Source: Candidatus Gallimonas gallistercoris (lineage in GTDB: Bacteria; Bacillota; Clostridia; Christensenellales; Borkfalkiaceae). From it: a stretch of 37,955 nt of DNA. The translations under genes and the position numbers were made by a program. Location: positions 1-37,955 of the forward strand of contig DXAJ01000030.1 in the NCBI GenBank assembly GCA_019117085.1, given 5' to 3'. The notes under the pieces are model-generated. The model saw only the letters and a list, made by a program, of their open reading frames with translations, ran no database searches and was not told the origin of the DNA. Positions 1-37,955 of the stretch are shown here, in pieces (within the stretch, counting starts at the first letter, position 1; each line of letters begins with the position of its first letter).

Positions 1-396
1 ATCAGCGTATTTTTTGAAGTCAACAGACTGCATTTGAAGGACTTCCTCGCGCAACACTTCCAGCTCCCTCAGCGATTCAGACAGGCTATCTATTTTTTGC
101 TTGACAGCGGCAGCCTGTTCCGTTAGAACAGCAGCAATTTCAGCCGGTGTATCAAGAGGAATAAGCCGATTCTTTATATCGTCCAGAGAAAAACCTAAGT
201 GTTTGAGGGACAAAATCTGATGAAGTTTAACGATGTCTTTATCCGTATATAACCTACGTCCCCCTTCGCTCATGGCCGAGGGAGAAAGCAAGCCTTCTCT
301 ATCGTAATGTTGTAATGTCCGTACAGTAACGTCCATTTTCTTTGCGACTTCGCCAACTGTCATATAGCCCTGTGGTATAGCCTTATGTTTATCCAT
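1..396 (-). CDS. MerR-family transcriptional regulator (3' end truncated by window edge)
   Basis: Reverse-strand reading from ATG at 394-396 gives MDKHKAIPQGYMTVGEVAKKMDVTVRTLQHYDREGLLSPSAMSEGGRRLYTDKDIVKLHQILSLKHLGFSLDDIKNRL..., a typical MerR helix-turn-helix and wing. SD AGGAGG at 403-408 (rc). Open to position 1; absent from the ORF track because it is partial. Confidence 0.93.
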   Translation of the reverse strand, partial: MDKHKAIPQGYMTVGEVAKKMDVTVRTLQHYDREGLLSPSAMSEGGRRLYTDKDIVKLHQILSLKHLGFSLDDIKNRLIPLDTPAEIAAVLTEQAAAVKQKIDSLSESLRELEVLREEVLQMQSVDFKKYAD

Positions 397-414
397 ATCA
401 CACCTCCTGCTTAT

Positions 415-445
415 AGTATATCTCATTACGCTACGTCACAAGCAA
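415..445 (-). promoter_or_regulatory. MerR-type promoter with 19-bp spacer and central dyad
   Basis: Reverse strand: TTGCTT (440-445), 19 nt spacer, TATACT (415-420). The spacer contains the dyad ACGtagCGT. Confidence 0.7.
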
Positions 446-550
446 GTGTTTTTTGAAAAAATTTCAAGAATAAATACGGAATAGCAGGTGGCCGCCTATC
501 AAATTCTTGTGTGTTACTTTATCGCACATGAGCATTGTATCCCCAATTGT

Positions 551-696
551 TGCCACACAATTCCGTTTTTTTTGTGCCATACTATCCAACATATACACAA
601 ATAAAATACGAGTGGGAGATACGAGATGCCGATATTCGGCACCCGTATTTTATTCTTAATATGTCAGATACAAAATTATTATGGAATTGTGTGGCA
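551..696. mobile_element. MITE-like / large imperfect palindrome with 14-bp perfect terminal inverted repeats
   Basis: TGCCACACAATTCC at 551-564 and its exact reverse complement GGAATTGTGTGGCA at 683-696. Nested internal IR AATAAAATACGAGTG (600-614) / CACCCGTATTTTATT (640-654) with one mismatch. Central TGCCGATATTCGGCA. Markedly AT-rich compared with flanking genes. Confidence 0.6.
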
Positions 697-715
697 GTTG
701 TGAGTATATCACAAC
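697..715. repeat. Short inverted repeat GTTGTGA-N5-TCACAAC
   Basis: 7-bp perfect arms immediately adjacent to the 146-bp palindrome. Confidence 0.5.
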
Positions 716-761
716 TTTGAACAAATTGCAAGGGGTTGAGGGGAGTTTCTCCAAATTTCTC

Positions 762-796
762 CAAAAAAAAAACGGCTGCCCCGCAGGACAGCCGAA
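762..796 (-). terminator. Intrinsic terminator of the P-type ATPase gene
   Basis: CGGCTG...CAGCCG stem; the A-run on the + strand is a T-tract on the minus strand, downstream of the stop at 811. Confidence 0.75.
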
Positions 797-810
797 AAAC
801 AAGTCTGTTT

Positions 811-3477
811 TTACTTGTGATGGCGCACGAGTTCGAGCGACTTTGCGATCTCCATCACGATGATGGGCACGATGGAAAGCCCGATGCCGATGACGTAGAC
901 CTGCCAGGGCAGATATTCGCTGCCGAAGCCGAACACCGTCATGACGCCCGGCGTGAACATGACGAACGCGATGAGCGCGAGCGCGATGAGCGTGACGATG
1001 TTGAGGAACTTGTTCGTGAACGGCCCCACTTTGAAGAGGGAGTGCCCCGAACGCATGTTGTAGGCGTGGAGCGTCTGCGAGAGGGCGAGCACAAAGAAGG
1101 TCGCCGCGCTGCATGCCTCATCCCCGAGACCGAAGCCGAAGCGGGCGATGCAGTAGCTTGCGAGCGACAGTCCTGCGAACATACAGCCTTGCAGCACGAT
1201 CTGGATGCCGTAGCCGTGGGCGAAGATACTTTCGCTTTTTGAGCGCGGCTTGTGGTCCATGACGTCGGGCTCGAGTTTTTCCATGCCGAGCGCGATGGCG
1301 GGCAGGGAGTCGCCGATGAGGTTGATCCACAAGAGCTGGATGGAGATGAAGGGGGAGAACTGCCAGATGCACATCGAAAGGAAGACGACGATGACTTCGG
1401 AGATGTTGGTCCCGAGGAGGAAGCCCACGACCTTCTTGATGTTGGAGTAGATGCCGCGGCCTTCCTTGACGGCGTCGACGATGGTCGCGAAGTTGTCGTC
1501 GGTGAGCGTCATGTCGGCAGCGCCCTTCGCAACGTCGGTGCCCGTGATGCCCATCGCGCAGCCGATGTCGGCGGCTTTCAGTGCGGGCGCGTCGTTGACG
1601 CCGTCGCCCGTCATCGAGACGACCTGGCCCTTCTTCTGCCATGCCTTGACGATGCGGATCTTGTTTTCGGGCGAAACGCGCGCATAGACGGAGATGTGTT
1701 CGACTTCCTTATCGAGCTCTTCGTCGCTCATGGCGTCGAGTTCTGCGCCCGTGATGGCTCTGTCGCCTTCGAGCAGGATGCCGAGCTCCCTTGCGATGGC
1801 GGAGGCGGTGATGACGTGGTCGCCCGTGATCATGACGGGCTTGATGCCCGCCTTGCGGCAGACGGCGACTGCCTCCTTTGCCTCGGGGCGAGGGGGGTCG
1901 ATCATGCCGACGAGCCCGAGGAAGGTGAGCCCGTATTCGAGTTCTTCGCTCGTGGGTTCTTCGGAAAGGGCGTCGAGCTCCTTATAGCCGACGGCGAGCA
2001 CGCGCAGGGCGTCCGCGCTCATTTCGTCGTTGACTTTTCGCGCCTTTTCGATGTCGCCCGCAACGCAGCGCTGCGCCATGACGTCGAACGCGCCCTTGAC
2101 GACGGCGACGAGCTTGCCGTCGATCTTGTTGACGGTCGTCATCAGCTTGCGGTCTGAGTCGAAGGGGAGGGAGGCGAGGCGGGGGCAGCTCTCGTTGAGA
2201 GCATCCTTTTCGCTGCCCAATTTGTGCGCGGCGAGCACGATGGCGGTCTCGGTGGGGTCGCCGAGGTGCACTTCCTTGTCGCCTTCGAATTCGACGGAGC
2301 CGTCGCAGCACAGCGTGCCCCAGGTGAGGAGCTTCGCTGTCTTTTCGTCGGTGTTTGCGGGGTCGAAGGGGGTCGCCTCGCCGCCGTCCACATACGTCTT
2401 GACGAGCGTCATGCGGTTCTGGGTGAGGGTGCCCGTCTTATCCGAGCAGATGACGGAAGCGGAGCCCAGCGTCTCCACGGCGGGCAGGCGCTTGATGATG
2501 GCGTTCTTTTTCACCATGCGCGTCACGCCGATGGAGAGCACGATGGTGACGACGGCGGGCAGCCCTTCGGGGATCGCCGAAACGGCGAGCGAGACTGCCG
2601 TCATGAAGAGCTCGATCCAGTGGTCGATGCCCCGGTTGTTGGGCATGCACGCGCCGATGATGAAGATGATGGCGCACGCCGCGAGCGCGACGATGCCGAG
2701 GTATTTCCCGAGCTGCGCGAGCTTGTTCTGAAGGGGGGTGCGCGTCTCCTTCTCGCCTGCAAGAAGGCCCGCGATCTTGCCCATCTCGGTGTTCATGCCC
2801 GTGCCCGTGACGACGGCGGTCGCCGAACCGTAGGTGAGCGAGCAGCCCGAGAAGACCATGTTGGTGCGATCGCCGACGGAGGCGTTCCCCTTGACTTCGG
2901 CGCGCGCATCCTTTTCGGCGGGCACGCTCTCGCCCGTGAGGGCAGATTCTTCCGATTTTAAGTTGGAGCTCGTCAGAAGCCTTGCGTCCGCGGGGACGAA
3001 GTCGCCCGCTTCGAGGTGGATGATGTCGCCGGGGACGAGCGCGGAGGCCTGGATGAACTTTTCCTTGCCGTCGCGCAGCACGCGGGCGTGGGGGGCGGAC
3101 ATGTTTTTGAGCGCTTCGAGCGCCTTTTCCGCCTTGCTCTCCTGCACGACGCCCATGACGGCGTTCAGGACGACGATGAAGACGATGAGGGCGGGCTCGA
3201 CGAATTCGATGGCAGGCGCCTTTCCGTTGACCACCTCATAGCAGATGACGCCGAAGGAAATGCACGCCGCGATGAGCAGGATGATGATCATCACGTCCTT
3301 GAACTGCTCGAGAAAGCGGGCGAACAAGCTCTTTTTCTTCTGCTCCTGGAGCTTGTTCTCGCCGTAGCGCGCGAGACGCGCCTGCGCCTCTTCCTCGGTG
3401 AGGCCCTTCTGGGCGTCCGTCGCAAGGTCTTTTACGACGTCGCCCGAAGGGCAGCTGTAAAACTCTTGTTTTTGCAC
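811..3477 (-). CDS. Calcium-translocating P-type ATPase (PEGLP type)
   Basis: 888 aa; CSDKTGTLTQNRM phosphorylation motif, PEGLPAVV, TGES, MTGDGVNDAPALK. GTG start at 3475-3477 preceded by aaaaGGAGttccaac. Confidence 0.95.
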   Translation of the reverse strand: MQKQEFYSCPSGDVVKDLATDAQKGLTEEEAQARLARYGENKLQEQKKKSLFARFLEQFKDVMIIILLIAACISFGVICYEVVNGKAPAIEFVEPALIVFIVVLNAVMGVVQESKAEKALEALKNMSAPHARVLRDGKEKFIQASALVPGDIIHLEAGDFVPADARLLTSSNLKSEESALTGESVPAEKDARAEVKGNASVGDRTNMVFSGCSLTYGSATAVVTGTGMNTEMGKIAGLLAGEKETRTPLQNKLAQLGKYLGIVALAACAIIFIIGACMPNNRGIDHWIELFMTAVSLAVSAIPEGLPAVVTIVLSIGVTRMVKKNAIIKRLPAVETLGSASVICSDKTGTLTQNRMTLVKTYVDGGEATPFDPANTDEKTAKLLTWGTLCCDGSVEFEGDKEVHLGDPTETAIVLAAHKLGSEKDALNESCPRLASLPFDSDRKLMTTVNKIDGKLVAVVKGAFDVMAQRCVAGDIEKARKVNDEMSADALRVLAVGYKELDALSEEPTSEELEYGLTFLGLVGMIDPPRPEAKEAVAVCRKAGIKPVMITGDHVITASAIARELGILLEGDRAITGAELDAMSDEELDKEVEHISVYARVSPENKIRIVKAWQKKGQVVSMTGDGVNDAPALKAADIGCAMGITGTDVAKGAADMTLTDDNFATIVDAVKEGRGIYSNIKKVVGFLLGTNISEVIVVFLSMCIWQFSPFISIQLLWINLIGDSLPAIALGMEKLEPDVMDHKPRSKSESIFAHGYGIQIVLQGCMFAGLSLASYCIARFGFGLGDEACSAATFFVLALSQTLHAYNMRSGHSLFKVGPFTNKFLNIVTLIALALIAFVMFTPGVMTVFGFGSEYLPWQVYVIGIGLSIVPIIVMEIAKSLELVRHHK

Positions 3478-3601
3478 GTTGGAACTCCTTTTTTCTTATT
3501 TTCTCTTTTTTCTTGATTTATAACAGCGCAGAAAGCATCCTGCGTTATTTTCACGGGCCGCCCTCGTCGGGCAGGCGAAACGCGCTTTATTCAATTCGCT
3601 C

Positions 3602-3642
3602 AAAAAAAAGATAAGAACTCAGGGACCCCCGAGTTCTTATCA
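3602..3642 (-). terminator. Intrinsic terminator of the lipoprotein gene
   Basis: GATAAGAACTC...GAGTTCTTATC (11-bp stem) with a T-run on the minus strand. Confidence 0.8.
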
Positions 3643-3709
3643 CTGGGCATATGGTTTCAGGGCTTACATTCCCCGACCGTTTTGTTGTAAGCGCAAGGCG
3701 TATCATCGT

Positions 3710-4729
3710 TTATTTGTTGGCAAAGGCAGCTTCCTTCAGGGTATAGACGAGCGTACCGAGCGATTGCACGACGGGCACTTCCATCTTGAGGAGCACGTTG
3801 CGGTAGGTGTTGTTGTTCGGATCGGTCGTCGCGGCATACACGAGCGTCTGCGCCTGCCCCGAAGGGGAGGAATGGTAGACGAGCGGCACTTCTATGGCGT
3901 CGATCTCCTGTTTGACGGCGGTGCCGTCCATCGTGAAGTCCACAGCCGTCTTGACGGCGGCGGAAGATTGGGTGTTCGACGAAGTCCCCGCTTCCGTGAC
4001 GTGGCCCATCACCGAATTGATGGTGCGGAAGGTAACGCCGGAAGAAAGGTCGAGCCCGCGCAGGGCGAAGAGGATCTGCTCGTTGTCGAGATAGGTCGTA
4101 TCCCCTTCGATCTCGTATTCGCGCGTTTCGGGGTCGCGGCGTACCGTTTCCCCCTCTTCGGTCTTGTATTCGGTGAGGTCGGTATAGACGGCCGTCGCCG
4201 TGGTGAGCCCCGCGTCGTAGCTGACGTCATAGGTATAGTGATAGGTCCGGAACGCGCCTTCGAGCGATGCGGGCGACGACGTTTCGGGCGAGGTGGAAAC
4301 AACTTCCTTCTCGCTCATCACGGGCTGCAGCCCGTAGCTCACGGGCAGGAAGGAGACGGTGGACTTCACCGAGTCGGTGAACGTTTCGCTCGCCTTGCCT
4401 GCAAGGAGGTATCTGCCCGAGATGGTAAGTTCGGTGGTGTAGATATAGCCTTCCTTCGTGCTGCCGTCTGCAAGCGTTAAGTTGTCGTTGATGAGCTTCG
4501 TCGTGTAGCTGCCCGTGGCGTATTCCACGGAAAGGCCGCCCGAGGTGTCTTCGGCAGGGGTGAATGTCACTTCATAGGTGAGCTCTTCGAGCGTATCGCC
4601 GACAGAGCCGCCGAGCGCCGTATTGCGGTACCAGTTCGCCGTAAAGGAGAGAGGGACGCCGCCGCTGCACGCACAAAGGAGGGTGAGGGGGGCCAAAAGG
4701 ATGAGCCCCGCCATGCGGATCTTCTTCAT
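3710..4729 (-). CDS. Predicted secreted lipoprotein of unknown function
   Basis: The ORF-track protein (859 aa) extends upstream into antisense addB; the plausible start is MKKIRMAGLILLAPLTLLCACSGG (lipoprotein signal, lipobox-like LCAC) at 4727-4729. Promoter at 4761-4789. Confidence 0.85.
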   Translation of the reverse strand: MKKIRMAGLILLAPLTLLCACSGGVPLSFTANWYRNTALGGSVGDTLEELTYEVTFTPAEDTSGGLSVEYATGSYTTKLINDNLTLADGSTKEGYIYTTELTISGRYLLAGKASETFTDSVKSTVSFLPVSYGLQPVMSEKEVVSTSPETSSPASLEGAFRTYHYTYDVSYDAGLTTATAVYTDLTEYKTEEGETVRRDPETREYEIEGDTTYLDNEQILFALRGLDLSSGVTFRTINSVMGHVTEAGTSSNTQSSAAVKTAVDFTMDGTAVKQEIDAIEVPLVYHSSPSGQAQTLVYAATTDPNNNTYRNVLLKMEVPVVQSLGTLVYTLKEAAFANK

Positions 4730-4760
4730 GGAAGCCTCCGTTTGAGGGATGTCGTGACCT

Positions 4761-4789
4761 ATTATAGCATATATTTTTGCGTTTGTAAA
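4761..4789 (-). promoter_or_regulatory. Sigma-A-type promoter for the lipoprotein gene
   Basis: Reverse strand TTTACA - 17 nt - TATAAT, with extended TGC before the -10. Confidence 0.75.
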
Positions 4790-4840
4790 AACAAATCGCC
4801 GAAATAAAGAGAAATTTTCATGAAAATCGCGCCGCAAATG

Positions 4841-4849
4841 TGCTATAAT
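4841..4849 (+). promoter_or_regulatory. Extended -10 promoter element upstream of addB
   Basis: TGCTATAAT at 4841-4849; weak -35. Confidence 0.6.
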
Positions 4850-4900
4850 GGAAGCACGTTGGGCGGGACGCCCCTTTGTTCCCGCCCGAAGGAGGGGACT

Positions 4901-7900
4901 ATGCCCAACATCATCGGAGCGCCTACGCTCGACGATGCGCTCTCCGCCCTTGCTGCCGCCGTCTCGGAAAACGAGGAAAGGGGAGAAAGGACGCTCATCT
5001 TCTGCGAAGACAAGGTGACTCTGCTTGCGGAGCGCGCCGTGCTCGAAGCGGTGGGGGGCACCATGCTCACCGAGGTCACCACCTTCGCCCGCTTTCTTTC
5101 GGGGGCGCAGACGGGCGCGCGCCTTCTTTCCAAACAGGGGTCGGTGATGGCGGTCTCTGCCATCCTTTCCGCCAAAGAAAGCGAGCTGAACATCTTCCGC
5201 CGCGGCGCCGCACAGGCAGTCTACGAAACGCTTGCCCAGCTCATGGCGTCCCGCGTCGATGAGGAGCTGCTCCTGCGCGGGGCGGAGGAAGCGGAGGGCA
5301 CGCTTTCCGCAAAACTCAAAGATCTCGCGCTGCTGCTTTCCGCTTACAAAGAATTTCTCCGTGCGCGCGTGTTCGTCGACGAGAGCGGCTATCTCGCCCT
5401 GCTGCCAGAGGCGCTCTCCGCCGCGGGCCTTCGCGAGGCAAACGTCATCTTCTTCGCCTTCCCCTCTTTCACCCGCCAGGGGCAGGAAGGCATCGAAGCA
5501 GCATTCGATGCCGCGAAGAGCGTTTCGGGCATCTTCCTCGCGGGGCGGGCGGGGCTCTACACCAATGCGGCGGCGCGCCTGTTCCGCCTCATCGCGGCGG
5601 AGCGCGGCGTTTCGGTGCCCGCTCAGCTGAAAAGTTCTCTGAACGAGGATGCAAAGCGCCTCTCCGAAGGGCTCTACACCCCCGAAAAGCTCGTGGGCGA
5701 GCCCCTTCCCACCGGACGCGTGCGCGCCTTCACCGTGCTCGACGAAGAGGCGGAATTTTCCGCCGTTGCCGCGCTCATCAGAAAACATGTCGCGGAAGAC
5801 AAGCTCCGCTATTCGGACTTTGCCCTGCTCGTGCAGGATAAAGAGAGTTTCCCGCTCGTGCGCCGCGTCTTTTCTGCCTATCATATCCCCTATTTCGCCG
5901 ACGAAAAGCGGCCCTTTTCCGAACATCCCTTCTGCGCGTTCCTGCTCGACGTGCTCTCCGCGGCGGCAGACGGCGCGCTGCCCGACGAGGCGGACGCCGT
6001 CGCTTCCTCCCTCTATTTCGGCGACGGAGGGCAGTACCGCAATTATTTGCTGAAATACGGCGGCTACCGCGGTGCGGTGCGGCGGGAGATCAAGGAGGGC
6101 GAAGCCGTCAAGGGTTTCGACCGCGAAAAGCTCGTCTCCTGCCGCGAAAGGATGCTCTCGTTCCTTGCGCTCTTTCCCGCAAAGGGCAGCGGCGCTCGGT
6201 ATGCGGAGGGCGTAAACAAACTCATGGAGCTCACGGAGGCGGAGCGCGTCACCGAAGAGCTCAGGGAAAATTTCACGGGCGCGGAACACGCCTTTTTGGA
6301 TCTTTCTCCCCTCAAAGGCGTGCTCGATGAGATCGCCTGCGTCGCCGAGGAGACGATGAAGGCGGGCGAGTTTGCCTCCCTCCTCAGGAGCGGGCTGGAA
6401 GCTTTGGAGATCTCCATGATCCCGCAGTCTACGGACGCCGTGTTTGTGGGCGACGCGACGGAGAGCCGTTTTGCGCGCGTCAGAGTACTGTTTGCGGCGG
6501 GGCTGAACGCGGGCCTTCCCCGCGCCTCGCAGGATACCGCCGTCATCTCGGACGGGGAAATTTCCCGCCTTTCCGAGCTGGAAGTCGTCATCGAACCCGC
6601 CATCGCCGAAGTCAACGCCCGCGCCCGCGAAGGGCTGGCGCTCAACTTGTGTTCTTTCGAAGAACGGCTGTATCTTTCCTGCCCCTTACGCCGCGGCAGC
6701 GAGGAGAGCGAGCCGGGAGAAATTTACCGTTCGGCGGAAAAGCTCTTTTTCATGCCCGCGATGCCCGGACTCTTCCCCTACGACTGTTCGGAGCGCCTGC
6801 CCGCGATACGGGCGATGCTGCGCCTGAAAAACGCGCGCAGCGAACGCGAACGTGAACGGTTTTCTTCGCTTTCCGCCTTTTTGGAAGCGCGCGGGGAGCC
6901 CGTAGCCCGTCTTCTGGGCGAGGATAAAAAGCCGCGCGTCGCGCTCGAAAAGCTGTATTTCCGTGGCGCCGCGTCGCCCACCCTGCTCGAAACGTATTTT
7001 GACTGCCCGTATAAAGGGTTTGCCTCGCGCGGGCTGAGATTGCAGGAGCGCGAAGAGCGCACCGTGATGGCGACGGACACGGGCAATTTCATGCATGCCG
7101 TCCTCGAAACGGCGGCGCGCAGCTTTTCCTCGCTTTCTTCCGAAGAGGAGTGCCGCGCCCTTGCGAGGAAGACGGGCGAAGAACTTCTGAAAACGCCCCG
7201 CTTTGCGGCGCTTGCCGATACCGGCGCGGGCGCCTACACGGGCGAGCGGCTGCTCGCGGAGGGAGAGGAGGTCGCCGCCGCTGCCTACCGCCAGCTCGCC
7301 GCTTCCGAGTTTGCCGTCCTGAAGACGGAGGCGCGCGTCTCCCTCAAAGAGCTCGCCCTCGAGGGCAAGACCGACCGCATCGATACTTCGGACGCCTATG
7401 TGCGCGTCATCGACTATAAGACGGGGGAGATCGAAGATTCCGCGACCGCCTATTATACGGGCAGGAAGCTGCAGCTCGAACTTTACTTGAAGGCCGCTTC
7501 CGAAGGCGGCGTGCCCGCGGGGGCGTTCTACTTCCCCGCCGCAAGCGATATTTCCTCCCCCGAAGACGCCGCAAAGCGCTTCCGGATGCGCGGCTTTTAC
7601 AGCGGGGACGAGGAAGTCGTCCGCCGCATGGACAAGTCGCTCGAAACGGGCGGCGAGAGCGCCGTTTTCGACTACAAACAGGGCGGGCGGACGTCCGATA
7701 AGGCGATGGACGGCGAAGAGTTTGCCGCCTTCCTCGATTATTCGGTGCTCGTTTCCGAGAAGGCCGAACGCGAGATGAAGGAAGGCAACATCGCCCCCTC
7801 GCCCTATAAGGGAGCGTGCAGGTACTGCAAATTCCGTTCGCTGTGCGGCTTCACGGGCGAGGAGCGCAGCGAAAGCGCCGTCAAGTGCGGCGAGATCGCC

Positions 7901-7933
7901 CGCATCGTAAAAAAGGAGAGGGGGGAAGAATGA
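4901..7933 (+). CDS. addB: AddB/RexB-type helicase-nuclease subunit
   Basis: GAGGGGACT then ATG at 4901. C-terminal RecB-like nuclease (KTDRIDTSDAYVRVIDYKTG) and CPYKGF...CRYCKFRSLC cysteine pattern of the AddB Fe-S nuclease domain. Coupled to addA. Confidence 0.9.
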   Translation: MPNIIGAPTLDDALSALAAAVSENEERGERTLIFCEDKVTLLAERAVLEAVGGTMLTEVTTFARFLSGAQTGARLLSKQGSVMAVSAILSAKESELNIFRRGAAQAVYETLAQLMASRVDEELLLRGAEEAEGTLSAKLKDLALLLSAYKEFLRARVFVDESGYLALLPEALSAAGLREANVIFFAFPSFTRQGQEGIEAAFDAAKSVSGIFLAGRAGLYTNAAARLFRLIAAERGVSVPAQLKSSLNEDAKRLSEGLYTPEKLVGEPLPTGRVRAFTVLDEEAEFSAVAALIRKHVAEDKLRYSDFALLVQDKESFPLVRRVFSAYHIPYFADEKRPFSEHPFCAFLLDVLSAAADGALPDEADAVASSLYFGDGGQYRNYLLKYGGYRGAVRREIKEGEAVKGFDREKLVSCRERMLSFLALFPAKGSGARYAEGVNKLMELTEAERVTEELRENFTGAEHAFLDLSPLKGVLDEIACVAEETMKAGEFASLLRSGLEALEISMIPQSTDAVFVGDATESRFARVRVLFAAGLNAGLPRASQDTAVISDGEISRLSELEVVIEPAIAEVNARAREGLALNLCSFEERLYLSCPLRRGSEESEPGEIYRSAEKLFFMPAMPGLFPYDCSERLPAIRAMLRLKNARSERERERFSSLSAFLEARGEPVARLLGEDKKPRVALEKLYFRGAASPTLLETYFDCPYKGFASRGLRLQEREERTVMATDTGNFMHAVLETAARSFSSLSSEEECRALARKTGEELLKTPRFAALADTGAGAYTGERLLAEGEEVAAAAYRQLAASEFAVLKTEARVSLKELALEGKTDRIDTSDAYVRVIDYKTGEIEDSATAYYTGRKLQLELYLKAASEGGVPAGAFYFPAASDISSPEDAAKRFRMRGFYSGDEEVVRRMDKSLETGGESAVFDYKQGGRTSDKAMDGEEFAAFLDYSVLVSEKAEREMKEGNIAPSPYKGACRYCKFRSLCGFTGEERSESAVKCGEIARIVKKERGEE

Positions 7934-10900
7934 GCCCGAGACCGACACCCGAACAACAGGCCGCGGTATCTGCGCGCGGCAAGGTCATCGTCTCCGCTTC
8001 GGCGGGGAGCGGCAAGACCTTCGTCATGATCGAACGCCTCGTCTCCCTCATCGTGGGCGGCGCGGACGTGAGGGAAGTGCTCGCCGTCACCTATACGCGG
8101 AAGGCGGCGGCGCAGATGCGCGAAAAACTGCGCACGGCGCTCGTCAAAGCGGTGGGAGAGACGCGGGAAGAGGGCGCGCGCGCCCGCCTCAAAGAGCAGC
8201 TTTCTTCGCTGCCCCTTGCCGATATCTGCACCATGCACGTCTTCTGCGCCCGCCTCGTGCGCACCTATTTCTATGTGGAGGGCATCGACCCCGCCTTCCG
8301 CATCGCGGGGGAGGACGACGCGGAGTGGAAAACCTATTCCGCCCGCGCCCTCGACGAGACCTTCGACGAAGCCTACGAAAGCGGCGGTGAGGAGTTTCGC
8401 GCCCTGCTTTCCTTCTATTTCCGCAAAAAGAGCGACAGGACGCTCCGCGGGCTCGTCCTTCAGATGAACGCCGCCGCGGAGGACACCGCCGACCCCGAAG
8501 CGCGCCTCGGGGAAGCGGGCAGGCTCACCTTTGAGGAGCTCGTCTCCGCCGTCTGGGCGCGCATCAGGGGCCGCATCGGCCTCTTTGCGCGCGAACTTGC
8601 GGCGCTTTCTCCCGCCTTTGCGGGCAATAAGGCGGCGGAAAAGCTGATGAGCGCGCTTCTTGCGCAGTTTTCCGCCCTTTCGGAGGCGGACGGGCTGTTC
8701 GCTGCCGCCGCGCGCGCCGAAGAGCTTGCGGGCGAACGCCTGCCCAACGCCCCGCCCGCGACCAAGCTTTCGGGAGAGGAGCTCGACCGCGTATTAAGGC
8801 TCAAAGCGGTCTCGGAAGCCTTTAAGGAGCTCAAAAAGGAGCTGCGCTCCTTCGAAAGCGAGGAGACGGAGCGCCTCCGCCACGAGGACGCTTCCGCCCG
8901 TGCCCGCGCGCTCGCCTCGCTCGCCCTTGCCTACCGCGCCCGCTTTCAGGCGCTCAAACGGGAGGCGGGCATCCTCGACTATCACGACCTCGAACACTGC
9001 GCCCTGCATGTGCTGCGGGACGAGGATATCCGCGCCGCCGTCAGGCAGAAATACCGCTATGTGTTCGTGGACGAATATCAGGACGTCAACCTCGTGCAGG
9101 AAGAGCTTTTGCGCCTTGCGGGCGGGGAGGAAGTCTTCCTCGTCGGCGACGCGAAGCAGGCGATCTATGCCTTCCGCGGCAGCCGTTCGCAGTACTTTCT
9201 GCAAAAGACCAAAGAATTTCCCCTCTCTCTCACGCTGAGCGAGAGCTTCCGCTCCTCTTCCGCCGTGCTTCAGGCCGTCAACGACGTTTTCTCCCGCGCG
9301 ATGACGGAGGAGACGTGCGGGCTCGATTACGAAAATACCGCCCAAATGCGGGGCGGGGCGCGATACGGGGAACACGGGGGCGAGGTGCGCTTCGTGCTCG
9401 TTCCCGAAAAGGAGAAGGCGGAAAAGCGGGAGCGCAGCGTCTATTCCGTGCTCGCGCCGCAGCCCGAAGGGGAGGAAGACCGTCTGGCGCGTACCGTCGT
9501 GCGGCTCGTCAGGCAGCAGCTCGGCACGATGTGGTTCGACGCCGACGAAGGGAAGGAACGCCCCGTCGGATACGGCGATATCGCCGTCCTTGCGCGCACC
9601 AACGGGGGCGCGGCGGAGCGCGCCGTGCGGGCGCTCGGCGATGCGGGCATCCCCGTCGCCGCCACGGCGGACGTCAACGTCTGCGATTTCTGGGAAGCGC
9701 GTCTCATCCTCGATTGGCTCTCCTTCCTCGATAACGGCGAGCAGGATATCCCCATGGCGGGGGCGATGCTCTCCTTCCTCGGCGGCATGACGGAAGAAGA
9801 CCTCGCCGCCGTGCGCGCCCGCTTTCCCTCCCCGCCCGCCTTCCGCACCGCCTGCCGCGCGTATGCGGAGAAGATGAACGACGCCGTTTCCGCCCGTCTC
9901 AACGATTTTTACGCGCTTGCGGAGCATTACCGCCTGCTCTCCCGCGTGCGGACGGCGCGCGAGACGATCGGCATGCTCCTTTCGGACGGGCTCGAAGCGG
10001 AGATCCTCGCCAAAGAGGAGGGGGAACTGCGCCTTCGCCGCGTCCTGCGCCTCATGGAGAGCGCCGAGGGGAGCGTCTCCGCCTTCCTGCGCCGCCTGAA
10101 GGCCTCGGGCTATAAGGTAGACTTCCGCGAGAGCGGCGGCGAGAACGCCGTCAAAGTGCTCACCATGCACGCGTCCAAGGGGCTCGAATATCCCGTCGTC
10201 ATCCTTCTCGATATGGACCGCACCTTCCACGGGGCGGAAACGGACGAGGTGATCTCGTCGGACGCCCTCTCCTTCGCGCCCAAGAGCTTCGACCGCGAAA
10301 AACGCGCCGCCTGCCCTACGTTGCACCGCTATGCCATCGCCGCCGAGCAGGTGGAAGAGGAGCGGAAGGGGGAACTCAACCTGCTCTACGTCGCCATGAC
10401 GCGCGCCAAGTATAAGCTCTTTCTCGTCTTTCAGAAGGCGCCGTCCGACGTGCCGCCCGTGCTTGCCCGCAGCTTTGCCGATCTGATCGGCGGGGCGCGC
10501 TTCCGCCGCTATTTTTGGGAGCTCCCCGAAGAGGAAGCGCAGCCGCCCCTTTCCCTGCCTGCCGCGGCGGCGGGGGAGGACGCCCTTTCCGCCGTGTACG
10601 CGCGGCCCTACCCCTTCGAAGAGAGCACACGCCTTCCCGTCAAGAGTTCGGCGACCGAGCTCATCAAAGCGCAGCGCGCCGAATGGCAGCAGCTCCCGCC
10701 CGAAGAAGAGTCTGCGGGGGGCGGCCATTCCGCCGAAGAGGGCACCGCCTATCACGCCTTCCTGCAGCATGTGCGTTTCGGCGCACCCGTCCGGGAAGAG
10801 CTTGCCCGCATGCGGGAGGAGGGGCTGCTTTCCGAAGAGCAGCTTGCCCTTCTCGATGAGGAAAAGCTCGGGCGCATCCTTTCGCTCCCTTCCCTGCGCG

Positions 10901-11229
10901 AAGCGGCTTGGTGCGGGCGCGTCCTGCGCGAACAGACCTTTCTCCTTTCCCTCACCGCGCGCGAGGCGGGGCTTGCGGAGACGGACGATACGATCGTCTT
11001 CCAGGGCGCCGTCGACCTTCTCGCCGAGACGAAGGAAGGCTGGCTGCTGCTTGACTATAAGTTTTCTTCGCATTCCGAGGAGCGGCTGCGCCGCGATTAC
11101 GCCCCGCAGATCGCCCTCTACAAAATGGCGGTCGCAAAAGCCATGCACGTTTCCGAAGAGAGCGTGCGCGCGCGCATCCTCAACATCGCCCTCTGCCGCG
11201 AGGCGGAAATGGACGGGCGCGACAGATAA
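7930..11229 (+). CDS. addA: AddA helicase-nuclease subunit
   Basis: ASAGSGKTFVMIERL Walker A, VDEYQDVN, KAIYAFRGS, LTMHASKGLEYPVV, LLYVAMTRAK, C-terminal nuclease GAVDLL...LLDYKFSS. ATGA overlap with addB. Confidence 0.95.
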   Translation: MSPRPTPEQQAAVSARGKVIVSASAGSGKTFVMIERLVSLIVGGADVREVLAVTYTRKAAAQMREKLRTALVKAVGETREEGARARLKEQLSSLPLADICTMHVFCARLVRTYFYVEGIDPAFRIAGEDDAEWKTYSARALDETFDEAYESGGEEFRALLSFYFRKKSDRTLRGLVLQMNAAAEDTADPEARLGEAGRLTFEELVSAVWARIRGRIGLFARELAALSPAFAGNKAAEKLMSALLAQFSALSEADGLFAAAARAEELAGERLPNAPPATKLSGEELDRVLRLKAVSEAFKELKKELRSFESEETERLRHEDASARARALASLALAYRARFQALKREAGILDYHDLEHCALHVLRDEDIRAAVRQKYRYVFVDEYQDVNLVQEELLRLAGGEEVFLVGDAKQAIYAFRGSRSQYFLQKTKEFPLSLTLSESFRSSSAVLQAVNDVFSRAMTEETCGLDYENTAQMRGGARYGEHGGEVRFVLVPEKEKAEKRERSVYSVLAPQPEGEEDRLARTVVRLVRQQLGTMWFDADEGKERPVGYGDIAVLARTNGGAAERAVRALGDAGIPVAATADVNVCDFWEARLILDWLSFLDNGEQDIPMAGAMLSFLGGMTEEDLAAVRARFPSPPAFRTACRAYAEKMNDAVSARLNDFYALAEHYRLLSRVRTARETIGMLLSDGLEAEILAKEEGELRLRRVLRLMESAEGSVSAFLRRLKASGYKVDFRESGGENAVKVLTMHASKGLEYPVVILLDMDRTFHGAETDEVISSDALSFAPKSFDREKRAACPTLHRYAIAAEQVEEERKGELNLLYVAMTRAKYKLFLVFQKAPSDVPPVLARSFADLIGGARFRRYFWELPEEEAQPPLSLPAAAAGEDALSAVYARPYPFEESTRLPVKSSATELIKAQRAEWQQLPPEEESAGGGHSAEEGTAYHAFLQHVRFGAPVREELARMREEGLLSEEQLALLDEEKLGRILSLPSLREAAWCGRVLREQTFLLSLTAREAGLAETDDTIVFQGAVDLLAETKEGWLLLDYKFSSHSEERLRRDYAPQIALYKMAVAKAMHVSEESVRARILNIALCREAEMDGRDR

Positions 11230-11298
11230 CGCCCTTTTCTGCCGTCATCCTGCAAATTTTTCCCCCAAAAACGGGGTATCATCGCAAAGGAGTATCTT

Positions 11299-11898
11299 AT
11301 GCAACAATCGATCATCTTGGACATCAGGGAATTTCTGGAGCTCATGGCGCAGCTGCCTCAGTGGCTGCTCTACTTCGGCGTGCCCGCGCTGCTCCTCCTT
11401 TCGGGGCTTATTCTCGCCATTGTGCATGCCGACCGCGCCTTCCCGCCCGTCGCGCTCTTTCTGGGCGCCGTGGGGCTCGTGCTGGTTGCGAGCATCGCCG
11501 AAACGCTCGGTGATTTTATGGTCTGGGCGGCGCTCTATCTCGCCGTCGCGGCGCTCACAAGGCTGCTCTTTTTGATCCCTTTCCCCCAAAAGAAGAAAAA
11601 AGACCGCGACGAGGACATCTACGCCGCCTTCCATGCGCCCCTTGACGAAGGAGAGCTTTCGGAAGACGCCCCTCTTGTCATGAGCGCCGAAGAGGGGGAG
11701 CTGCAGCTTGCCCACGTCGACTCTCTCATCGGGAGCCTCAGGGAGAAAGAGCTCGCGCCCGCCGACCGTCTGGAGCTCGACGCCGTGGTGCGCACGCTCG
11801 AAGATTGCCGCGGCAGGGCGCTCACCGCCGCCGAACAGCGCACCCTCAACGACTGCCTCTCTTCCGTTCTGAAGCTTTCCGCCAAATACAGCCTGTAA
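11299..11898 (+). CDS. Hypothetical small membrane protein
   Basis: 199 aa with several hydrophobic segments followed by a charged C-terminal domain; GGAGTATCTT upstream. Confidence 0.8.
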   Translation: MQQSIILDIREFLELMAQLPQWLLYFGVPALLLLSGLILAIVHADRAFPPVALFLGAVGLVLVASIAETLGDFMVWAALYLAVAALTRLLFLIPFPQKKKKDRDEDIYAAFHAPLDEGELSEDAPLVMSAEEGELQLAHVDSLIGSLREKELAPADRLELDAVVRTLEDCRGRALTAAEQRTLNDCLSSVLKLSAKYSL

Positions 11899-11919
11899 AT
11901 TGCGGAGTTTTATTTGCAG

Positions 11920-11966
11920 CGCCCGCCCGCCGCGCGAAATCAGCGCGGCGGGCGGGCGTTTTTTTA
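11920..11966 (+). terminator. Intrinsic terminator
   Basis: CGCCCGCCCGCCGCGC-gaaatca-GCGCGGCGGGCGGGCG followed by TTTTTTT. Confidence 0.9.
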
Positions 11967-12028
11967 TTTCTTTCCGCATAAAAAGCGCGATCGCGGGGGA
12001 AGATAATCGTTGTAACGGAGGAATTCAG

Positions 12029-12619
12029 ATGGACTTTACCCAGACTCAGACCTATTTCAACCTCGCCCGTTCCTTTGCGGGGGAGTGCCAGGCGGGCATG
12101 CGTTATCAGCTCATCGCCCGCGACGCGACGGCGGCGGGGCTTAAATCGCTTGCCGATACGCTGCGCACCATCGCCAAGAACGAGACCAACCATGCGCGCG
12201 TGTTCTTTGAACTGCTCATCAAGCATGCGGGCAGCCGCGATAATATCCGTGTGGATGCGGGCTATCCCTTCCATACGGGCACGATCGCCGAAAGCCTTGC
12301 GTTTGCGGCGGCAGACGAGAAGAGCGAGCACGAGAACATCTATCCTTCCTTTGCGCGCACCGCGCGGGAAGAAGGGTTCGAAGATATCGCCTTCAAGTTC
12401 GAAGAGGTCGCCAAAGTGGAAGAAAATCACGAGATCGTCTTCCGCTATCTGCATGAGTCGGTCAAAAACGGCACGCTGTACTCCGCCGAACATCCGCTCA
12501 TCTGGGTCTGCGGCGAATGCGGCTATATGCATACCGCAAAAGAGGCGTGGAAGGTCTGCCCGCTGTGCGGGGCAAAGCAGGGGGAAGTCGATCTGCATCT
12601 CCCTTACAAAGGGGCCTGA
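12029..12619 (+). CDS. Rubrerythrin family protein
   Basis: Ferritin-like diiron region plus C-terminal rubredoxin-like CGECGYMHTAKEAWKVCPLCGA; start GGAGGAATTCAG-ATG. Confidence 0.95.
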   Translation: MDFTQTQTYFNLARSFAGECQAGMRYQLIARDATAAGLKSLADTLRTIAKNETNHARVFFELLIKHAGSRDNIRVDAGYPFHTGTIAESLAFAAADEKSEHENIYPSFARTAREEGFEDIAFKFEEVAKVEENHEIVFRYLHESVKNGTLYSAEHPLIWVCGECGYMHTAKEAWKVCPLCGAKQGEVDLHLPYKGA

Positions 12620-12673
12620 AAGCGTCCTTGTCAAAAAGGCGCCTTCAAGACCATGTTTACGAGGAGGAAGATC

Positions 12674-12787
12674 ATGACGGAACGCAAGAACTGCGGTAAG
12701 AACTGCACGAAGAACACTGCAAAGAACGCTGCGAAAAGCGGCGCGAAGGCAAAGCAGAACGCCAAGACGGAAAAGAACTGTGACTAA
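12674..12787 (+). CDS. Putative 37-aa Lys/Asn/Cys-containing small protein
   Basis: MTERKNCGKNCTKNTAKNAAKSGAKAKQNAKTEKNCD, with a strong SD GAGGAGGAAGATC just upstream. Below the ORF track length cutoff. Confidence 0.6.
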   Translation: MTERKNCGKNCTKNTAKNAAKSGAKAKQNAKTEKNCD

Positions 12788-12935
12788 CCGTGCTCTGCGC
12801 GGCGGGAAGGGGAGCCGTTTTCATAAGCCTCTTGAAAAAGGGGCGAAGATGCGCTCCGAAGAGTACGCGCTCGGTTCTTACACGGGCGTGCCCGCGGAGG
12901 GCGGCATCCCCGAACAGGATGCGGACGATCTTTGA
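12780..12935 (+). CDS. Putative 51-aa small ORF (GTG start; internal ATG at 12849 gives 28 aa)
   Basis: VTNRALRGGKGSRFHKPLEKGAKMRSEEYALGSYTGVPAEGGIPEQDADDL; overlaps the preceding small ORF stop by 8 nt. Start uncertain. Confidence 0.4.
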   Translation: MTNRALRGGKGSRFHKPLEKGAKMRSEEYALGSYTGVPAEGGIPEQDADDL

Positions 12936-12980
12936 GGCGCGTTCACAAAGCCTTGAAAACCGTTCACAAAAGCAAGAAAG

Positions 12981-13012
12981 AAAAAGAAGGGCGAGCTTTC
13001 GTCCTTCTTTTT
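12981..13012 (+). terminator. Intrinsic terminator
   Basis: AAAAAGAAGG...CCTTCTTTTT stem ending in a T-run. Confidence 0.75.
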
Positions 13013-13013
13013 G

Positions 13014-13042
13014 TTGTAAAACGTACTTAAATATGATATAAT
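13014..13042 (+). promoter_or_regulatory. Promoter for the HtrA-like gene
   Basis: TTGTAA - 17 nt - TATAAT. Confidence 0.6.
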
Positions 13043-13186
13043 ACCGCTTGCGTTGCGGAAGGCAGCGCATTTCCATGCAGTTTTCATCATCCGTTAAACG
13101 GCTTTTCAGAAAGATGTGCTAAACTTGCAACGGAAAAATTGCAGAATGCAAAAATACACGGCCGCTCCGTGCGGCAGGAGGAAATC

Positions 13187-14605
13187 ATGAAGAAGATAAC
13201 GGCGGCAATTCTATCCGTCCTGACGGCGGGGGCGCTCATGTTCTCGCTCGCGGGGTGCACGTTCTTTGTGCCCGGAACTTCGGACGAGGAGCCCGGGAAG
13301 GACGACCCCGTCATCGAAGAGCCCGGAAAGGACCCCGAGGAGCCGGGAACGGAGGATCCCGATATCTCCGACGACATCGGCGGCAGCGCCTGGATGGATT
13401 GGGAGGATATTTTCACGGGCGGCAGCACCGAAGCATACCGCCTCTATCAGGAGGCGAAGGCGGACGGCTTTGAGGGCACGTTCGTCGACTTTCTGAAGGA
13501 AGTGGGCTATAACGTGAACGTCGATTCCTCGTATGCGGTGGGTACGGCGGTGCAGTCCGTCGTCGCCATCAACTGCGTGTTCGACGAATACCTCACTTCG
13601 CCCCCGCTCCCCGGTGCCGAGCCCGAGCAGCACACCTATTCGGGTGCGGGCGTCATCTATGAACTCGACAAAGAGGAAGGCGACGCCGTCATCATCACCA
13701 ACTATCACGTCGTCTACGAGGCGGGCTCGGTGGGGGATGAGACTATCCCGCACATCTCCGACGATATCCGCGTCTATCTCTACGGCGAATATTATCTCGA
13801 TCAGTACATCGAGGCGGAATATGTGGGCGGTGCGATGGACTACGATATCGCCGTCATCCGCATTGAGGGCAGCGAGCGCCTGAAAAACAGCGCGGCGCGC
13901 GCCGTCACGGCGGCAGATTCCGATCAGGCCGTGGTGGGCGAGACGGTGTATGCCATCGGCAATCCCGACAGCCAGGGCGTCTCTGCGACGCGCGGCATCA
14001 TTTCGGTGACCTCCGAATATATCGATATTCTTGCGGCAGACAACAAGCGTACCCTCAACCTGCTTGAGATGCGCGTGGATGCACCCATCAACCACGGCAA
14101 TTCGGGCGGCGGCCTCTTCAATATCGACGGCAAGCTGCTCGGCATCGTCAATGCGCGTTCCGAGGCGTCGGGCGTCGTCGATTTCGGCTATGCCATCCCC
14201 GTCAATCTTGCCGTCAGCGTTGCGCAGAATATCCTCGATAACGCCAAGTCCAACGACAGCAAGGGGGCATACCGTGCGACGTTGGGCGTGACGGTGCAGG
14301 TGGATGCGCGCACGAGCATCTACGACGAAGAGACGGGTTCTTCGCACGTCGTTGAAAAGATCTCGGTGCAGGAAGTCACGGAGGGCACGCCCGCCGCGGG
14401 TCAGCTCGAGGTAGGGGATATGATCACGGGCATCCGCATCGAGGACGGCATGGAAAAGACGGTCACCCATCTGCATACGGTGACGACGTTCATGTTCAAC
14501 GTGCGCAAGGGCGATACGGTCATCATCAGCTACGAGCGCGACGGCGCCGCGGCAGAGGCGCGCATCACTTACGACAAAGACGAGATGTTCACGCTGTTTG
14601 CCTGA
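13187..14605 (+). CDS. Lipid-anchored S1C (HtrA/DegP-like) serine protease with PDZ domain
   Basis: Signal with LAGC lipobox; TNYHVV (His), YDIAVIRI (Asp), GNSGGGLF (Ser); C-terminal PDZ-like region. SD AGGAGGAAATC-ATG. Confidence 0.9.
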   Translation: MKKITAAILSVLTAGALMFSLAGCTFFVPGTSDEEPGKDDPVIEEPGKDPEEPGTEDPDISDDIGGSAWMDWEDIFTGGSTEAYRLYQEAKADGFEGTFVDFLKEVGYNVNVDSSYAVGTAVQSVVAINCVFDEYLTSPPLPGAEPEQHTYSGAGVIYELDKEEGDAVIITNYHVVYEAGSVGDETIPHISDDIRVYLYGEYYLDQYIEAEYVGGAMDYDIAVIRIEGSERLKNSAARAVTAADSDQAVVGETVYAIGNPDSQGVSATRGIISVTSEYIDILAADNKRTLNLLEMRVDAPINHGNSGGGLFNIDGKLLGIVNARSEASGVVDFGYAIPVNLAVSVAQNILDNAKSNDSKGAYRATLGVTVQVDARTSIYDEETGSSHVVEKISVQEVTEGTPAAGQLEVGDMITGIRIEDGMEKTVTHLHTVTTFMFNVRKGDTVIISYERDGAAAEARITYDKDEMFTLFA

Positions 14606-14657
14606 TGCGGGCCGCACGGAATGCGGCGGAAGCAAAAATGCAGACAAAGAACAAAAC

Positions 14658-14693
14658 GCGGCGCGGCGGGAGCAAAAGCTCCCGCCGCGCCGC
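14658..14693 (+). terminator. Strong 16-bp perfect hairpin downstream of the protease gene
   Basis: GCGGCGCGGCGGGAGC-aaaa-GCTCCCGCCGCGCCGC followed by TTATCTT (imperfect T-tract). Confidence 0.7.
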
Positions 14694-14717
14694 TTATCTT
14701 ATGAACAAAATGATTCC

Positions 14718-14733
14718 CGCAAAAAGATTTGCG
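14718..14733. repeat. Hairpin-repeat copy A (short form)
   Basis: CGCAAAAAGATTTGCG followed by GAAACGCTTTTTT. Confidence 0.45.
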
Positions 14734-15088
14734 AAACGCTTTTTTCGGGAGCTCTTTTACTCCCTCCGTCACGGCACCGAAGCAAGCTTCGGATGCTGCG
14801 CCACCGTCTCGCGCGGTAGTACCCGCGCTCGGTCAGGAACTGCCCCGAACAATAGGACATTTCCAAGTTCGCAGGCGGCAAAAAGCCCACCGGGCCCTTT
14901 GCAAGAAAGCGCCTGCTCACCCCCGAAGAGGAGGCTATACTATGGATTCCCAAAATACTTCCGCGAGCAAAACCACGCTTTTGCGCTGCGGGACCCAATT
15001 TGCCTCGTACCAGGGGCTTAGTGTTTTTAGAATGAGAGATAAACTCGCGGGCAGAAAAAGTTCCTTAAAATCGCGGCAGCTTACCCCT

Positions 15089-15125
15089 CGCCGCGAAGAT
15101 TTCCCGAAGGGAAAGATTTGCGGCG
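15089..15125. repeat. Hairpin-repeat copy B
   Basis: CGCCGCgaagatTTCCC-gaa-GGGAAagatttGCGGCG followed by AAACTTTC. Confidence 0.55.
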
Positions 15126-15301
15126 AAACTTTCTCACGACTTTTTTGTCCTTGCACAAAAAAATGCAAACTAAAATGATTTCTGCAAGCAAGGTTGCCTT
15201 GCGCAGCAGGCCCCAATTTGTGCATACATGCACTTATTGTTTGATAAGGACAGATAGATTCGTGGACGGTTGCGCAAGTTAGATGGATAACGCTCGTTCC
15301 T

Positions 15302-15339
15302 CGCGGAAAGATTTTTGCATTAGCAAAAAGATTTTCGCG
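15302..15339. repeat. Hairpin-repeat copy C
   Basis: CGCGgaaagaTTTTTGC-atta-GCAAAAAgattttCGCG followed by AAACTCTTATTT. Confidence 0.55.
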
Positions 15340-15345
15340 AAACTC

Positions 15346-16605
15346 TTATTTCAGCATAAGCCTTATGATCTCTTCGTCCGTTTCGCGCATGCCGCGGCTT
15401 GCGAGCTCGCCCACGTTGCGGATGGTGTTCTCCACCCCCTTCGAGACGATGCCGTCGCCGCCGTAGAACTGCCCGCCCGCGCGGTAAAGCTCAAAGCCGA
15501 TGAGCCCCGATTCCACGGCGCAGGCGATCTTGGCGGCGCAGCTCGACTTGGCGCCGTCGCACACCATGCCCGAATCGATGGCGATGGCGTTGACGATGGT
15601 GTGCGAGATCTCATCCACTCCGCCGCCGTGTAAAAAGCAGATGCCCGCCGCCGCGCCTGCGCCCGCGCTCACCGCGCCGCAGTACGCCGAGAGCCGTCCG
15701 ATGCCCGATTTCAAGTGGATGGTCACAAGGTAGGAAAGGGCGAGCGCCCTCAAAAGCGCTTCGTGGGAAGCGTGCAGATGCTCTGCATAGGCGATGACGG
15801 GCACGGAGGCGGTGATGCCCTGATTGCCGCTGCCCGAGACGACCACGACGGGCAGGGGACAGCCGTTCATGCGCGCGTCCGAGCCCGCCGCCGCCCACGC
15901 CTTGGCGCGGTTGTGGATGTCATTCCCGAAGGCGCTCAGAAGCGTCTTGCCGACGCGCGCGCCCCAATCGTTTTTCAGCCCCTCGTCGCAGATGGCGGTA
16001 TTATACGCGATCTGCCGCTCCAGCACCTCTTTGACTTCCGAAAGGTCGTCCTCTTTCGCAAATTCCACGATGGCGCGCACGGTGAGGGGGTCGGCGTCGG
16101 GGTCGGCTTCGCCGCTCTCCGTGCGGCTCACGAGCACTTCTCCGTCCTTTTCGAGGCGCACGACGTTGGTATGATGCCCCGTGATGCGCACATATGCCGT
16201 ATGCACGCCGCAGAAGGCGCGGATGCCGATGTCGAATACGCAGCCGCTCTGCGCCTCCCGGACGGTGAGGGGCGTCGCTCTGAGGTATTCCGCGATGCGG
16301 GGGTACTCTTCCTCCCGCACGGAGGAGAGCACTTCGAGTTCGCGGTCGGCGTCTCCTGCCGCAAAACCCGCCGCGGCGGCGCTCTCCACGCCTCTCAGTC
16401 CCCCCGTGTGGGGGACGATGACGCTCTTGACGTTCTTCAAGATATTTCCGCTCACTTCGATCTCGGCACGCTCGGGGAGCGTGCCCAGCGTCTTTTTTGC
16501 AAGGGCAGCGGCATAGGCGACGGCGATGGGTTCGGTGCAGCCCATCGCGGGCACGAGTTCTTCTTTGAGCCGCTCGATGCAGGCGCGCCGCAGCGTTTCT
16601 TCCAT
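15346..16605 (-). CDS. L-cysteine desulfidase family protein (UPF0597/CyuA-like)
   Basis: MEETLRRACIERLKEELVPAMGCTEPIAVAYAAALA..., VSGNILKNVKSVIVPHTGG, SGSGNQGITASVPVIAYA; start ATG at 16603-16605. Confidence 0.88.
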   Translation of the reverse strand: MEETLRRACIERLKEELVPAMGCTEPIAVAYAAALAKKTLGTLPERAEIEVSGNILKNVKSVIVPHTGGLRGVESAAAAGFAAGDADRELEVLSSVREEEYPRIAEYLRATPLTVREAQSGCVFDIGIRAFCGVHTAYVRITGHHTNVVRLEKDGEVLVSRTESGEADPDADPLTVRAIVEFAKEDDLSEVKEVLERQIAYNTAICDEGLKNDWGARVGKTLLSAFGNDIHNRAKAWAAAGSDARMNGCPLPVVVVSGSGNQGITASVPVIAYAEHLHASHEALLRALALSYLVTIHLKSGIGRLSAYCGAVSAGAGAAAGICFLHGGGVDEISHTIVNAIAIDSGMVCDGAKSSCAAKIACAVESGLIGFELYRAGGQFYGGDGIVSKGVENTIRNVGELASRGMRETDEEIIRLMLK

Positions 16606-16650
16606 GGTATCCCTCTCTTTTGATAACGTTTGTAAAATGAGCAACGCCCT

Positions 16651-16670
16651 TCCGTGCGGAAGGGCATTTC
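16651..16670. repeat. Hairpin between the tRNA region and the desulfidase gene
   Basis: GCCCTTCC-gtgc-GGAAGGGC perfect 8-bp stem. Confidence 0.6.
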
Positions 16671-16678
16671 TTGGTGTC

Positions 16679-16697
16679 TGGAGCAGGAAACGGGAGT
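16679..16697 (-). repeat. 19-bp duplicate of the tRNA-Gly 3' end
   Basis: TGGAGCAGGAAACGGGAGT, identical to 16782-16800 inside the tRNA gene. Confidence 0.8.
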
Positions 16698-16736
16698 ACT
16701 TCGGCTGCGCTCGTGCTCCCTTCTGCCGGATAGAAT

Positions 16737-16780
16737 AAACAAAGGAGCATTCTCCCTTCGAAAGAATGCCCTTTGTTCAT
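16737..16780 (-). terminator. Terminator downstream of tRNA-Gly
   Basis: Reverse strand AACAAAGGGCATTCT...AGAATGCTCCTTTGTT followed by TATTCT; one bulge. Confidence 0.65.
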
Positions 16781-16781
16781 A

Positions 16782-16856
16782 TGGAGCAGGAAACGGGAGT
16801 CGAACCCGCCGGGATCAGCTTGGGAAGCTGACGCCATACCGCTAGGCGATTCCTGC
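16782..16856 (-). tRNA. tRNA-Gly (CCC anticodon), CCA encoded
   Basis: Reverse strand GCAGGAATCGCCTAGCGGTATGGCGTCAGCTTCCCAAGCTGATCCCGGCGGGTTCGACTCCCGTTTCCTGCTCCA. Acceptor GCAGGAA/TTCCTGC, anticodon loop TTCCCAA, T-loop TTCGACT. Confidence 0.95.
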
Positions 16857-16879
16857 ACGAATTGAGTTTTTACATTTCT

Positions 16880-16908
16880 ATTATAGCGGAAAAGAGGCGG
16901 GCTGTCAA
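16880..16908 (-). promoter_or_regulatory. Promoter of tRNA-Gly
   Basis: Reverse strand TTGACA - 17 nt - TATAAT. Confidence 0.9.
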
Positions 16909-17060
16909 GCGCAAAAAATGCGGGAAGAAGAGAAATTTTCGCGAATTTTGGCACTTTTCCGCCGCGTTTTCTGCATGATTCGACACAATCGGACAAAACG
17001 TTCCATCAATCGACTTCAAAGCTGTGGTATCATCGGTATAATCAATCCACGGGAGGAACC

Positions 17061-17234
17061 ATGATGGAACCACAAAAGCAAGTCGTTACGGAAAAAGAGT
17101 TCAAAGAAGAAGTGTTCGCCATGCTCAAAGCCTGCTTCGAAGCGGAGGTCGCCCTCGACGAGGCGACGGACCGCATGACCGTCACCCTGGAAAGCGGCGA
17201 TACGTTCGCGGTCACCGTCGAAAAGCTGCGTTAA
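17061..17234 (+). CDS. Conserved-looking 57-aa small protein of unknown function
   Basis: MMEPQKQVVTEKEFKEEVFAMLKACFEAEVALDEATDRMTVTLESGDTFAVTVEKLR; SD GGGAGGAACC. Below the ORF track cutoff. Confidence 0.7.
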   Translation: MMEPQKQVVTEKEFKEEVFAMLKACFEAEVALDEATDRMTVTLESGDTFAVTVEKLR

Positions 17235-17272
17235 ATTTCACGCAGTCTTCATCATTTTTTCTCTTCCTGCGC

Positions 17273-17335
17273 TTGACGATGGGGGAGAAAACGGGTATAA
17301 TAATTAGGAATCTAAACAATAGGTTCCTAATTATT
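17273..17335 (+). promoter_or_regulatory. Promoter and MarR-type operator for the marR-ABC operon
   Basis: TTGACG (17273-17278) - 17 nt - TATAAT (17296-17301). Perfect 12-bp IR AATAATTAGGAA (17299-17310) / TTCCTAATTATT (17324-17335) overlapping the -10 and start site. Confidence 0.85.
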
Positions 17336-17352
17336 TTTTTCGGGAAGAGGAC

Positions 17353-17856
17353 ATGGAAAGCATCCAAAACAACGATCTCGGCTATGCCATCGGCCGCACG
17401 GCGCGCATTCTATACCGCCTTTTAGACGGCAACCTGCGCTCGCTCGTTCTGAGCTTTTCGCAGGTGAACGTTTTAGGCTATCTTGCCGCCAAACACGCCC
17501 GCGGGGAGGAATGCTCGCAAAAGCTCATCGCGACGGAATGCTGCAGCACCCGCCCCTCTTCGGTGACCGGCCTATTGCAGGCGCTCGAGCGGCAGGGCTA
17601 CATCGAGCGCAGGGCGGGGGAGGACGCGCGCGTCAAGTGCGTTGCGCTCACCGAACGCGGGAAAGAGGTCGCCGACGAATGCAGCCGCTTCGTCAAAAAG
17701 ACGGAGGACGCCATGCGCCGCGGGTTGACGCAGGAGGAGACGGAGACCGTCTACCGCTGCCTTCTTCACATGGCGGATGAGCTCGAAGCGCTTTCCAAAG
17801 AGACTTTTCCTGAAACAGGACCCGATCAAAAGGAGAGAAAACAGCAAGACTTATGA
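17353..17856 (+). CDS. MarR-family transcriptional regulator
   Basis: Winged-helix pattern (ATECCSTRPSSVTGLLQALERQGYIERRAGEDARVKCVALTERGKEV). Confidence 0.92.
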   Translation: MESIQNNDLGYAIGRTARILYRLLDGNLRSLVLSFSQVNVLGYLAAKHARGEECSQKLIATECCSTRPSSVTGLLQALERQGYIERRAGEDARVKCVALTERGKEVADECSRFVKKTEDAMRRGLTQEETETVYRCLLHMADELEALSKETFPETGPDQKERKQQDL

Positions 17857-19625
17857 TCACAAGACTCATGAAGAGCGTGCGGCAATATAAGTCGCGCGCC
17901 ATCTTAACGCCCGTCGTCATGGTCGTCGAGGCGGCGATGGAGATCCTCATCCCCTTCGTCATGACGCTGCTCGTCGGCGTCATCGAAGGGGCGCAGGAAG
18001 AAGGGCGCAATCTTGTTCAGGAAGATTTCGTCCGGATCGCCATCTTCGGCGGCATCATGTTCGTATTGGGGCTCGTGTCGCTTGCAAGCGGCGTTCTGGG
18101 CGGAAAGCTCGCTTCCGAGGCGAGCGCGGGCTTTGCTGCCAACCTCAGGCAGGACGCTTACGATAAGATCCAGACCTTCTCGTTCGCCAACATCGACCGC
18201 TTCTCGACGTCCTCGCTCATCACCCGTCTGACGACGGATATCACGAGCGTGCAGATGTCCTTCCAGATGAGCATCCGCATGCTCGTGCGTGCGCCCGTCA
18301 TGTTCATCTTCGCCTCCGTCATGTCCTTCATCATCGAGCCGCAGATCGCGTGGATCTTCCTCGTGGCGGCTGCCATCCTTTTTGTGTTCGTGCTCCTCAT
18401 CATGAACGCCGCGCAGCCGAGCTTCCGGCAGATGTTCAAAAAGTACGACCGCCTCAACGCCGTCGCGCAGGAAAACCTCACGGGCATCCGCGTCGTCAAG
18501 TCGTACGTCCTCGAAGGGCCGGAGATCGAAAAATATCAGAAGGCGACGCAGGAAGTTTACAACTATTCGGTGCGCGCCGAAAAGCTGTTGGCGACGATGA
18601 GCCCCGTCGTGCAGGTCATCATGTATGCGACGATGATCATCCTGCTCTCTGTGGGCGGCGTGAGCATCGTGGGGGGCGGGCTCAGGATCGCAGACCTCAC
18701 CGGCCTTCTTTCGTACGCGACGCAGATCCTTTCGGGCGTCATGATGGTGGCGATGGTGCTCACCTTCATCGCCATGTCCCGCCCCGCGATGGAGCGTATC
18801 TCCGAGATCTTGTCGGAAGAGAGCACCATCAAAGACCCCGCCGACCCCGTCTTCGAAGTCAGGGACGGCGCGATCGAATTCGATCACGTCAGCTTCGCCT
18901 ACCGCAAGGGCGGCGAGGGGGAGGACGTCATTAAAGATGTCACCTTGAAGATCGCCTCGGGCGAGACGATCGGCATCATCGGGCAGACGGGTTCCGCCAA
19001 GACGACGCTCGTCTCCCTCATCCCGCGCCTCTACGACGCGACGGAAGGGAGCGTCAAAGTGGGCGGCCGCGACGTGAAGGAGTACGACCTCACCGCCCTG
19101 CGCGACGCCGTCGCGATGGTGCTGCAAAAAAACGTGCTCTTCTCGGGCTCGGTCGCAGAAAATCTGCGCTGGGGCAAGGAGGACGCCACGCAGGAGGAGC
19201 TCGAATTCGCCTGCAAGCAGGCGTGCGCCGACGAGTTCATCGAACAGCTCCCGGGCAAGTATGAATACGACCTCGGGCAGGGCGGCGTCAACGTCTCGGG
19301 CGGGCAGAAGCAGCGTCTGTGCATCGCCCGCGCCCTCTTAAAGAGCCCTAAGGTGCTGATTTTGGACGACTCGACGTCCGCCGTCGATACCAAGACGGAC
19401 AGCCGCATCCGCGCGGCGCTGCGCGAACACGCGCCCGACGTCACCAAGCTCATCATCGCCCAGCGCATCAACTCCGTGCAGGACGCCGACCGCATCCTCG
19501 TTCTCGACGAGGGCCGCGTCTCGGGCTTCGGCACGCACGAAGAGCTCTTGAAGAGCAACGAAATTTACCGCAGCATCTACGAATCGCAGACGAGAGGAGG
19601 TGACGATCATGCCGATGCCGAATAA
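17853..19625 (+). CDS. ABC exporter half-transporter 1 (degenerate-site NBD)
   Basis: TMD plus NBD; Walker A GQTGSAKTT, NVSGGQKQR, LILDDSTSAVD (Asp in place of catalytic Glu). ATGA overlap with marR. Confidence 0.93.
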   Translation: MITRLMKSVRQYKSRAILTPVVMVVEAAMEILIPFVMTLLVGVIEGAQEEGRNLVQEDFVRIAIFGGIMFVLGLVSLASGVLGGKLASEASAGFAANLRQDAYDKIQTFSFANIDRFSTSSLITRLTTDITSVQMSFQMSIRMLVRAPVMFIFASVMSFIIEPQIAWIFLVAAAILFVFVLLIMNAAQPSFRQMFKKYDRLNAVAQENLTGIRVVKSYVLEGPEIEKYQKATQEVYNYSVRAEKLLATMSPVVQVIMYATMIILLSVGGVSIVGGGLRIADLTGLLSYATQILSGVMMVAMVLTFIAMSRPAMERISEILSEESTIKDPADPVFEVRDGAIEFDHVSFAYRKGGEGEDVIKDVTLKIASGETIGIIGQTGSAKTTLVSLIPRLYDATEGSVKVGGRDVKEYDLTALRDAVAMVLQKNVLFSGSVAENLRWGKEDATQEELEFACKQACADEFIEQLPGKYEYDLGQGGVNVSGGQKQRLCIARALLKSPKVLILDDSTSAVDTKTDSRIRAALREHAPDVTKLIIAQRINSVQDADRILVLDEGRVSGFGTHEELLKSNEIYRSIYESQTRGGDDHADAE

Positions 19626-21561
19626 CATGGCAAGGGGCGGGCGCGCGCCCGCACGGCTGGATGCCAACAGCAAAAAGATCTTCTCGCGCCTCATGCGCTA
19701 TCTCTTCGTCGATCACAAGGGCAAATTCATCTTCGCCTGCGTGCTCATCGTCGTCTCCGCGTTCGCCTCGGTGGGCGGGTCGATGTTCCTCGGCATCTTC
19801 GTCGATCAGTTCATCTCTCCCCTCATCGGGCAGACCGATCCCGATTGGAGCGGCTTTATCGGCGCGCTCTGTGCGATGGGCGGCATCTACCTCGCGGGCG
19901 TCGTGTGCAACTACACCTACTTCCGCATCATGGTCGTCGTGGCGCAGGGCACGATGAAGCGGCTGAGGAACGAGATGTTCTCGCACATGCAGACGCTTCC
20001 TCTGAAGTTCTTCGATACGCACACGCACGGCACGCTCATGAGCCGTTATACGAACGATACCGATGTGCTCCGTCAGATGCTCTCGCAGACCATCCCGCAG
20101 CTCATCAACTCGACGGTGACCATCGTCGGCACCTTCTGCATGATGGTGTTCTATTCCGCGACGCTGACGCTTGTCGCCATGATCTTCGTCGTGGGCATGT
20201 TCCTCTTCACGCAGAAGCTCGCAAAGCGCAGCGGCGGGTACTTTTTGCAGCAGCAGCGCGCGCTCGCTTCCGTCAACGGCTATATCGAGGAGATGATGAG
20301 CGGCCAGCGCGTCGTCAAAGTGTTCAATCACGAGGAAAAGGCGAAGGCTGCCTTCCGCACCCTCAACGAGGACCTGCGCGTCAACGCGACCAAGGCGAAC
20401 GTGCTCACCAACGTCATCGGGCCCATCTCCAACAACATCGGCTATATCCAGTATATCATCGTGGCGTTTGTGGCGGCGTTCCTCGTTATGGAAGGCGGGT
20501 GGTACGCGCTCTCCATTTATGGCTTCACGCAGGGCCTTAGCGGAGCGCTGACGCTCGGCGCCATCGTCTCCTTCCTCAACTTCGTGCGCTCCTTCAATAT
20601 GCCCATCCAGCAGATCACCCAGCAGTTCAACGCCATCGTGCAGGCGTTCGCGGGCGCAGAGCGCATCTTCGAGATGCTCGACGCCGTGCCCGAGGACGAG
20701 GGCGGCGACGTGACGCTCGTCAGGGTGACGAAGACGGGCGAAAATTGGTACGAAGAGCGGGAGGACGGCGAGCTCTGGGCATGGAAGGTGCCCGACGGCA
20801 GCCCCGCAGGCCATCACTTCGTACTGTTGAAGGGCGATATCCGCTTCTACGGCGTCACCTTCGGCTATGAGGAGGGCAAGACGGTGCTCCACGACATCTC
20901 CCTCTACGCAAAGCCCGGGCAGAAGATCGCCTTCGTCGGTTCGACGGGCGCGGGCAAGACGACGATCACCAACCTCATCAACCGCTTTTACGACATCCAA
21001 TCGTGTACGATCACCTACGACGGCATCAACATCCGCGATGTCAGAAAGAGCGACCTTCGCCATTCCCTCGGCACCGTGCTGCAGGATACCCACCTCTTCA
21101 CGGGCACGGTGATGGAGAACATCCGCTACGTCCGCATGTCGGCGACGGACGAGGAGTGCATCGAGGCAGCCAGGCTCGCGGGGGCGGACAGCTTCATCCG
21201 CCACCTGCCCGACGGCTACAACACCATGCTCACCTCGGACGGCGCCAACCTCTCGCAGGGGCAGAGGCAGCTTCTGTCCATCGCCCGCGCGATGGTCTCC
21301 GACTGCCCCGTCATCATCCTCGACGAGGCGACGAGCTCCATCGATACGCGCACCGAAGCGCTCATCGAAAAGGGCATGGATAAGCTCATGGAAGGCAGAA
21401 CGGTGTTCGTCATCGCTCACCGTCTCTCCACCGTGCGCAACAGCCACGCCATCATGGTGCTCGAGCACGGCCGCATCATCGAGCGCGGCAACCACGATCA
21501 GCTCATGGCGCAGAAGGGCAGGTACTATCAGCTCTATACGGGCAAATTCGAACTCGAATAA
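19609..21561 (+). CDS. ABC exporter half-transporter 2
   Basis: TMD plus NBD; GSTGAGKTT, LSQGQRQLLSIARA, IILDEATSSID. ATG at 19609 fits SD GAGAGGAGG better than the GTG at 19600. Confidence 0.93.
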   Translation: MPMPNNMARGGRAPARLDANSKKIFSRLMRYLFVDHKGKFIFACVLIVVSAFASVGGSMFLGIFVDQFISPLIGQTDPDWSGFIGALCAMGGIYLAGVVCNYTYFRIMVVVAQGTMKRLRNEMFSHMQTLPLKFFDTHTHGTLMSRYTNDTDVLRQMLSQTIPQLINSTVTIVGTFCMMVFYSATLTLVAMIFVVGMFLFTQKLAKRSGGYFLQQQRALASVNGYIEEMMSGQRVVKVFNHEEKAKAAFRTLNEDLRVNATKANVLTNVIGPISNNIGYIQYIIVAFVAAFLVMEGGWYALSIYGFTQGLSGALTLGAIVSFLNFVRSFNMPIQQITQQFNAIVQAFAGAERIFEMLDAVPEDEGGDVTLVRVTKTGENWYEEREDGELWAWKVPDGSPAGHHFVLLKGDIRFYGVTFGYEEGKTVLHDISLYAKPGQKIAFVGSTGAGKTTITNLINRFYDIQSCTITYDGINIRDVRKSDLRHSLGTVLQDTHLFTGTVMENIRYVRMSATDEECIEAARLAGADSFIRHLPDGYNTMLTSDGANLSQGQRQLLSIARAMVSDCPVIILDEATSSIDTRTEALIEKGMDKLMEGRTVFVIAHRLSTVRNSHAIMVLEHGRIIERGNHDQLMAQKGRYYQLYTGKFELE

Positions 21562-21574
21562 CATTCGGAACGGG

Positions 21575-21610
21575 GCGCCCCGCGCATATTTTGCGCGGGG
21601 CGCTTCTTTT
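21575..21610 (+). terminator. Intrinsic terminator of the ABC operon
   Basis: GCGCCCCGCGCA-tattt-TGCGCGGGGCGC then TTCTTTT. Confidence 0.88.
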
Positions 21611-21665
21611 CGTCCGCGCTTTAGCGCGGGCGGCTCCCGTCTGCGGGCGTTCGGCGGGGAAACGC

Positions 21666-21694
21666 TTGATATTTGCAAAGAGTTATGCTATAAT
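21666..21694 (+). promoter_or_regulatory. Promoter for the metallophosphoesterase
   Basis: TTGATA - 17 nt - TATAAT, 7 nt before the ATG. Confidence 0.85.
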
Positions 21695-21701
21695 TTCCCC
21701 C

Positions 21702-22397
21702 ATGAAGGTGTTTGCGATCAGCGATCTGCACCTCTCCGGCAAGAGCAACAAGCCGATGAACGTGTTCGGGCCGGAATGGGAGGGGCATTTCGAAAAAATC
21801 AAGGCGGATTGGGAGCAGAAGGTCTCGGAAGAGGACGTCGTTCTTCTGGGCGGCGATACCTCGTGGGGGATGTACCTCGACGAGGGGATGTACGACGTTG
21901 CTTCCCTTGCTCCGCTCAAAGGGCGCAAGGTATTCATCCGCGGCAACCACGACTATTGGTGGAACGGCATCACGCGGGTGCGCGCCGCCGCGCCCGACGA
22001 AAGCTTCACCTTTCTTCAGAACGACTGCGTGCGCATCGGCAATGTCGTCATCGCGGGCTCGCGCGGATGGGCGTGCCCGGGGAGCGCCGACTATACCGAG
22101 CACGACGAGGCGCTCTACCGCCGCGAGGGGGAGCGCTTCCGCCTCGCCTTTGCGGAAGTCAGAAAAGTGAGGAAGGAGGGGGATACCCTCATCGCGCTCA
22201 TCCACTATCCGCCCTTCGGCATCCGCAAGGAGGATACCCTCTTTACGCAGCTGTTTGAAGAGAACGCGGTCGACAAAGTGGTGTTCGGGCATCTGCACGG
22301 GAGCGCATACTTCCCCCTGAAGTGCGAAAAGAACGGCATCGAGTACTTTCTCACTTCCTGCGATAAGGTGCGTTTTACCCTTACGCAAATTATTTGA
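21702..22397 (+). CDS. Calcineurin-like metallophosphoesterase
   Basis: ISDLHLS, GGDTSWG, RGNHDYWW, HYPPFG, VFGHLHG metal-binding motifs. Confidence 0.9.
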   Translation: MKVFAISDLHLSGKSNKPMNVFGPEWEGHFEKIKADWEQKVSEEDVVLLGGDTSWGMYLDEGMYDVASLAPLKGRKVFIRGNHDYWWNGITRVRAAAPDESFTFLQNDCVRIGNVVIAGSRGWACPGSADYTEHDEALYRREGERFRLAFAEVRKVRKEGDTLIALIHYPPFGIRKEDTLFTQLFEENAVDKVVFGHLHGSAYFPLKCEKNGIEYFLTSCDKVRFTLTQII

Positions 22398-22402
22398 AAA
22401 GC

Positions 22403-22431
22403 TTGACATTTCGGGGCGGTTCTGCTATCAT
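22403..22431 (+). promoter_or_regulatory. pyr operon promoter
   Basis: TTGACA - 17 nt - TATCAT. Confidence 0.88.
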
Positions 22432-22460
22432 ATAGGCGTCGTTTTTAAGAGCGGTACCGT

Positions 22461-22564
22461 GATGCCGACAAGACGCCGTCTCATTTGAAAAACAGGGCAG
22501 CTTTCGTGCCCGCTTATTTTGAGGAAAGGCACAGTCTTGCGGCATCCCGCGAGGCTGTTTTTTC
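22461..22564 (+). promoter_or_regulatory. pyr leader attenuator (antiterminator/terminator switch)
   Basis: Terminator ACAGTCTTGCGG (22531-22542) / CCGCGAGGCTGT (22547-22558) then T-run. Competing stem GATGCCGACAAGAC (22461-22474) with GTCTTGCGGCATC (22534-22546), one bulged A. PyrR-like motif ATCCCGCGAGGCT lies in the terminator. Confidence 0.8.
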
Positions 22565-22630
22565 TTGCTCTCGGTTGGGGCGGAAGGCTGCCTTGCGGAC
22601 GATACTTTTGCGGAACCGCAGGGAGGGACA

Positions 22631-23176
22631 ATGCCGGTCATATTGGATGAAAAGGGCTTGAAGCGCACGCTCGTGCGCCTCTCGCACGAGATCGAGGAAA
22701 AAAACGAAGGCCTCGACGGCGTCGTGCTCATCGGCGTCAAGCGGGGCGGGGAGATCGTCGCCGAGCGCCTCAAAAGCGAACTAAAATCGGGGACGGGCGT
22801 CTCGGTCCCCGCGGCGGGGCTCGACATCGGCATGACGAGGGACGACCTCGTCTCCGCCTTCTTCGTGCCCGATGCGGGCGTCAACGAACTCGGGTTCGAT
22901 ATTTCGGGGAAAAAAGTCGTGCTGTGCGACGACGTCTTGCACACGGGCAGGAGCGCCGTGGCGGGCATCGAAGCGCTCTTCCGCCTGGGGCGGCCCAAGT
23001 GCATCGAGCTTCTGGTGCTCGTCGACCGCGGGGGGAGGGAACTCCCTGTCCGCGCTGATTTCGTGGGCAAGAACGTGCCCACTTCGCGTTCGGAATATGT
23101 GAGCGTACATTTTACGGAACTCGGCGCAGAGCGCGACGAGCTTGCCGTCATCGGGAGGAATGATGCTGAAAGATAA
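22631..23176 (+). CDS. pyrR: PyrR bifunctional regulator / uracil phosphoribosyltransferase
   Basis: PRPP motif VVLCDDVLHTGRS; first gene after the attenuator; GGGAGGGACA-ATG. Confidence 0.93.
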   Translation: MPVILDEKGLKRTLVRLSHEIEEKNEGLDGVVLIGVKRGGEIVAERLKSELKSGTGVSVPAAGLDIGMTRDDLVSAFFVPDAGVNELGFDISGKKVVLCDDVLHTGRSAVAGIEALFRLGRPKCIELLVLVDRGGRELPVRADFVGKNVPTSRSEYVSVHFTELGAERDELAVIGRNDAER

Positions 23177-24083
23177 GGATATTTTAGGGCTGCGCGAAAT
23201 GCCCGCGGAGGAGATCGACGAGATCCTCGACGTGGGCATGAACATGAAAAAGCTCTTGAAGCAGAACATCAAGAAGCTGCCGCACTTGCAGGGCAAGTCG
23301 GTGACGACGCTCTTTTACGAGAATTCGACGCGCACGCGCTGCAGCTTCGAGCTCGCCGCCAAGTATATGGGCGCGCACGTCGTCAACATCTCGGCGGACT
23401 CCTCTTCCGTCAAGAAGGGGGAGACGCTCGTCGACACGGGCAAGACGCTGGACGCGATGAAGAACGATATCATCGTCATCCGCCACCCCATGGGCGGCGC
23501 GCCCGCTCTGCTTGCAAAGACGGTCAAGGCGCACGTCGTCAACGCGGGCGACGGCATGAACGAACACCCCTCGCAGGCGCTTCTGGATATGCTGACGATG
23601 CGCGAAAATTTCGGCTCCATTTCGGGGCTCAAAGTCGCCATTTTGGGCGATATCTCCCACTCGCGCGTTGCAAAGAGCAACCTCTTCGGCTTAAAGAAGC
23701 TGGGGGCGGAAGTCACCATGTATGCGCCGAGAACGCTCATCCCCACGGGCATCGAAAGAATGGGGGCGAAAATTTGCCGCTCCCGCGAGGAAGCGGTGGA
23801 GGGCGCCGACGTCGTGATGGGGCTGAGGATCCAGCTCGAGCGCCAGCACGCGGGCAACTTCCCTTCGCTCGGCGAATACAGCAAGTTCTACGGCGTCAGT
23901 GAAGCGCTCATGAAATACGCGAAGAAGGGCGCTCTCGTCATGCACCCCGGGCCCGTCAACCGCGGCGTGGAGCTCACGAGCGGGCTCATCGACGGCGAGA
24001 CGAGCCGCATCGAAGAACAGGTGCTCTCGGGCATCGCGGTGAGGATGTCCATGCTCTTTTTGCTCACCAAGGAGGAGATATGA
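23163..24083 (+). CDS. pyrB: Aspartate carbamoyltransferase catalytic subunit
   Basis: FYENSTRTRCSFELAAK, DGMNEHPSQALLD, MHPGPVNRGVE. Start 23163 (or 23160). Confidence 0.96.
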   Translation: MLKDKDILGLREMPAEEIDEILDVGMNMKKLLKQNIKKLPHLQGKSVTTLFYENSTRTRCSFELAAKYMGAHVVNISADSSSVKKGETLVDTGKTLDAMKNDIIVIRHPMGGAPALLAKTVKAHVVNAGDGMNEHPSQALLDMLTMRENFGSISGLKVAILGDISHSRVAKSNLFGLKKLGAEVTMYAPRTLIPTGIERMGAKICRSREEAVEGADVVMGLRIQLERQHAGNFPSLGEYSKFYGVSEALMKYAKKGALVMHPGPVNRGVELTSGLIDGETSRIEEQVLSGIAVRMSMLFLLTKEEI

Positions 24084-25342
24084 TCTTCAAAAACGCAACT
24101 TGTATTTTGCCCGACGGCGTGCGCCGCGCCGACCTCCGCGTCGAAGAGGGGCGCATCACGGAGATCGCCGGACACATCGAAGGCGAGGGCGTCGATTGGA
24201 GCGGGCTCACTGTCTTCCCGGGGCTCATCGATATGCACGTCCATCTGCGCGAGCCGGGCTTTGAGCGGAAGGAAGATATCGAAAGCGGCAGTCGTGCCGC
24301 CGTCAAGGGCGGGTTCACGCAAGTGTGCTGCATGCCCAACACCAACCCCGTGACGGACAGCAAAGTCGTCGTCACCTACATTTTATCGCGCGCGAAGGAT
24401 GTGAATTTGTGCAAAGTGCGGCCTATCGGCGCCATCACCAAGGGGCAGGAGGGCAAGGAGCTGGCTGCCATCGGCGGCATGAAGGCGGCGGGCGCGGTGG
24501 CGCTCAGCGAGGACGGCAAGTCCGTCGTGAGCACCGGGCTCATGGCAAACGCCATGAAGTACGCCTCCGACTTCGGGCTTATCTGCCTCTGCCACTGCGA
24601 GGATAAGTCGCTCGTCGACGGCGGCGTCGTCAACGAGGGGTACTTCTCGACGCTCACGGGGCTCAAGGGCAGCATCCGCGCGGCGGAAGACATCATCATC
24701 GCCCGCGAGATCTGCCTTTCGGAGAGCCTTGATATCCCCGTGCATATCTGCCACGTCTCGACTTACAGCGGCGTGCAGCTCATCCGCGAGGCAAAGGCGC
24801 GCGGCGTGAAGGTCACGGCGGAGACCTGCCCGCACTACTTTACTTTGACGGACGAAGTCATCGCCTCCTTCGATACCAACACCAAAGTCAACCCGCCCAT
24901 CCGCGAGGAAAGAGACCGCCTTGCCGTCATCGAAGGGCTCAGAGACGGCACGCTCGACTGCATCGTCACCGACCACGCGCCCCATCACGCGGACGACAAG
25001 AACGTGGAGTACGACCAGGCGGCGTTCGGCATCAGCGGGCTCGAAACGAGTTTCGCTCTCTCCTATACCGCGCTCGTCAAAGGCGGCGCGCTCTCGCTCG
25101 AAGAGCTTGCCAAGAAGATGAGCTTCAATCCCGCCCGTATCCTCAATTTGGAGGGCGGCGCGCTGGAAGTGGGCGCTCCCGCCGACTTCACCGCCGTCGA
25201 CCTCGGCGAGAAGTGGACCATCGACCCGAAGGACTTCGTCTCCAAGGGCAAGAACACTCCCTTCACGGGCAGGGAAGTGTACGGAAGAGTGAAATATACC
25301 GTTGTGGACGGAAATATCAAATATTCGGAGGAACGCAAATGA
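24080..25342 (+). CDS. pyrC: Dihydroorotase
   Basis: DMHVHLREPGFERKEDIESG, CHVSTYSGV, TDHAPHH; ATGA overlap. Confidence 0.96.
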   Translation: MIFKNATCILPDGVRRADLRVEEGRITEIAGHIEGEGVDWSGLTVFPGLIDMHVHLREPGFERKEDIESGSRAAVKGGFTQVCCMPNTNPVTDSKVVVTYILSRAKDVNLCKVRPIGAITKGQEGKELAAIGGMKAAGAVALSEDGKSVVSTGLMANAMKYASDFGLICLCHCEDKSLVDGGVVNEGYFSTLTGLKGSIRAAEDIIIAREICLSESLDIPVHICHVSTYSGVQLIREAKARGVKVTAETCPHYFTLTDEVIASFDTNTKVNPPIREERDRLAVIEGLRDGTLDCIVTDHAPHHADDKNVEYDQAAFGISGLETSFALSYTALVKGGALSLEELAKKMSFNPARILNLEGGALEVGAPADFTAVDLGEKWTIDPKDFVSKGKNTPFTGREVYGRVKYTVVDGNIKYSEERK

Positions 25343-26250
25343 TCGTCGATACGCTCATTGAAAAGATCATCGAAAAGCAAAATCCCACCTGCGTGGGCTT
25401 AGATACCTCGTTTTCTTATCTGCCCGACGAGATGCGCGCGGGCGCGAATTCGTTGGAGGACGCAGCAGAAGCCATCCTCACCTTCAACCGCGGCATCATC
25501 GACGCCGTTTCCGACATCGTGCCCTCCGTCAAGGTGCAGATCGCCTATTACGAGCAGTACGGCACCGCAGGCCTTCGCGCCTTTTACGAGACGCTGCGCT
25601 ATGCGAAGGAGCAGGGGCTTGTCGTCATCACCGACGCCAAGCGCAACGACATCGGCGCGACCGCCTCGCAGTACGCCGCCGCCTTCCTCGGCGAAACGAA
25701 CGTGGGGGAGAACACTTTCTCCGCTTTTCCTTCCGATTTTCTTACCGTCAACGGGTATCTGGGCTCGGACGGCATCACGCCCTTTGTGGAGCAGTGCCAA
25801 AAGCACGACAAGGGCATCTTCGTACTCGTCAAGACGAGCAACCCCTCCTCAGGCGAGTTGCAGAACTTGAAGCTCGAGGACGGCCGCACCGTCTACGAGT
25901 GCATGGGCGACATGGTGGAGCGCTGGGGCGAGGGCACCCTTGGCAAATACGGCTATTCCTGCGTGGGCGCCGTCGTGGGCGCGACCTATCCCGAAGAAGC
26001 CAAAGTGCTGCGCGCAAGGCTTCCGCACACCTTCTTCCTCGTGCCCGGCTACGGCGCACAGGGCGCGAACGCGGAGATGCTCAAAAACTGCTTCGATGCA
26101 AACGGGCTCGGCGGCGTCGTCAACAATTCGCGCGGGGTGCTGTGCGCCTATCAGAAGCGCGGCGGCACTTACGACGAAGCGGCGCGCGCTGCCTGCCTCG
26201 ATATGCGGGCGGACCTTCAGAACGTGTTGGGGGCAATATGCGCGAAGTAA
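25339..26250 (+). CDS. pyrF: Orotidine-5'-phosphate decarboxylase
   Basis: VGLDTS, VKVQIAYYEQYG, VITDAKRNDIGATA; ATGA overlap with pyrC. Confidence 0.95.
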   Translation: MIVDTLIEKIIEKQNPTCVGLDTSFSYLPDEMRAGANSLEDAAEAILTFNRGIIDAVSDIVPSVKVQIAYYEQYGTAGLRAFYETLRYAKEQGLVVITDAKRNDIGATASQYAAAFLGETNVGENTFSAFPSDFLTVNGYLGSDGITPFVEQCQKHDKGIFVLVKTSNPSSGELQNLKLEDGRTVYECMGDMVERWGEGTLGKYGYSCVGAVVGATYPEEAKVLRARLPHTFFLVPGYGAQGANAEMLKNCFDANGLGGVVNNSRGVLCAYQKRGGTYDEAARAACLDMRADLQNVLGAICAK

Positions 26251-26990
26251 CGGCTACCATTTTAGAGAACGTGCGCATCGCCGAGAATATCTATTCTCTG
26301 ACGTTCGCGACGGAGGAGGAGATCGAGGTGCGCCCCGGGCAGTTCTGCATGGTGGGCGTGCAGAATTTCCCCCTGCGCCGTCCCATCGCCGTGTGCAAGG
26401 CGGAGGGCGAGCGTATCACCGTGTGCTATCAGCTCAAAGGGGCGGGTACGCATGCCCTCGCCGAAAACTATAAGCAGGGCGAAAAGCTCTCCGTCCTGCT
26501 TCCCTTGGGCAACGGGTTTTATGTGAAGGACGAGGAAAAGCGCGTCGCCCTTGTGGGCGGGGGCGTGGGCATCTTCCCGCTCATCTCCGCCATCCGCGCC
26601 TATGCGGGCAAGAAGGAAGTCTACTCCTACATGGGCTTTCGGAACCGCGCGGCGTACTGCCTCCCTTACGAATTGCAGCGGAGCGACCGCCTCGTCGTCG
26701 CAACGGACGACGGCAGCATGGGCTTCCACGGCACGTCCGTGCAGGCGTTCATGGCTGAGATCGACGCAGTCAAGCCCGACGTGGTGCTCTCCTGCGGGCC
26801 CGCTCCCATGCTGCGCGCCCTCAAAAAGGCGACGGCGGGGCGGGATATCCCCACCTTTGTCTCGCTTGAAGAGCGTATGGGCTTCGGCATCGGCGCGTGC
26901 CTCGTGTGCGTGTGCGAAAAGACGGACGGCGCGCACGCCCGCGTCTGTAAGGACGGCCCCGTCTTCGATATCAACGAGGTCAATTTATGA
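26238..26990 (+). CDS. pyrK: Dihydroorotate dehydrogenase electron transfer subunit (FAD, 2Fe-2S)
   Basis: RPGQFCMVGV, GGGVGIFPLI, C-terminal CxxxxCxxC pattern MGFGIGACLVCVC...C. Confidence 0.94.
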   Translation: MREVTATILENVRIAENIYSLTFATEEEIEVRPGQFCMVGVQNFPLRRPIAVCKAEGERITVCYQLKGAGTHALAENYKQGEKLSVLLPLGNGFYVKDEEKRVALVGGGVGIFPLISAIRAYAGKKEVYSYMGFRNRAAYCLPYELQRSDRLVVATDDGSMGFHGTSVQAFMAEIDAVKPDVVLSCGPAPMLRALKKATAGRDIPTFVSLEERMGFGIGACLVCVCEKTDGAHARVCKDGPVFDINEVNL

Positions 26991-27467
26991 CGGAGCGCGA
27001 AGTCATCGCCCGCCGTGCAAAGGCACCCCGCTTTCTGTATCTCTTTACCGCTCTCTTCGGGCTCGTATTTGCGGGGGTGGCGGCATGGCTGGGGTTCACG
27101 ACGGGCGCCCCCATGGGCTATCTTCTCATCATTTTCGTGCTGGCGGGGTTCTTCTTTACGGGCATTTCCCTCTTTTATTTTATCAAGGGGATGAAAACGC
27201 CCGAAGAGATCGCCGTGCGCGAGGGGGAGATGCTCACCTTTCTGGGGCAGACCTTTCCCCTTAAAAGAGCTCGCGAACGTGCGCTACCGCCTTGCCCATT
27301 ATCATCACGGTTGGGGCGGCATGGGCTGGTTCCTCGGTTGGGGCAGGCTCACCGCCGTGAGAAAGGACGGCAGGAGCTATGTTGCCTACTTTGTCGCCGA
27401 CGTCGAGGAAGCGCACGACCGTCTCATCGCCCTTATGCGCGAATGCACGGCGAAGGAGGACGAATGA
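26987..27467 (+). pseudogene. Small membrane protein gene with apparent 1-nt frameshift near 27263-27267; paralog of the next gene
   Basis: In-frame start MTEREVIARRAKAPRFLYLF...GQTFPLK, then continues in the +1 frame as ELANVRYRLAHYHHGWGG...VADVEEAHDRLIALMRECTAKEDE, ending at a TGA that forms ATGA with the next start. Confidence 0.8.
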
Positions 27468-27940
27468 ACATTTTGGCAGAGCGCCAAAAAGGCGCAGTCT
27501 TTTTTGCGGTCGGCTGGATGCTTGCGGGCGTCTTTCTCTTCGCGGCGGGCGTGTTCGCCCTTGCCACGGGCGTCTTCGAGACGTCGGCAGAAAATTCCGG
27601 CGTCGAATATTGCTTTCTCGTCCTCGGCGGGGCGCTCATCGTCTGGGGCGCCGTGATGCTCTTTCTTGTCTTGCGCACGCCCAAGACGGTCGCCGTTCTG
27701 AAGGGCGAAACGCTTGAATTCTGCGGCAAAGAGTACGCCCTGAGCGCAATTGAGAGCGTCTTGTACCGCAACGCCTATACCATCCGCCTCTTCGGGCGGC
27801 CGTATGGCAGGCTCACGCTCGTTTTTAAGGACGGCACGCGCGTTTCCGCCTCCTATGTTGCAGACGTCAGGGCGGCGGCGGAAAAAATCGACGGGCTTCT
27901 CGGGGAAGACCCCTTTGCAAGTGAGGATAAAAATGGCTGA
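27464..27940 (+). CDS. Small membrane protein, paralog of the preceding gene
   Basis: MNILAERQKGAVFFAVGWMLAGVFLF...; shares the spacing TP..vAV..GE.L.F.G...L and KDG...YVADV with the frameshifted neighbour. Confidence 0.8.
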   Translation: MNILAERQKGAVFFAVGWMLAGVFLFAAGVFALATGVFETSAENSGVEYCFLVLGGALIVWGAVMLFLVLRTPKTVAVLKGETLEFCGKEYALSAIESVLYRNAYTIRLFGRPYGRLTLVFKDGTRVSASYVADVRAAAEKIDGLLGEDPFASEDKNG

Positions 27941-28835
27941 TCTTTCGGTAAACGTGTGCGGGGTCACGCTCAAAAACCCCGTCATCCCCGCTTCCGGTAC
28001 CTTCGCGTTCGGACGGGAGTTCAACGAACTCTACGATATTTCCTGCCTGGGCGGCGTGGCGACCAAGGGTCTCACCTTAAAGCCCCGCCTCGGAAACCCC
28101 GTGCCGCGCATCGCGGAGGGGCGCAGCGTCATCCTGAACGCCGTCGGGCTGCAGAATCCCGGCGTCGACGCCTTTCTCGAACACGACCTTGCCTGGCTGA
28201 AGAGTAAAACGCGCGTCCTTGCCAACGTCGCGGGCAGCACCATCGAGGACTATGCTCAGATCTGCGCGCGGCTGGACGGGCTCGTCGATTTCGTCGAGCT
28301 CAACATCTCCTGCCCCAACGTAAAGTGCGGGGGCATGGCGTTCGGCATCCGCCCCGAGACCATCGGGGAAGTGACGCGCGCCGCCAAGAAGAGCCTTCCC
28401 AACACCCCCCTCATCGTCAAGCTTTCGCCCAACGTCGAGAGCATCGCTCTGAATGCGCAGGCGGCGGAAAAGGGCGGGGCGGACTGCATCTCTCTCGTCA
28501 ACACCTTTACGGGCATGGTCATCGACATCGAAAGAAGGAAGCCCCTCCTTGCCAACACGACGGGCGGCGTTTCGGGCGCGGGCATCAAGCCCGTCGCCGT
28601 GCGCATGGTGTACGAGGCGAGCCATGCCGTGCATATCCCCGTCATCGGCATGGGCGGCATCTGCACCGCCGAGGACGCGGTGGAGTTCCTCATGGCGGGA
28701 GCCTCTGCCGTGCAGGTGGGGACGCACAACTTCACCGATACCTTCGCCTGCCCCAAGATCATCGCGGGGCTCAACGACTGGTGCGACCGCCACGGCGTTT
28801 CGCACGTTTCCGAGCTCACCGGCGCATTACAGTAA
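27933..28835 (+). CDS. pyrD: Dihydroorotate dehydrogenase catalytic subunit (class 1B)
   Basis: NPVIPASGTFAFG, VELNISCPNVKCGG, IGMGGICTAEDAVEFLMAGASAVQVGT. Confidence 0.95.
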   Translation: MADLSVNVCGVTLKNPVIPASGTFAFGREFNELYDISCLGGVATKGLTLKPRLGNPVPRIAEGRSVILNAVGLQNPGVDAFLEHDLAWLKSKTRVLANVAGSTIEDYAQICARLDGLVDFVELNISCPNVKCGGMAFGIRPETIGEVTRAAKKSLPNTPLIVKLSPNVESIALNAQAAEKGGADCISLVNTFTGMVIDIERRKPLLANTTGGVSGAGIKPVAVRMVYEASHAVHIPVIGMGGICTAEDAVEFLMAGASAVQVGTHNFTDTFACPKIIAGLNDWCDRHGVSHVSELTGALQ

Positions 28836-28855
28836 ACAAAAAAGGAGAAATACAT

Positions 28856-29509
28856 ATGCTCAACTACAAACAGCGGTTCATCAAGTTCATGGTGGAAAAC
28901 GAAGTGCTGCTCTTCGGCGACTTCACCTTAAAGAGCGGCAGGAAGGCGCCCTACTTCATCAATGCGGGCAAGTACCGCACGGGCACGCAGATCGCCCAGC
29001 TCGGCGAATACTATGCGGAGTGCTATCTGGAGCACGGCGTTTCCGTGAAGACGCTCGTCGGCCCCGCCTACAAGGGCATCCCGCTCGCCGTCGCGACCGC
29101 CATCGCCCTTGCCAAAAATCACGGTGTGGACGTCGGCTTCTGCTTCGATCGGAAGGAAGTCAAGGATCACGGGGAAGGCGGGCTCTTCGTCGGTGAGAAG
29201 CTTTGTGACGGCGACAAGGTGTGCATCATCGAGGACGTGATGACCTCGGGTAAGGCGCTGCGCGAGATCCTGCCCAAGCTCGAAGAAGAAGCGAAGGTGG
29301 ACGTCGAGGCGATGATCATCTCCGTCGACCGTCAGGAGAAGGGCACGAGCGAAAAGTCCGCCGTTCGGGAAGCCTTCGACGAGTTCGGCATCAAGGTGTA
29401 TTCCATCGTCACGATGGAGGACATCATTGCCGCCATCGAGGAGGGCGTCATCGAAGGAAGAGAGTATCTTGCCGCCATGAAGGCGTACCGCGCTCAGTAC
29501 GGCGCCTGA
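28856..29509 (+). CDS. pyrE: Orotate phosphoribosyltransferase
   Basis: PRPP motif VCIIEDVMTSGKAL, GPAYKGIPLA, DRKEVKDHGEGG; SD AAAGGAG. Confidence 0.95.
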   Translation: MLNYKQRFIKFMVENEVLLFGDFTLKSGRKAPYFINAGKYRTGTQIAQLGEYYAECYLEHGVSVKTLVGPAYKGIPLAVATAIALAKNHGVDVGFCFDRKEVKDHGEGGLFVGEKLCDGDKVCIIEDVMTSGKALREILPKLEEEAKVDVEAMIISVDRQEKGTSEKSAVREAFDEFGIKVYSIVTMEDIIAAIEEGVIEGREYLAAMKAYRAQYGA

Positions 29510-29535
29510 GCGCGGCGCATACGGCTGCATTTTAT

Positions 29536-29561
29536 GCGGGCTCGTCGGGGCCCGCTTTTTT
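29536..29561 (+). terminator. Terminator of the pyr operon
   Basis: GCGGGC...GCCCGC then TTTTTT. Confidence 0.88.
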
Positions 29562-29669
29562 GTGCAAAAAAATTCGCTTCCTCGGGCAAAAAAGTGGGGA
29601 AAAAGCGTTTAAGCGGGCGAAAATCACCTTATATTAGAAGTGAACGAAATCAAAAAGGCAAAGGGCGGT

Positions 29670-30224
29670 ATGAGCAAAGAAGAAAAAAACATTCCCGTTT
29701 CCGAAGCGCAGGCAGACGCCGCGGAAGAGATGAAAGAGGCGGAAGCCATCGAGGAAACGGAAAATGCAGAACTTGCGGCGGCGATCAAGGCTTCGGAAGA
29801 GGCGAAGGCCGCTGCCGAGGAATACAAGCGCAAGTGGTATTCGGTGACCGCCGAGTACGACAACTATCGCAAGCGCACGGCATCGACCCGCGCCACGGCA
29901 TATGCCGAGGGCAGGGCGGACGTCGTGGGGAAGCTCTTCCCCGTCGCGGATAATCTGGAGCGCGCGCTCTTGTCCTGCGGGGACGAGAAGACGCACAAGG
30001 GCATCGAGATGGTGCTGCAAGCCTTCCAAAAGATCTTAGAGGACGAGAAGATCGCACCCATCGACCCCGTCGGGCAGCCCTTTGACCCCGAGAAGTGCGA
30101 GGCGATCATGGCGTCCGACCCCGAGGAAGGGGAGGAAAGCGGCATCGTCAAGCAGGTGTTCGTCAAGGGCTACGAGCAGAACGGAAAAGTGCTGCGCTAT
30201 GCGCAGGTGCTCGTTACAAAATAA
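29670..30224 (+). CDS. grpE: GrpE nucleotide exchange factor
   Basis: EYDNYRKRTASTRATAYAEGRADVVGKLFPVADNLERAL, directly upstream of dnaK. GTG at 29640 is an alternative start. Confidence 0.93.
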   Translation: MSKEEKNIPVSEAQADAAEEMKEAEAIEETENAELAAAIKASEEAKAAAEEYKRKWYSVTAEYDNYRKRTASTRATAYAEGRADVVGKLFPVADNLERALLSCGDEKTHKGIEMVLQAFQKILEDEKIAPIDPVGQPFDPEKCEAIMASDPEEGEESGIVKQVFVKGYEQNGKVLRYAQVLVTK

Positions 30225-30297
30225 ACAACGCCGCGCACGGCTTATGAGCCGAGGCGGGCGATCCTGAAAATCAGAGAGAGAAAAGGAGAGAACAGTT

Positions 30298-32097
30298 ATG
30301 TCGAAAGTTATCGGTATCGATCTTGGTACTACCAATTCGTGTGTTGCAGTCATGGAGGGCGGCGAGCCCGTCGTGATCGCCAATGCGGAAGGTTCGCGCA
30401 CCACGCCTTCCGTTGTCGCCTTCCAGAAGGACGGCACCCGTATCGTCGGTCAGGTCGCAAAGCGTCAGGCGGTCGCAAACCCCGACCGTACGGTCATCTC
30501 CATCAAGCGTGAGATGGGCTCCGACTACAAGGTGAAAGTGGACGACAAGGCATATTCCCCTCAGGAAATTTCCGCAATGATCTTAAGCAAGCTCAAAGCG
30601 GATGCAGAGGCATATCTCGGCACGAAGGTGACGGACGCCGTCATCACCTGCCCCGCATACTTCACCGACTCCCAGCGTCAGGCGACCAAGGACGCGGGCA
30701 AGATCGCGGGCCTCAACGTGCTTCGTATCATCAACGAGCCCACGGCGGCGGCGCTTGCCTACGGCCTCGATAAGGAGAAGGAAAACAGCAAGGTCATGAT
30801 CTACGACCTCGGCGGCGGTACCTTCGATGTCTCCATCCTCGAAATTTCCGACGGCGTCTTCGAAGTGCTTGCGACCAACGGCAACAACCGTCTGGGCGGC
30901 GACGACTTCGATAAGCGCCTCATGGACTACATGGTCGACGAGTTCAAGAAGAGCCACGGCGTCGATCTTTCCAAAGATAAGATGGCGATGCAGAGACTCA
31001 AGGAAGCTGCCGAGAAGGCGAAGATCGAACTTTCCGGCATGACTTCGACTTCCGTCTCGCTGCCCTTCATCTCCATGACGGACGCGGGCCCCGCGCACCT
31101 CGAGATGGACATCACCCGCCAGAAGTTCGAAGCGCTCATTTCCGACCTCATCGACAAGACCGCAGAACCCATGCGTCTTGCGATGAAGGACGCCGGTCTT
31201 TCGTATAACGATCTCGATAAGGTCATCCTGGTCGGCGGTTCCACCCGTGTGCCCGCCGTGGTCGAGAAGGTCAAGCAGATCTCGGGCAAGGAGCCCTTCA
31301 AGGGCATCAACCCCGACGAGTGCGTCGCCATCGGCGCTGCCATCCAGGGCGGCGTGCTGACGGGCGAAATTAAAGACGTGCTCCTTCTCGACGTCATGCC
31401 CCTTTCCCTCGGCATCGAGACGCTGGGCGGCGTGTTCACGAGACTGATCGACCGCAATACGACCATCCCCGTCAAGAAGAGCCAGGTGTTCTCGACGGCT
31501 GCCGACAATCAGACGAGCGTCGAGATCCACATCCTGCAGGGCGAGCGCGAGTTCTGCCGCGACAACAAGACGCTCGGAAGATTCATGCTGACGGGCATCG
31601 CACCCGCGCCCCGCGGCATCCCGCAGATCGAAGTCACCTTCGACGTCGACGCCAACGGCATCGTGCACGTCGAGGCAAAGGACCTCGGCACGGGCAAGTC
31701 CACCGACATCACCATCACTTCTTCGACCAACCTCTCGGAAGACGAGATCAACAAGGCGGTCAAGGAAGCCGAGCAGTACGCCGAAGAGGACAAGAAGCGC
31801 AAGCAGAAGGTGGACAGCCGCAACAAGCTCGACGGGCTCATCTTCTCCGTCGAACAGACGCTCAAAGAGAGCGGCGACAAGTTCTCGGACGAGGAGAAGG
31901 CTACCCTCAACTCCGCCGTCGAAGAGGCGAAAAAAGAGCTCGACGCGGACGACGAAGAGCGCTTCAACGCCGCGTTTGAAAAGCTTTCGAACGCCGTGCA
32001 GCCCATCTTCCAGAAGATGTATCAGCAGAACGCGGCAAACGGCAGCGGTGCGCCGAACGGCGAGCCTCAGGCGGGCGACGAAGAGTTCCACCAGTAA
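30298..32097 (+). CDS. dnaK: Chaperone DnaK (Hsp70)
   Basis: [22 protein letters not shown]..., [23 protein letters not shown]. Confidence 0.99.
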
Positions 32098-32135
32098 GGC
32101 ACGCGGCGCGTTCCGCAAGGCATAGCAAGTTGATC

Positions 32136-32160
32136 TAAGGGGCGGCGCTGCCGCCCCTTA
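32136..32160 (+). other. Intercistronic hairpin between dnaK and dnaJ without a T-tract
   Basis: TAAGGGGCGGC-gct-GCCGCCCCTTA, perfect 11-bp stem followed by ACGGGCG. Confidence 0.75.
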
Positions 32161-32183
32161 ACGGGCGATAAGAGGAACAGAGC

Positions 32184-33317
32184 ATGGCAGAAAAAAAGAA
32201 CTATTACGAAATTCTCGGCGTGAGCAAGAACGCGACGGAGGAGGAGATCAAGGCGGCGTATAAAAAGCTCGTCAAGCAGTATCACCCCGACCTTCACCCC
32301 AACGACAAGCTCGCCGCAGAGAAGTTCAAGGAGATCAACGAGGCGAACGAAGTGCTCTCCGATAAGCAGAAGCGCGCTGCCTACGACTATGAACAGGAGC
32401 ATCCGGGCATGGGCGGCATGGGCGGCGCAGGCTTCGGCGGCTTTGGCGGCGGGGGCTTCGGCGACATCTTCGACAGCATCTTCCAGGGCTTCGGCGGCAA
32501 TGCCTCCGTGCAGCGCGATACCTCGGGCGAGGACATCCAGCTCGAGATGCGCCTCTCCTTCATGGACGCCGCCAAGGGCTGCGTGAAGGAGATCAGCTAT
32601 TCGCGCAACGAGCCCTGCCCCACCTGCGGCGGCACGGGCGCGAAGGGCGGCACGGCATATAAAACGTGCTCCCGTTGCGGCGGCAAAGGGCAGGTCAGAT
32701 TCTCGCAGGATACCATGTTCGGTCGCATGGTGCGCGTGGGCGCCTGCCCCGACTGCGGCGGCAAGGGCAAGATCATCACCGATAAATGCCCCGACTGCAA
32801 GGGCAAGGGGTATGTGCGGAAGGAGACGAAGGTCTCGCTCTCCATCCCCGCGGGCGTCGACACCAACTCCTACATCCGCAAGCGCGGGTTCGGCCAGGCG
32901 AGCACGGAAGGGGGCCCTGCGGGCGATCTCATCGTCGTGTTCCGCGTCGAGCCGCACAAGATCTTCCGCCGCAAGAACATGGATCTTTACGTCGATCTTC
33001 CCATCCCGTTCGCGACGGCATGCCTCGGCGGCACGGTGAGAGTGCCCACGATCGACGACGCCTTCGACTATCCCATCCCCGAAGGCACGCAGACGGGCAC
33101 CACCTTCACCATCCGCGGCAAGGGCTTGAAGACGCGCAACGGCACGGGCAATCTCTATCTCAACGTCTTTGTCGAGGTGCCCACCCACCTCTCGCGCGAG
33201 CAGAAGCGCAAAGTGGAGGAAGCGGGGGCTTCCTGCGACGTCAGGCAGTACGACAAGGCGAAGAAGTATTCCGACGATATGTCCGCCCTCTACGGCACGG
33301 ACGCCTACAAAAACTGA
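32184..33317 (+). CDS. dnaJ: Chaperone DnaJ
   Basis: J domain with HPD, G/F-rich region, four CxxCxGxG-type zinc motifs. Confidence 0.98.
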
Positions 33318-33360
33318 ACTGTTTTTCGGGTCATCCGCCAAAAAGCGCGCCCGAAAAAAA

Positions 33361-33400
33361 GAGGAGCTCCTTCCGAAGCGAGGGGGCTCCTTAAATTTTA
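33361..33400 (+). terminator. Terminator after dnaJ
   Basis: GAGGAGCTCCTTC-cgaa-GCGAGGGGGCTCCTT (with G-U pairs) followed by AAATTTTA. Confidence 0.65.
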
Positions 33401-33409
33401 CGCTCCCTC

Positions 33410-33438
33410 TTGCAAACGGGCGGCGGACGTGTTACAAT
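33410..33438 (+). promoter_or_regulatory. Promoter for the PP-loop / flavodoxin-ferredoxin pair
   Basis: TTGCAA - 17 nt - TACAAT. Confidence 0.75.
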
Positions 33439-33456
33439 AGTGATAGGAGGGAAAGT

Positions 33457-34851
33457 ATGTATTGTTTGCAGAGCCGCTGGAAATTGGAAAACGGGAAACT
33501 TCGCTACTTCGGTCTTCGGAACAAGGAACGGATGTTTTGCAATACCGTCCGCCTCACAAAGAAGCAGCGGGCGGTCGTCTCCGCGCTCCCCAAAGAGCTG
33601 ACCGACGAAGAAAAACACGTTTTGGGCGCGCTTTTGGGGGATGCCGTCGTTGAGGAAGGAAAACTTCGGCGCATCCCCGGGAGCCTTGACGAGGCGCGCT
33701 TCTGCACGTCGTGCTGCGCCAACGACTATATTTTGCCCGGCCTTGAATTTGACGGGGAGGGGCGCTGTCCCATGTGCCAGACGGAGGAGGAGACGAGAGG
33801 GCTCAGAAGCGTTCTGCCCCTCGTCGAAGAGATCAAGCCCTCCAAGCGCTCCCGCTTCGACGTCGCCCTCTTCTATACGGGCGGCAAAGATTCCACCTTC
33901 CTTCTCTATTATCTTTCTAAGGTCAAGGGGCTGCGCGTCCTTGCGCTCACCTGGGAGATCCCCTTCCTCTCCGACAGCGCGAAGCAGAGCATCGAGGGGG
34001 CGAAAAAAGCCTTCCCCAAAGTGGAGTTCATCGTGCGCACCGTCGCCAAAGAGACGCTCGATAAAGTCTACCGCAAACTGTATTCGCTCATCGGCAGCAC
34101 CTGCGCCTGCCCTTCGCTTGCCTATCTTCTCTTTTATCCCGAGCTCGTCGCAAACCGCGTGCCTTACTTCATGGCGGGCAACGAACCCGTGCAGATGCTC
34201 GCCCTCTATTACAATCACATGGCGCCCAAGATCGCCTATTCCTTTGCCGAGAACAAGCTCCTCACCTTTCTTTTCAACGTGTGGCGCGTCCTCACGCTGC
34301 ACCCGCCCCTTCGCCAGGGGCAGATCCAGACGCTGATGACGATGAAACAGCTCGCCTACGGCGATAACTTCTTCAAAAAACACAGCGGCCTGCAGGGCGA
34401 GCCCGTGCACAGCGTCGTCGAAGCCATCCACGCGGCGCCCGAGCTGCTGCCGCCCTTGAAGCGCGCCATAAGAAGCTCTTCGTGGACGGGAAATATCCCT
34501 GCCTTCGTGCATCTCGATATGGACAAAGCCTGCGGGGGGACTTACGACTGGAACCGCATCAAAGACATCCTCGTCAAGGAATGCGGCTGGTCGGCGCCCG
34601 CGTCGAAGGACAAGGCGCTGCACACGAGCTGCAAAATAGAGCGCTGCAAGGATCACACGCAGTTCGTGCGCTACTACAACTGCGAGAGCACGCTCATCCC
34701 CTTCAGCGCGCTGGAGATCTCCCTTTCGAGCAAGCGCTGCGGCAGACCGAAAGAGGAAGTCATCGCCGAGATGAAGGAGTGCCTCGGCTTCTCCCTCGAA
34801 GAGATCCCCGAATGCGCCCTGATGCGGGAAGAGATCGGGGCGGAGCAATGA
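33457..34851 (+). CDS. PP-loop ATPase superfamily protein with N-terminal Cys4 zinc-ribbon-like motif (resembles N-acetyl sugar amidotransferase/PseA-like proteins)
   Basis: FYTGGKDSTFLLYYLSK PP-loop; CTSCCANDYILPGLEFDGEGRCPMCQ; C-terminal TYDWNRIKDILVKECGWSAP...HTSCKIERCKDH. SD AGGAGGGAAAGT-ATG. Confidence 0.85.
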   Translation: MYCLQSRWKLENGKLRYFGLRNKERMFCNTVRLTKKQRAVVSALPKELTDEEKHVLGALLGDAVVEEGKLRRIPGSLDEARFCTSCCANDYILPGLEFDGEGRCPMCQTEEETRGLRSVLPLVEEIKPSKRSRFDVALFYTGGKDSTFLLYYLSKVKGLRVLALTWEIPFLSDSAKQSIEGAKKAFPKVEFIVRTVAKETLDKVYRKLYSLIGSTCACPSLAYLLFYPELVANRVPYFMAGNEPVQMLALYYNHMAPKIAYSFAENKLLTFLFNVWRVLTLHPPLRQGQIQTLMTMKQLAYGDNFFKKHSGLQGEPVHSVVEAIHAAPELLPPLKRAIRSSSWTGNIPAFVHLDMDKACGGTYDWNRIKDILVKECGWSAPASKDKALHTSCKIERCKDHTQFVRYYNCESTLIPFSALEISLSSKRCGRPKEEVIAEMKECLGFSLEEIPECALMREEIGAEQ

Positions 34852-35528
34852 CGGACGTACGCTTTTTTACGGGGAGCGGCCATTCGGAAGCGATCGCCCG
34901 CGCCTGCGCCGGGGCAATGGGGGAGGCGGCGCTGCCGATGGGGGAGCCCCTTCGGGAGAACGCCGTGCTGCTGCTCGTCTTTCCCGTCTACTGCGAGCGC
35001 GTTCCCCCGCCCGTCGCCGCTTTTTTACGGACATGCGGGGCGGAGCGGGCGGCGTTTGTCGCTTGCTACGGCGGCATGAGCTATGGGCGCGCTCTGTACG
35101 ACGCGAAAACGCTCTTTCGGGGTACGGCCGTCGCCGCGGCATATGTTCCTGCCGAGCACGCCTATACGAAGGACGGCTTTCCCTTTGACGAGGCGGCGCT
35201 CGCGCCTCTTTTCGAGAAGGTGCGCTCGGGCGAGAGCTCGCCCGCCGTCATCCCGAAGGGGAAGCGGCATGTTTTTTCGGGCGCGCCCGCGCTGAGGAGC
35301 CGTCTCGGCGTGAAACTCGTGCGTTCTTCGCGCTGCAGCGGGTGCGGTGCGTGCGAGCGCGCCTGCCCCATGCACGCCATGCGCGCGGGGAAGCCGGACA
35401 GCCGCTGCATCCGCTGTCTGTGGTGCGTGCGGGTCTGCCCCGAGGGAGCGCTCTCCTTTCGCCTGAGCCCGCTTCTGAAGGTATATCTGCGGCGGCGGAG
35501 AACAAATGAAACGCGGCTCTTCCTATAA
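34848..35528 (+). CDS. Flavodoxin-like plus 2x[4Fe-4S] ferredoxin protein (EFR1-type architecture)
   Basis: MTDVRFFTGSGHSEAIARACAGAM flavodoxin-like N-terminus; CSGCGACERACPMHAM and CIRCLWCVRVCPEGA ferredoxin motifs; ATGA overlap with the PP-loop gene. Confidence 0.87.
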   Translation: MTDVRFFTGSGHSEAIARACAGAMGEAALPMGEPLRENAVLLLVFPVYCERVPPPVAAFLRTCGAERAAFVACYGGMSYGRALYDAKTLFRGTAVAAAYVPAEHAYTKDGFPFDEAALAPLFEKVRSGESSPAVIPKGKRHVFSGAPALRSRLGVKLVRSSRCSGCGACERACPMHAMRAGKPDSRCIRCLWCVRVCPEGALSFRLSPLLKVYLRRRRTNETRLFL

Positions 35529-35535
35529 AATAAAA

Positions 35536-35572
35536 CTTCCCGCAGGGAATGTGCCTGCGGGGAAACTTTTTT
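35536..35572. terminator. Bidirectional terminator between converging operons
   Basis: TTCCCGCAGG-gaatgtg-CCTGCGGGGAA with T-run on + and AT-rich TTTTATTTTA on -. Confidence 0.8.
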
Positions 35573-35598
35573 GTGTGCCGAACGAGCTTCGGCCGATC

Positions 35599-36996
35599 TT
35601 ACGCCTTGGAGCGGATGTATTCGTCCATCGCCTTTGCGGCGGTCTTGCCTGCGCCCATCGCGAGGATGACGGTCGCGGCGCCCGTCACGGCGTCGCCGCC
35701 CGCGTACACGCCGTCGAGCGACGTCTTGCCGTTTTCGTCGGCGACGATCTCCCCGCGCGGCTTGGTGTCGAGCCCCTGCGTCGTCTTTTTGAGGAGAGGA
35801 TTGGGCGAGGTGCCGAGCGCCATGATGACGCAGTCGACGTCCATCGTGAACTCGCTGCCCTTCTTTTCGATGGGGCGGCGGCGGCCCGAAGCGTCGGGTT
35901 CGCCCAGCTCCATCTCGATGCATCTAAGTCCCACGACGTTGTCGTCGCTGTCCGCGAGCACTTCGACGGGATTGGTGAGGAGCTTGAAGACGATCTCCTC
36001 TTCCTTGGCGTGCTCCACTTCCTCGCGGCGGGCGGGAAGCTCTGCCTCCGAGCGGCGGTAGACGATATACACGACGTCCGCTCCCAACCGCTTTGCCGAG
36101 CGCGCCGCGTCCATCGCGACGTTGCCGCCGCCCACGACGGCGACCTTCTTCGCGTGGAAGATGGGGGTCTCGCTGTCAGGTTCATACGCCTTCATGAGGT
36201 TGCTGCGGGTGAGGTATTCGTTGGCGGAAAAGACGCCTTTTGCGTTCTCCCCGGGGATGTTCATGAAGCGGGGAAGGCCCGCGCCCGTGCCGAGGAAGAC
36301 GGCTTCGAAGCCGAACTCTTCTTTGAGTTCGTCGATGGTGAGCACCTTACCGATGACCATGTCCGTCATCACCTTGACGCCGAGCGCTTTGAGATTATCC
36401 ACCTCTTTTTCGACGATGGCTTTGGGGAGACGGAATTCGGGGATGCCGTAGACGAGCACGCCGCCCGCAAGGTGCAGCGCTTCGAAGACGGTCACGTCGT
36501 AGCCGAGCTTTGCAAGATCGCCCGCGCAGGTGAGCCCCGCGGGGCCGGAGCCGACGATGGCGACCTTATGCCCGTTGGGAACGGGCTTTGCGGGGGCCTG
36601 AGTCGCATGGGAGTTGTGCCAATCGGCGACGAAGCGCTCGAGCCTGCCGATACCGACGGGCTCGCCCTTGATGCCGCGCGTGCACTTGCCTTCGCATTGC
36701 GTCTCCTGCGGGCACACCCTGCCGCAGACGGCGGGAAGGGAAGAGGTGCGGGCAATGACCTGATATGCCTCCTCGAATTTGCCCTCTGCGACGAGGGCGA
36801 TAAATTCGGGGATGGCGACGTTGACGGGGCAGCCCGCAACGCAGGGTTGATTTTTACAATTTAAGCAGCGTTTTGCCTCGTCGATCGCGGTCTCTTCGTC
36901 ATATCCGAGAGCGACTTCCTTGAAGTTTTTATTGCGGACGAGGGGATCCTGCGAGGGCATGGGGTGCTTCTTGGGATCCATATTGAATTTCGCCAT
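35599..36996 (-). CDS. nfnB: NfnB / glutamate synthase small subunit-like FAD/NADPH oxidoreductase
   Basis: CLNCKNQPCVAGCPVNVAIPEFI, CGRVCPQETQCEGKCTRG, VAIVGSGPAGLTCAGDLAKLG; adjacent to nfnA. Confidence 0.88.
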   Translation of the reverse strand: MAKFNMDPKKHPMPSQDPLVRNKNFKEVALGYDEETAIDEAKRCLNCKNQPCVAGCPVNVAIPEFIALVAEGKFEEAYQVIARTSSLPAVCGRVCPQETQCEGKCTRGIKGEPVGIGRLERFVADWHNSHATQAPAKPVPNGHKVAIVGSGPAGLTCAGDLAKLGYDVTVFEALHLAGGVLVYGIPEFRLPKAIVEKEVDNLKALGVKVMTDMVIGKVLTIDELKEEFGFEAVFLGTGAGLPRFMNIPGENAKGVFSANEYLTRSNLMKAYEPDSETPIFHAKKVAVVGGGNVAMDAARSAKRLGADVVYIVYRRSEAELPARREEVEHAKEEEIVFKLLTNPVEVLADSDDNVVGLRCIEMELGEPDASGRRRPIEKKGSEFTMDVDCVIMALGTSPNPLLKKTTQGLDTKPRGEIVADENGKTSLDGVYAGGDAVTGAATVILAMGAGKTAAKAMDEYIRSKA

Positions 36997-37838
36997 CAGT
37001 TTGCCTCCTTCTTGAAGAGATTGCAGTGCTTTTCGCGCGCTTTTGCCTCAAACTCTGCATAAGTGCGCGAGCGCTTCATCGCCTCGTCGAAGTCGACGAG
37101 GTGGGCGTCGAAGTCAGGCCCGTCCACGCAGGCGAACTTGGTCTCCCCGCCCACGGTGAGGCGGCAGCCGCCGCACATGCCCGTGCCGTCGATCATGATG
37201 GGGTTCATCGAAGCGATAGTGGGGATATTGTATTCCTTGGTCGCGAGGGCGACGAATTTCATCATGATGAGCGGGCCGATCGTGATCACGCGGTCGAATG
37301 TTTCGCCCGCTTCCAGCATGCGCTTCAAGGGGAGGGTGACGTTGCCCTTCTCGCCGTAGCTGCCGTCGTCCGTCATCATCACGAACTTGTCGGAAGCGGC
37401 GCGGAATTCGTCCTCCAAAATGACGAGATCCTTGCTTCTGAAGCCGACGATGGAGGTGACTTCGCAGCCCATCTCGTGCAGCTCTCTCACGACGGGCAGC
37501 GCGATGGCGCAGCCCACGCCGCCGCCCACGACGCACGCCTTTTTGATGCCCTCCACTTCGGTGGGGTTGCCCAAAGGCCCTACAAAGTCGGCGATGCACT
37601 CGCCTTCGTTGAGCGCGTTCAAGGTCATCGTCGCGCCGCCCACGACCTGGAAGATGATGGTAACGGCGCCCGTTTGCTTGTTGCAGCCCGCAACGGTGAG
37701 GGGGATGCGCTCTCCCCGCTCGTCCGCGCGGAGGATGATGAACTGCCCCGCGCGCGCCTTTCTTGCGACGAAGGGCGCCTCGATCTCCATCAGCGTGACG
37801 GTGGGATTGAGGCTTTTTTTCTTGAGAATGCGGTACAT
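36996..37838 (-). CDS. nfnA: NfnA / sulfide dehydrogenase-like ferredoxin-NADP+ reductase subunit
   Basis: ARAGQFIILR, GGGVGCAIALPVVREL, MIDGTGMCGGCRLTVGGETKFACVDGPDFDAHLVDFD; TGATG overlap with nfnB. Confidence 0.88.
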   Translation of the reverse strand: MYRILKKKSLNPTVTLMEIEAPFVARKARAGQFIILRADERGERIPLTVAGCNKQTGAVTIIFQVVGGATMTLNALNEGECIADFVGPLGNPTEVEGIKKACVVGGGVGCAIALPVVRELHEMGCEVTSIVGFRSKDLVILEDEFRAASDKFVMMTDDGSYGEKGNVTLPLKRMLEAGETFDRVITIGPLIMMKFVALATKEYNIPTIASMNPIMIDGTGMCGGCRLTVGGETKFACVDGPDFDAHLVDFDEAMKRSRTYAEFEAKAREKHCNLFKKEAN

Positions 37839-37871
37839 GGTTCCTCCCTGTTATCTCGGTCTTGACGCGTC

Positions 37872-37893
37872 GGAGCGCGCCGTTTCGCGCTCC
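37872..37893 (-). other. 5'UTR hairpin in the nfn leader
   Basis: GGAGCGCG...CGCGCTCC 8-bp stem between promoter and nfnA start, no T-tract. Confidence 0.6.
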
Positions 37894-37905
37894 TTCGCAC
37901 CTTTT

Positions 37906-37934
37906 ATTATAGAACGCAGACCGCAAATTGTCAA
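37906..37934 (-). promoter_or_regulatory. Promoter of nfnA-nfnB
   Basis: Reverse strand TTGACA - 17 nt - TATAAT. Confidence 0.92.
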
Positions 37935-37955
37935 GTTTCTGTTTTTGTTTTTCTT

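Follow-up and report, generated by a model that had tools for sequence, protein, structure and literature searches.

A conserved pair of a PP-loop enzyme and an EFR1-type electron carrier in Clostridia, with a possible role in ATP-dependent sulfur insertion

The window (the whole stretch of 37,955 nucleotides that was analyzed) carries an overlapping gene pair that encodes a PP-loop ATPase-like enzyme and an EFR1-type flavodoxin-ferredoxin electron carrier, and the two proteins are very probably functional partners. The PP-loop protein represents a new subfamily within the known Fe-S PP-loop enzymes, marked by its built-in electron donor; on present evidence it is not a categorical novelty. 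Sulfur insertion is considered an evenly balanced assignment for its chemistry, and the complete scheme, in which an exchangeable unit of two genes carries out ATP-dependent sulfur insertion and EFR1 is the dedicated electron donor, is put forward tentatively, at slightly less than that. In the open-access literature that was searched, no paper on the PP-loop/EFR1 pair was found.

The features of the region are as follows (window coordinates).
33361..33392, no strand: 13-bp stem that follows dnaJ, a possible terminator upstream of the pair (-22.8 kcal/mol, z -3.8)
33410..33438, plus strand: sigma-70-type promoter-like site TTGCAA-17-TACAAT (match to the consensus only)
33457..34851, plus strand: gene of the PP-loop ATPase-like enzyme (ORF1), 464 aa, ATG start
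33457..33693, plus strand: N-terminal domain of ~79 aa, confidently folded, not in related families
33703..33777, plus strand: tetracysteine C83xxC86-x17-C104xxC107, Zn-ribbon-like, invariant in 80/80 homologues
33874..33894, plus strand: PP-loop YTGGKDS (residues 140-146), ATP-binding by hhalign to relatives
34102..34110, plus strand: C216-A-C218, aligned with the CxxC of Fe-S PP-loop enzymes, invariant in 80/80
34621..34647, plus strand: H389-T-S-C392-K-I-E-R-C397; in the alignment C392 falls on the third cluster cysteine in Fe-S PP-loop enzymes
34848..35528, plus strand: gene of the EFR1-type flavodoxin-ferredoxin electron carrier (ORF2), 226 aa
35334..35366, plus strand: first [4Fe-4S] motif C163xxCxxCxxxC173, cysteines invariant in the alignment
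35406..35438, plus strand: second [4Fe-4S] motif C187xRCxxCxxxC197, cysteines invariant in the alignment
35537..35573, plus strand: intrinsic terminator, strong stem followed by T6 (z -4.3)

The coordinates that a sequence-only reading of this DNA had given for both genes, including the ATGA overlap at their junction, are right. ORF1 is preceded by a Shine-Dalgarno sequence (AGGAGGG, 33445-33451), and the pair occurs once in the genome. The same reading had described the pair as having its own promoter and as isolated by terminators. The promoter-like site is present, sites of this kind occurring with a mean of 0.4 per shuffle, and the downstream terminator, which also serves the convergent gene on the minus strand, is solid; the upstream terminator is only probable, its 13-bp stem lacking a clean U-tract on the plus strand. 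Control of the pair by a riboswitch was rejected on the basis of an Rfam search, which gave no riboswitch match near the operon.

Homologues were collected by a pattern-limited search of 84,980 species genomes, which yielded 142 relatives. The best 80 of these were kept; all carry titles of uncultured or metagenome-derived Clostridia or the like, many come from the gut or rumen of animals, and their average pairwise identity is 64%. An EFR1-type gene lies directly downstream in 78 of the 80 homologues (57-97% identical, other genomes), with the 4-base type of overlap in 53 of these 78. A mean identity of 64% over 80 homologues together with a partner kept in 78 indicates that the pairing is more than chance. 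The two members without an adjacent partner (L028:7001-8410 and L029:4029-5414) have other EFR1-like genes elsewhere in their genomes and are natural test cases for EFR1 substitution. No further gene recurs among the neighbours of the 80 loci, so a larger conserved cluster was rejected and the view of the pair as a self-contained two-gene redox/PP-loop unit stands.

The adjacency also extends well beyond close relatives. A homologue that is ~43% identical (L008) and the related L094-L096 have an adjacent EFR1 gene on the opposite strand in convergent orientation, the two genes of L094-L096 lying tail to tail. The partners of this convergent lineage score 95-115 bits with the EFR1 profile of the family, against 63-73 bits for unrelated or generic EFR1s. 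Linkage that has survived a rearrangement carries more weight than conservation of an operon by itself. A mirror-tree correlation of r = 0.86 over 66 PP-loop/EFR1 pairs largely reflects shared inheritance. Within the convergent lineage, a gene for a Methyltransf_32/TRM13-like methyltransferase lies upstream of the EFR1 gene and shares an ATGA overlap with it (L128:5026-6905 and L130:5346-7225). This arrangement, seen in a single genus, might point to a function connected with RNA there.

The pair is an accessory, exchangeable module that comes and goes within the genus. Of 61 genomes sampled from the genus, only 8 have a full-length copy, in addition to one fragment with a stop. Full-length members occur in 6 of 391 genomes of the class sample (the window's own among them), and the 397 other genomes sampled from the phylum have none. 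One genus holds two very different versions, which are ~43% identical. The junction between dnaJ and the oxidoreductase gene (window 33317-35600) is a variable site: two relatives with 97-98% identical dnaJ (L186, L187) have other small genes in this gap, and the pair is missing. Carriage by a phage or plasmid was rejected, as neither a phage record nor a viral contig was found and the plasmid matches comprised one distant amidotransferase. A role as a defence system was rejected on the outcome of PADLOC, in which the PP-loop protein had no match and the partner matched only at the level of a ferredoxin. The convergent neighbour pair on the minus strand (35599-37838), which in sequence resembles a GltA/NfnB-like flavoprotein oxidoreductase and an FNR-like subunit, is a possible electron source; it is not conserved beside the PP-loop and EFR1 genes elsewhere.

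The ORF2 protein consists of a flavodoxin-like N-terminal half followed by two CxxCxxCxxxC motifs (Pfam Fer4, E 3.6e-13; mean pLDDT of the AF2 model 94.4). With the NCBIfam model EFR1 (NF038196) it scores 69.8 bits, slightly below the cut-off of 75, and partners from the divergent clade score 85.5 and 90.3 bits. EFR1 proteins are generic carriers. The partner shares their flavodoxin-like domain and 2[4Fe-4S] domain, but it forms a subclade of its own that is tied to the PP-loop gene.

For the PP-loop protein, the Pfam search gave no match above threshold, and the sole notable NCBIfam match was to WbuX (TIGR03573), partial, with 53.8 bits against a curated cut-off of 203.2 bits and covering only residues 81-217, about half the length. 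True WbuX proteins reach 364-393 bits with this model and lack the second cysteine site (CxC/HTSC). For these reasons TIGR03573 was rejected as a functional label, and the resemblance to PseA/WbpG noted in the sequence-only reading is not supported as an indication of function. The PP-loop protein matched no characterized (curated) family. The best PDB fold matches of the AF2 model (mean pLDDT 89.8) were NASAT (8wex) in first place, followed by TtuA, YcfA, which we take to be the 6-thioguanine enzyme, and LarE. In the hhalign comparison with the CxxC/C type (E 3e-29), the CxxC is matched by C216 and C218 and the third cysteine by C392, a placement that MAFFT gave independently; against WbuX proper the E value was 8.5e-16, and those cysteines are missing from WbuX. 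Profile comparison, tree and fold place the protein beside the Fe-S-type PP-loop enzymes of the TtuA/TtcA, LarE and CtaC type.

Exactly eight cysteines are invariant in all 80 homologues (83, 86, 104, 107, 216, 218, 392 and 397), as is FYTGGKDS (residues 139-146) across the homologues. The "Fe-S/Zn" of the sequence-only reading is better split into two sites. The cysteines 83-107, including G102-R-C-P-M-C, are Zn-ribbon-like, and the features that define WbuX, the tetracysteine CXXCXn[GN]XCXXC and the PP-loop, are present; the equivalent tetracysteine of LpNASAT binds Zn (PMC10607449). The second set (C216, C218, C392 and C397), whose clustering is judged from the alignment, probably binds an Fe-S cluster, and the extra cysteines do fit an Fe-S PP-loop enzyme as had been supposed. 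The spacing at the cluster position is CxC instead of CxxC, and the fourth cysteine, C397 (residues 389-400: HTSCKIERCKDH), is specific to this family. The N-terminal ~79 aa, which the relatives lack, have no recognized homologue and may bind the substrate; a weak match to the ribosomal protein uS4 (E 0.05-0.07) was not accepted.

A sister clade (L097, L119; local support 0.95) has YTGGKDSG, CAC and HTSC and lacks C397. Its members have no adjacent EFR1 and adjoin NRPS genes, as do most CtaC homologues (PMC6772006), and the genomes of both contain many condensation domains. Sister-clade PP-loop proteins at L135:5508-6743 and L136:4814-6040 adjoin NRPS genes, and these loci are candidate clusters for thioamidated nonribosomal peptides.

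Among the known systems, CtaC-type thioamide synthetases (closthioamide) share with the PP-loop protein the PP-loop/AANH enzyme type, the origin in anaerobic Clostridia and, by alignment, cysteines at the positions of the Fe-S cysteines, and mutants of CtaC in C154, C157 and C284 show diminished activity (PMC6772006). Motif, position and setting would suggest the link to CtaC; the differences are the CxC with the extra C397 in place of CxxC/C, the additional N-terminal domain, the dedicated EFR1 partner and the absence of an NRPS condensation domain (PF00668) from nine host genomes. N-acetyl sugar amidotransferases (WbuX/WbpG/PseA, TIGR03573; 8wex, PMC10607449) share the tetracysteine and PP-loop architecture and the overall fold, but they lack the second cysteine site and use an ammonia source. 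The tRNA thiolases TtuA, TtcA and NcsA have the PP-loop fold and a [4Fe-4S] cluster at their CxxC and C, but the PP-loop protein has no significant sequence-family match to them and they are not known to have a partner ferredoxin. TtuA, the next fold match after NASAT, has N-terminal Zn-binding cysteines. LarE of Thermotoga maritima is likewise a PP-loop protein, but it has a cofactor as substrate and no dedicated donor, and it is not known to have the tetracysteine or the N-terminal domain. Its [4Fe-4S] cluster, held by three cysteines, is the proposed acceptor of persulfide sulfur from IscS; for generation of the [4Fe-5S] state from a persulfide, the authors state that the step "would presumably require additional reductant" (PMC9283937).

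As this persulfide step presumably needs a reductant, for which a donor such as a flavodoxin-ferredoxin would serve, supplying the electrons is the job proposed here for EFR1, and the proposed order is adenylation, persulfide delivery, reduction by EFR1 and attack by sulfide. The PP-loop enzyme would adenylate the oxygen of a carbonyl or amide in its substrate, and an O2-labile [4Fe-4S] cluster comparable to that of TtuA, Thermotoga LarE and CtaC would sit on C216, C218 and C392, possibly also on C397. Sulfane sulfur would come from the persulfide of a cysteine desulfurase and be passed either to the cluster or to C397, electrons from EFR1 would pass via FMN and its two clusters and reduce the sulfane sulfur to a sulfide-level nucleophile, and the cluster-bound sulfide would displace AMP to give a C=S product. 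Adenylation of the oxygen and displacement of AMP by a nucleophile are established for PP-loop enzymes (PMC6772006).

The main misfit of the sulfur-insertion scheme is the fourth invariant cysteine, C397, together with the CxC spacing: if all four cysteines ligate the cluster, sulfide has no open iron site to bind. Against the scheme also stand the best single fold match of the predicted model (NASAT 8wex), which is an amidotransferase, and L028 and L029, which have no adjacent partner, though other EFR1s in their genomes. To our knowledge, TtuA, TtcA and CtaC are active in vitro when given sulfide, with no dedicated donor present.

As far as can be read from the sequence, C397 and the CxC spacing could instead belong to a fully ligated relay cluster that serves reductive chemistry. 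That the PP-loop activates a carbonyl and a four-cysteine [4Fe-4S] cluster fed by EFR1 then either reduces it or carries out reductive sulfur transfer is unlikely, with some weight left to it; if true, PP-loop activation and low-potential redox chemistry would be joined in one two-gene module. Deoxygenation of an adenylated amide, lactam or uracil-like oxygen by EFR1 electrons arriving via such a cluster is rather improbable. The four invariant cysteines including the family-specific C397 fit an electron relay, a two-domain donor with a flavin and two clusters is conserved with this PP-loop family, and the NRPS-linked sisters with three such cysteines have no adjacent EFR1; the characterized Fe-S PP-loop enzymes, however, insert sulfur, and we know of no PP-loop enzyme that uses hydride or electrons as nucleophile.

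It is similarly doubtful that the role of EFR1 is limited to protecting or repairing the oxygen-labile cluster in an otherwise conventional thiolase, outside turnover. Such a role would suit anaerobic gut hosts and a generic carrier, L028 and L029 manage without an adjacent copy, and EFR1 is the less conserved partner (mean identity 41% vs 64%), yet the linkage is near-obligate here and no EFR1 adjoins the sister enzymes. Of comparably low probability is an amidotransferase of the WbpG/PseA/WbuX kind, with adenylation of an N-acetyl sugar or a similar substrate followed by addition of ammonia, and with EFR1 being incidental or serving elsewhere. The WbuX match, the NASAT fold and the fitting tetracysteine speak for it; against it are the short match far under the cut-off, the CxC/HTSC site that true WbuX proteins lack, the absence of any HisH-like ammonia donor or sugar genes conserved alongside at the 80 loci and the redox partner, which it leaves unexplained. 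It is very improbable that the enzyme modifies peptides in the manner of RiPP pathways, with a PqqD-like N-terminal domain as its recognition element: by eye the 79 aa show beta strands and then a winged-helix pattern, but hhalign against 33 PqqD domains scored no better than column-shuffled controls, for which reason the PqqD/RRE identity was rejected, and among the ORFs of at least 70 aa beside the pair, neither a small conserved one nor a RiPP gene was seen.

For sulfur insertion, a small metabolite, a cofactor, a peptide or an RNA are candidate substrates. An NRPS-tethered peptide is unlikely in these hosts because the nine carriers have no condensation domain, and this substrate was rejected; no thiotemplate genes are conserved adjacent to the pair at the 80 loci. 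Since closthioamide itself is made without an NRPS, a carrier-protein substrate keeps a small probability.

How the sulfide-level nucleophile arises in the cell is a general question for the Fe-S PP-loop enzymes that insert sulfur; in vitro work on them uses sulfide or excess thiol. With its own electron donor as a near-obligate neighbour, this subfamily would make the nucleophile-forming step directly testable with two proteins. A further implication would be that Clostridia of the gut and rumen contain an undescribed metabolite, peptide or RNA with a thio or other modification.
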